A stretch of DNA of 64,000 bases from Sandaracinus amylolyticus (GCF_021631985.1 NZ_CP070225.1:4278001-4342000), one strand, 5' to 3'; positions 1-64,000 are shown, counted from the stretch's first letter. The notes: a model not told the origin generated them from the letters alone. Made by a program: numbers and translations.

Positions 1-1450
1 AGAAGCTCGTGCCCGCGCCGACGACGAGCGGGAGGATCACGAGGATGCCGACCGTGATCGCGGCGTGCGCGACCCACGCGTAGGCAGGCATCGAGCGGCG
101 CAGCGCGACGCGGAACATCGGGTCGCGCGCGCGACGCACCATCGAGAAGACCATCGCGAGCAGCACCAGGCCGAACGCGAGCAGGCCGGTCGAGGGATCG
201 CGCGGCGCGGGAGGCTCGCGGGTCTCGTCGTCGAAGCGGTGCTGGCCTTGGGCGAGCGCTTCGTCGATCACGATCTCGCCGCGCAGAACGTTGCGGAGCG
301 CGCGCTCCGCGGGGACGAACACCGCGCGCATGTTCGGGTGCGTCGGCGTGATGCGCGCGTGCGACGCGGCCTCGCGGAACGCGACGAGGCGGGTGTCGCG
401 TGCGACCTCGGGATCGCTCCACACGCTGCGGGTCGCGACGACGTGGCCGCCGTGGATCGCGCGGAGGCGCGCGGCCTCGGGCGTCGCGAGGAAGACCGCG
501 AGCGAGCGAGCCGCATCGAGATCGCGCGCGCCCTCGGCGACGAACGCCGCTTCGATGGTCGCGAACGCGCGCATCGGCTCGCCGTCGGCGCCGCGCACGA
601 TCGGGAGCGGGCGCACCGACCACTGCAGATCGGTCGGGAGATCGCTCGCGAACCACGGGCCGCTGATCGCCGTCGCGGCGCGCCCGCTGCGGAAGAGATC
701 ACGCACCAGCTCGTACGAGGTCTCCTCGGGGATCGTGCGGGTGCGCAGCAGTCGAAGGAGGTGATCGAGCGCGCGCTCGGTGCGCGGTCCGACGAACGCG
801 TAGGTGCCGTCGGGCTCGAGCAGGCCGCCGCCGTACGCATGGAGCAGCGACGCGAACTGGTACGCGTCGTCGGCGTCCCACGCGAGCGGGAACGAGCCCT
901 CGGGCAGCGTCGCGCGCAGCGCTTCGAGATCCTCGAGCGACTCGATGGTGCGATCGCCGAGCAGCGCGTCGTTGACGAAGAGCGCGGCGCTCTTGAGCTG
1001 CAGCGGCACGCCGTAGAGCGCGCCGTCGATCGTCAGCGCGTCGAGGTGTGCGCGCTCGAGCTCGGCGCCTGCTCGAAGCGATCGGTCGAGCTCCGCACCC
1101 AGCGGCTGGACCAGGTGCGACGAAACGTATGAGCTCAAACGATCGTGCGCGTCGACGAACACGTCGGGGCCGCGCTGCACCGGGATCGCGGACTCGAGCT
1201 TCGACGCGTACGCGCCGAACGGGACCGCGAGCATCTCGACACGGGTGCCGCGATGGCGCTGCTCGAACGCGTCCACCGCCGCGCGCAGGCCGCGCTCCTC
1301 GCGCTCGCCATAGGAGTGCCAGAGCGTGATCGTCGTCGTCTGGCCTCGCGCGGACGACACCCAGGTCAGCGTGACGCCCGCGATCAGAGCGAGCGCTGCC
1401 GTGAGCGCGGCCGAGAGCACCGCGCGCGTCTGGGTCCTCCGCCAGCTCAT
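1..1450 (-). CDS. ABC transporter solute-binding protein fused to permease (partial)
   Basis: The frame is open from an ATG at 1450 to the window edge (483 codons seen). A signal-anchor-like hydrophobic stretch (residues about 8-36) is followed by an extracellular solute-binding domain of the MalE type, with TLWHSYGERE near its start. After about residue 420 the chain continues into a transmembrane helix (GLLAFGLVLLAMVFSMV), a basic loop, and a second helix (ITVGILVILPLVVGAG) that looks like the first helix of a MalF-type permease. This would tether the binding protein to the inner membrane. The start overlaps the stop of the upstream ATPase gene (ATGA), so the two are translationally coupled. 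The likely substrate is a sugar; the permease core lies outside the window. Confidence 0.8.
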   Translation of the reverse strand, partial: MSWRRTQTRAVLSAALTAALALIAGVTLTWVSSARGQTTTITLWHSYGEREERGLRAAVDAFEQRHRGTRVEMLAVPFGAYASKLESAIPVQRGPDVFVDAHDRLSSYVSSHLVQPLGAELDRSLRAGAELERAHLDALTIDGALYGVPLQLKSAALFVNDALLGDRTIESLEDLEALRATLPEGSFPLAWDADDAYQFASLLHAYGGGLLEPDGTYAFVGPRTERALDHLLRLLRTRTIPEETSYELVRDLFRSGRAATAISGPWFASDLPTDLQWSVRPLPIVRGADGEPMRAFATIEAAFVAEGARDLDAARSLAVFLATPEAARLRAIHGGHVVATRSVWSDPEVARDTRLVAFREAASHARITPTHPNMRAVFVPAERALRNVLRGEIVIDEALAQGQHRFDDETREPPAPRDPSTGLLAFGLVLLAMVFSMVRRARDPMFRVALRRSMPAYAWVAHAAITVGILVILPLVVGAGTSF

Positions 1451-2526
1451 GAGAGCGTTCGCTCGGAGTCCGGATCGAAGAGGTGGAGAGAGCCCTGCGC
1501 GATGTCGAGCGCGAGGGTGTCGCCGGGGCGCGCGGCGCGCGCGCGATCACCTTCGAGGCGCGCGACGAACGGATGCGCGCCGACCTTGCCGTGCGCGTAG
1601 GCCTCGAAGCCCATCGCCTCGATCACCTCGACGCGCAGCAGGATGTCGGCGTGGCCGTTCGCGCTGGGCAGCACGTCGTGCGGGCGCACGCCGGCGAGCA
1701 CGTTCTTGCTCGCGATGCGATCGTTCTGCGGGAGCTGCGCGTCGAGCCCGTCGGCGCGGATGCGGCCGTCGACGATCTCGCCGGGCACGAAGTTCATCGC
1801 GGGCGAGCCGAGGAACGACGCGACGAAGCGCGAGCGCGGCTTCGCGTAGACCTCGAGCGGCGCGCCGATCTGCTCGACGTGGCCCGACTTCAGCACGACG
1901 AGCCGGTCGGCGAGCGTCATCGCCTCGACCTGATCGTGCGTGACGTAGATCATCGTCGCGCCCTGCCCTTGCTCCTTCAGCCGAGCGTGCAGGCGCTTGA
2001 TCTCGACGCGCACGTCGGCGCGCAGCGCGGCGTCGAGGTTCGAGAGCGGCTCGTCGAAGAGGAACACCGAGGGACGGCGCGCGATCGCGCGGCCCATCGC
2101 GACGCGCTGGCGCTGCCCGCCGCTCATCTGGCGCGGGTAACGATCGAGCAGCTTCTCGAGGCCGAGCATCTGCGCGACCTCGTCGACGCGCTCGGCGATC
2201 GTCTTCGCGTCGGTGCCGCGGAGCTTGAGACCGAAGCCGAGGTTCTCGCGCACCGTGAGGTGCGGATAGAGCGCGTAGCTCTGGAAGACCATCGCGACGT
2301 CGCGGTCGCGTGGCGGCAGCTGCGTGACGTCGCGTTCGCCGATCTTCAGCGTGCCGTGGTCGGGGATCTCGAGGCCGGCGATGGTGCGGAGCAGCGTGCT
2401 CTTTCCACAGCCGCTCGGGCCGACGAGCACGACGAGCTCTCCGTCGCCGACCTCGAGGTCGACTCCGCGCAGGATCGGGTTCCCCCCCAGATCCTTCTTG
2501 ATTCCGCGCAGGCTCAGAGACGACAC
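1447..2526 (-). CDS. ABC transporter ATPase, MalK/UgpC type
   Basis: A 359-residue ATPase that powers a carbohydrate-type importer. Walker A GPSGCGKST is at residues 36-44, the signature is MSGGQRQR, Walker B is VFLFDEP and the switch histidine is in VTHDQ. A C-terminal OB-type (TOBE-like) region completes the usual MalK/UgpC length. I chose the GTG at 2526 because the ABC domain begins right after it; the open frame upstream has unrelated composition. The gene overlaps the downstream binding-protein/permease fusion by four bases. Family assignment is secure; the substrate is inferred from the partner. Confidence 0.88.
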   Translation of the reverse strand: MSSLSLRGIKKDLGGNPILRGVDLEVGDGELVVLVGPSGCGKSTLLRTIAGLEIPDHGTLKIGERDVTQLPPRDRDVAMVFQSYALYPHLTVRENLGFGLKLRGTDAKTIAERVDEVAQMLGLEKLLDRYPRQMSGGQRQRVAMGRAIARRPSVFLFDEPLSNLDAALRADVRVEIKRLHARLKEQGQGATMIYVTHDQVEAMTLADRLVVLKSGHVEQIGAPLEVYAKPRSRFVASFLGSPAMNFVPGEIVDGRIRADGLDAQLPQNDRIASKNVLAGVRPHDVLPSANGHADILLRVEVIEAMGFEAYAHGKVGAHPFVARLEGDRARAARPGDTLALDIAQGSLHLFDPDSERTLS

Positions 2527-2624
2527 GGGGCCGGAAGAATGCCGGAGCCCGCACCACGTTTCCAGAGAGTTTCTTTCTCGTCGCGGAAGTCCGCGCAATC
2601 GCACGCGGTCCGCGCGATGGTCGG

Positions 2625-2813
2625 TCAGCCTTCGCCGTCGCGCACCAGCTGCGCGCGGCAGGCGCGCGCGGCGGCGAGCATCGTGGCGAGCACCGGGTCG
2701 GTCGAGGCTTGCGCCTCGAGCGCGACGAGGTCGTGATCGAGACGCCGGAGCTCGGCCGAAGCGAGCGTCGAGCGCGTGCGGCGGGGCGTGCGGTGATTGG
2801 TCTCGCGTTGCAT
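2625..2813 (-). CDS. small helical hypothetical protein
   Basis: A 62-residue frame that starts with an Arg-rich segment and continues into an Ala/Leu/Glu-rich stretch that should be helical. No family is recognised. A GTG at 2843 would add ten residues; neither start has a convincing Shine-Dalgarno. It lies about 100 bases upstream of the ABC ATPase on the same strand. It could be a chance frame in GC-rich DNA. Confidence 0.35.
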   Translation of the reverse strand: MQRETNHRTPRRTRSTLASAELRRLDHDLVALEAQASTDPVLATMLAAARACRAQLVRDGEG

Positions 2814-3020
2814 GGGCGACACGAAGAGCAGCGCACGTGCCACGCACGGATGCCCGCAGATCGCGGAGAATTCGGCCGCCCGGCCACGCGGGTCGCCGGC
2901 TGGCGCAGCCGAGGTTTCCAGCGCGGATCGAGGACGTGTCGGCGCGAGGCCCGACGCGCACGACGAGGGCTCGGAGCACGCGAGGCGCCGCGCCCGGAGC
3001 GCGTCGTGCGCCGCGCGCGA

Positions 3021-3812
3021 TCACCCGAACGCGGGCGTGGCGAAGCTGCGCAGCACCGGATGTGCGGTGCCGCGCACGAGGCGCGTGATCGATCCGGGAC
3101 GCGGCGGATGCAGGCTCGCGCGCTCCGTCTCACCGATGCCGAGCTGCGACGCGACGCGACGCACGATGTCGTCGGGCGCGCCCTCGAGGATCTCGTCGTC
3201 GTGCGTGTCGGTGGCGTCGAGGTGCGCGGCGCAGTTGTAGGAGACGATGCGGACGCGGCGATCGGCGCCGACGTGCAGGTGCGTGATCGAGGTGTTGGTC
3301 GCGCCGATCAGCGGACGTCCGCGCAGACCCAGGAGGCGCATCACGATCGATCGGATCACGCCGCCGTGGGTCACGACGATCACGCGCTCGCCCTCGCGAC
3401 CGCTCGCGATGAGCGCGTCGAGCGCGCGGTGCACGCGCGCGTCGAACGTGACCATCGACTCCGCGCCGCCGATCGGCATGTCGGTGCCCATCGCCATCGC
3501 CTGGACCTCCTCGGGGAAGCGCTCGCGCACTTCGCTGTGGAGGAGGCCGCCCCAGACGCCGAGATCGAATTCGCGCCACGCGGGGTCGTGGACGAAGTCC
3601 GCGCTGATCGCGGCGGCGGTGTCGCGGGTGCGCGAGAGATCGGACGCGATGCGGCGATCGAAGCGGACCTTCGCGAGACGCGCGCCGAGCTTCGCGGCCT
3701 CGGCGTGGCCCTGCTCGGAGAGCGGAACGTCGGTCTGACCCTGCCAGCGACCTTCGGCGTTCCAGATCGATTCGGCGTGACGAACGAGGACGATCTCCAC
3801 GCGCCGCAGCAT
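3021..3812 (-). CDS. histidine phosphatase family protein
   Basis: A 263-residue protein of the phosphoglycerate mutase-like superfamily, which forms a phosphohistidine intermediate. The catalytic motif VRHAESIWN is at the N-terminus, followed by the GQTDVPLSEQG segment typical of bacterial phosphatases of this group. The second histidine is in THGGVIRS and an acid in the REFDLG segment. The C-terminal 60 residues are poorly conserved and Arg/Pro-rich. Substrate unknown; it could act on a phosphosugar or a nucleotide. It is transcribed away from the MscS gene at 3908. Confidence 0.85.
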   Translation of the reverse strand: MLRRVEIVLVRHAESIWNAEGRWQGQTDVPLSEQGHAEAAKLGARLAKVRFDRRIASDLSRTRDTAAAISADFVHDPAWREFDLGVWGGLLHSEVRERFPEEVQAMAMGTDMPIGGAESMVTFDARVHRALDALIASGREGERVIVVTHGGVIRSIVMRLLGLRGRPLIGATNTSITHLHVGADRRVRIVSYNCAAHLDATDTHDDEILEGAPDDIVRRVASQLGIGETERASLHPPRPGSITRLVRGTAHPVLRSFATPAFG

Positions 3813-3907
3813 GGTGCGTGTGCTCGTTCGCGTCGACGTCGCGTGTTGCCACGCGGCAGACCACCTCGCTCCCCGGCGCTGGCACCGTGCCTGCGTGCCG
3901 CGGGCGC

Positions 3908-5521
3908 ATGCGCACGCGCTTCCGCGCGCTCGCCTCGTGGGCTTCGTTCCTCGCGCTCGTCACGATGATGGCGGGGATCGTGCGCGCGCAGGGCGAGGTC
4001 GCGCTGCAGCCCACCGGGCTTCCGCCGCCCGACGAGCCGGTCGATCTCTCGACGCCGCGCCGCGCGCTGCGCTTCTTCGACGCGAGCGTCGCCGACGGAG
4101 AGTGGATCGACGCCTCGCGTGTGCTCGATCTTCGCGACGTGCCGCCCGAGCGCACGATCGCGCGGGGCGAGGAAGCGGCGCGCGCGATCGATGCGGTGCT
4201 GACCGATCGCGGCGCGACCCCCGAGTCGCTGCCCGACGATCCCGAGCCCGGCGGATCGCACGTCGTCGGCGTGGCGTGGATCCCCGGTGTCGAGCCCGGG
4301 GTCGTGATGCGCCGCCTGCTGCGCGATGGTCGTCCGGTCTGGGTCTTCTCGCGCACGACGGTGCGCGTCGCGCCCGACCTCGCGGCGCGCATCGATCGGG
4401 GGCCGATCGGCAATCGGCTCGGGCCGGCGCTGCGCGAGCCGCGCTTCGCCGAGCTCGAGCCGTGGCAGTGGATCGGCAGCGCGCTCGCGCTCGTGATCGC
4501 CGCGGTGCTCGCGACCGCGACGGGGCGCGCGCTGATGTGGCTGCTGTGGCGCTCGCTGCGCCGCGAAGAGCGCGCGAAGCTCGGGCGCGCGGTGCGACGG
4601 GTGCGCCCGCCCGCGCGGGTCGCGCTCACGCTCGCGTACCTCGGGCTGCTCGCGATGCTGCTGCGCTACCCGCCGAGCGTCGTCGCGGTGCTGGCGGACG
4701 CGTATCGCGCGGCGTGGATCGTCGCGGTCGGATGGCTCGTCGTGCGCGGCATCGACTTCGCGGCGCAGGTCGCGTCGGAGCGCGCGGCGGCGCGCCAGGG
4801 GTGGCGCGCGCGCATGGTGCGGACGCGCGTGATCCTGCTGCGGCGCGCGCTCAACGTGGTGGCGACCGTCGTGTTCGCGTCGGTGTTGCTGCTCCAGTTC
4901 CCCCCGGTGCGCGAGGTCGGCGTGTCGCTGCTCGCGTCGGCCGGTGTCGCGGGCGTCGTCGTCGGCATCGCGGCGCAGCGCACGCTCGGGAACCTGCTCG
5001 CGGGCATCCAGCTCTCGTTCACCCAGCCGCTGCGCGTGGGTGATCAGGTCGTGATCGAGAACGAGTTCGGCACCGTCGAGGAGGTGAACCTCAGCTACGT
5101 CGTGGTGCGGGTGTGGGATCAGCGCTGCCTGATCGTGCCGATGGCGCGACTGCTCGAGCTGCCCTTCCAGAACTGGACGCGCGCCGCCGACGATCTGATC
5201 GGCGACGTGTTCTTCTACGTCGACTTCGCGACGCCGATCGAGCGGCTGCGCCCGGAGATCGAGCGCTTCGTGCGCGCGCATCCGCTCTGGGATCGTCGCG
5301 TGCTCGGGGTGCAGGTCGTGGACGCGACCGAGCGCGCCGCGAAGGTGCGCGTGCTCGTGAGCGCGCGCGACGCGGGCGCGACGTGGGATCTGCGCTGCGC
5401 GACGCGCGAGTTCGCGCTCGGGCTGATGCAGCGCCTCGAGGGCGGGCGTTATCTGCCGCGCATGCGGCTCGACGAGCTCGAGCGCCCGAGCGAGGGCTCG
5501 GGCGCGCGACGCCTCTCGTGA
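3908..5521 (+). CDS. mechanosensitive channel, MscS family
   Basis: A 537-residue inner-membrane channel protein. I chose the ATG at 3908 because it opens a signal peptide (MRTRFRALASWASFLALV...) ending near VRAQ; an upstream ATG at 3818 would bury it. A periplasmic N-terminal domain of about 170 residues precedes several transmembrane helices. The MscS pore and beta domains follow, with GVVVGIAAQRTLGNLLAG and the strand PLRVGDQVVIENEFGTVEEV. MscS proteins release osmolytes under membrane tension. The stop is four bases from the convergent cysA stop, inside a TGATCGATCA palindrome. Confidence 0.88.
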   Translation: MRTRFRALASWASFLALVTMMAGIVRAQGEVALQPTGLPPPDEPVDLSTPRRALRFFDASVADGEWIDASRVLDLRDVPPERTIARGEEAARAIDAVLTDRGATPESLPDDPEPGGSHVVGVAWIPGVEPGVVMRRLLRDGRPVWVFSRTTVRVAPDLAARIDRGPIGNRLGPALREPRFAELEPWQWIGSALALVIAAVLATATGRALMWLLWRSLRREERAKLGRAVRRVRPPARVALTLAYLGLLAMLLRYPPSVVAVLADAYRAAWIVAVGWLVVRGIDFAAQVASERAAARQGWRARMVRTRVILLRRALNVVATVVFASVLLLQFPPVREVGVSLLASAGVAGVVVGIAAQRTLGNLLAGIQLSFTQPLRVGDQVVIENEFGTVEEVNLSYVVVRVWDQRCLIVPMARLLELPFQNWTRAADDLIGDVFFYVDFATPIERLRPEIERFVRAHPLWDRRVLGVQVVDATERAAKVRVLVSARDAGATWDLRCATREFALGLMQRLEGGRYLPRMRLDELERPSEGSGARRLS

Positions 5522-5525
5522 TCGA

Positions 5526-6566
5526 TCACGACGCCGGATAGACGCGCTGCACGCGCGCGTCGATGCGCACCCTGCTGCCGCGCTCGGCGGCACGCGGTGC
5601 GTGGCGCGGCACGTGGGCGCGCACCGTGGGACCGCCGTCGATCGTCGCCTCGAGCTGGATGCGCTCGCCGAGATCCGCGATGCGCGAGATCGTCGCGTGC
5701 GCATCGCCGTCGTCGGCCGGCGCGACGTCGAGATCCCCCGCGCGCACCGCGATGCGCACGCGCTCGCCGGTGCGCGCTCCGACCACGGGCAGACGCAGCG
5801 CCCCGATCGCGATCGCACCGTTCTCGACGACCCCCTCGAGCACGTTCACGTCGCCGAGGAACGACGCGACGAACGCCGTCGCGGGCGCGTCGTAGAGCGC
5901 GGTGGGCGAGCCCTCCTGCTCCACGCGGCCTTCGTTCATCAGCACCACACGATCCGCGATCTCCAGCGCTTCTTCCTGATCGTGGGTGACGAGCACCGTC
6001 GTGACGTGCAGCTCGTCGTGGAGCGTGCGCAGCCACGCGCGGAGCTGGCGCCGCACCTTCGCGTCGAGCGCGCCGAAGGGCTCGTCGAGCAGCAGCACCT
6101 GGGGCTCGACCGCGAGCGCACGGGCCAGCGCGACGCGCTGGCGCTGTCCACCCGAGAGCTGCGAGGGATGCCGCCGCGCCATGCCCTCGAGCTGCACCAG
6201 CGAGAGCAGCTCGTGCACGCGCGCGCGGATCTTCTCCTCCGTCGGTCGCTCCTTGCGCGGCTTCACCCGCAGGCCGAACGCGACGTTCTCGAACACCGTC
6301 ATCTCGCGGAAGAGCGCGTAGTGCTGGAACACGAAGCCCACGCCGCGCTCCGCGACGCCGGCCGCCGAGACGTCACGCCCCGAGAAGAGCACGCGTCCCG
6401 CGTCGGGCGCCTCGAGCCCCGCCATCACGCGCAGCAGCGTGGTCTTGCCCGAGCCCGAGGGACCGAGCAGCGCCACGAGCCCGCCGCGCTCGATGCGCAC
6501 GGTCACGTCGCGCAGCGCGTGGTGCGCTCGATATCGCTTGGTCACGCCGATCGCTTCGATGCTCAT
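5526..6566 (-). CDS. cysA: sulfate/thiosulfate ABC transporter ATPase
   Basis: A 346-residue ATPase, last gene of the sbp-cysT-cysW-cysA operon. The N-terminus [21 protein letters not shown] is the standard CysA start; Walker [10 protein letters not shown], signature LSGGQRQR and Walker [13 protein letters not shown] follow, then [10 protein letters not shown]. The C-terminal TOBE-like domain completes the usual length. The ATG at 6566 overlaps the cysW stop by four bases. It should energise sulfate and thiosulfate import with CysT and CysW. Confidence 0.92.
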
Positions 6567-7399
6567 GCGAGCGCTCCTCGGTTCTTCGCGCGCTGCTCGA
6601 GCAGCGCCTTCAACGTCAACGTCACGAGGCCCGACAGCGCGAGCAGCGACGCGACCGCGAACGCCGCGACGAAGTCGTACTCGCCGTAGAGCACCTCGAC
6701 GTGCAGCGGCAGCGTGTTGGTCTCGCCGCGGATGTGGCCGCTCACCACGCTCACCGCGCCGAACTCGCCCGCGGCGCGCGCCGCGCAGAGCACGCAGCCG
6801 TAGAGCACGCCCCACTTGATGCGCGGGAGCGTCACGCGCGTGAGGATCGACCAGCCGCCCGCGCCGAGGCTCGCCGCGGCCTCTTCTTCTTCGCGCCCCT
6901 GGGCCTCGAGCAGCGGCACGAGCTCACGGGTCACGAAGGGCAACGTCACGAAGAGCGTCGCGAGGATCACGCCCGGCACCGCGTACACGATGCGGATGTC
7001 GTGCTCGGCGAGCAGCGGCCCGAAGGTGCCGCGCGCCCCGAAGAGCAGCACGAAGAGCAGGCCCGAGACCACCGGCGAGACCGCGAACGGCAGATCGACG
7101 ATCGTCAGCAGCGCGCCCTTGCCCGGGAAGTCGTAGCGCGTGATCGCCCACGCCGCGGCGATGCCGAACGCCGCGTGGAACGGCACGACGATCGCGACCA
7201 CGAGCCCGGTGAGCTTCAGCGCGTGCAGCGTGTCCTCGTTCGCGATCGCCGCGGCCCAGCGCGCCGGACCTTCCGCGAACGCCTCGACGAACACGACGAC
7301 GAGCGGCAGCACCAGGAGCACCGCCATCGCGCCGATCGAGATCGCGGCGACGGCCCACGCCGCGCGCCCGCGCGGTCGCTCACGCGCCCTTTGCGCCAC
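6563..7399 (-). CDS. cysW: sulfate ABC transporter permease CysW
   Basis: A 278-residue inner-membrane permease with about six helices. The N-terminal helix is [25 protein letters not shown]; the cytoplasmic EAA loop reads [23 protein letters not shown], which contacts the ATPase. The C-terminal segment carries the [13 protein letters not shown] motif typical of CysW. It starts with GTG at 7399 inside the end of cysT, so the genes are translationally coupled. It pairs with CysT to form the sulfate channel. Confidence 0.92.
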
Positions 7400-8267
7400 G
7401 ATCCACCAGCCTTCGTTGCGCGGCGTTCACCGCGAAGAGCAGCCCCGCCGACGCGACGAGCATCGCGAGCGCGACGACCGCTGCGCTCGCGTAGTCGTAG
7501 CCCTCGAGGTGCGAGAGGATCCGCAGCGGCGCGATCTCGGTGCGCATCGGCATGTTGCCCGCGATGAACACGACCGAGCCGTACTCGCCGAGCGCGCGCG
7601 CGAACGCGAGCGTGGTGCCCGCGACGATCGAGGGCATCAGCGAGGGGAGGATCACGCGCAGGAACGTCTGGGCGCGCGACGCGCCGAGCGAGGACGCGGC
7701 CTCCTCGATCTCCGCGGGCAGATCCTCGATCACCGGCTGCACCGTGCGCACCACGAAGGGCAGCCCGGTGAAGAGCAGCGCGATCGCGATGCCCACGCGG
7801 TTGAACGCGAGCTCGATCCCGAGCGGCGCGAAGAGCGCGCCGACCCATCCGCTCGGCGCGCACAACGCGGTGAGCGCGATGCCCGACACCGCGGTCGGCA
7901 GCGCGAACGGCACGTCGACGATCGCGTCGAGCAGGCGTCGACCGGGCAGCTCGTAGCGCGCGAGCGTCCACGCGATCGCCACGCCGAGCGGCGCCGAGAC
8001 GAGCGCAGCCACGCCCGACGCGCCCACGCTCAGCCCCACTGCCGCGAGCGTGCGCGCATCGGTCAGCGCGCGGACGATCGCGTCCCACGGCGCGCGCGCC
8101 ACCGCGAGCACGAGCGCGCCGAGCGGCACCAGCACGAGCACCACGAGCACGGTGCCGGTGATCGCGAGCGAGGGCGCGAAGCCGGGGATCGATCGCGGCG
8201 GGCGCGCCGCGCGCGGAGCGACGCTGGGCGTCTCCTCCGCCTCGGCGACCACGGGCGTCGTGGTCAC
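7380..8267 (-). CDS. cysT: sulfate ABC transporter permease CysT (CysU)
   Basis: A 295-residue permease. After a 30-residue cytoplasmic segment it has helices starting with LAITGTVLVVLVLVPLGALVL. The EAA loop is EIEEAASSLGASRAQTFLRVILP and the C-terminal part carries the GEYGSVVFIAGNMP motif typical of CysT. I chose the GTG at 8267 because it overlaps the sbp stop (GTGA), as at every other junction in this operon; the longer open frame would run far into sbp. Confidence 0.9.
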   Translation of the reverse strand: MTTTPVVAEAEETPSVAPRAARPPRSIPGFAPSLAITGTVLVVLVLVPLGALVLAVARAPWDAIVRALTDARTLAAVGLSVGASGVAALVSAPLGVAIAWTLARYELPGRRLLDAIVDVPFALPTAVSGIALTALCAPSGWVGALFAPLGIELAFNRVGIAIALLFTGLPFVVRTVQPVIEDLPAEIEEAASSLGASRAQTFLRVILPSLMPSIVAGTTLAFARALGEYGSVVFIAGNMPMRTEIAPLRILSHLEGYDYASAAVVALAMLVASAGLLFAVNAAQRRLVDRGAKGA

Positions 8268-9319
8268 GTTCCGCCCTGCCCCGGCTGGTAGATCCGATCG
8301 AAGAGCGCGCCCTCCGCGAAGTGCGTCGCGTGCGCGCGCTCCCATCCGCCGAACACCTCTTCGACGGTGAAGAGCGTGATCGTCGGGAACGCCTGCGCGT
8401 GCCGCGCTGCGACCGCCGCATCACGCGGCCGGTAGTGTTGGCGCGCCACGATCTCCTGGGCCTCGGTCGACCAGAGGTGCCGCAGGTACGCCTCCGCGAC
8501 CTCGCGCGTGTGGTGGCGCTCGACGTTGCGATCGACCCACGCGGCCGGAGGCTCGGCGAGGATGCTCTCGCTCGGGATCACGATCTCGAGGCCGGCGTCG
8601 GGGCTCTCCGCGAGCAGGAGATGCGCTTCGTTCTCCCACGTGAGCAGCACGTCGCCGATGCCGTTGCGCGCGAACGTCGTCGAGCTGCCGCGCGCGCCCG
8701 AGTCGAGCACCGGCACGCGCTGGTAGAGCGCGCGCACCATCTCGGTGCCCGCCTCGTCGCCGGTGCGTCCGTCGTAGCCGTGGCGCAGCGCGTACCCGTA
8801 CGCGCCGAGGTAGACGTAGCGCGCGCCGCCCGACGTCTTCGGGCTCGGCGCGATCACCTGGGTCTCGCCGCGCACGAGATCGTTCCAGTCACGGATTCCG
8901 CGCGGGTTGCCGCGACGCACCACGAACACGATCGTCGAGTAGAACGGCGAGCTGTGATCGGGCAGGCGCGCCGCCCACTGCGGGTCGAGCAGCTGCTGTC
9001 CCTCGCGCGCGATCGCGTCGACGTCGAAGGGCAGCGCGAGGCTCACCACGTCGGCGTCGAGCCCGTCGATCACCGCGCGCGCCTGACGGCCCGAGCCTCC
9101 GTGCGACATGCGGATCTCCACCCGCTGTCCGCCGTGATCGCGCGCCCATGCGGTGGCGAACGTCGGGTTGATCTCGGCGTAGAGCTCGCGCGTCGGATCG
9201 TTCGAGACGTGGAGCAGCGTGATGGTCCCCTGCCCATCGCTCGCGCCGCCGCCGGAACATCCGGAGAGCGTGATCAGCAGTGCGGAGGAGAGGAGCAGTG
9301 GGAAAGCGCGGGCTCGCAT
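8264..9319 (-). CDS. sbp: sulfate-binding lipoprotein
   Basis: A 351-residue periplasmic sulfate/thiosulfate-binding protein. The start at 9319 opens a lipoprotein signal peptide with lipobox LSGC, so it is probably anchored in a membrane rather than free. The family signature SHGGSGRQARAV is present, as are the LLHVSNDPTREL and SPKTSGGARY segments. It heads the operon with cysT, cysW and cysA and is divergent from the sigma-54 regulator at 9555, with an operator array between them. A longer in-frame start at 9373 is rejected because it would bury the signal peptide. Confidence 0.9.
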   Translation of the reverse strand: MRARAFPLLLSSALLITLSGCSGGGASDGQGTITLLHVSNDPTRELYAEINPTFATAWARDHGGQRVEIRMSHGGSGRQARAVIDGLDADVVSLALPFDVDAIAREGQQLLDPQWAARLPDHSSPFYSTIVFVVRRGNPRGIRDWNDLVRGETQVIAPSPKTSGGARYVYLGAYGYALRHGYDGRTGDEAGTEMVRALYQRVPVLDSGARGSSTTFARNGIGDVLLTWENEAHLLLAESPDAGLEIVIPSESILAEPPAAWVDRNVERHHTREVAEAYLRHLWSTEAQEIVARQHYRPRDAAVAARHAQAFPTITLFTVEEVFGGWERAHATHFAEGALFDRIYQPGQGGT

Positions 9320-9390
9320 CGCGCGGCGCCCTTCGCCAGAGGCATGCCAGCTCGAGAGCCCCGCGGTTTTCACGGGCTGGCATGTCGCAC

Positions 9391-9458
9391 CCGTGACCCG
9401 CCACGGGTTGCTCTGGCGTTCCGTGCCGGGTCACGGGATGATCCGTGAGATGTCACGG
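9391..9458. promoter_or_regulatory. operator array A: three CCGTG-N6-CACGG sites
   Basis: Three perfect 16-bp inverted repeats with half-sites CCGTG and CACGG and a six-base gap lie at 9391-9406, 9421-9436 and 9443-9458. The gap sequences differ (ACCCGC, CCGGGT, AGATGT), so only half-sites and spacing are conserved, as expected for a dimeric DNA-binding protein. Extra half-sites lie at 9371 and 9474. The array sits between sbp and the sigma-54 regulator gene. Confidence 0.75.
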
Positions 9459-9520
9459 ATTCCCCCGCGCCCGTCACGGGCCGAAGTCCACGACCATAGA
9501 GGCGCCAAGGGTCTCGACGC

Positions 9521-9536
9521 GGGCACGCCTCGTGCT
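9521..9536 (+). promoter_or_regulatory. sigma-54-like -24/-12 element before the regulator gene
   Basis: GGGCACGCCTCGTGCT has the GG and GC dinucleotides in sigma-54 spacing and shares CGTGCT with four other elements in this window. It lies 63 bases after operator array A. The predicted transcription start (near 9547) leaves fewer than ten bases before the ATG at 9555, so the message would be nearly leaderless or the true start codon lies further in. Confidence 0.45.
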
Positions 9537-9554
9537 GAGCGCGCCAAGCCCACG

Positions 9555-11141
9555 ATGATGCTCGAGCTCGAGATCTGGCGCGAGGCGTGTCGTCACCTCG
9601 ACATCCACGACTCGCTCTCGCGCATGTTGCCGGTGCTGGCGAGGCACCTCCCGATCGACGCGATCACCTTGCGCCGGCTCGACGTGCCGCGCGCACGGCT
9701 CGAGACCGTCGCACAGGTCGGCCGCACGGTCGACGTGACGCAGGCGCCCTTCGAGCTGCCCGCGCCGCAGATGGCGCGCGTGCTCGCGCTCTTCGAGCGA
9801 CGCACCGCGCACGCGACGCGGCTCGACGGCGACGATCCGCTCTTCGGCGCGACGCCGAGCGAGGACCCATCGCGCGTCGCGAGCGACGTGATCGTCGCGC
9901 CGCTCGCCGACGACGAGGGGCCCGCGGGCGTGCTCGCGCTGATCGCGCGCGAGGGCGCGAGGGTGAGCGCGGACCACGCGAAGCTCGTGAGCACGATCGT
10001 CGAGCCGCTCGTCGTGGCGCTCGCGAACGATCGCCGCGTGCACGAGCTCGCCCAGCTGCGCGAGGCCGCGCTCGCCGAGAACCGTGCGCTGCTCACGCGG
10101 CTCAATCGCCAGAGCATCGTCGAGTCGATCATCGGCGAGCGCGGCGGCCTGCGCACGCTGATGGAGCGCGTCGAGCAGGTCGCGAACGCCGAGGTGCCGG
10201 TGCTGCTGCTCGGCGAGACCGGCTCGGGCAAGGAAGTGATCGCGCGCGCGCTGCACGAACGATCGCGGCGCCGCGAAGGGCCGATGGTGCGCGTGAACTG
10301 CGGCGCGATCCCGAGCGAGCTGATCGACAGCGAGCTCTTCGGGCACGAGCGCGGCTCGTTCACCGGCGCGGTGGGAACGCGCAAGGGTTGGTTCGAGCGC
10401 GCCGACGGCGGGACGCTCTTGCTCGACGAAGTGGGCGAGCTGCCCGCGGCCGCGCAGGTGCGCCTCCTGCGGATCCTGCAGGAGGGCACGCTCGAGCGCG
10501 TCGGCGGCCAGCGCACGCTGCACGTCGACGTGCGGATCGTCGCCGCGACGCACCGCGACCTGCACCAGATGGTGCAGGCGGGTCAGTTCCGCGAGGACCT
10601 CTGGTATCGCCTCTCGGTGTTCCCGCTGCGCCTGCCACCGGTGCGCGAGCGCCTCGAGGATCTCCCCGAGCTCGCGTCGCACTTCGCGGCGCGCGCGGGC
10701 GCGCGGCTCGGCGCAGGACCGCTCACGCCGACGCGCGAGGATCTGCACCTGCTGCTCGCGTACTCGTGGCCCGGCAACGTGCGCGAGCTCGCGGCGGTCA
10801 TCGAGCGCGCGGCGATCCTCGGGCACGGCAAGAAGCTCGAGGTCGCGGCGGCGCTCGGCCTCGGTGGGCCGCTCCCGACCGCGCCGCGAACGACGGCGAG
10901 CGCGCCGCGCGCGGAGACGAACGGGCACGGCACGACGCTGCCCGCGGTCGAGGCGAGGTCGCAGAAGCTCGACGACATCGTGGTCGCGCACATCGAGCGC
11001 GTCCTCGCGTCGACGCGCGGACGCATCGAGGGCCCGAAGGGCGCGGCGGCGCTGCTCGGGATCAACCCGCACACGCTGCGGGCGCGCATGAGAAAGCTGC
11101 GGCTCGACTGGAGTCGGTTCCGCGGCGCCGACGCCGACTGA
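9555..11141 (+). CDS. sigma-54-dependent enhancer-binding regulator with GAF domain
   Basis: A 528-residue activator. An N-terminal GAF-like sensor spans about residues 20-170, a short coiled linker follows, then the AAA+ domain with Walker A GETGSGKEV (about residue 220), the sigma-54-contacting loop GSFTGA (about 267; a variant of GAFTGA) and Walker B GGTLLLDEVGELP. A C-terminal Fis-type helix-turn-helix (GPKGAAALLGINPHTLRARMRKL) binds DNA. It has no receiver domain, so it probably senses a small molecule through GAF, like FhlA or SfnR-type proteins. It starts at the ATG pair 9555/9558. It is divergent from the sulfate operon and follows an operator array and a -24/-12 element, suggesting autoregulation. 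Confidence 0.9.
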   Translation: MMLELEIWREACRHLDIHDSLSRMLPVLARHLPIDAITLRRLDVPRARLETVAQVGRTVDVTQAPFELPAPQMARVLALFERRTAHATRLDGDDPLFGATPSEDPSRVASDVIVAPLADDEGPAGVLALIAREGARVSADHAKLVSTIVEPLVVALANDRRVHELAQLREAALAENRALLTRLNRQSIVESIIGERGGLRTLMERVEQVANAEVPVLLLGETGSGKEVIARALHERSRRREGPMVRVNCGAIPSELIDSELFGHERGSFTGAVGTRKGWFERADGGTLLLDEVGELPAAAQVRLLRILQEGTLERVGGQRTLHVDVRIVAATHRDLHQMVQAGQFREDLWYRLSVFPLRLPPVRERLEDLPELASHFAARAGARLGAGPLTPTREDLHLLLAYSWPGNVRELAAVIERAAILGHGKKLEVAAALGLGGPLPTAPRTTASAPRAETNGHGTTLPAVEARSQKLDDIVVAHIERVLASTRGRIEGPKGAAALLGINPHTLRARMRKLRLDWSRFRGADAD

Positions 11142-11303
11142 AGGAAGATCCAAATCGGCTCGCCCACTCCGGGCCCTCCCGTCCGCGTGCTCCGCACACC
11201 CGTGCGGGCCCTCCGCCGGCGAGCACTCCGCCTGAACTGATCTCGCGGTGTGACCCGATCGGCGCGCGACGCGCCACTGGCCCTCCTGCGACCCAGGAGG
11301 ACC
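11142..11303. other. intergenic region with small stem-loops
   Basis: No gene is seen. A 6-bp hairpin CCGCAC-ACCC-GTGCGG lies at 11192-11207, enclosed by complementary arms GCTCGCC and GGCGAGC (about 11158 and 11218). GGGCCCTCC occurs twice. The 14-mer at 11152-11165 recurs at 62439. A strong Shine-Dalgarno AGGAGG at 11295-11300 belongs to the next gene. The stem region may end transcription of the regulator gene. Confidence 0.4.
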
Positions 11304-12671
11304 ATGTCGCCTCGCGATCGATCGACGAAGGGCCCGGCCGAGCGACGCTTGCGACGGCGCGTGTTCCTCACCGCGCTCGGCCTCGGGCTCGCGGCGCCGT
11401 TCGCGACGCGGCTCGCGCGTCTCGCGAGCGCGCAGGCGGAGCGGCCGAAGCGGCTCTTCGTGTTCTACGTGCCGCACGGCGCGCCGCCCGAGCACATGAA
11501 CCCCGTCGGGTCGGGGGCGAGCTTCTCGCTCGAGGGCAGCGGCGTCGGCGTGTTCGGTCCGCTCGAGCCGTGGAAGCAGCTCACCACCGTGCTGCGCGGG
11601 CTGGAGATCAAGGATCACTCGAACCACGCCGCGATCCGCGCGGTGCTCACCGACGGCGGCGACGTGTCGATCGACTTCGCGATCGCGCGCGCGCTCGAGA
11701 CGCGACCGCTGGTGCTCGGCGCGCTGCCGCATCGCGCGGGCGGGCTCGACGCCGACTCGTTCCTGGTGCGCGACGGGGAGTGGGTGCGGCCGATCTCCAA
11801 CCCGGTGCGCGCGTACGACGAGACCTTCGCGGGCATCGGCGGCGGCACCGGGCCCGATCCGGTCTCGGACGAGATCGCGTTCCGCAACGCCGCGCTGGGT
11901 CTCACGGAGGGCGAGCTCGACACGCTCGCGCGCTCGCTGCGTGGCCTGACGCGCGAAGAGGACAAGCTCGCGCGGCACCTCGCGGCGGTGCGCACGCTGC
12001 GCGCGGAGATCGAGATGCCGCCGCCCAGCGGCGCGACGTGCACGACGCGTCCTTCGATCGCGCGCGTCGATGCGCTGCGCGGGAACGACGACGCGTTCTT
12101 CCTTCGCGACGAGAACTTCGGCGCGATCGCGCAGGCTCAGGTCGAGATCGCCGCGCAGGCGCTGCTGTGTGGCGTGACGCGCGTCGCGACGATCCAGAAC
12201 ATGTACGTGAACGCCAACGTGCCCTTCGGGCACATCGGCATTCCCGAGGGGCACCACGAGCCGATCTCGCACTCGCTGAACGGCCCGGGTCGCGAGAAGT
12301 TCGCGCGCTGTCAGCGCTGGATGTACGAGCAGGTCGCGCGGGTCGCGCAGATCCTCGACGTGCCCGATCCCGAAGATCCCTCGCACACCGCGCTCGAGAA
12401 TTCGGTGCTGGTGGTGACGAGCGAGATCGCCGACGGCAACGGGCACCTCTCGCGCAAGGCCGAGGTGTGGGTCGAGGGCCGCGCCTACCAGCAGTTCGTG
12501 CCGACGGTCGTGATCGGCGGCGGCGGAGGCGCGCTGCGCGGCGGTCAGGTGATCGATTTCGAGAACCGGGCCCACGGCGACGCGCTGCTCACGATCGCGC
12601 AGGCGATGGGCGCGCCGATGACGAGCTTCGGCATGAACGGGCGCACGCCGATCGCGGAGATGCGGGCATGA
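11304..12671 (+). CDS. DUF1552 family exported protein
   Basis: A 455-residue protein of the DUF1552 family, common in myxobacteria and planctomycetes and without known function. The start at 11304 follows AGGAGG and gives a basic N-region (RRLRRRVFLTALGLGLAAP) and a cleavage-type AQA site, so it is exported, possibly through Tat. Family features include LFVFYVPHGAPPEHMNP near the N-terminus and the SEIADGNGHL segment. It overlaps the next gene (DUF1592-type) by four bases; the two families usually occur as a pair, and I infer a shared complex. Confidence 0.87.
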   Translation: MSPRDRSTKGPAERRLRRRVFLTALGLGLAAPFATRLARLASAQAERPKRLFVFYVPHGAPPEHMNPVGSGASFSLEGSGVGVFGPLEPWKQLTTVLRGLEIKDHSNHAAIRAVLTDGGDVSIDFAIARALETRPLVLGALPHRAGGLDADSFLVRDGEWVRPISNPVRAYDETFAGIGGGTGPDPVSDEIAFRNAALGLTEGELDTLARSLRGLTREEDKLARHLAAVRTLRAEIEMPPPSGATCTTRPSIARVDALRGNDDAFFLRDENFGAIAQAQVEIAAQALLCGVTRVATIQNMYVNANVPFGHIGIPEGHHEPISHSLNGPGREKFARCQRWMYEQVARVAQILDVPDPEDPSHTALENSVLVVTSEIADGNGHLSRKAEVWVEGRAYQQFVPTVVIGGGGGALRGGQVIDFENRAHGDALLTIAQAMGAPMTSFGMNGRTPIAEMRA

Positions 12672-14338
12672 AGCGCCTGGTCGTCATGGCGCTGTGCGGC
12701 GCGCTCGCAGGGTGTCTCGGCGAGATCGGCGGTCCTGCCGCCGGGCCCGATGGGATGTTGCCGACCGATCGCCCACCGACCGACGAGCCCGATCCGCCGG
12801 TGGTGCCGCCGGTCGATCCCACCGCGCGCTGCGAGACCTCGGAGGTCGGGCCGCCGCTCCTGCGGCGGCTCACGCGCGGCGAGATCGATCGCACGCTGCG
12901 CGCGGTGTTCCCCGAGATCGCGGGCGAGTGGAGCGGAGTGCGCCTCGGGCCCGATCTCAATCAGACGGGGTTCACCAACAACGCGACTGCGCTGGTGGTG
13001 GGCAATCAGACCGCGCGCGATCTGCTCGAGACCGCCGAGGAGGTCGCGACGCTGATGACGCGCCCCGCGACGCTGAGCGCGACGCTCCCCTGCGCCTCGA
13101 GCGGTGATGCGTCGTGCGCGGGACAGCTGGCGGATCGATATGGAGCGCGCCTGTTCCGTCGCCCGCTCTCGAGCGACGAACGGAGTCGATATCTCGCTCT
13201 CCATCAGCGAGTGTCGGGTGAGTCGGACTTCGCGACGGGCGCGAAGTGGACACTCGTCGCGATGATCCAGTCGCCGCACGCGGTGTATCGCTCCGAGATC
13301 GGCGGAGGCGCGGGGTTCGCGGCGGGTGACGCGCGCGAGCTCGATGCGTACGAGCTCGCGAGCCAGCTCGGCTACACGTTCGGCGGAGGCCCGCCCGACG
13401 ACGCGCTGCTCGCGATGGCGCAGAGCGGTGGGCTCGCCGATCCCGCGGTGCGCATCGCCGAGGCGCGACGACTGCTCGAGACGCCCGGCGGTCACGGCGT
13501 CGTGCAGCAGTTCTTCCGCGAGCACTTCCGCTACGAGAACGTGGCATCGCAGACCAAGGAGCACGTCGGCGAGGCGTTCACGCAGGTGCGCGGCGCGATG
13601 GTCGACGAGACGAGCCGCTTCGTCGACGAGGTGCTCTACGAGCGCGACGGAGATCTGAGCGAGCTGCTCACGGCCGACTACACGATCGTCGATCCCACGC
13701 TCGCGACCTTCTACGGCTTCCCCGCGCCCGCGGGCGGGACGCCGTCGCTCGTCACGCGCCCCGAGGGGCGCGGCATCGGCCTCCTCGCGCAGGGCTCGAT
13801 CCTCGCGGGCACGTCGAACGTCACGCATAGCTCACCGACCAACCGCGGCCTGCTCGTGTTCGAGCGACTGCTCTGTCAGGTGCGCCGTCCGCCGCCGCCC
13901 GGCGTGTCGACCCAGCTCGAGCCCGCCGAGGGGCGCACCACGCGCGAGCGCATCGAGACCGTGCACACGCGCGACGCCTTCTGCGCGTCGTGTCACTCGC
14001 AGTTCGACCCGATCGGCTTCGGCTTCGAGCACTACGACGAGGCGGGGCGATATCGCGACCTCGAGGCGGGGATCGCGGTCGACGCGTCGGGCTCGATCCC
14101 GCAGACCGGCGCGACCTTCGTCGGGCAGGAAGAGCTCGCGCGCGCCCTCGCGGCGTCGGAGGACGTCGCAGTGTGCGTGTCGGGGCAGATGACGCTCTAC
14201 GCGTACGGCGGCGGAGGTCAGGTGGAGTGCCTCGGCGAGAGCGCGCGACAGGCGCTGCTCGACGGCGAGGTGGGCATCCTCGAGTTCCTCGCCGCGCTCG
14301 CCGCGGAGCCGCACTTCACGTCTCGCCGCGTCCGTTGA
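12668..14338 (+). CDS. DUF1587/DUF1592/DUF1588-type lipoprotein
   Basis: A 556-residue lipoprotein (lipobox LAGC). Domains in order are DUF1587 (RLTRGEIDRTLRAVFPE, about residue 65), DUF1595 (RYGARLFRRPLSSDE), DUF1592 (DAYELASQLGYTFGGGPPD), DUF1588 with the CASCHSQFDPIGFGFEHYD motif, and DUF1585 at the end. The CxxCH in DUF1588 resembles a haem c site. The family is large in planctomycetes and myxobacteria; its function is not established. It starts at 12668, overlapping the DUF1552 stop by four bases. The apparent longer frame upstream is a shadow of other genes. Confidence 0.87.
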   Translation: MKRLVVMALCGALAGCLGEIGGPAAGPDGMLPTDRPPTDEPDPPVVPPVDPTARCETSEVGPPLLRRLTRGEIDRTLRAVFPEIAGEWSGVRLGPDLNQTGFTNNATALVVGNQTARDLLETAEEVATLMTRPATLSATLPCASSGDASCAGQLADRYGARLFRRPLSSDERSRYLALHQRVSGESDFATGAKWTLVAMIQSPHAVYRSEIGGGAGFAAGDARELDAYELASQLGYTFGGGPPDDALLAMAQSGGLADPAVRIAEARRLLETPGGHGVVQQFFREHFRYENVASQTKEHVGEAFTQVRGAMVDETSRFVDEVLYERDGDLSELLTADYTIVDPTLATFYGFPAPAGGTPSLVTRPEGRGIGLLAQGSILAGTSNVTHSSPTNRGLLVFERLLCQVRRPPPPGVSTQLEPAEGRTTRERIETVHTRDAFCASCHSQFDPIGFGFEHYDEAGRYRDLEAGIAVDASGSIPQTGATFVGQEELARALAASEDVAVCVSGQMTLYAYGGGGQVECLGESARQALLDGEVGILEFLAALAAEPHFTSRRVR

Positions 14339-14347
14339 TGGAGCGAG

Positions 14348-14380
14348 CCGTGCCCGCGCACGGGCCGTGACCGGGCACGG
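14348..14380. promoter_or_regulatory. operator array B: two CCGTG-N6-CACGG sites
   Basis: Perfect inverted repeats at 14348-14363 (gap CCCGCG) and 14365-14380 (gap ACCGGG), centres 17 bases apart. They start ten bases after the DUF1592 stop and end 75 bases before the -24/-12 element of the PstS-like gene, a normal distance for a sigma-54 upstream activator site. Confidence 0.75.
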
Positions 14381-14454
14381 CGACTCGATCGCGAATCCGT
14401 GCGTCGGCGCTGGGGAGAGCATCGGATTTCGCGGGATCAGCACCTGAATCGGAC

Positions 14455-14470
14455 TGGCACTCTCCGTGCT
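14455..14470 (+). promoter_or_regulatory. sigma-54-like promoter of the PstS-like gene
   Basis: TGGCACTCTCCGTGCT matches the consensus TGGCACG-N4-TTGCW at most positions, with GG and GC correctly spaced. The predicted start near 14481 leaves room for a Shine-Dalgarno (ACGAGGAG, 14486-14493) before the ATG at 14499. This is the best-supported promoter of the five. Confidence 0.65.
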
Positions 14471-14498
14471 CAGCGGGCCGCGGCCACGAGGAGCACTG

Positions 14499-15758
14499 AT
14501 GAAGAGCCGAGTCCCGATTCGCTTGTTGATTCCCGCGCTGCTCGCGCTCGCTGCACCGCTGTTCGCGGCGTCGCGCGCCGATGCGCAGACGAACTGTCGA
14601 GACCTGCCCAACGTCGTGATCGGCGCGGGCGGCAGCGCGTCGGTGCCGCTGCTCGCGAGGGTCGGCGCCGCGCTCCGCAGCGTCGAGAATCCCGCGGTGA
14701 CGGTCGTCTATCAGTCGCCCGGCGCATGCTTCGGCATCACGCCGTACGTCGACGGCACGACGATCACCGGCACCGCGAGCTACTGGGATCCGCCGCCCGC
14801 CGGAAGCCCGGCCGGCACCGCGCCCGTGCAGCGCACGTGCAACCTGCCGCTGACCGGCGTGGTGCCCGACTTCGGCATGATGGGCACCGCGGGCACGCTC
14901 TGCGAAGGCGTCACCGAGATCCCCGCGGGCATCGGTGATTTCGCGGGCCCGATCACGTCGTGGAGCCTGATCGTCCCGCAGACCTCGGCGCAGACCGTGA
15001 TCGCCGCCGAGGCCGCCTATCTGCTCTACGGCTTCGGCCCTGCAGAGGCGCAGGTCTCGCCGTGGACCGATCCCGCGCACTTCTGGGGCCGCAACCCGAC
15101 CTCGGCCGCGCTCATCGCGATCGCGCTCGCGATCGACGTGCCGCCCGAGCGGATGGGCTCGTGGTTCTCCGGCGATCGCATGGCGTGGGACGTCCGCACC
15201 AACCAGGCGATGATCCAGCGCGTCTACGAGAGCGGTCAGGTCGCGCCGGAAGCGACGCTCGGCTTCGTCAGCACCGAAGTCGCCGACAACGCGCGCGATC
15301 AGGTGCGCACGCTCGCGTATCAGCACTACGAGCAGTCGTGCGGTTATCTGCCGGACTCCACCGCGACGCGCTTCGACAAGCGCAACGTGCGCGACGGGCA
15401 CTATTTCCTCTGGTCTTCCTATCATTTCTACGCGCCGGTCGACGGCGCGGGCCAGCTCACGAATCCGCTCACGCGCGCGCTGGTGGGTTATTTCACGGGT
15501 GAGGTCGAGACGCCGGAAGAGCTCCCGCTGCTCGAGATCACCGCGCAGAACGGGAACATCCCCGAGTGTGCGATGCAGGTGTGGCGCGACACCGACATGG
15601 GGCCGCTCTACAGCTATCTGCCGACCGCGCCGTGCGGCTGTTACTACGAGGAAGTCGCCACCGGCACCGCGCCCGCATCGTGCACGGCGTGTGACGAGGC
15701 CAGTGACTGCACCGCGCCCGGCTCGGTGTGCCGCTTCGGATATTGCGAGGTGCGGTGA
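14499..15758 (+). CDS. PstS-like substrate-binding protein
   Basis: A 419-residue secreted protein. The signal peptide MKSRVPIRLLIPALLALAA... ends near ADAQ. The N-terminal lobe has VVIGAGGSASVPLLARVGAAL and a TITGTASYWDPP segment that resemble phosphate-binding PstS proteins. The C-terminus ends in a small Cys-rich knot (CDEASDCTAPGSVCRFGYC) not found in PstS. There is no pstC, pstA or pstB nearby. Its context is a porin and a TonB system, so it may bind an anion at the cell surface or in the periplasm for that route. The ligand is not established. Confidence 0.65.
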   Translation: MKSRVPIRLLIPALLALAAPLFAASRADAQTNCRDLPNVVIGAGGSASVPLLARVGAALRSVENPAVTVVYQSPGACFGITPYVDGTTITGTASYWDPPPAGSPAGTAPVQRTCNLPLTGVVPDFGMMGTAGTLCEGVTEIPAGIGDFAGPITSWSLIVPQTSAQTVIAAEAAYLLYGFGPAEAQVSPWTDPAHFWGRNPTSAALIAIALAIDVPPERMGSWFSGDRMAWDVRTNQAMIQRVYESGQVAPEATLGFVSTEVADNARDQVRTLAYQHYEQSCGYLPDSTATRFDKRNVRDGHYFLWSSYHFYAPVDGAGQLTNPLTRALVGYFTGEVETPEELPLLEITAQNGNIPECAMQVWRDTDMGPLYSYLPTAPCGCYYEEVATGTAPASCTACDEASDCTAPGSVCRFGYCEVR

Positions 15759-16111
15759 TGCGTACGACGGCGATTCTCACCCTCCTCGCGATGCTCGCGA
15801 TGGGATGCGAGCGCGACAATCCCACGCCGCCCGATGCCGGTGGCCGGCGTGATGCGCAGGTCGACTCGGGTGAGCTCGACGGCGGGCAGGACCCCGAGCC
15901 CACCGACGCGCAGGTCGATGCGCAGCTGCCGGATCGCGAGCTGCCCGACGGCGGCGAATGCACGAGTCGGCCCGACTGCTGGTCGTGCCTTCCCACCGAG
16001 CCCGAGCACTTCCTCAACGGATGCACCGACTCGACGTGCATCGAGTTCCCGATCACCCAGGCGCGCCTGCCGCGACTGCGCGCCGATGGAACGGTGCCGC
16101 CGCTTCCGTGA
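15758..16111 (+). CDS. small Asp/Gln-rich lipoprotein
   Basis: A 117-residue lipoprotein with signal peptide MRTTAILTLLAMLAMGC, an unfolded-looking Asp/Gly/Pro linker and a short Cys-containing C-terminus (RPDCWSCLP, NGCTDSTC). The ATG overlaps the stop of the PstS-like gene (TGATG), so both are translated from one message, and a terminator follows. No family is recognised. It probably sits on the outer membrane next to the PstS-like protein. Confidence 0.75.
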   Translation: MRTTAILTLLAMLAMGCERDNPTPPDAGGRRDAQVDSGELDGGQDPEPTDAQVDAQLPDRELPDGGECTSRPDCWSCLPTEPEHFLNGCTDSTCIEFPITQARLPRLRADGTVPPLP

Positions 16112-16128
16112 GGCGTGAGAGCGATCGA

Positions 16129-16167
16129 GAGAGGCCCCGAGCGTCCTTGTGATGCTCGGGGCCTCTC
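16129..16167 (+). terminator. hairpin terminator after the PstS-like operon
   Basis: A perfect 14-bp stem (16129-16142 with 16154-16167) with an 11-base loop, 17 bases after the lipoprotein stop. There is no long T tract, as is usual in such GC-rich genomes. It separates the PstS-like operon from the porin/TonB operon. Confidence 0.7.
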
Positions 16168-16173
16168 GCATTT

Positions 16174-16258
16174 CACGGTTCCGTGATCGGCTCCCAGCGC
16201 GGAGCACGGCCCGTCGGATCCCACGGGCTCGATCCATCACGGGACACGGCGCCCGTGA
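16174..16258. promoter_or_regulatory. operator array C (degenerate)
   Basis: Seven CACGG or CCGTG half-sites occur within 85 bases. Only one pair keeps the six-base gap, with one mismatch (CCGTC-GGATCC-CACGG, 16211-16226). The array lies between a terminator and a -24/-12 element upstream of the porin. I read it as a decayed or alternative version of arrays A, B and E. Confidence 0.5.
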
Positions 16259-16312
16259 TCGAATCGGGCCGGATCCAGCGATTTTCACATGTCCCGATTG
16301 GGTTTCGCGGGA

Positions 16313-16328
16313 TGGCATCGAGCGTGCT
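16313..16328 (+). promoter_or_regulatory. sigma-54-like promoter of the porin/TonB operon
   Basis: TGGCATCGAGCGTGCT has GG and GC in sigma-54 spacing and the shared CGTGCT. The predicted start near 16339 lies 52 bases before the TTG at 16391. It would drive the porin, lipoprotein, exbB, exbD, tonB and receptor genes. Confidence 0.5.
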
Positions 16329-16390
16329 CACGGGTCGCGCCGCGTCGAAGGACGCAATCGCCGATTCGACCCCATCGATCCGGAGCCCGC

Positions 16391-17938
16391 TTGTCCATCG
16401 TTCCGCGATTCCGTCGCTCGCTCGCGCAGACTCTCGCGCTCGTCGCGCTCGCATGGGCGCCCGCGAGACCCACTCAGGCGCAGTCCGCGACCATCGAGAT
16501 CGAAGAGGACGACGAGGAGATCGTCGTCCCCGCGACGCCGCCATCGCCGCCGGCCGAGAGCGCACCGGTCGCGTCCGAGCCGAGCGAGGTGGAGCGACTG
16601 CGCGCCGAGCTCGCGACGTTGCGAGAGCGCCTCGACGCGATCGACGCCGAGCGCGCGCGCGAAGCGACGGAATCGGCCGAAGAGCCGCCGCCTGCCGAGC
16701 CCGTGCAGGAGCAAGAGAGCCCGAGCCTCGACGTGCCCGCCCAGCTCCAGCGCTGGGGCCTCGCGCTCAGCGGCTACATCCAGGCGCAGTACGAGTGGAG
16801 CGATCTCAGCGAGGACCAGCTGCTCCAGGGCGGCGTGGTGCTCAATCGGAATCGCTTCTCGATTCGCCGCGGGCGAATCCGACTCGCCGGAGAATGGGAG
16901 CACTTCGCGTTCGAGATCGAGCTCGACGGCAGCACGACGCGCGGGCCCTTCTTCGGACTGCGACGCACCACGGTGTCGGCGCTGCTGCGCAATCCGCAGC
17001 CCGGACTGCCACCCTTCGTCGAGCTGTCTGCCGGTCTGACCGAGATTCCGTTCGGCCACGAAGTGCGGCAGAGCCAGCGCGACTGGCTCTTCATGGAGCG
17101 CTCGCTGGGCTCGCTCGCGTTCTTCCGCGGTCCGCTCGATCTCGGTGTGCGCGCGCAGGGCGGACTCGGTGTGCTCCGCTACGACGTCGCGGTGATGGGC
17201 GGCACGCCGCTCGACGATCGCGCGGGTCAGGGCTTCGCGGTCGATCCGACGTCGGCGCCCGACATCGTCGGTCGCGTCGGGGTGGAGACCGTGAACGAGC
17301 GCGACTTCGAGCTCGCGGGCGGCGTCTCGTTCCTCTGGGGCACCGGGTTCCACCCCGGACAGGACGCGGTGAAGGGCCGCCTCGAGTGGCGTGATCTGAA
17401 CGAGAGCGGGACGCTCGACACCGGCGAGATCGTCGCGATCCCGGGCCGCGCCGCGACGCCCTCGCTCACGTTCGAGCGCTGGGGCGTGAACCTCGATGCG
17501 CGCGCCGGCGTGCGCACTCCGATCGGTTGGACCCGCCTCTTCGTCGAAGCGACGCTCGCGAGCAACCTCGATCGCTCGCTCTTCGTCGCCGATCCCGTCG
17601 AGACCGGGTTCGATGTGCGGCAGCTCTCCGCGTACGCCGCGCTCACCCAGGAGATCTTCGACTGGGGCCTGCTCGGCTTCCGCTACGACTACTACGATCC
17701 GAACTCGGATCTCGTCGATCAGCGACGTGGTCTGTCGGTGCCGGCCGACGCGGCGATCCACACGTTCTCTCCGCTCGTCGGAGTGCGCCTGCCGCCCGAG
17801 GTCGCGCCCGGCTTCGCCGGTCGACTGGTGTTCCAGTACGACGCCATCGTCGACGCGCTCGGCCGCGACGCGCGCGGAGTGCCTGCGGACCTGCGCAACG
17901 ACCAATTCACGGTGCGCGTGCAGGGAGAGTTCCGATGA
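16391..17938 (+). CDS. OprO/OprP-like porin with coiled-coil N-terminus
   Basis: A 515-residue outer-membrane porin. I chose the TTG at 16391 because it opens a signal peptide (IVPRFRRSLAQTLALVALAW) ending at TQAQ and is preceded by GGAG. After an acidic and Pro-rich segment comes a coiled coil (EVERLRAELATLRERLDAI, about residues 60-90), as in trimeric porins, then the barrel, with GYIQAQYEW, RRGRIRLAGEW and FEIELDG typical of phosphate-selective porins O and P. The family forms anion-selective channels. It is first in the operon with exbBD and tonB. Confidence 0.78.
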   Translation: MSIVPRFRRSLAQTLALVALAWAPARPTQAQSATIEIEEDDEEIVVPATPPSPPAESAPVASEPSEVERLRAELATLRERLDAIDAERAREATESAEEPPPAEPVQEQESPSLDVPAQLQRWGLALSGYIQAQYEWSDLSEDQLLQGGVVLNRNRFSIRRGRIRLAGEWEHFAFEIELDGSTTRGPFFGLRRTTVSALLRNPQPGLPPFVELSAGLTEIPFGHEVRQSQRDWLFMERSLGSLAFFRGPLDLGVRAQGGLGVLRYDVAVMGGTPLDDRAGQGFAVDPTSAPDIVGRVGVETVNERDFELAGGVSFLWGTGFHPGQDAVKGRLEWRDLNESGTLDTGEIVAIPGRAATPSLTFERWGVNLDARAGVRTPIGWTRLFVEATLASNLDRSLFVADPVETGFDVRQLSAYAALTQEIFDWGLLGFRYDYYDPNSDLVDQRRGLSVPADAAIHTFSPLVGVRLPPEVAPGFAGRLVFQYDAIVDALGRDARGVPADLRNDQFTVRVQGEFR

Positions 17939-18906
17939 GCGCGGCAGTCCGGACTGGCATCCTGATTGGCATGCTCGCGGCCGTCGCGTGCACCGGTGAG
18001 GTGAGCCCGCTCGGCGTCGAGGAGCCCATCGCGGTGCAGGGCGCGGAGCTGCGCCGCGGCCACGATCTGCCGGGCGCCGCCGAGCTCGAAGAGGGCCCGC
18101 GCGTGACCGCGATCGAGTCGACGGGCGGCATCTGGGCGCAGGGCCAGCTCGATCGCACGCTGCAGGGCCGCGCGAGCGAGGAGACGTGGGCGATCGGCCT
18201 CGAGATCGTCGGGCTCGGGAGCGGGTACTGGAGCCTGCCGGTGGGCGCGCTCGATCCCGCGTTCCCCGGCGAGCGCGTGTGGTCGGTGGAGCTGGACGTG
18301 AGCGGTGGTCTGCCGCCCGGTCTGCACACCTTGCGCGTGGTCGCGATCGACGAGAGCGGCCGCGGGGGCGCGTGGAGCGAGCTCGACGTCTGCGTCACCG
18401 ACCCGCGCGTCGCCGACAACTTCAATGCGTGCGACCCGACGCTTCCGCCGCCTGCTGGGGTGGTCGCGCTGACGTGGGACGACGACGTCGATCTCGATCT
18501 CGTGGTCGTCACGCCCGACGGGAAGACCGTCGACGCGCGTCATCCCACCACCGCGCTCGCCGACGACTCGGGGCGCATCCCGCCCGAGGTGCTGCGCGAT
18601 CCGACGGTCGGACGGCTCGACGGCGACTCGCTCGCAGCGTGCGAGCCCGACGGCCGCAACAGCGAGAGCCTGACGTTCCAGGAGCCGCCGGGCGGCGGCG
18701 GCACGTACCTCGTGTACGTCAATCTGTTCGACGCGTGCGGGCACCCGAGTGTGCGATTCGCGGTGACCACCTACGCGCGCGAGCAGACCGGAGAGGGCCA
18801 GTTCCGACTCGTGCAGACCGGTCAGACGACTGGCGCGCTGATGTCGATGGCGGCGAACGGCGGAGCGGGCAGTCCGCTCTACGTCACCGCCGTCGAGATT
18901 CCCTGA
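17935..18906 (+). CDS. lipoprotein, unknown function
   Basis: A 323-residue lipoprotein that starts at 17935, overlapping the porin stop by four bases (ATGA). The signal peptide contains TGILIGMLAAVAC, encoded by two copies of a 12-bp repeat also found in the lipoprotein at 23644. The middle (about residues 175-240) has DDDVDLDLVVVTPDG, an Asp-rich beta segment seen in calcium-binding or bacterial pre-peptidase-type domains. No enzyme motif is seen. It is probably an accessory surface protein of the porin/TonB system. Confidence 0.75.
   Translation: MSAAVRTGILIGMLAAVACTGEVSPLGVEEPIAVQGAELRRGHDLPGAAELEEGPRVTAIESTGGIWAQGQLDRTLQGRASEETWAIGLEIVGLGSGYWSLPVGALDPAFPGERVWSVELDVSGGLPPGLHTLRVVAIDESGRGGAWSELDVCVTDPRVADNFNACDPTLPPPAGVVALTWDDDVDLDLVVVTPDGKTVDARHPTTALADDSGRIPPEVLRDPTVGRLDGDSLAACEPDGRNSESLTFQEPPGGGGTYLVYVNLFDACGHPSVRFAVTTYAREQTGEGQFRLVQTGQTTGALMSMAANGGAGSPLYVTAVEIP
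17952..17975 (+). repeat. 12-bp tandem repeat GAYTGGCAYSCT, two units
   Basis: Units GACTGGCATCCT and GATTGGCATGCT are adjacent inside the lipoprotein signal-peptide codons. The same doublet occurs at 20091 (three units), 21382 and 23661, all within this one gene cluster. Confidence 0.7.
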
Positions 18907-18935
18907 TTCCGCAGGAACTCGAGAGACGTAGCAAC

Positions 18936-19658
18936 ATGGACATCGTCGAATCCCTCCTCCGCGTCGCGCTGCTCGGCTCGAGCTGGGTGCTCTGGCTGCT
19001 GCTCGCGCTCTCCGTCGTGTCGTTCGCCGCGATGGCGGAGCGCTGGGTCTTCTTCCGGCGCAATCGCGCCGGCGGCGAGGCGCTGCGTCGCTCGCTCGCG
19101 AAGGCGCTCCACGAGGACGACGAAGCAGCGCTCTCGAAGGCGCTGATCTCGAATCCCTCGGTCGAGGCCGACGTGCTGCGCGCCGCGCTCGAGTGGCGTC
19201 GCGGCGGGCCCGAGGCGTTCTCCGACGCGGTCGAGAGCGAGATCGGCCGGGCCCGCGCGCAGCTCGAGCGCAGCATGACGCTGCTCGGCACGCTCGGGAA
19301 CAACGCGCCGTTCATCGGCCTCTTCGGCACGGTGCTCGGCGTCATCGAGGCGTTCCACCACCTCTCGGACGGCGCGGGCGAGGCCGCGATGGGCAACGTG
19401 ATGAGCGGCATCGCCGAGGCGCTCGTCGCGACCGGCGTCGGCATCTTCGTCGCGATCCCCGCGGTCGTCGCCTACAACGTCGCGCAGAAGAAGATCGCCG
19501 ACGTCGAGAACGACGTGCACGCGCTCGCGAAGCTGGTCACCGCATGGCTGCGCACCGGCGGCGAGCACCCCGTGCACGCGACCACGAAGAGCCCGTCGCG
19601 CGTGCGCGACGACGCGCGACCCGAGCTCACGCTGGCGGCCGCCGAGGCGGGGGAGTGA
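18936..19658 (+). CDS. exbB: ExbB/TolQ-family proton-channel protein
   Basis: A 240-residue inner-membrane protein of the MotA/TolQ/ExbB family, which with ExbD converts proton motive force into TonB movement. Helix 1 is WVLWLLLALSVVSFAAMAERW; a cytoplasmic loop follows, then the signature GNNAPFIGLFGTVLGVI and a third helix ALVATGVGIFVAIPAVVAY. The C-terminal tail is longer and more charged than usual. It starts at 18936 and is three bases from exbD. Confidence 0.92.
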   Translation: MDIVESLLRVALLGSSWVLWLLLALSVVSFAAMAERWVFFRRNRAGGEALRRSLAKALHEDDEAALSKALISNPSVEADVLRAALEWRRGGPEAFSDAVESEIGRARAQLERSMTLLGTLGNNAPFIGLFGTVLGVIEAFHHLSDGAGEAAMGNVMSGIAEALVATGVGIFVAIPAVVAYNVAQKKIADVENDVHALAKLVTAWLRTGGEHPVHATTKSPSRVRDDARPELTLAAAEAGE

Positions 19659-19661
19659 GCG

Positions 19662-20087
19662 ATGGCTGCGACGACGTCGAGCGGAGGTCGTGGGCGCCGG
19701 GGTGGCGGGATGATCGTCGGCATCAACGTGACGCCGATGGTCGACGTCGTGCTCGTGCTGCTCGTCATCATGATGGTCTCGGCGACCTACATCGTGTCGC
19801 AGAGCATGCACGTCGATCTGCCGAACACCGCGACGTCCGACGGGAGCGCGGCATCGCTCGCGGCGGTGAGCATCGCGGCGGACGGCTCGCTGCAATTCAA
19901 CGGTGAAGCGGTCGACGAGGCCGCGCTGATCACGGGCCTGCGCGATGCGCGCGCCCGCGATCCCGAGCTGACGCTGATCGTGAGCGCGGACCGCGCCGCG
20001 CAGCACGGCGTGGTGGTTCACGTCCTCGACGTCGCGCGCACCGAGAGGATCACGAGCTTCGCAGTCCAGGTCGAGCGCACGCAGTGA
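19662..20087 (+). CDS. exbD: ExbD/TolR-family protein
   Basis: A 141-residue protein with a basic N-terminus, one transmembrane helix starting INVTPMVDVVLVLLVIMMV, in which the Asp is the conserved proton carrier, and a periplasmic domain ending in the usual DGSLQFNGE and LIVSADRAAQHG segments. It directly follows exbB and precedes tonB, giving a complete TonB motor. A three-unit 12-bp repeat lies between it and tonB. Confidence 0.92.
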   Translation: MAATTSSGGRGRRGGGMIVGINVTPMVDVVLVLLVIMMVSATYIVSQSMHVDLPNTATSDGSAASLAAVSIAADGSLQFNGEAVDEAALITGLRDARARDPELTLIVSADRAAQHGVVVHVLDVARTERITSFAVQVERTQ

Positions 20088-20090
20088 TCC

Positions 20091-20126
20091 GACTGGCACG
20101 CTGACTGGCACCCTGACTCCCACCCT
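20091..20126 (+). repeat. 12-bp tandem repeat, three units, between exbD and tonB
   Basis: GACTGGCACGCT, GACTGGCACCCT and the weaker GACTCCCACCCT follow each other in the 57-base gap between exbD and tonB. It is the only non-coding multi-unit copy of this repeat in the window. Confidence 0.7.
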
Positions 20127-20144
20127 CCACGCGGCGCATCCACC

Positions 20145-20894
20145 GTGGCGAAGAATCGCATCGTCCTGCTCTACGTCGGCAGTCTGCTGGCGCACGGCGT
20201 GCTCGCGGCCGCGGTCTCCGCGATCGAGCCGCCGGCGCGCGTGGAGACCGTGCGCATCACGATGCGCGAAGCGCCTCCGCCGCCGCCCGAGCCCGTGGAG
20301 CCGCCGCCTCCGCCGCCCGAGCCCGAGGCGCCGCCGCCTCCTCCACCCGAGGCCGCGCCGGAGCCCGCACCGCCGCCGCGACCGCGCGCCGAGCCTCCGC
20401 CCGAGGCCGCACCGCCGCCGCCGGTGCCGGCCGCCGCGCCGCTCGACTTCGGCGTCGCGATGCAGGGCGGCGTCGGGCTCGGTGGTGTCGCGGTGCCGGT
20501 CGGCGACGTGCACGCGAGCCCCACTGCGCCGCGCGAGGCCGTCACCCGCACCGCGAGCGCACGCACGCTCGAGGCGCCGCAGGAAGAGCGCGCGCCGCGC
20601 GCGGCGAGCGAAGACGCGTGCGCCGAAGAAGCGACGCGGCCGCGACCGGTCTCGATGCCCCAGCCGGCCTACACCGACGAAGCGCGCACGGCACAGATCG
20701 AGGGGCGCGTGCGGGTGCGCATCGAGGTCGACGCGACCGGCGCGGTGACGAACGTCGAGGTCGTCGAGGGCCTCGGGCACGGCCTCGACGAGGCCGCGGC
20801 GGCGGCGGTGCGCGACGCGCGCTTCGAGCCCGCGATGCGCTGCGGCGAGGCCACCAGCGCGACCTTCACGATCTCGGTGCGGTTCACGTTGTGA
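20145..20894 (+). CDS. tonB: TonB energy transducer
   Basis: A 249-residue protein with an N-terminal helix (IVLLYVGSLLAHGVLAAAVSA), a long Pro/Glu-rich periplasmic spacer (about residues 44-105) and the C-terminal TonB domain beginning near PQPAYTDEARTAQIEGRV. TonB couples the ExbB-ExbD motor to outer-membrane receptors. It starts with GTG at 20145; the stop overlaps the GTG of the receptor gene, so the pair is translationally coupled. Confidence 0.9.
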   Translation: MAKNRIVLLYVGSLLAHGVLAAAVSAIEPPARVETVRITMREAPPPPPEPVEPPPPPPEPEAPPPPPPEAAPEPAPPPRPRAEPPPEAAPPPPVPAAAPLDFGVAMQGGVGLGGVAVPVGDVHASPTAPREAVTRTASARTLEAPQEERAPRAASEDACAEEATRPRPVSMPQPAYTDEARTAQIEGRVRVRIEVDATGAVTNVEVVEGLGHGLDEAAAAAVRDARFEPAMRCGEATSATFTISVRFTL

Positions 20895-23656
20895 GCACGG
20901 CATCCACGACCAGCGCGCTGATCACGGCCGCTCCACCGCTCGTCCCCCTGACTCTCCTCCTGCTCCACCTCGCCGTGCGACGACAGAGATATTCGCCACG
21001 CGTCGTGATCGCGCTGTTCATCGCGACGCTGATCGCCGCTGCCCTCGCCCCGCTCACCGCGCATGCGCAGGAGCGGCCGCAGGGTCCGCAGCTCACGCGC
21101 GCGCCCGAGCTCGTGCAGTTCGTCGAGGCGGAGTATCCGCCCGAGGCGCGCGAGGCCGGCACCGAAGCGACGGTCACGCTGCAGATCACGATCGACGCGA
21201 CCGGCGCCGTGAGCGAGGCCCTGGTGATCGAGAGCGCGGGCGAGGCGTTCGACGCGGCCGCGATCGCCGCAGCGCGCCAGTTCCGCTTCACGCCCGCCGA
21301 GGTCGACGGAGCCCCCGCTGCGATCCGCATCTCCTATGCGTATCGATTCACCCTCGAAGAAGAAGCACCACCGCCGCCCACGACTGGCACGCTGACTGGC
21401 ATCGTCCGCGACCGTCGCAGTCGTGCGCCGATCGCGGGAGTCACCATCGCGATCGAGAACGGCCCCTCGTCGACGACCGACACCGAGGGCCGCTTCGAGC
21501 TCCCCGATCTGGCGCCCGGCCCCGTCGTGCTGTCGCTCTCCGGCGAGCGCCTCACCGCGCTGCGCACCGAGGAGACGATCACCGCGGGCGAGCGCCTCGA
21601 GGTCGCGTACGACGTCACGCTGCGCGATCCCGAGGACGAGCAGAGCGAAGAGGACGCGGACGATCTCGAGATCGTCGTCGTCGCCCCGGCGCTGCGCCGC
21701 GAGGTCGTCTCCACGCGCGTCGAGGCCGAAGAAGCGCGACGCGTGCCCGGCACCGGCGGCGACGTGCTGCGCGTGGTCGAGAGCCTGCCCGGCGTCGCGC
21801 GCTCGTCGGTCGGCACCGGTCAGCTCGTGGTGTGGGGCGCATCGCCCGAGGACACGCGCGTCTACGTCGACGGCGTCCGGATCCCGCGCCTCTATCACGA
21901 GGGTGGACTGCGCTCGGTGATCGCGTCCGATCTCGTCGAGTCGCTCGATCTCGTGCCCGGTGGCTACGGCGCGGCGTACGGGCGCGGCCTCGGCGGCATC
22001 GTCACCGTCCGCACCCTCACGCCGCTGGGCGACGGAGTGCACGGCACCGTCTCCGCCGATCTCTACGACGTCTCGACGACGCTGCGCGGCTCGGCCGGTG
22101 ATCGCTGGCGCGCCGCGGGCGCCGCGCGCGTGAGCTGGCTCCACCTCTTCGTCGAGGCGACCCAGGGCGATCTCGGCGACTACGTCGCGGTGCCGCGCTA
22201 CTGGGACACGCAGCTGCGCGCCGCGCACCAGGTGCGGCCCGGCGAGACCATCGAGCTCGTGCACATGCTCGGCGGCGATCGCATCTCGCGCGGGGTGCCG
22301 AGCAGCGATCCCGCGCTCGCCACGTCGGAGTCGCGCGAGCTCGACTTCCAGCGCCTCTACGCGCGCTGGGATCGCGACGGCGGCGACGGCAGCCGCAGCA
22401 CGATCGTGCCCTGGGTGGGCTGGGATCGCAGCCTGCGTGCGAGCCGCTTCGGCGACGTGACGACGTCGGTCGCGAGCGAGACGTGGCTCCTCGGCCTGCG
22501 CGCGAGCCATCGGGTGCGCGCCTTCGATCTGCCGGACTTCGGGCTCGACGTGGAGGTCGGTGTCGACGCGGAGCTCGACGTCGTCGGGCTCTCGCGACAG
22601 GGCTCGATCGGACTGCCGGCGCGTGAGGGCGACGTGCGCGTGTTCGGTCAGCCTCCGCCCGATCGCATCGCGTCGGACGCATGGGAGGTCGTGCAGGTCG
22701 GCGCAGCACCGTACGTCGAGGGTGATCTCGCGTTCTTCGGTGGCTCGCTGCACGTCGTGCCCGGGCTGCGGATCGATCCCTACGCGCGCACCGTGAGCCG
22801 TCGCTCGCCGCGCGAGGGCGACGCGCCCGACATCGGGCTCGCGCTGCAGGACTTCCGCGCCGAGCCGCGCCTCGCGCTGCGGTGGGACCCCTACCCGTTC
22901 CTCGGATTCCGCGCCGCGGGCGGCCTCTATCATCAGTCGGCGGTCCCCGAGGATCTCAGCGCGACGTTCGGCAATCCGACGTTGCCGGTCGCGCAGGCGT
23001 GGCACGTGCTCGCGGGCACGACGGTGCGGCCGATCCCGACGCTCGGCATCGAGGTCACCGGGTTCGCGTCGTTCTCCGAAGGGCTCGCGGTGCGCAGCCA
23101 GATCGACTCGCCGCTGCGCGCGCAGGCGCTCGTCGCCGAGGGCTGGGGCCGCGCATACGGCGTGCAGACGCTGGTGCGGCTCGAGGAGACCGAGGGCTTC
23201 TCGGGATGGGTCGCGTACACGCTGATGCGCTCGGAGCGACAGGACGCCGCGGGTCAGCCGTGGCGCCTCTTCGACTACGACCAGACTCACGTGCTGACTG
23301 CCCTGCTCTCGTGGACGCCCGGCGGCGGATTCGAGGTCGGCGCGCGATTCCGATATTCGACGGGATTCCCGCGCACCCCGGTGGTCGACGCGTTCTACGA
23401 CGCGGGGCGCGATCGCTGGCAGCCGCTCTTCGGCGAGCGCAGCAGCATCCGACTGCCGGAGTTCGTGCAGCTCGATCTCCGCGTCGGACAGCGCCTCGAG
23501 CTCGGCGACACGCGCCTCGAGATCTGGCTCGAGGTGCAGAACGTGACGAACCAGGCGAACGCCGAGGAATTCGTGTTCTCTCCCGACTACACGCGCCGCG
23601 ACACGGTCCGCGGACTGCCGATCCTGCCGGTATTGGGACTTCGATGGACGTTCTGA
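20891..23656 (+). CDS. TonB-dependent receptor with its own N-terminal TonB-type domain
   Basis: A 921-residue outer-membrane receptor. The GTG at 20891 overlaps the tonB stop (GTGA); a GTG at 21005 is an alternative that starts at the main signal peptide (VIALFIATLIAAALAPL...AHAQ). Residues about 72-156 form a TonB C-terminal-type domain (VEAEYPPEAREAGTEATVTL), about 165-245 a carboxypeptidase-regulatory-like beta domain, about 270-380 the plug (VYVDGVRIPRLYHEGGLRS and GGYGAAYGRGLGG), then the barrel ending in the expected aromatic residue (GLRWTF). A TonB-type domain on the receptor itself is unusual. The ligand is unknown. Confidence 0.85.
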   Translation: MSTASTTSALITAAPPLVPLTLLLLHLAVRRQRYSPRVVIALFIATLIAAALAPLTAHAQERPQGPQLTRAPELVQFVEAEYPPEAREAGTEATVTLQITIDATGAVSEALVIESAGEAFDAAAIAAARQFRFTPAEVDGAPAAIRISYAYRFTLEEEAPPPPTTGTLTGIVRDRRSRAPIAGVTIAIENGPSSTTDTEGRFELPDLAPGPVVLSLSGERLTALRTEETITAGERLEVAYDVTLRDPEDEQSEEDADDLEIVVVAPALRREVVSTRVEAEEARRVPGTGGDVLRVVESLPGVARSSVGTGQLVVWGASPEDTRVYVDGVRIPRLYHEGGLRSVIASDLVESLDLVPGGYGAAYGRGLGGIVTVRTLTPLGDGVHGTVSADLYDVSTTLRGSAGDRWRAAGAARVSWLHLFVEATQGDLGDYVAVPRYWDTQLRAAHQVRPGETIELVHMLGGDRISRGVPSSDPALATSESRELDFQRLYARWDRDGGDGSRSTIVPWVGWDRSLRASRFGDVTTSVASETWLLGLRASHRVRAFDLPDFGLDVEVGVDAELDVVGLSRQGSIGLPAREGDVRVFGQPPPDRIASDAWEVVQVGAAPYVEGDLAFFGGSLHVVPGLRIDPYARTVSRRSPREGDAPDIGLALQDFRAEPRLALRWDPYPFLGFRAAGGLYHQSAVPEDLSATFGNPTLPVAQAWHVLAGTTVRPIPTLGIEVTGFASFSEGLAVRSQIDSPLRAQALVAEGWGRAYGVQTLVRLEETEGFSGWVAYTLMRSERQDAAGQPWRLFDYDQTHVLTALLSWTPGGGFEVGARFRYSTGFPRTPVVDAFYDAGRDRWQPLFGERSSIRLPEFVQLDLRVGQRLELGDTRLEIWLEVQNVTNQANAEEFVFSPDYTRRDTVRGLPILPVLGLRWTF
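21382..21405 (+). repeat. 12-bp tandem repeat, two units, inside the receptor gene
   Basis: GACTGGCACGCT and GACTGGCATCGT encode TGTLTGIV at the start of the carboxypeptidase-regulatory-like domain of the receptor. Confidence 0.6.
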
Positions 23657-24684
23657 AGACGACTGGCATCCTGATTGGCATCCTCGCGAGCGCGTGTGTG
23701 CCCGACGTCGATGTCGACGAGTCGCTCCTCGGCGCGCCGCGCCTGCTCGCGGTGCGCGCCGAGCCCTCGGAGGCCGCGCCCGGCGACACGGTGCGCTTCG
23801 TCGGGCTCTACGCCGACGCGTCGGGCGCGATCGACGAGGCACCGCTCGACTGGGCGTTCTGCATCGCACGAAAGCCGCTCGCCGAGCTCGGCCCAGTGGC
23901 GCGCGCGTGCCTCGAGGTCGAGAACGACGCGCTCGTCCCGATCGGCGTCGGCCTCGACGTGAGCGGCGCGATCCCGCGCGACGCGTGCCGTCTCTTCGGC
24001 CCCGAGCCGCCTCCGTCGGAGGGCGGCGAGCCGGCGGGTCGTCCGGTCGATCCCGACGTGACCGGCGGATACGCGCAGCCGCTGCGCGTGCTCGATCCCA
24101 GCGAAGGCGTGACCTCGCTCGTCGAGACGCGCCTCGCGTGCGGCCTCTTCGGCGCGACGCAGCAGCAATCGGTCGAGTACACGCAGCGCTATCGCCGCAA
24201 CGCCTCGCCCACCGTCGAGGCGCTCGAGATCACGCGCGACGACGGCACCACCGAGACGCTCGGCGACGAAGCGATCGCCGTGCGCGCCGGCGAGGTGCTC
24301 ACCGTGCGCGTGCGCTGGCCCGAGTGCGCCCTCGAGGACACCTGCGGCGACGCCCTCTGCGGCATCGACGAGACGCGCGCGAGCTGCGCCGCGGACTGCA
24401 CGACGATCGGCGCGGGCTGCGGCGGCGCCGAGCGATACCTGCGCTTCGATCTCGCCACGCGCACCCTCGTCCCGGAGCGCGAGTCGATCCGCGTCGCGTG
24501 GTACGTGAGCGGCGGCACCCTCGAGTCCGAGCGCACCGGCGTCGCCGACGACGACACGACGAGCGCGAGCGAGAACGTGCTCACGGCGCCCGACGAGCCC
24601 GGCGAGCTCACGCTCGTCGTCGTCCTGCGCGATGCACGCGGAGGCGCGGCGTGGTCCCAGGCGCGGCTGCGCGTCGAGCCGTGA
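23644..24684 (+). CDS. Cys-containing lipoprotein, unknown function
   Basis: A 346-residue lipoprotein whose ATG lies 13 bases before the receptor stop. The signal peptide (MDVLKTTGILIGILASAC) resembles that of the lipoprotein at 17935, because both contain the 12-bp doublet. The C-terminal half has Cys-rich loops (CALEDTCGDALCGIDETRASC) and an Ig-like ending. It is the last gene of the porin/TonB operon; a role as surface partner of the receptor is inferred from position. Confidence 0.75.
   Translation: MDVLKTTGILIGILASACVPDVDVDESLLGAPRLLAVRAEPSEAAPGDTVRFVGLYADASGAIDEAPLDWAFCIARKPLAELGPVARACLEVENDALVPIGVGLDVSGAIPRDACRLFGPEPPPSEGGEPAGRPVDPDVTGGYAQPLRVLDPSEGVTSLVETRLACGLFGATQQQSVEYTQRYRRNASPTVEALEITRDDGTTETLGDEAIAVRAGEVLTVRVRWPECALEDTCGDALCGIDETRASCAADCTTIGAGCGGAERYLRFDLATRTLVPERESIRVAWYVSGGTLESERTGVADDDTTSASENVLTAPDEPGELTLVVVLRDARGGAAWSQARLRVEP
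23661..23684 (+). repeat. 12-bp tandem repeat, two units, in a lipoprotein signal peptide
   Basis: GACTGGCATCCT and GATTGGCATCCT encode TGILIGIL in the signal peptide of the lipoprotein that starts at 23644. The copy at 17952 differs by one base. Confidence 0.7.
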
Positions 24685-24698
24685 TCCCTGCGCGACGC

Positions 24699-24714
24699 CC
24701 GTGACCGGCCGCGG
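24699..24714. promoter_or_regulatory. operator-like site, one mismatch (CCGTG-ACCGGC-CGCGG)
   Basis: A near-copy of the CCGTG-N6-CACGG repeat in the 88-base gap before the dioxygenase gene. A sigma-54-like element CGGCACACGCGTTGCG follows at 24744-24759, with a better -12 (TTGC) but overlapping the region just before the Shine-Dalgarno, which argues against it as the start for the ATG at 24773. Confidence 0.35.
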
Positions 24715-24772
24715 GCGACGCGCCGATTCTCGCGTGATCTCCGCGGCACACGCGTTGCGAACGGAAAGGCCC

Positions 24773-25846
24773 ATGAGCCTCTCGAAGCCGCGCGTCGTCT
24801 CGCACGATCGGTTCGCGCGCATCGTGTTCGACGACGGCCGTCACGCCGACTTCCACTGGATCTGGCTGCGTCACGAGTGCGCGCTGGATCGCCACCCGAC
24901 CACCGGCGAGCGAACGCTCTGCAGCTCGCGCATCTCGCCCGATCTCCGCGCGCAGTACGCGTGGATCGACGGAGACGCGCTGCACGTCCGCTGGACCGGC
25001 GAGCGCGCCGAGCGCGCCGCGAGCCGCTATCCCCTGGGCTGGCTGCGCGAGCACGCGTACGCGCCCGATCGCGACGACGTCGAGCCCGCGCGCACCCTCG
25101 CAGAGCTCGAGACCACGCTCGTCGGGAACGAAGCGCTGCTCCCGCCCGACTGGGCCGAGCGCCTCGCGCGCGACGGCGCGCTCATCGCGCGTCACCCCAC
25201 CGGCATCACCGGCCCCGAGCACACCGAGCGCCTCGTCGATCAGATCGCGGCCGAGGGGCTCACGCTGATCTCGACGCACTTCGGTCGCATCGAGGATCTG
25301 CGCACCGACAACACGACGAACCAGAACACCGATCAGCTCGGCTACACCGACGCGCCGATCGATCTGCACACCGATCAGCCGTTCCTCGACGCACCGCCGC
25401 GCTACCAGCTGCTGCACGGCATCCAGCCCGCCGATGAAGGCGGCGAGAGCCTGGTGTCCGACGCGCGGCGGGCCGCGCGCTGGCTCGAGCAGCACGACGT
25501 CGAGACGTTCCGCGTCCTCACTCGCACGCCGGTGCGCTTCCACCGCAAGCAGAAGGCGTTCGAGCGCCTCTTCACCGGGCCGATCCTCGACGTGCAGGAC
25601 GATCGCTTCCAGGTGCGTCTCTCGCCGTTCACGATGGCGCCGCATCGCCTGCCGTTCGCGGAGATGGAGGCGTGGTACCGCGCGTACGGCCGCTTCGTGC
25701 GGCTCGTCGAGCAGCGCGCGGTGCGGACCACGCTGCGCGCCGGCGACGTCCTCCTCTACGACAACCATCGCATGCTCCACGCGCGCACCGGGTTCCGCGG
25801 CGCGCGCTGGGTGCGCGGCGTCTACTTCGATCGGGGTGCGCGATGA
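24773..25846 (+). CDS. 2-oxoglutarate/Fe(II) dioxygenase, TauD/GBBH-like
   Basis: A 357-residue enzyme. An N-terminal DUF971-like domain (about residues 10-90, DGRHADFHWIWLRHEC) precedes the dioxygenase fold, the layout of gamma-butyrobetaine and trimethyllysine hydroxylases. The iron ligands are in IDLHTDQ (His, Asp) and DNHRMLHARTGF (His), with the 2-oxoglutarate arginine just after. Such enzymes hydroxylate carnitine precursors; the related TauD releases sulfite from taurine, so the substrate is uncertain. Shine-Dalgarno GGAAAGG precedes the ATG. The stop overlaps the next start (ATGA). Confidence 0.8.
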   Translation: MSLSKPRVVSHDRFARIVFDDGRHADFHWIWLRHECALDRHPTTGERTLCSSRISPDLRAQYAWIDGDALHVRWTGERAERAASRYPLGWLREHAYAPDRDDVEPARTLAELETTLVGNEALLPPDWAERLARDGALIARHPTGITGPEHTERLVDQIAAEGLTLISTHFGRIEDLRTDNTTNQNTDQLGYTDAPIDLHTDQPFLDAPPRYQLLHGIQPADEGGESLVSDARRAARWLEQHDVETFRVLTRTPVRFHRKQKAFERLFTGPILDVQDDRFQVRLSPFTMAPHRLPFAEMEAWYRAYGRFVRLVEQRAVRTTLRAGDVLLYDNHRMLHARTGFRGARWVRGVYFDRGAR

Positions 25847-26262
25847 ACATGCTCGAAGACGCGTTCTGGTCCGCGCGCGCTTCGGCGCTCGCGGCGCGCT
25901 CTCGAGGTCGCGCCGCGATCGTGGTGAAGCGCGGCAAGCGCCTCGCCGAGGCGGTCACGTCGAGCGCGCGCGTGGCGGCGATCCACCTCGCGATCCTCGA
26001 TGCCGGCAGCGCCGCGCGTGGCGCGACGGTGTATCTCGCGCAGGCTCCGACGCGCGATGCGCTCGAGCTCGCGAGCCGCGCGCGCGTGCAGCGCATCGTG
26101 GTCCCTTCCGACGCCGAGATCGCGCGCGAGCTCGAGGACGTCGCGAGCAGCGCACGGGTGACCGTGACGCGCGCCGTGGCCGACGAGGGCTCGCCGTGGC
26201 CGGTCACGGGCGCGCCCGTCGTGCGCCGCGGCGGGCGCGAGATCATCGCGAGAATTCGCTGA
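25843..26262 (+). CDS. deaminase-fold-like protein without catalytic residues
   Basis: A 139-residue protein coupled to the dioxygenase gene by a four-base overlap. The segment RVAAIHLAILDAG...GATVYLAQAPTRDALELASRARVQRIVVP follows the order of the cytidine/dCMP deaminase fold (HAE helix, GATLYVT strand, PCxxC helix, RVVY strand), but the HAE and PCxxC zinc ligands are replaced. I infer a non-catalytic relative with a binding role; this rests on pattern reading only. A perfect operator copy lies inside it at 26194. Confidence 0.6.
   Translation: MNMLEDAFWSARASALAARSRGRAAIVVKRGKRLAEAVTSSARVAAIHLAILDAGSAARGATVYLAQAPTRDALELASRARVQRIVVPSDAEIARELEDVASSARVTVTRAVADEGSPWPVTGAPVVRRGGREIIARIR
26194..26209. 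promoter_or_regulatory. operator site CCGTG-GCCGGT-CACGG inside a coding region
   Basis: A perfect copy of the 16-bp inverted repeat within the 3' end of the deaminase-like gene, 63 bases before a -24/-12-like element. That is the same spacing as between array A and its element at 9521. Confidence 0.6.
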
Positions 26263-26271
26263 AACGATCGA

Positions 26272-26287
26272 TGGATCGCCACGTGCT
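26272..26287 (+). promoter_or_regulatory. sigma-54-like element before the 65-residue protein gene
   Basis: TGGATCGCCACGTGCT has GG and GC in correct spacing and the shared CGTGCT, followed by GAG as at 9537 and 29473. The predicted start near 26298 gives a 40-base leader that includes the Shine-Dalgarno GGAGGAG of the gene at 26338. Confidence 0.5.
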
Positions 26288-26337
26288 GAGAGAGACGCTC
26301 ACCGGCAGCGCAGCGTGCGGTCGCGGAGGAGACATCG

Positions 26338-26535
26338 ATGCGTGCGGAGCAGAGCGCGAAGGTGGTCGACCTGGACGAGTTCCGGAAGCGTCGTTCGGAG
26401 CGCGAGAGCGCGACCGTGAGCGAAGTGTCGTCGCGCAGCGCGCCGCGCTTCGTGTGGATGGTGCCCTTCGCGCCGATCGCTCCGATGGCGCCCATCGTGC
26501 CCGCGTGGGGCTACTGGCTGTGGCCGCGCGGGTGA
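26338..26535 (+). CDS. 65-residue protein with hydrophobic Pro-rich tail
   Basis: A small protein with a charged N-terminal half (VVDLDEFRKRRSERES) and a C-terminal hydrophobic, Pro/Trp-rich half (VPFAPIAPMAPIVPAWGYW) that could insert in a membrane. It has a strong Shine-Dalgarno (GGAGGAG). Its stop overlaps the GTG of the XRE-cupin gene (GTGA), so the two form an operon. No family is recognised. Confidence 0.65.
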   Translation: MRAEQSAKVVDLDEFRKRRSERESATVSEVSSRSAPRFVWMVPFAPIAPMAPIVPAWGYWLWPRG

Positions 26536-27146
26536 GCGCGCCCGCGCCGGCGAGCGACGACGATGCATCGGCGCAGCCGTCTCCCGATCTGCTGCCCGTC
26601 GTCGGCGCGAACCTCCGCAAGCTGCGCACCCGACGCGGGCTCTCGCTCGAGCGCCTCGCGCGCAAGAGCGGCGTGAGCCGCGCCATGCTCTCGCAGATCG
26701 AGCTCGCGCAGAGCGCGCCGACGATCAACGTCGTGTGGCGCATCGCGAGCGCGCTCGGCGTCCCCTTCGGCGCGCTGCTCTCGAACGGCGAGCCCACCGG
26801 GCCACAGGTGCTCCGCGCGCGCGAGGCGAAGATCCTGACGAGCCACGACGGTGCGTTCCGCTCGCGCGCCCTGTTCCCATGGGGCGGGCGCCGCACCAGC
26901 GAGCTCTACGAGCTGCAGCTGCGCGCGGGCGGCATCGAGCGCGCCGACGCGCACGCGCCGGGCACGATGGAGAACCTCGTCGTGAGCCGCGGCCGCGTGG
27001 TGATCGCGGTCGGCAGCGACCGTCATCGGCTCGAGCCGGGCGACGCGATCCAGTTCGTCGCCGACGTGCCCCACACCTACGAGAACGACGGCGACGAGGA
27101 CGCGGTCCTCTACCTCGTGATGACGTACGTGATCGAGAGCGAGTGA
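26532..27146 (+). CDS. XRE-family regulator with cupin domain
   Basis: A 204-residue transcription factor. An N-terminal helix-turn-helix (residues about 20-78, LRKLRTRRGLSLERLARKSGVSRAMLSQIE) is joined to a cupin (about 130-200, ending in ADVPHTYENDGDEDAVLYLV). Proteins of this layout (PuuR, SutR/YdcN types) bind a small molecule in the cupin; SutR acts on sulfur genes in E. coli. The GTG at 26532 overlaps the stop of the upstream small gene. A convergent terminator follows. Confidence 0.87.
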   Translation: MSAPAPASDDDASAQPSPDLLPVVGANLRKLRTRRGLSLERLARKSGVSRAMLSQIELAQSAPTINVVWRIASALGVPFGALLSNGEPTGPQVLRAREAKILTSHDGAFRSRALFPWGGRRTSELYELQLRAGGIERADAHAPGTMENLVVSRGRVVIAVGSDRHRLEPGDAIQFVADVPHTYENDGDEDAVLYLVMTYVIESE

Positions 27147-27152
27147 AACGCG

Positions 27153-27185
27153 ACGAGGCCGGCCCGCGACGCGGGTCGGCCTCGT
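27153..27185. terminator. bidirectional hairpin terminator
   Basis: A 15-bp stem with one G-T pair (27153-27167 with 27171-27185) and a three-base loop, between the convergent XRE-cupin and methionine-rich genes. Confidence 0.75.
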
Positions 27186-27207
27186 TCGTTCGTCGCGCGG
27201 TGATGCT

Positions 27208-27585
27208 TCAGCGCATGCACATCAGCATGGGCATGCCGTTGCACGACATCATGCACGGCATCCCCATCGCCATCATGCCGTTCATCATCTCGCAGCACGC
27301 CTTCATCGCGTCCATCTGCGAGGCGTCCATCGGCATCATGCGACAGACCATGCCGTCCTTGGTCATCTCGCAGGTCATCCGGCACTGCATCATCGGCATC
27401 ATCATGCCGGGCATCATCGGCATCATGCCGTTCATCATCGGCATCATGCCGTTCATCATCGGCATGCCCATCATCGGCATCATGCCGTTCATCATCGGCA
27501 TCATGCCGTTCATCATCGGCATGCCCGACATCGGCATGGGCATCGAAGCGGGCATCTGAGGCATCGACATCGCGGGCATCATCAT
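27208..27585 (-). CDS. methionine-rich, Cys-containing repeat protein
   Basis: A 125-residue protein; I count 56 Met and 8 Cys. Residues about 15-65 are near-perfect PMMNGMM repeats; the C-terminal part keeps the Met richness and adds CC, PCMMSC and similar motifs. I chose the ATG at 27585 because GAGGAG lies nine bases before it; a longer frame to 27837 has ordinary composition. No export signal is evident. Met clusters bind Cu(I) or Ag(I) in known copper proteins, so metal binding or oxidant scavenging is a reasonable inference, not shown. Confidence 0.7.
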   Translation of the reverse strand: MMMPAMSMPQMPASMPMPMSGMPMMNGMMPMMNGMMPMMGMPMMNGMMPMMNGMMPMMPGMMMPMMQCRMTCEMTKDGMVCRMMPMDASQMDAMKACCEMMNGMMAMGMPCMMSCNGMPMLMCMR

Positions 27586-27820
27586 GGGCGCGGCTCCTCG
27601 TGGGGGTGGCGCGATCGGCGCGCCCACGAGCCCTGTGTGCAGCCCACACGCGAGCCGTTCAACGAGGTTCTCCCCGAGCCGCGCGCTTTCCTCCGCCACG
27701 ACGGAAGGTCGCTCGCCACGACGGATGCGAGCGCCCGCGACCGAGTACGGGCACCGGTCACGGATCTCGTCGAATTGCGCGCGATCGACGCAGGCACGCG
27801 TGTCGCACTGCGCAGCGTTC

Positions 27821-28111
27821 ATGAGGCTCGCGCTCATCGGTGGGATCAGCCGCTCCGCGGACAGCTATCGCAAGCTCGCGGGCAGCATGGGCCACGCGCT
27901 CGAGGTGCACGACGGCGAGGTCGGAGGCCGCGGCTCGGTCGGCCTGCGCAGCGTGATCGCGCGCGCCGACGTGGTGCTCGTGCTCACCGACGTGAACAGC
28001 CACGGCGCGGTCGGGATCGCGCGCCGCGAAGCGCGCGAAGCCGGCAAGCCCGCCGTCCTCCTGCGACGCTGCGGGCTCGCGCGGCTCCGCGCGCTGCTCG
28101 AGACGCTCTGA
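27821..28111 (+). CDS. DUF2325 family protein
   Basis: A 96-residue protein with the DUF2325 pattern: RLALIGGISRSADSYRKLA at the N-terminus, a small polar HDGEVGGRG segment, then ARADVVLVLTDVNSHGAVG and KPAVLLRRCG. The family is small, Rossmann-like and without established function; it often neighbours metal or stress genes. It is divergent from the methionine-rich gene. The stop lies in a 7-bp hairpin shared with the convergent gene. Confidence 0.8.
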   Translation: MRLALIGGISRSADSYRKLAGSMGHALEVHDGEVGGRGSVGLRSVIARADVVLVLTDVNSHGAVGIARREAREAGKPAVLLRRCGLARLRALLETL

Positions 28112-28123
28112 TCGCTTCAGAGC
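28105..28123. terminator. short bidirectional hairpin over two stop codons
   Basis: GCTCTGA-TCGCT-TCAGAGC: a 7-bp stem that contains the DUF2325 stop (28109-28111) and the convergent stop (28117-28119). Confidence 0.5.
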
Positions 28124-29013
28124 GCGATCGCGAGCTCGGTCTCGACCTCGACGCTCGTCTCCTGCTCTGGCAGCTCGTCGCGCAGCGCGAGGCGCTCGGC
28201 GCGCGCGAGCCAACGCGCATCGCACGAGCGCGCGACGTCGATCGGTCGCGCGAGGAACCCGAGCTGCCTGGCCCGCGCCGCGTACGCCGCGAGCCACTCG
28301 ATCGCGGCCTCGTCGAGCGTCGGCCGGGTCGCTTCCGCGAGCGTGGTCCCGATCGTCACCCGCGCGTGCTCGACGCTCCACCCGCGACGCGCCGACACGT
28401 GGCTCCACACGTTCGCATCGTCGGCGAGCAGCGACGCGCGCACCGCGGAGGCGAGCGCGCGCACCACCACCGCGCCGTCGGTCGCGAGCGTCGACGCGCG
28501 CGTCGCGATCACGATCGGACCGCGCGGGCTCGGCAGCCCCGAGCGCGCATCGAACGTCACCCACGACGTCACGCCCGCGGGCACGAGCGCGGGGTCCTCC
28601 TCGGTCCACGCGAGATCGACGCGATCACGCGCGAGCGCACCGAGCGCGCTCGCGCGTCCCGGCTCGAGCTCCACGCGCTCGACCTCCTTCGCGCGCGCAC
28701 CGAGCGCGACGTGCAGCGCGATCTCCGCGGCGACGCGCGACGCACGCGCGCTCGCCGCGGGCACCGCCGCGCGCAGCCCGCGCCGCACCCACGCCTTGTC
28801 GGCGCGCCCGATCACCGCCGATCGCGCGACGCCGGAGCTCAGCGCCACGACGCGCAGCGGATCGCCGTCGGCGATGCGCGCGAGCGCATCGTAGGCATCG
28901 AATGCGACGAGCCCCGCGCGCGCGATCGACGCGGGTGGTGCGAGCTCGATCGCACAAACGCGCTCGACGCCGCTCGTCCGTACCGCTCGAATCGATCCCG
29001 CTCGTCCACTCAT
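28117..29013 (-). CDS. SsuA/NMT1-like binding-fold protein without signal peptide
   Basis: A 298-residue protein. The segment IARAGLVAFDAYDALARIADG, then DPLRVVALSSG, VELEPGRASALGALARDRVD and GPIVIATRAS follows the pattern of SsuA/NMT1-type proteins that bind sulfonates, nitrate or thiamine precursors. The start at 29013 has GGAGGAG upstream and no signal peptide, so the product would be cytoplasmic, perhaps a ligand sensor. It lies next to operator array E but points away from it. The assignment is from pattern only. Confidence 0.5.
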   Translation of the reverse strand: MSGRAGSIRAVRTSGVERVCAIELAPPASIARAGLVAFDAYDALARIADGDPLRVVALSSGVARSAVIGRADKAWVRRGLRAAVPAASARASRVAAEIALHVALGARAKEVERVELEPGRASALGALARDRVDLAWTEEDPALVPAGVTSWVTFDARSGLPSPRGPIVIATRASTLATDGAVVVRALASAVRASLLADDANVWSHVSARRGWSVEHARVTIGTTLAEATRPTLDEAAIEWLAAYAARARQLGFLARPIDVARSCDARWLARAERLALRDELPEQETSVEVETELAIAL

Positions 29014-29223
29014 CGGCTCCTCCATCACTCGAACGGCGCGCGCACGAGCGCACCGCGCGCCGCTCACGCGACGCGTGCCTCCACGTCCGGCGCGAGCTCG
29101 ACGCGCGCGTCGCGCGCATCGCTCGTCCGTCACGCGGCGGCGCAGTGCACGTCCCGGACCGTGCGGAGATCGCTGCGTTCTCGCGCGTGTCTCGCGCATC
29201 GTCGTGCTCGGCGCGGGCAGAGC

Positions 29224-29444
29224 CCGTGCGCGATCACGGGAGCCCGCACGCGATCACGCTGCGTCGCACCCGCGATCGCGCCGCTGCCGACCACGGGCGC
29301 ACCCACCCGAGCGCCGTCGTCGAGCGCTCCAGAACCGTGGCTGGGCACGGATTTCAGTGCTTTCCGTGCCTGGCCACGGGCATTTCCGTGCCGGACCACG
29401 GGACCGTCCCGCGATGGAGCAAGGGCTCCCGTGGAATTCCACGG
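29224..29444. promoter_or_regulatory. operator array E: five CCGTG-N6-CACGG sites
   Basis: Perfect inverted repeats at 29224-29239, 29335-29350, 29364-29379, 29386-29401 and 29429-29444, with gaps CGCGAT, GCTGGG, CCTGGC, CCGGAC and GAATTC. A damaged duplicate of the first lies at 29244. It is the largest array in the window and lies upstream of the second porin gene. Confidence 0.78.
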
Positions 29445-29456
29445 ATGCGCCGTGCG

Positions 29457-29472
29457 TGGCGCGGGGCGTGCT
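29457..29472 (+). promoter_or_regulatory. sigma-54-like promoter of the second porin gene
   Basis: TGGCGCGGGGCGTGCT has GG and GC in sigma-54 spacing and the shared CGTGCT, followed by GAGCGCG exactly as at 9537. The predicted start near 29483 is about 49 bases before the ATG at 29532. Confidence 0.55.
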
Positions 29473-29531
29473 GAGCGCGGCCGTCATGCCCGCTCGCTCC
29501 CCGTCGATCGCCGCGCGTGAAGAGCGCTGAC

Positions 29532-30893
29532 ATGAAGACCGCCCTCGCCACCCTGCTCGCGTGCGTCGCGACCGTCTCCCTCTCCTCGATCGCCCGCGCG
29601 CAGGACGCGACCCCAGCGCCGACCGACGTCGCGCCGGCAGAGCCCGAGCCCACCGCGACCGAGCCGGTCGAAGCACCGCCCGCGACCGAGACTCCGCCCG
29701 CGATCGAATCGCCCCCGGCGAGCACCCCGCCGCCCGTGATCGCGCCGCCTCCGGCGAGCACGCCGCCCGCACCTCCTGCGATCGCGGTCACGGCCGAGCC
29801 CGGCCGCGGCCTCACCATCTCGATGGGCGACACCTTCTCGAGCTCGATCCGCGCGCGCCTGCAGGTCCGCGCGACGCTGCGCATCGACGACGATCAGGTC
29901 GACACCGGCATCGAGATCCGCACCGCGCGCCTCTGGTGGACGGGCCACGTGCTGCACCCCGACGTGCGCTACGGCCTGCAGCTCGCGCTCGGCGCGAACG
30001 ACTTCGAGCCCGGCAACCCGAGCCCGATCTTCGACGCGTTCCTCGAGCTGCGCCAGCTGCGCGAGCTCAACGTGCGCGTCGGTCAGTTCTTCGTGCCCTT
30101 CGATCGCGCGCGCACCATCCGCGAGTTCGCGCTGCAGACCGTCGATCGCACCGACGTCGTCCGCGAGCTCACGCTCGATCGCGACGTCGGCGTCGTGCTC
30201 TCGTCGACCGACTTCCTGGGCCTCGGCGGCGCGCTCTCGTACTTCCTCGGCGTGTTCGGCGGAGATGGCCGCAACCGCCTCGGCCCGACGCCCGACGCGG
30301 GCCTCCTCTACACCGCGCGCGTCTCGGTGCGTCCGTTCGGCGGCTTCGACGACGACAGCGAGGGCGACCTCGCGCGCAGCCCGAATCCGCGGCTCGCGAT
30401 CGGCGCCGGCTTCGGCTTCAACCACCGCAGCGATCGCCCGCGCTCCACGACCGGCGTGCCCTACACCTTCGCGCGCTTCGACTACCTGCACCTCGCGGGC
30501 GATCTCGTCTTCAAGTGGGCGGGCATCTCGCTGCTCGCGGAGATCGTCTGGCGCCAGTCGACGAGCGGCGACTTCGTCGAGCACACCGACGACGAGGGCC
30601 AGGTCCTGCGCGAGTGGTCGCGCTCGGGCTGGGGCTACCTCGCGCAGGTCGGTGTGATGCTGCACCCGATGTTCGAGATCTGGTCCCGATGGGAGCAGCT
30701 CGTCGCCGAAGAGGGCACCGATCCCACGCTCGTCACCCAGGCGAACGAGCGCGGCCACGGCCTCTCCGCGGGCGCGAACCTCTACCTGCACGGCCACCTG
30801 CTCAAGGTGCAGGCGGACTGGTCGCACTCGTTCGGCGACGACTTCCTCGTCGGCGCGCACCTGGTGCGCCTGCAGCTCGACGCGAGCTTCTGA
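29532..30893 (+). CDS. OprO/OprP-like porin
   Basis: A 453-residue outer-membrane porin. The signal peptide MKTALATLLACVATVSLSS...ARAQ is followed by a Pro/Ala/Glu-rich spacer (about residues 30-85) and the barrel, with IRTARLWWTGHVLHPDVRYG, LRELNVRVGQFFVPFDR and a C-terminal aromatic (DASF). It resembles the porin at 16391 but has a Pro-rich spacer in place of the coiled coil. GTG at 29517 is an alternative start. It is preceded by operator array E. The stop is shared in a TGATCA palindrome with the convergent gene. Confidence 0.8.
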   Translation: MKTALATLLACVATVSLSSIARAQDATPAPTDVAPAEPEPTATEPVEAPPATETPPAIESPPASTPPPVIAPPPASTPPAPPAIAVTAEPGRGLTISMGDTFSSSIRARLQVRATLRIDDDQVDTGIEIRTARLWWTGHVLHPDVRYGLQLALGANDFEPGNPSPIFDAFLELRQLRELNVRVGQFFVPFDRARTIREFALQTVDRTDVVRELTLDRDVGVVLSSTDFLGLGGALSYFLGVFGGDGRNRLGPTPDAGLLYTARVSVRPFGGFDDDSEGDLARSPNPRLAIGAGFGFNHRSDRPRSTTGVPYTFARFDYLHLAGDLVFKWAGISLLAEIVWRQSTSGDFVEHTDDEGQVLREWSRSGWGYLAQVGVMLHPMFEIWSRWEQLVAEEGTDPTLVTQANERGHGLSAGANLYLHGHLLKVQADWSHSFGDDFLVGAHLVRLQLDASF

Positions 30894-31751
30894 TCAGTCG
30901 ACGAGCTCGGCGGTCACCGCTTCGAACCGCAGCGCGAAGGAGAGGCGCCGGCACGTGATCGGGTCGGAGGGATCGGGATCGAGATCGGCGACCCCCGACA
31001 GCGCGACGCTCGCTTGATCGCGGCCGATCGCCGGCGCGACATCCGCGACCCAGTCCGCGACGTCGTCGACCGTCCAGCTCCCTCCGAGCCAGCCGTCGCG
31101 CAGCGTGAGACCGTCGGTCGAGATCCCGACGTGCGTCACCTCGGCGTGCTCGAGCGGCAACGCGCGCACCACCCCGTCGCCCACCGGCGTGAACGCCGGC
31201 ACGATCGCCGTCAGCTCGTCGCGCCGCTCGGCGCACCGCCGCCGAACCACGACGGGCACGTCCGCCATCACCTCGACCACACGGAACGCCTGCCCGATCC
31301 GCGGCCGCTCGCCGATCGTCTCGATCGCGCCGCTGACCGGCTCGCCTCGCACGATGCGCATCGACGGCATGCCACCGTCCTCGCCCCATCGCACGTCGAG
31401 GAGGAGCACGAGCTGGCCCGACACGACCTTGCGCGCGACCTCCAGCTCGATCGGCTCGGGCGCGAGCAGCTGCGCGAGACCCGCGAGGTGTGCCGTCGCG
31501 TTGTCGATCCCGCGCACCCCGCGATACTCGTGATCCTCGTTCGCGTCGACGCACGAGCCATCGAAACGAGGCCGGGCGGTCACGAGCCCGTCGAGGTCGA
31601 AGCCGGGCGCCACGCTCCGGCCGTCGTCGCGCGTCGCCTGCTCGATCGAGAGGGACCACAGGAGATAGGCCGTGTCTCGGCGCGGCACCTCGCAGGGCTG
31701 CGCACACGAGGCCACGAGCAGAGCAAGCAAGAGCGCGTTCGCTGGTCTCAT
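30894..31751 (-). CDS. lipoprotein, unknown function
   Basis: A 285-residue lipoprotein (MRPANALLLALLVASC). The mature part has mixed alpha/beta character and four Cys after the lipid Cys; no family is recognised. The stop abuts the porin stop with no gap. It starts 46 bases from the divergent cupin-like gene. Confidence 0.72.
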   Translation of the reverse strand: MRPANALLLALLVASCAQPCEVPRRDTAYLLWSLSIEQATRDDGRSVAPGFDLDGLVTARPRFDGSCVDANEDHEYRGVRGIDNATAHLAGLAQLLAPEPIELEVARKVVSGQLVLLLDVRWGEDGGMPSMRIVRGEPVSGAIETIGERPRIGQAFRVVEVMADVPVVVRRRCAERRDELTAIVPAFTPVGDGVVRALPLEHAEVTHVGISTDGLTLRDGWLGGSWTVDDVADWVADVAPAIGRDQASVALSGVADLDPDPSDPITCRRLSFALRFEAVTAELVD

Positions 31752-31797
31752 ACCGATTTCTTGCGCTGGATCGCGCGCTCGGGCACTCGCTCGATGC

Positions 31798-32304
31798 ATG
31801 ACCGATCGTCGTGCGTCGCTGCTTGGGCTCGGCTGGGGTGAGATCCGCGCGCTCGCGCCCACGCGCGCTTCGAACGGCGCATCGCACGCGATCCTCGGGC
31901 GCAGCGAGCTGCACCGCACCAGCGCCGCGTGGTGGCCGCGCGGCGCGATCCACGAGATCGTGGTGCGCCCCGACGCCGAGGTCTGGGTCCACGTCGTCGC
32001 CGGTGAGCTCGCGCTCGAGCGCTGGGCACGCGACGACGAAGGCGCGTGGCGCGACGAAGGCACCCGCGCGCTCGCGGGCCAGTCGCTCCACCTCCGCGCC
32101 GACGCGCTGCACCGGCTCACGGCCCACCGCGCGTCGAGCGTGATCGTCGTGAGCTCGCCGCCCGACGCGATCGACGAGACCATCGATCGCCCGCTGCTCT
32201 CGATGCTGCGCCGCGCGCGCGACGTGCGCGACGAGAGCGCGCCCGGCAGCTCCACCGCCGTCGGCTGCGCCGCGCCCGCGCTCGACGGCGAGCCCGACGC
32301 CTGA
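31798..32304 (+). CDS. cupin-like protein
   Basis: A 168-residue protein with a single cupin-like barrel: IHEIVVRPDAEVWVHVVAGELALERW forms the first motif and GQSLHLRADALHRLTAHRASSVIVV the second. It resembles cysteine-dioxygenase-type cupins, but too few metal ligands can be assigned by eye to claim the reaction. Its stop and that of the convergent lipoprotein lie in TGATCGATCA. Confidence 0.6.
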   Translation: MTDRRASLLGLGWGEIRALAPTRASNGASHAILGRSELHRTSAAWWPRGAIHEIVVRPDAEVWVHVVAGELALERWARDDEGAWRDEGTRALAGQSLHLRADALHRLTAHRASSVIVVSSPPDAIDETIDRPLLSMLRRARDVRDESAPGSSTAVGCAAPALDGEPDA

Positions 32305-32308
32305 TCGA

Positions 32309-32770
32309 TCACTCGAACGCGAGGGTCACGATCAACATCGCGCCGCCGGTCGTCTCGCTCCGCGCGCGCACGTAACGACGCGCGCCCGCCACCGCGACCT
32401 CGTACTCCTGGAGCCCGCCGAGCCGAGCTCGACGCCACGCGAGCTCCTCGGGGACCGCATCGCGCCGGCGCATCGCGAGCGACCACGGGTCGGGCCCCTC
32501 GCGCTCCACCCACGCGCCGACCACGCCTTCTTCTCTGCGCACCGGCGCGAACGTCGCTTCTTCGAGCGCGGCGCGGCTCGGGAACGTCGTGTCCGCCGCG
32601 GCGACGCGGCGCGCCCAGCGCTCGAACGCGTCCATCTCCTCGGCGTGCTCGCGCGCGATCTCCACCGCGCGCGTCGCATCGAGCTCCGCGCGCTCTCCGG
32701 CACAGGAGATCGCGAAGCCGAGTGCTAGGCTCGCCGCCGTGGCGCTGATCGAGTTCCGCAACGTCCGCAA
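32309..32770 (-). CDS. small lipoprotein, unknown function
   Basis: A 153-residue lipoprotein with lipobox AISC. It has only TTG starts (32770 or 32761), and its 5' end overlaps the 5' end of the divergent mlaF gene by about 30 bases. The mature part is charged, with a helical EIAREHAEEMDAFERWARRV segment. The odd start and overlap lower confidence in the exact N-terminus. Confidence 0.6.
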   Translation of the reverse strand: MRTLRNSISATAASLALGFAISCAGERAELDATRAVEIAREHAEEMDAFERWARRVAAADTTFPSRAALEEATFAPVRREEGVVGAWVEREGPDPWSLAMRRRDAVPEELAWRRARLGGLQEYEVAVAGARRYVRARSETTGGAMLIVTLAFE

Positions 32771-33512
32771 GGTGTTCGGCCCGAAGGTGGTCTACGAGGA
32801 TCTGAACCTCGACGTCCACGCGGGCGAGTCGCTCACGATCATCGGCGGCTCGGGCATGGGCAAGAGCGTCATGCTCAAGATGCTGATCGGCCTGCTGCGC
32901 GCCGACGGCGGGACGATCACCTTCGACGGCCAGCGCATCGACGACAAGAGCGAGCGCGAGTTCCCCGCGATCCGGCGCCGCATCGGCATGCTCTTCCAGG
33001 GCGCCGCGCTCTTCGACTCGATGAGCGTCTACGACAACGTCGCGTACGGCCTGCGCGAGCACGAGCGGCTGCCCGAGAACGAGATCGAGGAGCGCGTCGC
33101 CAAGGCGCTCGAGGACGTCGGCCTGCCCGGCACCCAGCGCTCGATGCCGTCGTCGCTCTCGGGCGGTCAGCGCAAGCGCGTCGGCCTCGCCCGCGCGAGC
33201 GCGATCCGTCCCCAGGTGCTGCTCTACGACGAGCCCACGACCGGTCTCGATCCGATCAACACCGAGCGCATCAACCAGCTGATCGTCGAGACGAAGAAGC
33301 TGCTCAACGTGACCTCGATCGTCGTCACCCACGACATGGAGAGCGCGTTCGAGGTCAGCGATCGCATCGCCATGATCCACAAGGGCTTCGTCGTGTGGTC
33401 CGGCACCGTCGACGAGGCGCGCGCCACCGACAACCCGCAGGTGCGAGACTTCATCATGGGCCACGCGCCCGAGACCGACGACGCCGCGACGCTGCTCCGC
33501 TACGGCGGCTGA
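32739..33512 (+). CDS. mlaF: Mla-type ABC ATPase
   Basis: A 257-residue ATPase of the phospholipid transport (Mla/MCE) system. Walker A is GGSGMGKSV, the signature LSGGQRKR, Walker B VLLYDEPTTGLDP and the switch VVTHDMESAFEV. It starts with GTG at 32739. MlaD follows 83 bases later; the usual permease gene mlaE is not between them or elsewhere in the window. Confidence 0.9.
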   Translation: MALIEFRNVRKVFGPKVVYEDLNLDVHAGESLTIIGGSGMGKSVMLKMLIGLLRADGGTITFDGQRIDDKSEREFPAIRRRIGMLFQGAALFDSMSVYDNVAYGLREHERLPENEIEERVAKALEDVGLPGTQRSMPSSLSGGQRKRVGLARASAIRPQVLLYDEPTTGLDPINTERINQLIVETKKLLNVTSIVVTHDMESAFEVSDRIAMIHKGFVVWSGTVDEARATDNPQVRDFIMGHAPETDDAATLLRYGG

Positions 33513-33595
33513 GCCCCCACATCGTCCCACGGAGGACGTGTTGACGGGTTTCGAGGGGTGTCCTACGAGGGGCCGATAGAGAGGCTCACGACTTC

Positions 33596-34732
33596 ATGAA
33601 TTCAGGCCGCTCCACCGAGTTCAAGGTCGGCATCTTCGTCACACTCGCGCTCGTCATCGGTGCCGCGCTCGTCTTCACGCTCGGCAACCGCAGCGCGCTC
33701 TTCGCTTCGCGACTGCAGTTCCGCACCGTCTTCGCCAACGTCTCGGGCCTGCGCCCCGGATCGCCGATCCGCCTCGCGGGCATCGAGGTCGGCACGGTCT
33801 CGGACATCCGCTTCACCGAGAACGGTGAGCTCGAGGTCGTGCTCGAGGTGCGCGAGGACGTCCACCACCTCGTCACGTCGCCGACCGATCCCGCCACCGG
33901 CGAAGGCGGCACCGTCGCGACGCTCGGCAGCAAGGGCCTGCTCGGCGACATGCTCGTCGATCTCTCGCCCGGCCGCGGCGAGCCGCTGCCCGCGGGCGCG
34001 ATGATCCCGAGCCAGGAGACCGGTGGTCTCTTCGGCGCGCTCTCGAGCGCGGGCGAGCTGATGGAGGACGCGCGTCCCGCCGTGGAGAACGTGCGCGAGT
34101 TCACCGAGGCGCTCGCCGACGAGAACTTCCGGCGCGACCTGCACGCGATCAGCCACAACGTCGCGGAGCTCACGCGCATGCTCACCGAGGAGGACGGGAC
34201 GATCCCGCGCCTCATCCGCGATCCGCAGCTCGCCGATCGCGTCGAGAGCACGCTCGGCTCGGTGCAGGTCGCGACGTCCGAGCTCGCGCAGACCGCGCGC
34301 AACGTCCGGGCGATCACCAACGAGATCCGCGACGGCGACGGCACCGCGCACGAGCTGATCTACGGGGAGACCGGCACGCGCCTCGTCTCGAACCTCGCCG
34401 ACACCGCCGGCGAGGCTGCGACGATCCTGCGCGACGTGCGCACCGGCGACGGCAACGCGCACGAGCTGCTCTACGGCGACTCGGCGGGCGATCTGATCTC
34501 GAACCTCACCGCGATCAGCGGGGACCTGCGCGCGGTCATGGCGGACGTGCGCGCGGGCCGAGGCACCATCGGTGGTCTGCTCGTCGATCCCTCGATCTAC
34601 GAGGACATCAAGCGCATCACCGGCAACCTCGAGCGCAACGACATCCTGCGCGCGCTGGTCCGCTACTCGATCCGCGAGGACGAAGCGCGCGATCCCGCGC
34701 CCCGTCCCGAGCCCCAGCCCGACGCCGAGTGA
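33596..34732 (+). CDS. mlaD: MCE-domain protein, MlaD-like
   Basis: A 378-residue protein with an N-terminal transmembrane helix (VGIFVTLALVIGAALVFTL) and one MCE domain (about residues 38-120, NVSGLRPGSPIRLAGIEVGTV). The C-terminal 230 residues are helical with repeated DGTAHELIYG and DGNAHELLYGD segments, typical of long MlaD-type proteins that form periplasmic tunnels for lipids. It acts with the ATPase at 32739. Confidence 0.88.
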   Translation: MNSGRSTEFKVGIFVTLALVIGAALVFTLGNRSALFASRLQFRTVFANVSGLRPGSPIRLAGIEVGTVSDIRFTENGELEVVLEVREDVHHLVTSPTDPATGEGGTVATLGSKGLLGDMLVDLSPGRGEPLPAGAMIPSQETGGLFGALSSAGELMEDARPAVENVREFTEALADENFRRDLHAISHNVAELTRMLTEEDGTIPRLIRDPQLADRVESTLGSVQVATSELAQTARNVRAITNEIRDGDGTAHELIYGETGTRLVSNLADTAGEAATILRDVRTGDGNAHELLYGDSAGDLISNLTAISGDLRAVMADVRAGRGTIGGLLVDPSIYEDIKRITGNLERNDILRALVRYSIREDEARDPAPRPEPQPDAE

Positions 34733-34749
34733 TCGCGACGCGAGGTCCA

Positions 34750-34787
34750 GACCACGCGCGACCACCGTCGAGGCGGTCCGCGTGGTC
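34750..34787. terminator. bidirectional hairpin between convergent genes
   Basis: GACCACGCG (34750-34758) pairs with CGCGTGGTC (34779-34787); GACC and GGTC inside the loop extend the stem. It fills the 71-base gap between mlaD and the convergent vWA gene. Confidence 0.65.
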
Positions 34788-34803
34788 CAGACCACGCTCC
34801 GGC

Positions 34804-35904
34804 TCACTGCGCGGTGGCGCGCACCTCGATGCGGGCGCCGCGCTCGGCGCGCGGACGGGTGCGGGTGTTGCGCGCGTTGCCGATCGCGAACGGCGGCGGG
34901 CGGCTGGGGTTGCAGTCGGGCCCGAAGCCGGTCGCGTCGAAGTCGTAGCTGAGCGAGCCGCGCGCATCGGGCGCCACCGCTTCGACCGTCACGCGATGCT
35001 GCCCCGCGCGCGCCGGGCTGCAGTAGCTCAGCAGGTAGAAGCGCTGGGTCATCGCGAGGATGTGCGCGCCGATCTGCTGGAACGCCTGGGTGACCGCAGC
35101 GGTGTCCTCGACGAGCACGTAGCCGTCGCGGCCCACCGCGCCGAGCGTGCCCTCGTCGATCTCGCTGCCGACGCCGATCGCGAAGATGTCGTAGGGCGAG
35201 GCGTCGATCGCGCGGCCCATGTCGGTGCGCGTGATGCGCGCCGCGCGATCGCTGCCGTCGGTGAACACGACGATCGTCCCGAAGCGCAGCGGCACGCGCG
35301 AGCGCGCGAGCTCCGCGTCGAGCACCGCGATGCCCTGCACCACCGCGCCGTGCAGGTTCGTCGACGGATCGCGGGGGCGGAACGAGCCGAGCCGCGCGAT
35401 CGCGCCCTGCGCGCCGCCGCCCGACGTGAAGTCGGCGATCGCGTAGAGATCCTCGGCGCCGTCGAACGCGTACACCGCGACCTTCTGATGGCCCTCGAGC
35501 TGCGCCGTGAACTCGGTCGCCGCCTGCTGCAGCGCCGGCACCTGATCGCTCTCGACGACGCTGCCGCTCATGTCGACGAGCAAGAGCGTGTAGTGCTCGG
35601 CCGCGACCTCGGGGTTCACGATCGTCTGCTCGCTCTCGGTCGGCGAGACGAGCTGACCGTCCTCGTAGATGCGGAAGTCGGTCGCTTGCAAGCCACCGAC
35701 GGGATCACCTCCCGCCGTGTCGACCGTGAAGTAGACCGCGACGTTGCTGGGACGCTGGTACGCCGAGTCGACCATCGCGACGCGGAGCCCACCACAGCCG
35801 ACCACGGCCGCCGCGATGGCGACCACGAACCACGAACGATGTTGGATGAAGCGCTTGGACACGGCGCGCATCATCCGAGCGCGCACCGCGACGATCAAGG
35901 ACAT
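34804..35904 (-). CDS. von Willebrand factor A domain lipoprotein
   Basis: A 366-residue lipoprotein. The ATG at 35904 has GGAGGG nine bases upstream; the signal region ends in lipobox VVGC. A beta domain (VYFTVDTAGGDPVGGLQATDF) is followed by a vWA domain with the metal-site motif DMSGSV, the conserved Thr region STNLHG and FTDGSD. Such surface proteins usually mediate protein contacts. The C-terminus is Arg/Pro-rich. The longer frame upstream runs through a repeat array and is rejected. Confidence 0.8.
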   Translation of the reverse strand: MSLIVAVRARMMRAVSKRFIQHRSWFVVAIAAAVVGCGGLRVAMVDSAYQRPSNVAVYFTVDTAGGDPVGGLQATDFRIYEDGQLVSPTESEQTIVNPEVAAEHYTLLLVDMSGSVVESDQVPALQQAATEFTAQLEGHQKVAVYAFDGAEDLYAIADFTSGGGAQGAIARLGSFRPRDPSTNLHGAVVQGIAVLDAELARSRVPLRFGTIVVFTDGSDRAARITRTDMGRAIDASPYDIFAIGVGSEIDEGTLGAVGRDGYVLVEDTAAVTQAFQQIGAHILAMTQRFYLLSYCSPARAGQHRVTVEAVAPDARGSLSYDFDATGFGPDCNPSRPPPFAIGNARNTRTRPRAERGARIEVRATAQ

Positions 35905-35939
35905 CGATGTGCGCCCTCCGAGCCTCACACGAGAGACGG

Positions 35940-36138
35940 CGCCCGCGTGGTGCGAGGTGCGCTCGAGCATCGGAGATGCGACGCCCGCGCGGTGCGACGT
36001 GCAGTCCTCGAGCATCGAAGATGCTCGACGCGGAAAACACAGAGCTGAAGGTGTGACCCGACCGAGCGTGGTCCGACGTGCAGTCCTCGAGCATCGAAGA
36101 TGCTCGACCCAGGAAACACAGAGCTGAAGGTGTGACCC
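35940..36138. repeat. tandem repeat of about 79 bp with internal palindrome
   Basis: Units begin near 35985 and 36065, with partial copies near 35943 and 36143. Each full unit has GTGGTGCGACGTGCAG, then CTCGAGCATCGAAGATGCTCGA (palindrome with 8-bp arms), then AACACAGAGCTGAAGGTGTG. The two full units are nearly identical. They lie between the S41 protease stop and the vWA start, on a transcript read leftwards. Confidence 0.75.
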
Positions 36139-36183
36139 GACCGCGCGTGGTGCGACGTGCAGTTCGTCGCACCACGCGCGGTC
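36139..36183. terminator. 19-bp perfect hairpin after the S41 protease gene
   Basis: Perfect inverted repeat 36139-36157 with 36165-36183 around a seven-base loop, 11 bases after the protease stop on the minus strand. The left arm is itself the last repeat copy, so the hairpin seems to have arisen from an inverted copy of the repeat end. Confidence 0.7.
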
Positions 36184-36194
36184 TGGTCACCTCT

Positions 36195-37604
36195 TCAGCG
36201 CGTGCGATCGCGCGCGATCATCGCGCTCAGGATCTCGTGCGCGAGGTGCGCCTGGAAGTCCTCGTCGAGCGCGCTCTCGCTGCCCTCGCCCTCGCTCGGC
36301 CCGGTGCGCGCCTGATCGCGCGGCGTGCTCGTCTCGGTGCGTCGCTCGCGCTCGCCCGAGAGGTGCCCTTCGAGCACGGCCTCGCTCACCACCACGCCCT
36401 CGCGACGCAGCCGTGCCAGCGTCTCGGTGTCGAGCTGCTCGACCTCGACGTCGGGCTCGATGCCGTGCGCCTGGATCGACGTGCCGTTCGGCGTGAAGTA
36501 GCGCGCGACCGTCAGCTTCAGCGCGCTCCCGTCGGGCAGCTCGACGATGTTCTGCACGCTGCCCTTCCCCCACGTGCGCGAGCCCACGACGATCGCGCGA
36601 CGATGATCCTGCAACGCGCCCGCGACGATCTCCGACGCGCTCGCGCTGAAGTGATCGACGAGGATCACCATCGGCCAGTTCGGCCGCGTGCCCGCACGCC
36701 GCGCGCGCGCTTCCTCGATGAGCTCGCCGCCGCGCGCCCGCGTCGACACGATCACACCTTCGTCGAGGAACTCGTCGGAGACGCGCACCGCCTCGTCGAG
36801 GAGCCCGCCCGGATTGCCACGCAGATCGAGCATCACGCCGGTGATGCCGCCCGCGTCGCGCGTCTCCTCGGCGGCGTGATCGATCGCGGCGCGCAGCTCG
36901 TCGGTCGTGGTCCCCTGAAACGATCGGATGCGCACGTAGACGACGCGATCGGGCAGCACGCGCGCCTCGACCGCCTCGACGTGGATCACCTCGCGCGTGA
37001 GCGTGACCTCGACCGCGTCCTCGACGTTCTCGCGGCGGATCCGCACGCGCACCTCGGTGCCGGGATCACCGCGCATGCGGCGCACCGCCTCGGAGATCGG
37101 CATGTCGCGCGCCGCCCAGCCGTCGATCGTGAGGAAGCGATCGCCGGGGATCACACCCGCGCGATCCGCGGGGCTGCCCTCGGTCACGCCGTGCACCGTC
37201 AGCCATCCGTCGCGCACGTCGATCGACACGCCGATGCCACCGAAGCGCCCCTGCGTGTCGCTGGTGAGGATCCGGTACTCGTCGGGATCGAGGAACGTGC
37301 TGTGGGGATCGAGCGTCTCGACCATCCCTTTGATCGCGCCGTAGATCAGCCGATCCTGATCCGGCGGCTCGACGTGCGAGGCCTCGATGTGCGCGAGGGC
37401 GCGCGCGAAGATCGCGAGGTTCGCGTACGGGCTCGCACGCGTCGGCGTGGCCTCGGCGCGCAGCGTCGCGCCGAGCACGAGCACCGCGGCGAACGCACCG
37501 CCGAACGCCGACGCGCACACGGCCCACAGACGACGCGACCTCGCACGTTCCGCTCGCGCGATCCCCATCCGCGTCGCGTTCCCGACATTCGTTGACCGTT
37601 CCAC
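36195..37604 (-). CDS. S41 family C-terminal processing protease
   Basis: A 469-residue secreted or membrane-anchored serine protease. An N-terminal hydrophobic segment (SAFGGAFAAVLVLGATL) is followed by a PDZ domain (about residues 105-190, GRFGGIGVSIDVRDGWLTV) and the S41 core, with FSASASEIVAGAL (catalytic Ser) and RTWGKGSVQ (catalytic Lys). It resembles CtpA/Prc and trims periplasmic proteins. GTG at 37604 gives this length; ATG at 37568 is an alternative. The tail is acidic and ends near a repeat array. Confidence 0.88.
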   Translation of the reverse strand: MERSTNVGNATRMGIARAERARSRRLWAVCASAFGGAFAAVLVLGATLRAEATPTRASPYANLAIFARALAHIEASHVEPPDQDRLIYGAIKGMVETLDPHSTFLDPDEYRILTSDTQGRFGGIGVSIDVRDGWLTVHGVTEGSPADRAGVIPGDRFLTIDGWAARDMPISEAVRRMRGDPGTEVRVRIRRENVEDAVEVTLTREVIHVEAVEARVLPDRVVYVRIRSFQGTTTDELRAAIDHAAEETRDAGGITGVMLDLRGNPGGLLDEAVRVSDEFLDEGVIVSTRARGGELIEEARARRAGTRPNWPMVILVDHFSASASEIVAGALQDHRRAIVVGSRTWGKGSVQNIVELPDGSALKLTVARYFTPNGTSIQAHGIEPDVEVEQLDTETLARLRREGVVVSEAVLEGHLSGERERRTETSTPRDQARTGPSEGEGSESALDEDFQAHLAHEILSAMIARDRTR

Positions 37605-37620
37605 GGTATGCGTGTAGTAC
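37592..37620 (+). promoter_or_regulatory. sigma-70-like promoter
   Basis: TTGACC and TAGTAC are separated by 17 bases, 60 bases before the ATG at 37680. It overlaps the start of the divergent protease gene. Confidence 0.5.
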
Positions 37621-37679
37621 CATCGGCGTCCGATCGGGTCGCGCCCAAGCGGCTCGCTTCAAACAAGGAAGGCACACGG

Positions 37680-37877
37680 ATGGCGGGCACCGACAAGCGC
37701 AAGCAGAGCTTGTACTTCCCCGAGTCGATGCTTCAGGACATCCAGCACGAGGCGGCCCGTCTGGACCGTTCTCTCTCGTGGATCGTCCAGCGCTGCGTGA
37801 AGATCGGGCTGCCGGAGATCCGGAAGCTCCCGTCGGTCAACGACGTCGAAGAGGGCGAGGGCGGCGAGGAGGGCTGA
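37680..37877 (+). CDS. TIGR04563-like small protein
   Basis: A 65-residue protein with KRKQSLYFPESMLQDIQHEAARLDRSLSWIVQ, the pattern of a small family (TIGR04563) restricted largely to myxobacteria; the segment suggests a ribbon-helix-helix fold. The tail is acidic (EEGEGGEEG). AAGGAAGG lies eight bases before the ATG. Function is unknown; DNA binding is a fair guess from the fold. Confidence 0.75.
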   Translation: MAGTDKRKQSLYFPESMLQDIQHEAARLDRSLSWIVQRCVKIGLPEIRKLPSVNDVEEGEGGEEG

Positions 37878-37987
37878 CGCCCGACACGAGCGACGTCCAC
37901 GCAGCTCGACGTCGCTCGTCTCGTTCGTCGCCTCCGCGCCCCTCCCCCGTCGATCGCGCAGCACACACGCACGCAACACCGGTCCTC

Positions 37988-38914
37988 ATGCAGTACGACC
38001 GACAAGCGTTCGCGACCGCGCCCGACGGCACCCGCTTGTTCTACGGGGTGCGCGGGCCGCGGCCCGACGTGCTGGAGTCCGGTAGCTCGGGTCCCACGTG
38101 GATCCTGAGCGACGGCATCGGCTGCGACGGGTTCGCGTGGCGTTATCTCCAACCGCACCTCGCCGAGCGGCATCGCGTGGTGCACTGGCACTACCGCGCT
38201 CACGGGCGCAGCGGTCTGCCTGTCGATTCGGCGCGCATCGACATCGCGGCGCACGCTCGCGATCTGCTCGCGGTGATGGACGCCGCGGGGATCGAGAGCG
38301 CGATCCTGGCGGGGCACTCGATGGGCACGCAGGTGTCGCTCGAGGCGTACCGCCTCGCGCCCGATCGCGTGCGCGGGCTCGCGCTGCTGTGCGGCTCGTA
38401 CGGAAAGATCACGACGACGTTCCACGGCAGCGACGTGCTGAAGACCGTGCTGCCCTCGATCATCGACGTCGTCGAGAAGAACCAGGGCCTCGCGCGCGCG
38501 GTGTGGGGTCGCATCCCGCCGACGCTCGCGTTCCGCTTCGCGCAGCTGGCGCGCGAGGTCGACGCGCTCGCGATCCGCGAGGAGGACTTCCGCTTCTACA
38601 TGGAGCACGTCGCGTCGATGGAGCCCGGCATCTTCTTCGCGATGCTGCGCCTCGCGGGCGAGCACACCGCGGAGGACGTGCTCGAGCGCATCCACGTGCC
38701 GGCGCTCGTCGTCGCCGCGGAGCGCGACACGTTCACGCCGTACGCGCTCGCGCAGCACATGGCGGACGTGATCCCGGGCGCCGAGTTCTTCCTGTTGCGC
38801 GGCGCGAGCCACGCAGCGCCCGTGGAGCAGCCCGTCGCGGTCGAGGTGCGGATCGCGAAGTGGCTCGCGGATCGCTTCGCGAACGTCGCGAGCTCGCAGC
38901 GCCAAGCGGGCTGA
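37988..38914 (+). CDS. alpha/beta hydrolase
   Basis: A 308-residue alpha/beta-fold hydrolase. Nucleophile Ser in AGHSMGTQ, acid in VVAAERDTFTPY and His in GASHAAPVEQP form the triad. The oxyanion segment is WILSDGIGCDGFAW. The substrate cannot be told; related proteins are esterases or non-haem peroxidase-like hydrolases. It stands alone between the TIGR04563-like gene and a large inverted repeat. Confidence 0.85.
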   Translation: MQYDRQAFATAPDGTRLFYGVRGPRPDVLESGSSGPTWILSDGIGCDGFAWRYLQPHLAERHRVVHWHYRAHGRSGLPVDSARIDIAAHARDLLAVMDAAGIESAILAGHSMGTQVSLEAYRLAPDRVRGLALLCGSYGKITTTFHGSDVLKTVLPSIIDVVEKNQGLARAVWGRIPPTLAFRFAQLAREVDALAIREEDFRFYMEHVASMEPGIFFAMLRLAGEHTAEDVLERIHVPALVVAAERDTFTPYALAQHMADVIPGAEFFLLRGASHAAPVEQPVAVEVRIAKWLADRFANVASSQRQAG

Positions 38915-39023
38915 GCCCGCGCGCCCGATCGAACCACCGACACGACGCCACCGAGACCGTGGCGCGCTGCGCCATCGTCGCCGGTCGGCGGACGGACGTC
39001 TCCGAGCACACGCGGCGGGAGAC

Positions 39024-39115
39024 GGCGCCTCAGCGGCACCCGGTGGCGAGCACCGCGCCCAGCGTACTTCGGTACGTGAGCACGGAGCGCAGCCAGCGGG
39101 TGACGATCAGGCGCC
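39024..39115. repeat. 92-base imperfect inverted repeat with TTCG loop
   Basis: Arms of 44 bases (39024-39067 and 39072-39115) flank TTCG. The outer 7 bp, CACCCG-type middle and inner CGTAC/GTACG are complementary, with small bulges between. Several non-paired plus-strand positions become G-U pairs in a minus-strand transcript, so it is probably part of the 3' end of the FHA gene message and may be its terminator. Confidence 0.65.
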
Positions 39116-39141
39116 GTATCGCGCCGCGTCCTTCCCGGTCG

Positions 39142-40317
<1,176 letters not shown>

Positions 40318-40332
40318 CTCGGGCTCCTCGCG

Positions 40333-40355
40333 AAAAAAAGGGCGTTTTGCACCCT
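40333..40355 (-). promoter_or_regulatory. terminator-like hairpin with U7 in the leader of the FHA gene
   Basis: On the minus strand AGGGTG-CAAAA-CGCCCT is followed by seven T, and the T tract ends six bases before the GAGGAG ribosome site. There is no minus-strand gene upstream that it could end, so it may be an attenuator. Confidence 0.55.
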
Positions 40356-40480
40356 CTTGGCCGCGTGCACGATAGCCGCGGTGCCTTTGTGGGGTCAAGC
40401 AAGCAGGAGCCTGGCGCGTCCTTGGCCCGCGCCCATGAAGCTCGTACACTCCTCGGCTCGAGGCGCGAGACCCGCAGCTC

Positions 40481-42151
40481 ATGAGCAGCGCCCCCGCACA
40501 CGACGACGACGCCCCCGGGCGCGGCGCGTCGTCCGTCACCCACACGGGGGTGGAGGCGAAGGTGCGCTCGCGGTCGCGTCGCGAATCGCTCCGCCCGGAT
40601 CCCGTGCTCGGCGCGACGCTGGCCGGGAAGTACCAGGTGCTCGAGCTGCTCGGCGAAGGCGCGATGGGCCGCGTGTACCGCGCCAAGCAGATCGCGCTCG
40701 ACAAGGAGATCGCGGTGAAGGTGCTGCACCGGCACCTCACCGGCGCGGAGCGCATCGAGATGCGCTTCCATCGCGAGGCGCGCGCCGCGAGCCGGCTCTC
40801 GCACCCGAACTCGCTGCACATCCACGACTTCGGGACGACCGACGACGGCACGCTCTACATCGCGATGGAGCTGCTCGACGGCGAGGATCTGCAGACGATC
40901 CTCGACCACGACCATCCGCTCTCGCCGGCGCGCATCGCGGCGCTGCTGGTGCCGGTGCTGCGCGCGCTCGAGGAGGCCCATCGCGCCGGGATCATCCATC
41001 GCGATCTGAAGCCCGAGAACGTCGTGGTGCAGCCCGATCGCAGCGGGCGCGAGCACGTGAAGGTGTGCGACTTCGGGATCGCGAAGATCCTCGATCAAGA
41101 AGAGGGCCGCGCGATCACGGTCGACGGGTTCGTGTGCGGCACGCCGCAGTACATGGCGCCCGAGCAGAGCCGCGGAGACGTGATCGATCACCGCAGCGAC
41201 CTCTACGCCGCGGGCGTCGTGCTCTACCAGATGATCTGCGGCGTGGTGCCGTTCAGCGGCGAGAACGCGCTCGGCGTGCTCACGCGGCACCTCGTCGAGG
41301 CGCCGGTGCCGCCGAGCGAGCGGCGCCCGGAGCTCGGCGTGCCGCGCGCGCTCGAGCAGATCTGCCTGCGCGCGCTGGAGAAGGATCCCGGCGCGCGATG
41401 GCAGAGCGCGGCGGAGATGGCGGACGCGCTCGAGCGCATGGCGCGCGAGCTCGGGAGCGACGCGGAGACGCGGCTCGGCGAAGGCGCGTTCCGGGCGACC
41501 GCGAAGCCGAGGAAGTCGCAAGCACCGAAGGAGCCCGTCGCGAAGCGCGCGAGCGCGCTGCCGCGCACCTGGATGATGCTCGCGCCCGCGTTGATCGCGG
41601 CGATCGCGCTGGTCGCGGTGCTCGGCTCGAGAGCGCCCGAGGAAGAGCGTGGCATCGCGCGCGAGATCGCGACGCCGAGCGCCCCCGAGGTGAGCGTCGC
41701 CGCGCCGCCCGCGGTGGAGACGCCGGTGATCGAGCCCGCGGTCGAGGCCCCGTCGATCGAGTCCACTCCCGAGGCGCCGGCGCCGAGCCCCACCCCGCGC
41801 GTGCGCCGCGAGCGCACGACGGCGACGGCGAGCAGCACGGAGAGCGTGCCTGCGCCGAGCGTCGAGGTCGCGCCCGTGGAGACGCCGGCGCGCAGCATCG
41901 CGGAGATCGCGTTCGAGGAAGGACGCCGGCGCTTCCTCGCGAACGACGTCCCGGGCGCGATCGCCCGCTTCGAGGAGGCGTCACGCGCTGCGCCGCGCGA
42001 CGCCGACGTGCAGAAGCAGCTCGGGCGCGCGTACATGCGCGCGGGCGACGTCTCGCGCAGCATCGCCGCGTATCGCCGCTATCTGGAGCTCGCGCCCGAC
42101 GCCGCGGATCGCGCGGTCGTCGAGCGCATCATCGCCCAGCAGGGCGGCTGA
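40481..42151 (+). CDS. Ser/Thr protein kinase with C-terminal TPR
   Basis: A 556-residue membrane kinase. The kinase domain (residues about 50-310) has GEGAMGRVY, Lys80 in IAVKVL, catalytic HRDLKPEN (Asp175), CDFGIAK and GTPQYMAPE. A transmembrane helix near residue 370 (LAPALIAAIALVAVLG) leads to a Pro/Glu/Ser-rich periplasmic part and a TPR-like end (FEEGRRRFLANDVPGAIARFEEA). This is the Pkn layout of myxobacteria. It is flanked by two FHA proteins, the closer one convergent three bases away. Confidence 0.92.
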   Translation: MSSAPAHDDDAPGRGASSVTHTGVEAKVRSRSRRESLRPDPVLGATLAGKYQVLELLGEGAMGRVYRAKQIALDKEIAVKVLHRHLTGAERIEMRFHREARAASRLSHPNSLHIHDFGTTDDGTLYIAMELLDGEDLQTILDHDHPLSPARIAALLVPVLRALEEAHRAGIIHRDLKPENVVVQPDRSGREHVKVCDFGIAKILDQEEGRAITVDGFVCGTPQYMAPEQSRGDVIDHRSDLYAAGVVLYQMICGVVPFSGENALGVLTRHLVEAPVPPSERRPELGVPRALEQICLRALEKDPGARWQSAAEMADALERMARELGSDAETRLGEGAFRATAKPRKSQAPKEPVAKRASALPRTWMMLAPALIAAIALVAVLGSRAPEEERGIAREIATPSAPEVSVAAPPAVETPVIEPAVEAPSIESTPEAPAPSPTPRVRRERTTATASSTESVPAPSVEVAPVETPARSIAEIAFEEGRRRFLANDVPGAIARFEEASRAAPRDADVQKQLGRAYMRAGDVSRSIAAYRRYLELAPDAADRAVVERIIAQQGG

Positions 42152-42154
42152 GCT

Positions 42155-43090
42155 TCACGCCGTCTGTTCGACGCGCAGCAGCTGCTGGCCGAAGAACAGG
42201 TAGTCGCCGTGCGCGAGCTCGCGCTCGCCCCGCATGCGCACGTAGGTGCCGTTGCGCGATCCGAGATCGTGCAGTGCGTACGAGCCATCGGGCGAGAGCT
42301 CGACCTTCGCATGGCGCCCCGACATGTAGATGTCGTCGGGGAAATTCATCTCGTTGTCCTCGCGGCCGATCTGCACCGAGGTGTCGCGCGCGCAGTAGAC
42401 CATCCCGTCGCCGCCGCCGCGGAGCACCTGCACCACGCGGAACGGGCTCGGGCGCTTCGGCGACGAGTAGAAGTACGTCTGATCGGGATCGGGGCCCGAC
42501 GTGTCCTTCGGCGTCGCGTCGAGACGGAAGACCTGCTCGCCGCAGAGGAACTGATCGCCCGGCGCGATCGGCACCGGCTGGCGCACGCGCACGAAGACGC
42601 CGTTGAGGCTGCCCTCGTCGCGCACGACGAGCTTGTCACCGCGGTAGATGAAGTTCGCGTGACGATCGCTGACGAAGGGATCGTTCGGGAACGGGATCTG
42701 CGCGTTCGTGCGGCCGGTGACGTGCTCCGTGCCCTGCAGCAGGTACGAGAGGCCGTCGGCGCCGTCGGTGCCGCGGATCAGGATCAAGCGCGCCTTGCCC
42801 GGCGCCTGCATCGTCCCGAAGAACTCGACCTTCTTGTCGAGCAGCTCGTCCGGGACTGTCGCACCGCACGCGCCGCAGAACTTGTGCCCGGGCGGCACCG
42901 GCGACGAGCACTCCTTGCACACGTAATATCGGTTCTGCTCCATCGGATCCTCCGACACGCCCGCAGCCGGGCTCGCCGCCTTGGCACTCGCACGGAACGA
43001 GAGATCGTTCCCACAGGAGGAGCAGAACGCCGCCCCCATCGGGTTGAACGTGTCGCAGCGGCCACACGCGATCCCGATGTCGTGCTCCAT
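42155..43090 (-). CDS. double zinc-ribbon, double FHA domain protein
   Basis: A 311-residue protein with zinc ribbons CGRCDTFNPMGAAFCSSCG and CKECSSPVPPGHKFCGACG, then two FHA domains: TGRTNAQIPFPNDPFVSDRHA with EGSLNGVF, and IGREDNEMNFPDDIYMSGRHA with GSRNGTYVR. It is organised like the protein at 39142 but has a short spacer. It follows the TPR/HEAT gene on the same strand by 57 bases and converges on the kinase gene, so the three probably work in one phospho-signalling module. Confidence 0.87.
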   Translation of the reverse strand: MEHDIGIACGRCDTFNPMGAAFCSSCGNDLSFRASAKAASPAAGVSEDPMEQNRYYVCKECSSPVPPGHKFCGACGATVPDELLDKKVEFFGTMQAPGKARLILIRGTDGADGLSYLLQGTEHVTGRTNAQIPFPNDPFVSDRHANFIYRGDKLVVRDEGSLNGVFVRVRQPVPIAPGDQFLCGEQVFRLDATPKDTSGPDPDQTYFYSSPKRPSPFRVVQVLRGGGDGMVYCARDTSVQIGREDNEMNFPDDIYMSGRHAKVELSPDGSYALHDLGSRNGTYVRMRGERELAHGDYLFFGQQLLRVEQTA

Positions 43091-43147
43091 CGACTGCTCG
43101 CTCGCTCCTCGGAACCCGAACGTTGTAGGCCGGATGCCGACGCGGCG

Positions 43148-46100
43148 TCAACGAACACGGGGATCGCAGGAGCCGCCGAGCGCCTCGATCGCGCGGGCCG
43201 CGCCTGCCCGGACGCGGGGCTCGTCGTCGCGCGCGCAAGCATCGGTCAGCGCGGTGTCGGCGCCCTCGCCACCGAGGCCTCCGAGCGCGAGCGCGGCCTC
43301 TTCGCGGACGAACGCGAACGGGTCGTCGCGCAGCGCGGTGATCAGCGCCTGACGCGCGGCGTCGCCGCCGAGCGTGCCGAGGGCGCGCGCGGCGCGGGTG
43401 CGCATCGCCCAGTCGTCGCTCGACGCGAGGAGCGACGCTGTGCGCGCGCGGAGCGTCTCGGTGGGGTCGAGCTCGGCCTCGGCGAGTGCGTCGAGCGCGG
43501 CGCGCCGCACCGTCGCGGCGCCGTCGTCGAGCGCGTCGGCGAGCACCGTGGCCGCGGTCGCGTCGTCGGCGTGCGCGAGCACGCGCGCGGCCTCGGCGCG
43601 CACGGTGGCGTCGTCGGCGCGCGCGCAGGTCGTCAGATCGGGGACCAGCTGCGCGAGGAGGGTGGTGAGCGATCGGATCGCCGAGGTGCGCGCGGGCTCG
43701 GGCCAGGTGTCGAGATCGCGCGTGAGCTCGCCGAGCCCGAGAGGCCCGGGACCGGCCGCGAGGACCGAGAGGGTCGAGGCGACGCGCGCCGCGGGCCCGC
43801 TCGTGAGCGCCTCGCGGAGCACCGCGACGAGCGTGGGACCGAGGGCGTCAAGATCGGGCGGCGGGAGCGTCTCGTCGGCGCGCGCGAGGCGCAGCGCGAG
43901 ATCGGCGGGGCCTTCTCCGGGCGCCGGCAGCCGGAGCACGTCGGGGGCGCGCGTGGTGCTGCGGAGCGATGCGGCGGCGGCGCGCCGCACACGTCCATCG
44001 CCCGCGAAGAGCGCGGTGACGCGTGACGCCCGCGCGACCGGAGTGTCGTGCGCGGCGAGCGCGGCCAGCGCGGCGGGGGCGACCCCGGGCTGCGCTTCGC
44101 GCGCCAGCGCGACGAGCGGTGCGATCGCCTCGCGATCGCCGAGCCACCCGAGCGCGAGCGCTGCGCTGGCCCGCGGCTGCCGCGGATCTTCGACGATGCG
44201 TCGCAGCGCCGGCGCGCTCGCGACGTCGCGCGCCGCCCCGAGGCCCAGCGCGGCCCACCCTCGCACCTGCGAGTCGTCGTCGGCGAGCCGCGCGCGCAGC
44301 ACCTCGATCGCGGCGCGTCCTCCGGTGCGTGCGAGCGCGAGCGTCGCGGCCGCGCGGATCGCAGCGGGCTCGGCGGTGGCGAGGGTCGCGAGCCGCGGCA
44401 CCAGCGCGGGCGACGGGATCGCGGCGACACCGAGCAGCGCCTGCACGCGCACGTCGAGCGACTCCGCGGTCTCGGCGACTCCGAGCAGCGGCGCGGCCGC
44501 GGCCGGGTTGCCCAGCGGGCCGAGGATCGCGAGCGCGATGCGGCGCTGCGAGGGATCGCTGTCGGCGAGCGCCTCGAGGAGCGGCTTGATCGCGCGCGCG
44601 CCCCAGCGACGGAGCGACGCCCGCGCCTCGTCGCCCTCGGGCCCGCTGCGGCGAGCCCGCACCACGAGCGGCCCGGTCATCGCGTCGTAGAGCTCGACGA
44701 CGACGCGCCGGTAGATCGGGCGCTCCGGGTGCGCGAGCGCGAGCGGCAGGAGCTCGCGCTCGAGCGCCTCGAGCGTCCCCGCGCCGACATGGATCTGCAG
44801 CGACGCGCGCGCCGCGCGGGCGACGAGGTCATCGTCCGGCGCGCGCGCGAGGACCTCGCGGTACACACGATCCGCGTCCTCGTGCTCGCCGCGCGCGAGG
44901 TGCATCTCGGCGAGATCGAACGCGGTGTCGAAGAGCCGCGGATCACGCTCGAGCGCGCGGCGATAGCTCGCGATCGCACCATCGATGTCCTGGCCCGCGC
45001 GCAGCAGATCGCCGAGCCGCCGATGCGCGCTCGCGTCGTCGGGGCTGAGCTCGACCGCCTCGGCCGCGTAGGCGCGCGCGTCGTCGTCGCGATAGAGCGC
45101 GAGCGCGTGCTCGGCCATGCGCGAGAGGTGCGTCGCAGCGCGGCGCGGATCAACCTCGACGAGCCGGCGCAGCACCTCGATCGCGCCGGCGCGATCACCC
45201 GCCTGCGAGCGCACGCGCTCGAGCGCGGTGAGCGTCTCGACGTCGCCCGGCTCGAGCTCGGCGAGACGCGCGAGCACGCGCTGCGAGCCCTCGAGATCGC
45301 GCCGTCGCCGATGGATCTCCGCGAGCATCCGACCCGCCTCGAGATCCGGCGGATCCGCCTGGAACGCGCGCCCGAGCGACTGCGCCATCGCATCGACCTG
45401 ACGCGTGCGGACCCAGAGGCCGACGATGCGCTCGCGCGCCTCGCGACGCGCGGCGCGGTCATCCCCTGCGAGCGTGAGCACGCGCTGCCAGTGCGGGAGC
45501 GCTTCGGCATCGCGCCCGGCACGTTCGAGCGTCGTCGCGAGCCCGCGCACGATCTCGAGACGATCGGGCGCGAGCCGCACCGCCTCGGTGTGCTCGTCGA
45601 TCGCGTCGGAGAGCAGATCGTGATCGGCGAGGATGCCGCCGAGCGTCGCGTGCGCGTCGGCGCGATCTCCGCCGAGCGTCAGGATGCGCCGCCAGGTCGT
45701 CATCGCGCCTTCGCGATCGCCCGCGTCGAATTGCTGCGAGCCGAGCGCGATCAGGTGCATCGCGTCGGTGGGATCGAGACGCACCAGCGCAGCGAGCTCG
45801 GCCTCGGCGCGCGCGCGCTCGCCCCACCGCGCGTAGAGCTCGGCGAGGCGCTGGTGCAGCACGGGATCGCGCGAGCGTCGCGAGGCCGCTTCGAGCGTCG
45901 CGAGCGCTTCGTCGCGCCGCCCGGTCTCGCGCAGCAGCTCCGCGAGCCGCACGACGTGGCGCGGCTCGTCGGGCGCGCCGCGCACGATCGCGCGGTACTC
46001 CTCGATGAGCTCGTCGATGCGTCCGGCGCGCGCGAGCACCTGCACGATGCGCAGGCGGAGATCGACGTCGCGCGGACGCGCGCGCAGCGCGCGGCGATAC

Positions 46101-47152
46101 GCGTCGAGCGCCTGATCGTCGTGACCGAGCTCGTCGTGCACACGACCGAGCAGCGCAGCCACCTCGGGACCGCTGCGCCGCGCGAGCGAAGCCGCGAGCT
46201 CGTCGAGCCGATCGGCGCGACGATAGGCCTCGAGCCGCAGCTCGTCGGCCTCGGCCCGCGTGCCCGACGCACCGCCCGCGCTCGCGACCGCACGATCGAG
46301 CGTCTCGATCGCCTCGGCATCGCGCCCGGCGCCGAGCTGCGCGCGCGCGAGCTCGATCAGCACCGGCGCGCTCGCGCGTGCATCGCCGCGCAGCGCGTCC
46401 GCGACCCGCTCGTACTCGGCGATCGCGCGCTCGTGATCGCCACGCGCGAGCAGCGCCCGTGCGATCTCGGTGCGCAGATAGACGCTGCCTCCGGCGCCTC
46501 CCGCGAGCTGATCGAAGCGACGTCGCGCCTCGTCGTAGTCGCCGCGATCGAGCGCGAGGGTCGCGAGCTCGCGCAGGATCTCGTCGCGCGCCGGGCCGCG
46601 CGGCGTGCGATCGAGCGCAGCCTCGTAGCGCCCGCGCGCGCCCTCGACGTCGCCCGACTCGCGCAGCACGCGCGCGATCGCGACCATCGAGAGCGACTGA
46701 TCCGCGCGCATCGCCGCGGCGCGCTCGTAGTGCGTGACCGCGGCCTCGAGGCGGTGCGCACGCCGCGCGAGGTGGCCGAGCAGCATGTGCGCCCACCAGC
46801 CGCTCTCCTCCGCGGCGCGCGGCTCGAGCAGCTCGCGCAGCGCGCGATCGTTCCCGTCGCGCTCGCGGTACAGCTCGACGAGCCGATCGAGCGCGAACCC
46901 ATCGGCGGGCTCCGACTCGAGCACACGCAGGTAGCGCTCGATCAGCACCGCGCTGCGATCGGTCGGCGCCTCCGGCGTACGCGGCTCGGTGCGAGGCCGT
47001 CGTGCGCCCCCTCCTCCGCGCGGCCGCGTCGTCGTGCCGCTGCCGCCGCGCTCGCGGGTGATCCCCCAGTCGTCCTGCGCGCGAGCGGCCGCCGGGATCG
47101 TCAGCAGGAGGATCGCGAGGACGAACGAGAACGGCCGACGCCGGCGCACCAC
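43148..47152 (-). CDS. giant TPR plus HEAT-repeat exported protein
   Basis: About 1334 residues. Signal peptide RRRRPFSFVLAILLLTIPAAARAQ, a short Arg/Gly-rich linker, then some 20 TPR-like units to about residue 830 and HEAT-like units to the end (AIEVLRARLADDDSQVRGWAALGLGAAR). No catalytic motif. It looks like a periplasmic scaffold. The GTG pair at 47152/47149 places the signal peptide at the N-terminus; a GTG at 47191 adds 13 residues. It lies between a Cys-rich lipoprotein and an FHA gene, all on the minus strand. Confidence 0.82.
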   Translation of the reverse strand: MVRRRRPFSFVLAILLLTIPAAARAQDDWGITRERGGSGTTTRPRGGGGARRPRTEPRTPEAPTDRSAVLIERYLRVLESEPADGFALDRLVELYRERDGNDRALRELLEPRAAEESGWWAHMLLGHLARRAHRLEAAVTHYERAAAMRADQSLSMVAIARVLRESGDVEGARGRYEAALDRTPRGPARDEILRELATLALDRGDYDEARRRFDQLAGGAGGSVYLRTEIARALLARGDHERAIAEYERVADALRGDARASAPVLIELARAQLGAGRDAEAIETLDRAVASAGGASGTRAEADELRLEAYRRADRLDELAASLARRSGPEVAALLGRVHDELGHDDQALDAYRRALRARPRDVDLRLRIVQVLARAGRIDELIEEYRAIVRGAPDEPRHVVRLAELLRETGRRDEALATLEAASRRSRDPVLHQRLAELYARWGERARAEAELAALVRLDPTDAMHLIALGSQQFDAGDREGAMTTWRRILTLGGDRADAHATLGGILADHDLLSDAIDEHTEAVRLAPDRLEIVRGLATTLERAGRDAEALPHWQRVLTLAGDDRAARREARERIVGLWVRTRQVDAMAQSLGRAFQADPPDLEAGRMLAEIHRRRRDLEGSQRVLARLAELEPGDVETLTALERVRSQAGDRAGAIEVLRRLVEVDPRRAATHLSRMAEHALALYRDDDARAYAAEAVELSPDDASAHRRLGDLLRAGQDIDGAIASYRRALERDPRLFDTAFDLAEMHLARGEHEDADRVYREVLARAPDDDLVARAARASLQIHVGAGTLEALERELLPLALAHPERPIYRRVVVELYDAMTGPLVVRARRSGPEGDEARASLRRWGARAIKPLLEALADSDPSQRRIALAILGPLGNPAAAAPLLGVAETAESLDVRVQALLGVAAIPSPALVPRLATLATAEPAAIRAAATLALARTGGRAAIEVLRARLADDDSQVRGWAALGLGAARDVASAPALRRIVEDPRQPRASAALALGWLGDREAIAPLVALAREAQPGVAPAALAALAAHDTPVARASRVTALFAGDGRVRRAAAASLRSTTRAPDVLRLPAPGEGPADLALRLARADETLPPPDLDALGPTLVAVLREALTSGPAARVASTLSVLAAGPGPLGLGELTRDLDTWPEPARTSAIRSLTTLLAQLVPDLTTCARADDATVRAEAARVLAHADDATAATVLADALDDGAATVRRAALDALAEAELDPTETLRARTASLLASSDDWAMRTRAARALGTLGGDAARQALITALRDDPFAFVREEAALALGGLGGEGADTALTDACARDDEPRVRAGAARAIEALGGSCDPRVR

Positions 47153-47197
47153 CCGCTCAGTATGCGGCAGCGCACGCGGCGGTCGAAGCACGAACGC

Positions 47198-48025
47198 TCA
47201 GCGGCAGAACCCGCTCGAGCAAGTCCCCGCCGGGCAATCCGCGTCCATTCCGCACGGCACGTGACAGGTCATCCCCGCTCCGTGATCGAAGCAGCTCCCG
47301 GTGAAGAGCCCGTCCTCCGCGGTCGCGCCGACCGGGGCGCAGTCCGCGTCGCTGCCACACGCGCGCGCGGTCTGCGCCGCGCGGAAGCCGGTGCACGACG
47401 AGTTGAACCGGGGCACGCAGCGCATGGTCGTGCCGTCGCACTCGAGCCCCGCCGGGCACGCCGCGCCGCCTTCGCACGTCGGCACGCACACCCGCTCGGT
47501 CGGCGCAGGATACGAGCGCGCCAAGCACCTCAGCATCGGGTTCACCGACGTGCAGTCCGCGTCCATGTTGCACGCCGTGCAGATCGCGCCGGCCGAAGCG
47601 TCGAACGCGACGCAGTTGCCGCGCGCGAGATCGCAGACCGGCGCCGGCGCCGGGCAGATGCCGGTCGCCTCGAGGCACTGGAGGCAGCTGCCGGCTCGGC
47701 AGAACGGCGTGGGATCGCTGCAGGTCGTGGTCTCGCACGGATCGGGCGGGCCACCGTCGACCGGCGGGCCCGCGTCGGTCGTGCTCGCGACGCAGATCCC
47801 TTGCGCCGAGCACATCTCGCGCGGCCCGCACGGGCGCGTGTCGCTGCACTGCGCGTAGCAGAAGCCCTGGAGGCAGACCTCGCCCGAGGGGCAGGCGACC
47901 GATCCGCCGTCGGAGTCTCCGCACTCGTAGCCCGCGTCTCGCGTCACGGGTGGAAACGAAGGCACCGACGACTCACACCCCGCGAGCGCGACGCACGCAG
48001 CGAGCATCCACGACCAAGAGCGCAT
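47198..48025 (-). CDS. Cys-rich lipoprotein
   Basis: A 275-residue lipoprotein (MRSWSWMLAACVALAGC) with more than 25 Cys in short disulfide-type motifs: ACPSGEVCLQGFCYAQC, CTACNMDADC, CGMDADCPAGTC. Such Cys-knot strings are common in myxobacterial surface proteins. No enzyme motif. It lies 45 bases upstream of the TPR/HEAT gene in the same direction, so it is likely co-transcribed. Confidence 0.8.
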   Translation of the reverse strand: MRSWSWMLAACVALAGCESSVPSFPPVTRDAGYECGDSDGGSVACPSGEVCLQGFCYAQCSDTRPCGPREMCSAQGICVASTTDAGPPVDGGPPDPCETTTCSDPTPFCRAGSCLQCLEATGICPAPAPVCDLARGNCVAFDASAGAICTACNMDADCTSVNPMLRCLARSYPAPTERVCVPTCEGGAACPAGLECDGTTMRCVPRFNSSCTGFRAAQTARACGSDADCAPVGATAEDGLFTGSCFDHGAGMTCHVPCGMDADCPAGTCSSGFCR

Positions 48026-48138
48026 CGCGCGCGAGCCTATCATGGCGACGCGCGCCACCGAGCGGGGCCCCGCGTGCGCAATCCCGCGCTGAGTAAAGGG
48101 TGCGACGCCTCGGCTGCTGCACTACCTTACTCGGCCAC

Positions 48139-49038
48139 ATGTCCGAGCACCTGATCGGCGCCGTCGTCGAGCGCTCCCCCGGTCCCCGTTATTTCGAGTC
48201 GCTCCGCTTCGCCGAGATCGCACCGCGAAGGCCGCTGCCCAAGGCGAGCGTCTTCGCGAAGTGGCGCGCCGGCGCGCCGGAGCAGGCGCGCTTCACCCTG
48301 CGCCCTCCCCCCGAGACCTGGCGCGGCACCGCCGGCCCGTTCCGCGACGCGCCCAACAAGTCGGAGGGCGCGCAGTGGATGGCGCGCGCCCACGATGCGC
48401 TCGCCGCGGACGCGATCGTGCTCGTGACGGGCACGGATCTCACGCCGGGGCCGCGCGATCGCGAGCGGCTCGCGACCTGGGCGGGCCATCTCGCGGGCGG
48501 CGGCAAGCGACGCATCGTGTGGCAGCCGGGCGGGCTCTGGGACATCGACGAGGCCGCGACGTTCGCGAACAGCCTCGGCGTCGTCTGCGCCTTCGATCCG
48601 CTCGAGAGCCCCGCGCCGACGGGCGAGATCGCGTACGCGCGAGTGCGGGCGATCGGCGCACGATCGCGCCTCGGCGAGGGCCTTCTCTCGGCGATCGTCG
48701 AGTCGATCGCGGCGAGCGACGCGGCGACGATCTACCTCGCGATCGAGTCCGAGCTCGGCTTCAAGAAGGCGCGACGGGTGTCCGAGCTGCTCGCGGATCT
48801 GCGCGAGGAGAGCGGCGGCACCGGCGTGCTGCGTCGCGGCGGCGGCGGGATCGTGATCGACCTCGGCGACGAGGAAGAGGACGAAGAGGACGAAGAGCTC
48901 GACGAGGACGAAGAGGACGAAGAGGACGAAGAGCTCGACGAGGACGAGGAAGCCGACGAGGACGAGGACCTCGACGACGAAGGCGACGAAGACCTCGACG
49001 ACGAGGACGACGAGGACGACGAAGACGAGGACGAGTGA
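48139..49038 (+). CDS. DUF72-like protein with acidic tail
   Basis: A 299-residue protein. Residues about 1-230 resemble DUF72 (YecE-type) proteins: FAEIAPRRPLPKASVFAKW, FTLRPPPETW and RRIVWQPGGLWD; the match is by eye and moderate. The last 55 residues are almost only Asp and Glu, beginning at DLGDEEEDEEDEELDEDEE. The start at 48139 is chosen over 48100 for fit to the family start. It overlaps the NFACT gene by four bases (GTGA), so both are made together. Confidence 0.65.
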   Translation: MSEHLIGAVVERSPGPRYFESLRFAEIAPRRPLPKASVFAKWRAGAPEQARFTLRPPPETWRGTAGPFRDAPNKSEGAQWMARAHDALAADAIVLVTGTDLTPGPRDRERLATWAGHLAGGGKRRIVWQPGGLWDIDEAATFANSLGVVCAFDPLESPAPTGEIAYARVRAIGARSRLGEGLLSAIVESIAASDAATIYLAIESELGFKKARRVSELLADLREESGGTGVLRRGGGGIVIDLGDEEEDEEDEELDEDEEDEEDEELDEDEEADEDEDLDDEGDEDLDDEDDEDDEDEDE

Positions 49039-50435
49039 GCGACGCTCCGCTCGCCGCGCTGCTCGGCGCGCGAGCGCGCCGCGTCGACGTCCCGGAGCCC
49101 GATCTCGTCGCGCTCACGCTCGGCGTGGGTGAGCTCCGCGTCGCCCTCCTCTTCTCGACCGATCCGGCGTCGCCGGGCCTCGGCTGCGTGCCCGAGCGCC
49201 CGCGGGGGCGACCGGCGGAGGGCGTCGCGAAGCAGCTGCGAAACCTGGTCGAAGGCGCGCGCCTCGAGCGCGCGCTCGACGCGGGTGGAGGCGCGATCGC
49301 GATCGATCTGCGCCGCGGCCCCGACGCGATCGCGCTCGTCCACGAGTCCCTCGGTGATCGCTCGAACGTCCTGGTGCTCGACGCGGAGGGCGCGATCGTC
49401 GCGGCGCTCCATCCCGCGCGCCTCGCGGAGCGCGGGCTCCAGCTCGGCGAGGCCTGGTCGCCGCCCGAGCCGAGCGATCGCGCCCGCGATCTCCCGAGCG
49501 ATCTCGACTCGCTCCTCGCGCTCGGCACCGCGCTCGTCGAAGCGCGTCGCGACGCGCACGCCCGCGCTCGTCGCACCGCGCTCGATCGCGCGCTCCGTCG
49601 TGCGCACAAGCGCGCGCTGCGTCGCGCCGAGGCCACGCTCGGCGATCTCGATCGCGCGAACGAAGCGCCCGCGCTGCGTGCCCGCGGATCGGCGCTCCTC
49701 GCCGGGCTCGCGACGATCGCGCGCGGCGCGACGCACGTCTCGCTCCCCGACTGGTCGACCGATCCGCCGGGCACGCTCGAGATCGACATCGATCCCGCGA
49801 TCGGCCCGCGCCCCACCGCCGACGCGCTCTTCACGCGCGCCCGCAAGCTCGAAGCGGGCGCCGCGATCGCCTCGGCGCGCCACGACGAAGCGATGGCCGA
49901 GGCCGCGAAGATCGAGTCGATCCGCGCGCGCCTCGAGCTCGCCGACGACGCGCAGATCGAAGCGCTCGAGACCGAAGCGGCGCGCCTCCGCATCGCCCCC
50001 GCCGCAGCGAGCGCGAAGCGAAAGCGCGAGCCCGAGTCGCGCTCGCCGTTCCGGCGCTACGAGGGCCACGGAGGCCGCGTGATCCTCGTCGGCAAGGGCG
50101 GCACCGACAACGACGAGCTCACGTTCCGCGTCGCATCGCCGCACGATCTCTGGGTGCACGTGCGCGGCGTCCCGGGCTCGCACGTGATCGTCCCGCTGAA
50201 GCGCGGCGAGATCTGCCCGCCGGAGCTCCTCGTCGACGCCGCGCACCTCGCGGCGCACTTCTCGAGCGCGCGCGGCGAGCCCCAGGTCGAGATCCAGCAC
50301 GCGCCCCGCAAGCACTTACGGAAGCCGAAGGGCGGCGCGCCCGGCAAGGTCATCGTCGCGAACGAGCGCGCCCTCGCGCTGCGCGTCGAGCCCGATCGCC
50401 TGTCTCGTTTGCTGGGCCGCGAGCCGAACGACTGA
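49035..50435 (+). CDS. NFACT-type RNA-binding protein
   Basis: A 466-residue protein. The N-terminal region matches NFACT-N only loosely; a long helical middle (about residues 140-340) and the C-terminal NFACT-R (DUF814) domain with DLWVHVRGVPGSHVIVPLK and the Lys-rich KHLRKPKGGAPGKV are clear. Relatives (RqcH, NEMF, Rqc2) bind stalled 50S subunits and add Ala tails. Whether this short form does so is unknown. It starts at GTG 49035, coupled to the gene before. A terminator follows. Confidence 0.82.
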   Translation: MSDAPLAALLGARARRVDVPEPDLVALTLGVGELRVALLFSTDPASPGLGCVPERPRGRPAEGVAKQLRNLVEGARLERALDAGGGAIAIDLRRGPDAIALVHESLGDRSNVLVLDAEGAIVAALHPARLAERGLQLGEAWSPPEPSDRARDLPSDLDSLLALGTALVEARRDAHARARRTALDRALRRAHKRALRRAEATLGDLDRANEAPALRARGSALLAGLATIARGATHVSLPDWSTDPPGTLEIDIDPAIGPRPTADALFTRARKLEAGAAIASARHDEAMAEAAKIESIRARLELADDAQIEALETEAARLRIAPAAASAKRKREPESRSPFRRYEGHGGRVILVGKGGTDNDELTFRVASPHDLWVHVRGVPGSHVIVPLKRGEICPPELLVDAAHLAAHFSSARGEPQVEIQHAPRKHLRKPKGGAPGKVIVANERALALRVEPDRLSRLLGREPND

Positions 50436-50465
50436 TCGCGACCCGAGACCGGGCTTAAACCAGAA

Positions 50466-50493
50466 CGCCCTGACGGTGGTTGCCGTCAGGGCG
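50466..50493 (+). terminator. hairpin terminator after the NFACT gene
   Basis: CGCCCTGACGG-TGGTTG-CCGTCAGGGCG: a perfect 11-bp stem 30 bases after the stop. No T tract follows. Confidence 0.75.
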
Positions 50494-50648
50494 CAGACGT
50501 CCAGGGCGGCGCACACGGGGCACGCGAGGCCGAGGACGCTCCGGATTTCAATCTGGGCCGGCGGCGACCCGTGCCGCCTGGGTCGGTCTGCGCGCCGGGC
50601 CCGTCACTTTCATGCGCGCCCGCCAGCGGGTCCGCGCTCGGCTGGAAA
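50494..50648. other. non-coding stretch between convergent genes
   Basis: I see no gene. GGCTG-GAAAT-CAGCC (50640-50654) overlaps the stop of the histone-like gene and may help end it. Confidence 0.5.
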
Positions 50649-50942
50649 TCAGCCGTTGAGGAGGTTGGTCGAGCCCGCCTCGAGCGAGGTGGTCTCCGGC
50701 GCCGCGCCCTTCTTGCCGCCGCGCTTCGACGCCTTCTTCTTGGCGCCGCCCTTCTTGGCCGCCTTCTTCGCCGGCGCCTTCTTGGCAGCCGCCTTCTTCG
50801 CGCCGCCCTTCTTCGCGGCCTTCTTCGCCGGCGCCTTCTTGGCGGCCTTCTTCGCGGGGGCCTTCTTGGCGGCCTTCTTCGCGCCGCCCTTCTTCGCGGC
50901 CTTCTTCGCGCCGCCCTTCTTCGCAGCCTTCTTCGTCGCCAT
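50649..50942 (-). CDS. histone H1-like Lys/Ala-rich DNA-binding protein
   Basis: A 97-residue protein made of KKAAKKGGAKKAAKK and KKAPAKKAA repeats with a short non-basic tail (APETTSLEAGSTNLLNG). It resembles bacterial H1-like proteins (Hc1/Hc2, AlgP-type tails), which bind and compact DNA. It has an excellent Shine-Dalgarno (TAAGGAGGT) and a promoter with TTGACA upstream in an AT-rich stretch, so it is probably strongly expressed. Confidence 0.85.
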   Translation of the reverse strand: MATKKAAKKGGAKKAAKKGGAKKAAKKAPAKKAAKKAPAKKAAKKGGAKKAAAKKAPAKKAAKKGGAKKKASKRGGKKGAAPETTSLEAGSTNLLNG

Positions 50943-51018
50943 CAGTCGACCTCCTTAGCGGCCCCGAGGAATTTCAGCGGGGTCCTTGTCCGCGGTCTCA
51001 CGACCACCGACTTGACGT

Positions 51019-51048
51019 ACCGTATTGTCACGTCACTCAGTGTGTCAA
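51019..51048 (-). promoter_or_regulatory. sigma-70-like promoter of the histone-like gene
   Basis: On the minus strand TTGACA (51043-51048) and TACGGT (51019-51024) are 18 bases apart, 77 bases before the ATG. An AT-rich UP-like tract (51060-51080) lies upstream. CTTGAC (51011) and GTCAAG (51044) form an inverted repeat over the promoter that could be an operator. Confidence 0.55.
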
Positions 51049-51334
51049 GCCGAACTGCCACATAAATTATATCTAACTTAGTGATCACAGACCCCTCATT
51101 TCACGATCAGTTTCGCATATTCCCGAATTTCCTCGGTTTTTTTGCATGGTCACGCACACCCGCGGAACTGCACGGGAAGCGGTGACCAGCCCGATCGGGC
51201 AGATCGCGACCCGGGGTTGCAGCCCCGGCGGACGGGGGGCTAAGGTCCGCCGCGCGGGTCGGCCGCCCTGTCTCGGGACCCGCGCCACAGGGCTCCAACA
51301 CCAGCGCCGCGGTGACGCGGCAGGCGAGGACGAC

Positions 51335-52168
51335 ATGCGGGCGAAGACGTGGGGAACAGTGGCCGTGCTGGCGCTCGGCGTGGCGCTCGGCAGCGTCGCG
51401 GGATGCGGCGGTCGCGACGAGCGCGACATCGCGCGGATCAACGAGCTGGAAGGTCAGCTCCGCAGCGCGGAAGAGCAGCGCGCACAGATGGAGACGCGCA
51501 TCACCGAGCTCGAGGCGCTCAACGCCCAGCTGGTGTCGCGACTCGAGGCGCTCGGGCAGGACGTCGAGGGCCTGCAGAGCGAGCGCAGCTCGCTGCAGTC
51601 GAGCCTCACCGAGACCCAGCGCGCCCTCGAGGAATTGCGCGAGCGCGAGCGCCAGCAGCAGGCGCGCCTCGCGACGTTCCGCCAGATGCTCGAGCGCTTC
51701 CGCGCGATGATCGACTCGGGCCGGCTGCGCGTGCGGATCTTCCGCAACCGCATGGTCGTCGAGCTGCCCGACAACGTGCTCTTCGACTCGGGCGAGGCCG
51801 AGCTGCGCGAGCAGGGCCAGCAGACGCTCGCCGAGGTCGCGTCGGTGCTGCGCTCGATCGAGGGCCGGCAGTTCCAGGTCGCCGGTCACACCGACAACGT
51901 GCCGATCCGATCGCGCCGCTTCCCGTCGAACTGGGAGCTCTCGACGGCGCGCGCGGTGAGCGTCGCGCGGTACCTCATCGAGCAGGGCATCTCGGGCGAG
52001 CGCATCAGCGCCGCGGGCTACGCGGACACCCAGCCGGTCGACAGCAACGACACCGACGCGGGCCGCGCCCACAACCGCCGCATCGAGATCCAGCTCGTGC
52101 CGAACATCGACGAGCTGCCCGATCTCTCGGCGCTCACCGGCGAGACCGGCGGCGGAGGCGGGTCCTGA
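51335..52168 (+). CDS. OmpA-family lipoprotein with coiled coil
   Basis: A 277-residue lipoprotein (lipobox VAGC), with a long coiled coil (about residues 28-115, RINELEGQLRSAEEQRAQ) and a C-terminal OmpA domain (NVLFDSGEAELREQGQ, GHTDNVPI, NWELSTARAVSVARYL, NRRIEIQL) that binds peptidoglycan. It probably links the outer membrane to the wall. The tail is Gly-rich. The stop overlaps the probable CTG start of the next gene. Confidence 0.88.
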   Translation: MRAKTWGTVAVLALGVALGSVAGCGGRDERDIARINELEGQLRSAEEQRAQMETRITELEALNAQLVSRLEALGQDVEGLQSERSSLQSSLTETQRALEELRERERQQQARLATFRQMLERFRAMIDSGRLRVRIFRNRMVVELPDNVLFDSGEAELREQGQQTLAEVASVLRSIEGRQFQVAGHTDNVPIRSRRFPSNWELSTARAVSVARYLIEQGISGERISAAGYADTQPVDSNDTDAGRAHNRRIEIQLVPNIDELPDLSALTGETGGGGGS

Positions 52169-53094
52169 GCGATCGCGTCTGCGCGATCGACGTCGGGACC
52201 AACACGCTGCTCGGGCTGATCGTCGAGCGCGCGGGGACGATCCGCGTGCTCGACGATCTCGGACACATCACGCGGCTCGGTCGTGGTGTCGACGCGCGCG
52301 GCCGTCTCGCCGACGACGCGATGGATCGCGCGATGAGCGCGATGCGCGACGTCGTCGAGCACGCGCGCGCGACGCACGGCGTGCGCGCGATCGTCGCGGT
52401 GGGCACGAGCGCGATGCGCGACGCGACGAACCGCGAGGTGATGATCGAGCGCGCGTCGCGCGAGCTCGGCGTCGCGATCGAGGTCATCGACGGGGCGCGC
52501 GAGGCGAAGCTCGCGTTCCGCGGCGCGCTGCCGCTCGTGCCGATCGACGATCGCGAGGAGATCACGGTCGTCGACGTCGGCGGCGGGAGCACCGAGATCG
52601 CATCGGGGCGCGGCGCTCGTCTCGCGCGATCGGTGAGCCTCGACGTCGGCAGCGTGCGCCTCTTCGAGCGACACCTCCGCGCCGATCCGCCCTCGCGCGC
52701 GCAGATCGACGCGCTGATCGCCGACGTCGATCGCGCGATCGACGCGAGCGGCGCGCGCTTCGCGGGCTCATTCGTCGCGCTCGCGGGCACGGCGTGCACC
52801 GTCGCCGCGGTCGCGCGCGGGATCGATCCCGAAGGCGCGAACGCGGTGCACGGCACGAGCTTGTCACGCGACGCGCTGCACGACGTGGCGGTACGCCTCG
52901 CCTCGATGAGGATCGACGAGCGACGCACGACCCCGGGCGTGCCTCCGGGCCGCGAGGACGTGGTCGCGGCCGGCGCGCTGCTGCTCGATCGGATCGCGGA
53001 GCGCGCGGGCGCCTCGTCGATCGAGATCTCGAACGGCGGGGTGCGCTGGGGCCTCGCGCTGGAGCGCCTCGCGCCCGGCGCGGGCGGGTGCTAG
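52165..53094 (+). CDS. Ppx/GppA phosphatase family protein
   Basis: A 309-residue protein of the exopolyphosphatase/guanosine pentaphosphatase family. The N-terminal motif AIDVGTNTLLGLIVE, then VGTSAMRDATN, GAREAKLAF and VVDVGGGSTEI are diagnostic. There is no ATG, GTG or TTG in frame near the expected start; a CTG at 52165 overlaps the OmpA stop (CTGA) with GGAGG upstream, and I take it as the start. It is shorter than long Ppx (about 500 residues), like the two-domain actinobacterial forms. Confidence 0.85.
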   Translation: MSDRVCAIDVGTNTLLGLIVERAGTIRVLDDLGHITRLGRGVDARGRLADDAMDRAMSAMRDVVEHARATHGVRAIVAVGTSAMRDATNREVMIERASRELGVAIEVIDGAREAKLAFRGALPLVPIDDREEITVVDVGGGSTEIASGRGARLARSVSLDVGSVRLFERHLRADPPSRAQIDALIADVDRAIDASGARFAGSFVALAGTACTVAAVARGIDPEGANAVHGTSLSRDALHDVAVRLASMRIDERRTTPGVPPGREDVVAAGALLLDRIAERAGASSIEISNGGVRWGLALERLAPGAGGC

Positions 53095-53124
53095 GGTCGC
53101 GCGATTTTTCGCGGGGAGAACGCG

Positions 53125-53991
53125 ATGACGACGCGAATCGTCGGCGTGATCGGAGGCAGCGGCCTCTACGACATGGATGGGCTCGTCGAGCGCAGCGAGC
53201 ACCGCGTCACCACGACGTTCGGTGATCCTTCCGACGTCGTGATCGCGGGCACGCTCGGCGACACGCGCTTCCTGTTCCTGCCGCGGCACGGGCGCGGTCA
53301 CCGCATCCCGCCGCACCGCATCAACTACCGCGCGAACCTCCTCGCGCTGAAGCAGCTCGGCGCCGAGCAGGTGATCAGCATCAGCGCGGTCGGCTCGATG
53401 CAGGAGGACATCCACCCCGGCGACGTGGTGCTCGTCGATCAGTTCATCGATCGCACCCGCAGCCGCCCGAGCACGTTCTTCGACGACGACGGGGTCGTCG
53501 CCCACGTCGAGTTCGCGGATCCGATCGACGCCGCGCTGCAGGACGCGCTCTATCGCGCCGCGCTCGAGGTCGGCGTGCGCGCGCGCCGCGGCGGCACCTA
53601 CGTGTGCATCGAGGGCCCGCAGTTCTCGACGCGTGCCGAGAGCGATCTCTATCGCAGCTGGGGCACGACCGTGATCGGCATGACGAACCTCCCCGAGGCG
53701 CGGCTCGCGCGCGAGGCGGAGCTGCCCTACGCGACGGTCGCGCTGGTGACCGACTACGACTGCTGGCGTCGCGAGGAGGCCGCGGTGAGCGTCGATGCAG
53801 TGCTCGCCGTGCTCAAGAAGAACGTCGGGACCGCGCAGGCGCTGCTCCGCGCGGTCTCGCCGAAGATCCCGGATCCCGCGACGAGCCCGGCGACGAACGC
53901 GCTGCGGCACGCGTTGATCACCCCGCCCTCGCACATCTCGGCGGCGGCGAAGGAGAAGCTCGCGGCCCTCATCGGCCGGCATCTTTCGTAG
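53125..53991 (+). CDS. mtnP: S-methyl-5'-thioadenosine phosphorylase
   Basis: A 288-residue phosphorylase that splits methylthioadenosine to adenine and methylthioribose 1-phosphate. It has IGGSGLYD at the N-terminus, LPRHGRGHRIPPHRINYRAN, and EGPQFSTRAES with GMTNLPEARLARE, where the Asn-Leu-Pro segment marks the MTAP group. GGGGAGAA precedes the ATG. The PfkB kinase follows 114 bases later; both may belong to methionine and adenine salvage. Confidence 0.92.
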   Translation: MTTRIVGVIGGSGLYDMDGLVERSEHRVTTTFGDPSDVVIAGTLGDTRFLFLPRHGRGHRIPPHRINYRANLLALKQLGAEQVISISAVGSMQEDIHPGDVVLVDQFIDRTRSRPSTFFDDDGVVAHVEFADPIDAALQDALYRAALEVGVRARRGGTYVCIEGPQFSTRAESDLYRSWGTTVIGMTNLPEARLAREAELPYATVALVTDYDCWRREEAAVSVDAVLAVLKKNVGTAQALLRAVSPKIPDPATSPATNALRHALITPPSHISAAAKEKLAALIGRHLS

Positions 53992-54105
53992 CCCGTCGCC
54001 TCGTCGTTCTCCCTTCGTGCGCGCCGCGCGCGTCCTCGCCAACCGAGAGGATCGCCGCGGCGCGGACTCGTGTGTGCCCCGTTCGTTCTCATGAGGAGTG
54101 AGCCC

Positions 54106-55035
54106 ATGTCGTCGATGCTCGTGGTCGGCTCGGTCGCGCAGGACACCATCCACAATCACCTCGGCACGCACGAGCGCGTGCTCGGCGGCTCGGCGACGTT
54201 CGCGGCGCTCGCGGCGTCGTACTTCACGCCGGTGAAGCTGGTCGGCGTCGTGGGACGCGACTTCCCCGACTCGGGCGTGCAGCTGCTGCGCGACAAGGGC
54301 GTCGACGTGCGCGGCCTCGAGGTGGTCGAGGGCAAGACGTTCTTCTGGGAGGGCCGCTACTCGGACGACCTCACGAGCCGCGAGTCGCTCAAGACCGAGC
54401 TCGGCGTGTTCGCGTCGTTCCAGCCGAAGATCCCCGCGGAGCACCGCAAGACGCCGTACGTGATGCTCGGCAACATCGATCCCGAGCTGCAGGTCGCGGT
54501 GCTCGATCAGATCGACGCGCCGAAGCTGGTGATCGCGGACACGATGAACTTCTGGATCTCGGGCAAGCCGCTCGAGCTCGCGAAGATGCTGAAGCGCATC
54601 GACCTGCTCGTGATCAACGAGGAGGAAGCGCGCCAGCTCTCGGGCGTGCACAACATCCTCAAGGCGGCGCGCGCGCTGCTCGCGATGGGACCGCGCATCG
54701 TCGTGATCAAGCGCGGCGAATACGGCGCGCTGCTCTTCGAGGGCGAGAGCGTCTTCAGCGCGCCGGCGTACCCCTGCGAGGAAGTGCTCGATCCGACGGG
54801 CGCGGGCGACTCGTTCGCGGGCGGCCTGCTCGGCTTCCTCGCGAAGGAGGATCGGGTCGACGGCGCGACGCTGCGCCGCGCGGTCATCCACGGCTCGGTC
54901 ATGGCGTCGTTCCTCGTCGAGGGAATCTCGGTGGAGCGCCTGGTGCGCGTGACGCCCGCGGAGATCGCGACGCGGTACGCGGCGTTCGCGCGGCTCGCGC
55001 ACTTCGCGACGCCGTCCGAGATCGGCACGCTCTGA
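54106..55035 (+). CDS. PfkB-family sugar or nucleoside kinase
   Basis: A 309-residue kinase of the ribokinase/PfkB family. VVGSVAQDTI and VLGGSATFAALAAS form the N-terminal substrate site, and DPTGAGDSFAGGLLG holds the anion hole and catalytic Asp. The ATG at 54106 has AGGAG upstream. The substrate is not set by the sequence; the position after mtnP suggests a purine nucleoside or methylthioribose-related compound. Three hairpins follow. Confidence 0.88.
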   Translation: MSSMLVVGSVAQDTIHNHLGTHERVLGGSATFAALAASYFTPVKLVGVVGRDFPDSGVQLLRDKGVDVRGLEVVEGKTFFWEGRYSDDLTSRESLKTELGVFASFQPKIPAEHRKTPYVMLGNIDPELQVAVLDQIDAPKLVIADTMNFWISGKPLELAKMLKRIDLLVINEEEARQLSGVHNILKAARALLAMGPRIVVIKRGEYGALLFEGESVFSAPAYPCEEVLDPTGAGDSFAGGLLGFLAKEDRVDGATLRRAVIHGSVMASFLVEGISVERLVRVTPAEIATRYAAFARLAHFATPSEIGTL

Positions 55036-55046
55036 TCGGGCGCGCC

Positions 55047-55080
55047 GCTACGGAATCCGTAGCGCTACGGATTCCGTAGC
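55047..55080. terminator. 34-bp perfect palindrome after the PfkB gene
   Basis: Two copies of a 17-mer (55047-55063 and 55064-55080), each itself a palindrome, form a perfect 34-bp inverted repeat 11 bases after the stop. Two more hairpins follow: GCGACC-TTCG-GGTCGC (55079-55094) and GCGCGCT-ACGA-AGCGCGC (55114-55131). The cluster probably ends transcription. Confidence 0.7.
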
Positions 55081-55196
55081 GACCTTCGGGTCGCCCCCGG
55101 GAAAAATCGTTGCGCGCGCTACGAAGCGCGCCGACCGTCTCGCTTTGTGGTTAGGATGGCGCCCCGCGCGTGCGCGCGACCACGAGGAGATTGGCG

Positions 55197-56225
55197 ATGT
55201 CGAAGGGGCGGATTGGCTTGGCGATGATTGCGCTCGCCGGAGCGCTGAGCGTCGGGTGCGGTGACGACGACGGATCGACGGGGGGCACGGACGCGGGGCA
55301 GGCGGATGCGGGCTGTACGCCCATGACACCGCCCACGCTGCCGACCGAAGATCCTCCGACCGACGTCGAGTGCACGGCGCCCGACGGAGGCACGCCGGGC
55401 ATGGGCGCGTGCTGCTACGTGGACTCGCAGTCGGACGTGCAGGAGGCGCCCGAGCTGCGCCTCCGCTACCTCGAGATCAGCGCGCCGGAGGGCTCGGCGC
55501 TCACCGGGCCGGTGCTGCTCGGCGTGCTCAACAACGCGCTCGAGAAGGGCACGTTCGCGTGGCTGATCCGCGTCGAGGGCGCGGACGCCGACGGTGAGGT
55601 CACCGTGCGCACCGGCTTCGGCGTGAAGGCCGAGGACGGCACCTACGCCTTCCCGACGGGCGATGGCAGCGACCCGCTCGGCGTCGACGACGTGGAGCGC
55701 TACGGCCCCGCGGAGATCCCGGGCACGATCACGGGCGAGCGCGTGGTGACCGAGCGTCACACGGGCTCGGTCGTCGTGCCGGTGCTCAACGAGGCGGAGA
55801 CCGACGTCCAGCTCGAGCTCGAGCTGCGCAACATCCAGGTCATCGAGGGCGAGCTCAACAGCGAGCGCAGCTGCGTCGGCTGGCAGTCGAGCCGCGGTCG
55901 GTTCCAGACCGGCGCGATCCTCGACGGCTTCATCGAGGTCGAGTCGGCGCGCCAGGGCATGGTCGTGAGCGGCCCGGTCATGACGACGGTGTGCGCGGCG
56001 ATCGCGGGCCTGCTGACGCAGGCGAACTACTGCGAGGAGAACCCGCAGAGCATGTGGATCACGCAGCCCGACTCGCTCTGCACCGAGACCGGCTGCACGG
56101 CGAACGCGAGCTGCGAGGAGGACGTGTGCGATCGCGGCGGCGACAGCACGACGGGCCTTCCCGCGTGCAACGCGTGGCGTCTGGTCGCGCAGTTCGCGGC
56201 GCAGGGCGTCGAGATCACGAACTGA
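55197..56225 (+). CDS. lipoprotein, unknown function
   Basis: A 342-residue lipoprotein (SVGC) with an Asp/Gly-rich linker after the lipid Cys, a beta-rich middle (LRLRYLEISAPEGSALTGPV) and a Cys-containing C-terminus (CTETGCTANASCEEDVC). GAGGAGA precedes the ATG at 55197. No family recognised. A terminator follows, so it seems monocistronic. Confidence 0.78.
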   Translation: MSKGRIGLAMIALAGALSVGCGDDDGSTGGTDAGQADAGCTPMTPPTLPTEDPPTDVECTAPDGGTPGMGACCYVDSQSDVQEAPELRLRYLEISAPEGSALTGPVLLGVLNNALEKGTFAWLIRVEGADADGEVTVRTGFGVKAEDGTYAFPTGDGSDPLGVDDVERYGPAEIPGTITGERVVTERHTGSVVVPVLNEAETDVQLELELRNIQVIEGELNSERSCVGWQSSRGRFQTGAILDGFIEVESARQGMVVSGPVMTTVCAAIAGLLTQANYCEENPQSMWITQPDSLCTETGCTANASCEEDVCDRGGDSTTGLPACNAWRLVAQFAAQGVEITN

Positions 56226-56247
56226 CGCGCGGACGAGCGCGTGATGG

Positions 56248-56280
56248 AGCCCGCCCGGTCCGAGAGGACCGCGGCGGGCT
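56248..56280 (+). terminator. hairpin terminator
   Basis: A 14-bp stem with one bulged C and a GAGA loop, 22 bases after the lipoprotein stop. Confidence 0.75.
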
Positions 56281-56359
56281 TCGTCGTTGTGGGGCGCAAC
56301 GCGCACGGCGCGAGAGCGATGGCGGCCCGTCGCGAGTAGGCTCGCGGCGGGAGGGCTCG

Positions 56360-58003
56360 ATGCCGAAGGTGTGGGTGGGGCTGTGCGTCGCGATGGTGCT
56401 CGTGGGATGCGAGCCGGACTACGCGTGCGGCGACTTCGTGTGGAGCGAGGACCAGGGGCGCTGCGTGTGCCCGATGGGCACGACGCAGAGCGACGCGGGC
56501 ACGTGCCTGCTGAGCGACGGCGGGATGATCTTCCCGCCCGGATGGGACGGCGAGGTCCCGGGCGCGTGCCCGGATGGGCGCCCGATGCGCGAGCTCTTCG
56601 AGGACGCCGACGGTGACGGCCGCGGGCGCCCCGGCACCGGCGCGCTGCGCTGCGAAGGCGTGACCGATGGCGACGACTGCGACGACACGTGCGCCGAGTG
56701 TTTCCCCGGCGCGACCGAGATCTGCGACGGCCGCGACAACGACTGCGCGAGCGGCGCGGACGACCCGTTCGCGTGCGTGCGCGGCGCCGCGACGGAGTGC
56801 GAGACGAGCTGCGGCTCGACCGGCGTCGTCGCATGCGGGCTCGACTGCGCGGTGCCGGCGAGCGCGACGTGCACGCCGCCGGAGGAGGCGTGCGACGGAG
56901 ACGACGACGACTGCGACGGAGTGGTGGACGAAGGCGTGCTGGCCGTCGGCGAGCCGGTGGACTGGATCGCGCTCGTGGGCAACCACTTCCACGTCGAGCC
57001 GCGAACGGACGGGCTCGTCGCGGTGTGGGCGGATGACGCGGGAGTGCACGCGCGGCTCGTCGATGCATCCGGCGCGCCCGCAGGCGCGACGATCGATCTC
57101 GCGTCCACGCTCAACGCCGATCAACTGGACACCGACGTTCGCGGAACCGTGTTGTACGTCGCGTATTCGCGCGGCAGCGAGATCTACCTGCTCTCGGCGG
57201 AGCTGCCGTCCCTGACGGTCACGGCGGGACCTCGGCGGATCGCCAGCCTCGCCTCCCCGACCCACACCCTGCAGGTCGAGCACACGTACACGACGATGGT
57301 CTTCCACGACGCCGCATCGGGGAGCGGCATCCGCATGCGGTCGGGCACGAACATCGCGACGGACGCGTTCAACGAGCGGACCGCAGTCGCGGTGAGCACG
57401 CTCGAGTACGAGGTCGTGGTCCCCGCGACCTCGATCGACCGGACGTACATCGTCTACTCCGGTCGATCCTCGGAGGCCGAGGACTACGAGATCTACGTGC
57501 AGCCGGTGACCTCGCTCGGGCCGGACGGGACCGCGCACCGCATCACCGACAACGCACTGCACGACGATCGTCCGATCGTCGCCGAGCAGGACGATCGACT
57601 CGCGATCGCTTGGCTCCAGCGCGCCACGACCGGGTCCGGCACGTCGTCGTTGCAGGTCCACTCGATCGTACCGACGGCAAGCAGTCCCTGGCCGGCGGGC
57701 GACGAGGTGATGATCGGCACGATCAACGCGTTCGGCACCCACGACCTCGTGCCGTACGCGGGCGGTTGGCTCGCGATCGTCGCGCAGAGGCTGGAGATGA
57801 CCTATTCGTCGGCGGTCTCGCTCCATCCCCTTGCTCGTGACGCGCACGTCGCGGGCGAACAGCTCGAGATCGAGTCGACGACCGTTCGCTCGCTGGGGAT
57901 CGGGCGGGCCGCCGCCATCGGAACGACGCCGTGGCTGCCCCTCGCACACGCCAGCGAAGGCGGCGCGCCGAGATTCGACGCGCGCCCGGTCGGCTGTCCG
58001 TGA
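56360..58003 (+). CDS. MopE-type metal-binding-motif lipoprotein
   Basis: A 547-residue lipoprotein (LVGC). After a Cys-rich start there are two copies of the putative metal-binding motif of the MopE type: FEDADGDGRGRPG...DGDDCDDTC...GATEICDGRDNDC and CDGDDDDCDGVVDEG. The last 370 residues are beta-rich with propeller-like repeats (LVAVWADDAGVHARLVD, DDRLAIAWLQRA). GGGAGGG precedes the ATG. MopE binds copper in Methylococcus; here the motif is probably structural or calcium-binding. Confidence 0.82.
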   Translation: MPKVWVGLCVAMVLVGCEPDYACGDFVWSEDQGRCVCPMGTTQSDAGTCLLSDGGMIFPPGWDGEVPGACPDGRPMRELFEDADGDGRGRPGTGALRCEGVTDGDDCDDTCAECFPGATEICDGRDNDCASGADDPFACVRGAATECETSCGSTGVVACGLDCAVPASATCTPPEEACDGDDDDCDGVVDEGVLAVGEPVDWIALVGNHFHVEPRTDGLVAVWADDAGVHARLVDASGAPAGATIDLASTLNADQLDTDVRGTVLYVAYSRGSEIYLLSAELPSLTVTAGPRRIASLASPTHTLQVEHTYTTMVFHDAASGSGIRMRSGTNIATDAFNERTAVAVSTLEYEVVVPATSIDRTYIVYSGRSSEAEDYEIYVQPVTSLGPDGTAHRITDNALHDDRPIVAEQDDRLAIAWLQRATTGSGTSSLQVHSIVPTASSPWPAGDEVMIGTINAFGTHDLVPYAGGWLAIVAQRLEMTYSSAVSLHPLARDAHVAGEQLEIESTTVRSLGIGRAAAIGTTPWLPLAHASEGGAPRFDARPVGCP

Positions 58004-58058
58004 GCCCGCATCGCCGTGTCGCCGCGCACGACGGCCGGCTCTGATACCTCGCCCGCCG

Positions 58059-58088
58059 TTGATTCGAGTTCAACGACCCGCTTATCCT
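58059..58088 (+). promoter_or_regulatory. sigma-70-like promoter
   Basis: TTGATT (58059-58064) and TATCCT (58083-58088) with an 18-base spacer, 59 bases before the ATG at 58147. Confidence 0.5.
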
Positions 58089-58146
58089 CCCTCGACGGTG
58101 GAACCGCGTGTTGCGCAATGTGCGCGAGCGTCGGGGAGGATGTTCC

Positions 58147-61100
58147 ATGAAACGCCTTGGCTCGCTTAGCCGGCCGCTGTTCGCGGTCATGCTGATCTTC
58201 ACGGTGTTCGCATGCGGCGGCGGTGGCTGCTCCGGGTGCGAAGGATGTGGCGTCGCGCCGATTCCTGGTGGCTTCCCGCTGAACCAGCGCATTCCGAACT
58301 CCGCGCAGGTGCGCCTCTCGGAGAGCGGAATCCAGTTCATCGAGGACAACATCATGAGCATCGTCGGAACGCTGCTCATGGGCGGGCTCGAGTTCGACGT
58401 TCCGCAGATGTCGGGGAGCCAGTCGATCGGCGTCGGGAACGTGTCCTACACGCTCTGCACGTCGAACGACTGCGTCGCGCGCGGTGAGATCCAGGACCTC
58501 GATCTCACGCCGCAGAACGGCTCGAATCGCCTCTCGGCGCTCATCCAGGTGATCCTCGACAGCCGTGACTCGGCCGGGAATCGCCGGGCGATCCCTGTCC
58601 GGCTGCGGGGATCAGGAGTGCTCTTCTGGCTCGACACCACGTGCCAGGCCGACATCGACACGAGGAACGGGTCGCGCTCGCACATCGGGTTCGCGGCGGA
58701 CATCGACTTCGTGGAGGAGACGCGGGCCCCGCGTACCGGCTACACGCGGCTCACCGTCGCGAGCGCCGACTTCGCCGAGGGTCAGGACATCGAGAGCGAC
58801 GACATCGACATCGGCGGCTGCGACGGGCTCGATGGCGGAATCATCAACGGCGTCATCGGCCTCGTGAAGGACCAGCTCCTGGGTGCGCTCACCGGTCAGA
58901 TCACCCCCGTTCTCACCGACGCGATCGACTCGCAGCTCTGCACCCGTGCCGGCGAGACCGGCTGCCCGACGCCGGGCTCGCGGCCCGATGGCGAGGGCCC
59001 CGACGCGACCTGCGTGTTCGAGTCGGCCCCCGATCAGTGCGTGCCGATCCTCCTCGGCACCGACGGGCGCGGCGATCTCGGCAACGCCTTCCTCGGCGGG
59101 TTCTCACCGGGCACGCACGGACACGGACAGTTCGTGCTCGGCGCAGGTGGCGACGGCGAGGCCGTGAACAACGGCATGTCGCTCTTCATGGTGGGCGGGT
59201 TCATGTCGATGGATCCGACGTTCACCACGTCGCCCGGACACAACCCGTGCGTGCCGGTCGTCGAGCCGCCCTGCGTGCCCGGCGGTGAAGGCGCGGAGGG
59301 CTGCAGCATCGCGCGCGCCGAGGCGTTCCGCGGCAACGTGATCCCCGGCACCTCGACGACCTCGCACGTCGGGATCGGCATCGCCGAGGACTTCCTCGAC
59401 TACGCGGGCTACGGGATGTTCGACAGCGGCATGCTGTGCATCGGCGCGGGCACGCGCCTGAGCCAGCAGCTCTCGACCGGTCTCGTCTCGGGCCTCGTGC
59501 CCTCGCTGAACACGCTGACGTTCCCCGAGCGCGGCTCGCCGCTCACGCTCGCGATCCGTCCGCAGCTCCCGCCCGACTTCACGATCGGCACGAACGCGGG
59601 CGCGCCGCTGCTCACCGTGTTCCTCGAGCAGGTGCAGATCGACTGGTACGTGTGGAGCACCGAGCGCTACGTGCGCTTCATGACGTACCAGACCGATCTC
59701 ACCATCGAGATCAACCTGGACGTCGAAGCGGGCGAGATCGTGCCGCGCATCGAGGGCGTGACCGCGTCGAACTCGATGATCTTCAACAACGAGCTGATCA
59801 CCGAGAACCCCGACACCGTCGCGCGCGCGGTCGAGAACGTGCTCGGCACGTTCGCGGGCATGCTCGGCGGCTCGATCAGCCCGATCGCGCTCCCCGACAT
59901 CATGGGCTTCGAGCTCGACGTGCCGGCGGAAGGCATCCGCGGTGTCGCCGACGGCGGTGAGTCGTTCCTCGGCATCTTCGCGAACCTGCGCATCGCCGGC
60001 TCGGCGATCGTGTCGCCGGTCGAGACGAGCCTCGAGGTGTCGGACCTCGAGCTCGATCACGAGAGCATGGCGCTCGAGACCTGGGCGCAGGGCGACGGCA
60101 ACACCGTGTGGCTCCACTTCGGCGCAGAGGGCGCGCCGAGCTCCGACTACGAGTACAGCTATCGCATCGACGGCATGACGTGGTCGCGCTGGACCAGCGA
60201 TCCGCGCGTGCGCATCGACGACGACGTCCTGCTGCTGCAGGCGCGCCACGTGATCGAGGCGCGGGCGCGCATCCGCGGCGAGGCCGACTCGGTCGACCGC
60301 AGCCCGGCGCGCACCGAGCTCATCGTCGACGTGCTGCCGCCCGAGGTGCAGGTCTCGAGCGAGGGCACCGGCTTCGTGGTGCACGCGAACGACCTGATCA
60401 GCGCCGCGGAGCAGCTCGAGTACCGCTTCCGCGTACGCGACGGCGAGTGGAGCGCGTGGCAGGTGTCGCCGCGCTACGAGCCCGACACGCTGCTGGTCGA
60501 CGGCGGCATGCTCGGCATCGAGGTGCGCGACGAGGCAGGCAACGTGACCTCCGCGACGTTCCCGCTGATCCGCGGCATCCCGAACCCGAACGGCGGCGGC
60601 TGCGACTGCGGCGTCGCGGTGGGCGGCACCGATCGCAACGGACCGCTCGCGCTCGTCGGATCGATGCTGCTCCTCGGCGCGATGGTGGTGCGCCGCCGTC
60701 GCACGATCGATCGCTCGAAGCTCCGTCGCCTGCTGACGATCGGGATGCTCCTGCTCCCGCTCGTGCTCGGCGCGCAGGGCTGCGAGTGTGGTGGCGAGAG
60801 CGGGCCGCCGTGCGGCGACATGTGCATCGCGGCAGCGCCGCCCGGCCTCACCGCCGGTCAGATCTGCTGCGAAGAGACGAACATGTGCGCGAGCTACGAC
60901 GTGGACGCGCTCTGTCAGCCGGGCTTCACCTGCCCGATCGCGAACCTCGTCGTCGGCACCGGCTGCGCGGTCACGTGCAGCGAGTGCATGCGCAAGCCGC
61001 CGCTCCAGCAGGGCATGATCGGCACCGATCTCGATCTCGTCGTGAGCGAGAGCGGCGAGCAGTTCGTCAGCGGGTACAGCGCGGGCGTGCCCACGACGCA

Positions 61101-62346
61101 GCGCTACGGCGATCTCGTGCTCGGCACGATCTCGGCGGGCGGTGACGTGGAGTGGGAGATCGTCGACGGCGCGCCCGAGCGTCCGGTCACCAACGATCCC
61201 GACGGCTGGCGCTCGGGCGTGAGCGCGCCCGGCGACGACGTGGGTCGCTGGACCTCGATCACCGACTCGGGGACGAGCCTCTACATCGCGTACTACGACG
61301 CGACGAACGGCGCGCTGAAGCTCGCGATCGGATCGCCGGGCGCGTGGGAGACCCACACGGTCGACGACACCGGTGACGCGGGTCGCTACGCGTCGATGGT
61401 CCTGCTCGATGGCGGCGTGCCGGCGATCGCGTACATGCGCGTCGAGGAGAATGCTGCGGGCTCGGGCCAGCCGCGCAGCACCGTGCGCGTCGCGGTCGCG
61501 AGCGACGCGAACCCGACCAGCGAGACGAGCTGGACGATCACCGAGGTCGCGGGCGCGGACATCTTCTGCCGCCCCGACTTCTGCGGCACCGGCCAGGCCT
61601 GCCTCGAGAACGGGTCGTGCGTCGTCCCGACGAGCGACTGCGCGGACGACTGCGGCGACAACCAGTGCTTCATGGGCACGTGTGAGGCCGCGCTTCCCGC
61701 GAACTACGTCGAGGATCTCCCGCCCGCGTACGGCCTCTACACCGCGCTCGCGCGCACGCCCTCGGGCGGGCTCGTGGTCGCGTGGTACGACCGCGGCCAG
61801 GGCAACCTCCACGCGTCGGAGCTGCCGAGCATCGGCGGCACGTGGGGCACGCCGATCCTCGTCGACGGCTACGCGCGCGGCGACGACTCGAGCTCGGGCG
61901 ACAGCGGCATCGGCACGTCGATCTTCGTCGACGCGGCGGGCACCGTGCACGTCGCCTACGTCGACGGCGCCGAGGAGGCGCTGCGCTACGTGACGATCGC
62001 GGGCGGCGTGGCCTCGGTGCCGCAGACGATCGACACCGGCACGAGCGACGGCACGACGCCGCACACCGACGGACGTCACGTGGTCGGCGACGACTCGTCG
62101 ATCGTCGTGACCGACGGCGGCGAGATCCGCGTGACCTACCAGGACGCGACGGTGCAGCACCTCATGCTCGCGCGTCGTGCCGCGGGCGGCGGCGAGTGGA
62201 CGGTCTCGGTGCTCGACGACGAGAACCACACCGGCTTCTGGGCGGAGCAGGTCCTGATCGGCACCACGTCGTACGTCGCGACGTGGTGGCGCCAGGAGTC
62301 GCGCGCCGCGTCGGAGCAGGGCGTGCGCGTGCTGACCGTCGAGTGA
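58147..62346 (+). CDS. giant lipoprotein with internal MYXO-CTERM-like tail and second lipobox
   Basis: A 1399-residue protein. Start at 58147 with GGGGAGGA upstream; signal region MLIFTVFAC then CGGGGCSGCEGC. Residues to about 815 form one beta-rich part with Ig-like repeats near the end (YRFRVRDGEWSAW). Then CDCG (Cys819), a hydrophobic helix (ALVGSMLLLGAMVV) and RRRR (849-852), the three parts of a MYXO-CTERM signal, followed by a second lipoprotein-like signal ending at LGAQGC (Cys879). The rest looks like a beta-propeller secreted protein with Cys motifs. An ATG at 60745 could start the second part separately. Confidence 0.8.
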   Translation: MKRLGSLSRPLFAVMLIFTVFACGGGGCSGCEGCGVAPIPGGFPLNQRIPNSAQVRLSESGIQFIEDNIMSIVGTLLMGGLEFDVPQMSGSQSIGVGNVSYTLCTSNDCVARGEIQDLDLTPQNGSNRLSALIQVILDSRDSAGNRRAIPVRLRGSGVLFWLDTTCQADIDTRNGSRSHIGFAADIDFVEETRAPRTGYTRLTVASADFAEGQDIESDDIDIGGCDGLDGGIINGVIGLVKDQLLGALTGQITPVLTDAIDSQLCTRAGETGCPTPGSRPDGEGPDATCVFESAPDQCVPILLGTDGRGDLGNAFLGGFSPGTHGHGQFVLGAGGDGEAVNNGMSLFMVGGFMSMDPTFTTSPGHNPCVPVVEPPCVPGGEGAEGCSIARAEAFRGNVIPGTSTTSHVGIGIAEDFLDYAGYGMFDSGMLCIGAGTRLSQQLSTGLVSGLVPSLNTLTFPERGSPLTLAIRPQLPPDFTIGTNAGAPLLTVFLEQVQIDWYVWSTERYVRFMTYQTDLTIEINLDVEAGEIVPRIEGVTASNSMIFNNELITENPDTVARAVENVLGTFAGMLGGSISPIALPDIMGFELDVPAEGIRGVADGGESFLGIFANLRIAGSAIVSPVETSLEVSDLELDHESMALETWAQGDGNTVWLHFGAEGAPSSDYEYSYRIDGMTWSRWTSDPRVRIDDDVLLLQARHVIEARARIRGEADSVDRSPARTELIVDVLPPEVQVSSEGTGFVVHANDLISAAEQLEYRFRVRDGEWSAWQVSPRYEPDTLLVDGGMLGIEVRDEAGNVTSATFPLIRGIPNPNGGGCDCGVAVGGTDRNGPLALVGSMLLLGAMVVRRRRTIDRSKLRRLLTIGMLLLPLVLGAQGCECGGESGPPCGDMCIAAAPPGLTAGQICCEETNMCASYDVDALCQPGFTCPIANLVVGTGCAVTCSECMRKPPLQQGMIGTDLDLVVSESGEQFVSGYSAGVPTTQRYGDLVLGTISAGGDVEWEIVDGAPERPVTNDPDGWRSGVSAPGDDVGRWTSITDSGTSLYIAYYDATNGALKLAIGSPGAWETHTVDDTGDAGRYASMVLLDGGVPAIAYMRVEENAAGSGQPRSTVRVAVASDANPTSETSWTITEVAGADIFCRPDFCGTGQACLENGSCVVPTSDCADDCGDNQCFMGTCEAALPANYVEDLPPAYGLYTALARTPSGGLVVAWYDRGQGNLHASELPSIGGTWGTPILVDGYARGDDSSSGDSGIGTSIFVDAAGTVHVAYVDGAEEALRYVTIAGGVASVPQTIDTGTSDGTTPHTDGRHVVGDDSSIVVTDGGEIRVTYQDATVQHLMLARRAAGGGEWTVSVLDDENHTGFWAEQVLIGTTSYVATWWRQESRAASEQGVRVLTVE

Positions 62347-62368
62347 TCGCGAGCTGACGGAACGAAAG

Positions 62369-62412
62369 AAGCGGCGAGCGCCCTCGAGAGAGGCGCTCGC
62401 CGCTTCGCTTTT
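62369..62412 (+). terminator. Rho-independent terminator
   Basis: A perfect 14-bp stem (62369-62382 with 62392-62405), nine-base loop and a following CTTTT. It is the only hairpin of this window on the plus strand with a good T run. Confidence 0.82.
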
Positions 62413-62474
62413 CCGTCGCTCAGATCAGAGACTGACCGAAATCGGCTCGCCCGTGCGAGCACTCCAACTTGGGC

Positions 62475-62726
62475 TCAGGCCGCGGTGCGCGACGACACGC
62501 GCGAGACCGGCTCGAGCTCGCCGTCCACGACGCCACGACGCGCGTCGCCGACCGCTCCGATCAACGTCTCACGGCTCACGAGCCCTGCATCGAGCAGCGC
62601 CCGCATGTAGCCATCCGCATAGCCGTGCGCGCGCGAGAGCTTCGCGTACGCGCTGCCTTCGAAGCGCGCGCGCGTGACGTCCGCCACCAACGCACGAACG
62701 CGATCCAGAAGCTCCTTCTCGCTCAT
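62475..62726 (-). CDS. small helical hypothetical protein
   Basis: An 83-residue protein, helical by composition (SEKELLDRVRALVADVTRARF), with AHGYADGYMRALLDAGLVSRETLI in the middle. The ATG at 62726 has GAGGTGG seven bases upstream. It follows the methyltransferase on the same strand by 48 bases and may be co-transcribed. No family recognised. Confidence 0.65.
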   Translation of the reverse strand: MSEKELLDRVRALVADVTRARFEGSAYAKLSRAHGYADGYMRALLDAGLVSRETLIGAVGDARRGVVDGELEPVSRVSSRTAA

Positions 62727-62774
62727 CGCCGACCACCTCGTGTCGCGATGCATGCACGATACGGAGATCGGCGG

Positions 62775-63674
62775 TCAAAAAACGCGCGATCGCACGCGCA
62801 CCATCTCGGGCTCCCACGCCGCGAGCCGCGTCTTCATCACGCGCACCGCGTCGCGGCTCGAGTCGATCAGCACGAACCCGCGATCGTGCTTCGCAGCCGC
62901 CTCGCCGGTCGTCCCGCTGCCCGCGAAGAAGTCGAGCACCACGTCGCCCGGCGCGCTGTGCACGCGCACGATGCGCTCGAGGATCGCGAGCGGTTTCTGG
63001 GTGGGATAGCCCGTCTTCTCGCGCCCGTTGGTGGGCACGATCGTGTTCCACCACACGTCGGTCGGCGTCTTTCCGCGCGCCGCCTTCTCGGGCCCGACGA
63101 GCTTCGGCGCCATGTACGGAACGCGATCGATCGCATCGTGATCGAACACGTAGCGCTTGGGATCGCGCGCGTACCAGAGCAGCACGTCGTGCTTCGCGGG
63201 CCAGCGCTTCTTGGTGCGCGCGCCGTAGTCGTAGGCCCAGACGATCTCGTTCACGAACGACGCGCGACCGAGCAGTCCGTCGAGCGCGACCTTCACGTAG
63301 TGCGACTCGCGCGGGTCGACGTGCACGAAGATCGATCCGTCCGCGCTCAGGCAGCGCAGCGAGGCTTCGATGCGCGTCATCAGCCACGGCACGTAGTCGT
63401 CGCCGCGCTTGTCGTCGTAGCGCGCGACCTCGTCGAGCTTCTCCACGCGGTAGCGCGCGCCCTGGAAGCCGATGCGCTCGCCCTCTTCGTCGCGCGTGAC
63501 GCGCAGCCTTCGTCGCGACTGCACGCGGCCCGTGTTGAACGGTGGATCGATGTACACGAGCCGCGCGCACGCATCGGGCAACGTCGCGAGCGCCGCGAGG
63601 CTCTCGCCATGCACGATGCGTCGCAGCGCCGCTTTCTTGCTCGCGATCCGGCGCTTGCCGAGACTGCCCGCCAT
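62775..63674 (-). CDS. site-specific DNA-methyltransferase (adenine or cytosine-N4 type)
   Basis: A 299-residue enzyme. Catalytic DPPFNTG is at residues 43-49 and the SAM motif FAGSGTTGE near residue 257, so it is of the beta class with the target-recognition region between. DPPF suggests N6-adenine or N4-cytosine methylation. The TQKPLAILERIV segment is conserved. No restriction endonuclease is visible in the window, so it looks solitary. The start overlaps the divergent small gene by two bases. Confidence 0.88.
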   Translation of the reverse strand: MAGSLGKRRIASKKAALRRIVHGESLAALATLPDACARLVYIDPPFNTGRVQSRRRLRVTRDEEGERIGFQGARYRVEKLDEVARYDDKRGDDYVPWLMTRIEASLRCLSADGSIFVHVDPRESHYVKVALDGLLGRASFVNEIVWAYDYGARTKKRWPAKHDVLLWYARDPKRYVFDHDAIDRVPYMAPKLVGPEKAARGKTPTDVWWNTIVPTNGREKTGYPTQKPLAILERIVRVHSAPGDVVLDFFAGSGTTGEAAAKHDRGFVLIDSSRDAVRVMKTRLAAWEPEMVRVRSRVF

Positions 63675-63834
63675 GCTCTGGAACGACCCCCAGCAGACTC
63701 GTTCGATCGCCGACTACGCCGAGCCCGAGGCGCGCCGCGAGGTGCCCGATCGCCGCGCCGACGAGCGCCGCGCCGCGATCGGGGATCGACGCACCTCGAC
63801 GCAGCGCACGCTCGAGTCGCTGCTCCGGATCTGA
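63673..63834 (+). CDS. 53-residue hypothetical protein
   Basis: A very charged protein (MLWNDPQQTRSIADYAEPEARRE, ERRAAIGDRRTSTQRTLESLL), likely unfolded or helical. The ATG shares bases with the methyltransferase ATG on the other strand. No family and no clear ribosome site; it may be spurious. Confidence 0.4.
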   Translation: MLWNDPQQTRSIADYAEPEARREVPDRRADERRAAIGDRRTSTQRTLESLLRI

Positions 63835-63841
63835 GCCCGAC

Positions 63842-64000
63842 TCACTTCGCTTCGTCTTCGGACGCGCCCGCGCCCTTCGTCGTGCGCTTTCGCGCCGCCT
63901 TCTTCTTCGGCTTCTCCTCGGCCGCGCTCTCCGCTTCGCTCGGAGGCGCGGCTTCTTCGCTCTTCGCCTTCGGCTTCTCGTCGACCGCTGCGTCCGCCGC
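63842..64000 (-). CDS. C-terminal tail of a Lys/Glu/Ala-rich protein (partial)
   Basis: The last 52 residues of a minus-strand gene that begins outside the window. The tail has KPKAKSEEAAPPSEAE and EEKPKKKAARKRTTKG. Such tails occur on DNA- or RNA-binding proteins (topoisomerases, H1-like proteins), but the identity cannot be told from here. Confidence 0.6.
   Translation of the reverse strand, partial: AADAAVDEKPKAKSEEAAPPSEAESAAEEKPKKKAARKRTTKGAGASEDEAK

Follow-up and report, generated by a model that had tools for sequence, protein, structure and literature searches.

How does a sorting signal that normally closes a protein come to stand in the middle of one, directly ahead of what looks like a second lipoprotein signal? 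The question is raised by a gene at 58147–62346 (+) of the window, the 64,000-nucleotide stretch of the Sandaracinus amylolyticus genome analysed here (GCF_021631985.1, NZ_CP070225.1:4278001-4342000). An initial, sequence-only reading had recognized a MYXO-CTERM pattern inside the encoded protein and had offered three explanations: two secreted proteins have become fused, the product is a polyprotein that is cut at the sorting signal, or two genes are read through in frame. The gene translates as a single stop-free open frame of 1,399 residues, found in the same fused form in relatives; we call the parts on either side of the junction half A and half B. The start ATG at 58147 is well placed behind a Shine-Dalgarno sequence (GGAGG, 58135–58139), and the first residues of the frame form a lipoprotein signal peptide with a lipobox (LIFTVFAC, Cys23; 58147–58215), a Cys-rich lipobox start that relatives share. 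The stretch after Cys23 is unusually rich in cysteine (CGGGGCSGCEGCG, within 58147–58260). Directly 3' of the gene, at 62369–62405 (+), a strong inverted repeat read by eye (AGCGGCGAGCGCC...GGCGCTCGCCGCTT) is followed by a short T-rich stretch (CGCTTTTC); it is likely a transcription terminator. Just upstream, at 55991–58003, lies a plus-strand frame in which the MopE metal-binding motif is recognised (PF11617, E 3.4e-8); a long frame on the minus strand, for which no match was found, overlaps it.

The junction is built from two complete signals placed tail to head. The motif GGGCDCG, which holds Cys819 and Cys821, is followed by a hydrophobic helix (helix 1) and by RRRR at residues 849–852, so that a Cys motif, a hydrophobic helix and an Arg cluster are all present (60592–60702). 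Scored against the MYXO-CTERM model TIGR03901 (curated cut-off 20 bits), this segment, residues 816–852, reaches 16 bits within the whole protein, 24 bits once excised and 23.2 bits when the genome is scanned in six frames, so that the first value lies under the cut-off and the other two over it. After RRRR come a short basic linker and a second hydrophobic stretch (helix 2; 60703–60780), then the lipobox LGAQGC, whose Cys879 (60781–60783) is the predicted mature N-terminus of half B, and 520 more residues. The second signal thus has a basic n-region, a hydrophobic core and a lipobox cysteine, RRRRTIDRSKLRR-LLTIGMLLLPLVLGAQG-C. Translation bears out the MYXO-CTERM pattern of the initial reading, and the second signal that it placed immediately after the tag is there as described. 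The tag stands 547 residues short of the C-terminus.

The same order of elements, a MYXO-CTERM-like Cys, a helix, an Arg cluster, a second helix and a lipobox Cys, was found in all 35 junctions of fused homologues that were parsed, with linkers of a few to about 50 residues. Because it is kept in 35/35, we judge the junction to be beyond chance. One divergent fused paralogue (L044, genome G036) has lost the usual GCGC/CxC motif (SCAYAG in its place) and retains the helices, the Arg cluster and a lipobox-like Cys; its tag may have changed. In a comparison of this genome with its nearest relative, half A has a dN/dS of 0.10, the MYXO-CTERM segment one of 0.12 and half B one of 0.19, which indicates that both bodies and the tag are under selection. 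The value for the linker and helix 2 is 0.82, based on 26 codons only; as judged from this value, the second signal appears weakly constrained in sequence, unlike in character. Signal peptides are usually freer in sequence.

If an error of sequencing or assembly had removed a stop between two adjacent genes, the fused frame should be peculiar to this record. It is not. Matches were found in 40 of the 56 relatives searched, mostly in one stop-free frame, and when frames were checked one by one about 35 of the 56 carried the fused, stop-free form. Among 79 loci from named genomes (Sandaracinus, Sorangium, Polyangium, Minicystis, Labilithrix and others), which overlap the 56 relatives in that some records are the same genomes, 64 were fused (including L232, L269, L270 and L272), 10 were cut by contig ends, 4 carried half A only and 1 was split. 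Distant fused relatives are present in a second order. Since the same frame and junction recur in dozens of independent genomes, complete ones included, a missing stop, which the initial reading had named as a possible undoing of its proposal, is refuted as an explanation.

Each half also exists apart from the other. Eight A-only paralogues, of which L031 lies in this genome, have their C-terminus just behind the Arg cluster, and the segment that is internal in the fused protein forms an ordinary C-terminal MYXO-CTERM in them. Half B occurs as a separate gene (L043), and two further loci carry A and B as separate, overlapping genes (L042 in genome G021, overlapping at TGATG, and L266, with an offset of -4); in these separate B genes the lipoprotein signal is N-terminal. 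The search for separate homologues of each half that the initial reading had proposed therefore succeeded, and its option of a fusion of two secreted proteins holds, since each half has such homologues. It had also allowed that homologues might carry the helix within a normal membrane domain. In the A-only paralogues the helix is instead the C-terminal tag, bounded by conserved Cys and Arg residues, which rules out an ordinary membrane domain. In a quick, midpoint-rooted tree, A-only paralogues branch at several places inside fused clades; this suggests that the fusion is old in the order and that A-only copies arose from it repeatedly.

Sequence searches of both halves against Pfam, NCBIfam and the PDB gave nothing solid, and we therefore compared predicted folds. 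For half A, no Pfam match exceeded the cut-off, the best being PF01273 with an E-value of 0.062, in 2 of 33 members. Its AlphaFold2 model (m3ad82ebcfe58, pLDDT 86.9) predicts two TULIP domains in the arrangement of BPI (58252–60054, approximate limits). Human BPI is the top Foldseek match (1bp1, E 5.5e-18, TMt 0.67), with LBP and CETP also among the matches. Two Ig/fibronectin-like domains follow (60094–60573, approximate limits), as indicated by strand order in the model and by FnIII/Ig-type Foldseek matches. Half A thus shares the two TULIP domains with the BPI/LBP/CETP family, but is bacterial, is a lipoprotein, carries the two extra Ig-like domains and has only about 12% identity to that family. 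The model of half B (60781–62343, pLDDT 91.5) is a beta-propeller behind a Cys-rich start. Its top Foldseek matches are PLL/PHL propeller lectins and sialidase folds, with about 10% identity, so that the likeness concerns the fold alone. Half A is accordingly predicted to be a lipid-anchored double-TULIP protein kept across the order, and it is possible that it binds lipid or LPS. A BPI-like lipid-binding protein on a bacterial envelope would be of interest in itself.

To see whether an internal tag leads to a lipobox in other proteins as well, a profile of the hairpin (helix 1, Arg cluster and helix 2) would be circular, because the lipobox is built into it. We therefore used scans with TIGR03901, a model that ends at the Arg cluster, and collected all its matches in this genome. 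The cut-off was exceeded by 65 matches. In 60 of them the protein ends no more than about 33 residues further on; the remaining 5 are internal, and each is followed at once by a second hydrophobic stretch with a lipobox, as are two sub-threshold internal matches in this genome. In four other genomes, 2 of the best 30 matches are internal, and a lipobox follows in both. One match (L129) has no Cys and was discarded as false. The hairpin profile then retrieved further tandems, in all ten genomes of the family. The tandems form eleven groups, about nine of them unrelated, and also occur in a second order. A candidate new family, F12 (L209), proved to be a distant relative of the window's own family and was merged with it. 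The phylum-wide scan scored 32 candidates per genome, which makes it informative on presence and silent on absence. First halves of other tandems include an N-acetylmuramoyl-L-alanine amidase, a nidogen-like protein and a heparinase-like protein, and the second half of one group is a GDSL lipase. Three MYXO-CTERM genes of this genome (L066, L070 and L121) have directly downstream a lipoprotein gene that they overlap by 4 bases (ATGA type); such pairs are the unfused form of the tandem. The initial reading had treated the arrangement as a feature of one protein, and the recurring class is the new part.

The enzymes that could process such a chain are encoded in this genome: the myxosortase MrtC (NF040594, 242.5 bits; cut-off 195) and two LspA proteins. 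In M. xanthus the related enzyme MrtX cleaves MYXO-CTERM, and this cleavage also takes place in E. coli (PMC11980579). We propose the following sequence of events. The N-terminal lipoprotein signal of half A would direct that half into Sec export; transfer would be stopped by helix 1 of the internal tag, with RRRR left in the cytoplasm, and helix 2, acting as a further lipoprotein signal, would re-start it. The Arg-rich loop would thereby have two roles: it would anchor helix 1 on the cytoplasmic side and provide helix 2 with its basic n-region. By the positive-inside rule Arg clusters are cytoplasmic, and the rule predicts a two-helix hairpin with both Cys sites outside. Because helix 1 would stop transfer and helix 2 re-start it, Cys819/Cys821 and Cys879 would face the periplasm on either side of this hairpin. 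MrtC would cut half A after the lipidated MYXO-CTERM Cys, Lgt and LspA would lipidate the chain and cut it before Cys879, and the hairpin would be discarded. The products would be made 1:1: A, a BPI-like lipid-binding fold with lipid at its N-terminal end and probably also at its C-terminal end, and B, a propeller with lipid at its N-terminal end. Mature half A could thus carry lipid at both ends, from its N-terminal lipobox and its MYXO-CTERM, and both proteins may sit at the cell surface as partners. Of the options of the initial reading, the polyprotein is the best supported, and we assign a probability of roughly 0.75 to the proposal that this gene makes two lipid-anchored envelope proteins as one chain, with the hairpin excised by MrtC and LspA. 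Weighing against it are the whole-protein TIGR03901 score below the cut-off, the start codons near the Arg cluster in some members and the weak sequence constraint on the linker and helix 2.

Two other readings of the same frame have to be weighed against this one. The A+B chain might stay uncut, or be cut at one site, with the helices forming a permanent membrane hairpin that tethers two exported domains. Such a hairpin would be a legitimate membrane anchor, and cleavage, including the action of MrtC at an internal signal, is a prediction. However, a permanent hairpin would need neither Cys site, yet both are kept in 35/35 junctions. A protein consisting of half A alone bears the same tag at its C-terminal end, and every internal tag found in the unbiased scan leads into a lipobox rather than into any hydrophobic helix. 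We therefore consider an uncut or singly cut chain unlikely.

Alternatively, translation of B might begin separately, at an internal start close to where A ends, which would in effect make the locus two overlapping in-frame genes. In the window, ATG/GTG codons stand immediately ahead of RRRR, and a start there would produce a plausible lipoprotein signal; the amidase pair (L132, L191) has an ATG directly before RRRR, and the split relatives use overlapping start and stop codons. The ATG at 60745, where the initial reading would have looked for ribosome loading, falls within helix 2; Cys879 is 12 residues further on, and no positive charge follows the ATG, which makes it a poor start for a signal peptide. 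Against an internal start as the rule, about 9 of the 22 parsed family junctions contain neither ATG nor GTG nor TTG in the stretch from helix 1 up to the lipobox, and the same is true of seven further junctions (L204, L196, L197, L203, L201, L205 and L209), which include members of several other groups. Shine-Dalgarno pairing is also weaker at the internal candidates, with a mean of -4.0 kcal/mol compared to -7.7 kcal/mol at gene starts and a best value of -2.6 in the window. Moreover, as there is no stop, ribosomes translating A would still make A+B. The many junctions without a start codon, together with the weak pairing, rule out internal initiation as a general rule, and for this gene we regard it as quite improbable, less so in single members. 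One fused homologue (L006, genome G004) differs from the others: its junction contains an ATG, 27 residues ahead of the second lipobox, that comes with a very strong Shine-Dalgarno sequence (-12 kcal/mol). In members with a start codon near the Arg cluster, such as this one, B might also be made separately.

The polyprotein reading can be extended beyond this gene. A MYXO-CTERM and a lipoprotein signal joined tail to head around a shared Arg cluster may well be a general polyprotein device of myxobacteria, in which a myxosortase and LspA would cut an excisable hairpin from both sides and release two separately lipid-anchored partners in equal amounts. The device would have been adopted by about nine unrelated pairs and would be interchangeable with overlapping gene pairs; we hold this broader proposal with somewhat less confidence than the reading of the gene itself. 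The architecture combines two known signals, recurs and is conserved across orders. It bears on the action of myxosortases at an internal site, on the order of lipidation and cleavage and on the lipidation of the MYXO-CTERM Cys, and it predicts that the members of about nine protein pairs, mostly uncharacterised proteins of the envelope, are physical partners. Both signals are missed by annotation tools that look for a sorting tag nowhere but at the C-terminus and for a signal peptide nowhere but at the N-terminus.

Bacterial polyproteins that are cut into two secreted proteins are, to our knowledge, rare. In the cytochrome b/c1 polyprotein FbcH, a single bacterial chain is cut at an internal signal peptide to give two envelope proteins; that cut is of the signal peptidase I type, with no sorting tag before it and no lipoproteins among the products. 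TraB of M. xanthus is, as far as we know, not a lipoprotein, and we know of no second lipoprotein signal in the archaeosortase substrate whose sorting signal is internal. A close case is MXAN_5598 of Myxococcus xanthus, like A+B a single protein whose MYXO-CTERM is internal; processing at that tag has been proposed, and a gene fusion is a possible origin (PMC11980579; Guo, Haft and Wall 2025). As presented in the sections of that paper used here, it is a single atypical case, and its C-terminal part is an outer-membrane beta-barrel with OmpA domains, not a second lipoprotein. Those sections do not report a tandem class of MYXO-CTERM and lipobox, which may be mentioned elsewhere in the literature. 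An archaeosortase substrate with an internal tripartite signal (Abdul Halim et al. 2017, as cited in PMC11980579) is likewise a case of a non-C-terminal sorting signal that is processed, but it is archaeal and its enzyme differs from myxosortase. The split forms have a parallel in TraA/TraB of M. xanthus, described in the same sections as overlapping genes (PMC11980579): a MYXO-CTERM protein is made together with a downstream envelope partner, from two genes in TraA/TraB and from one frame in A+B.
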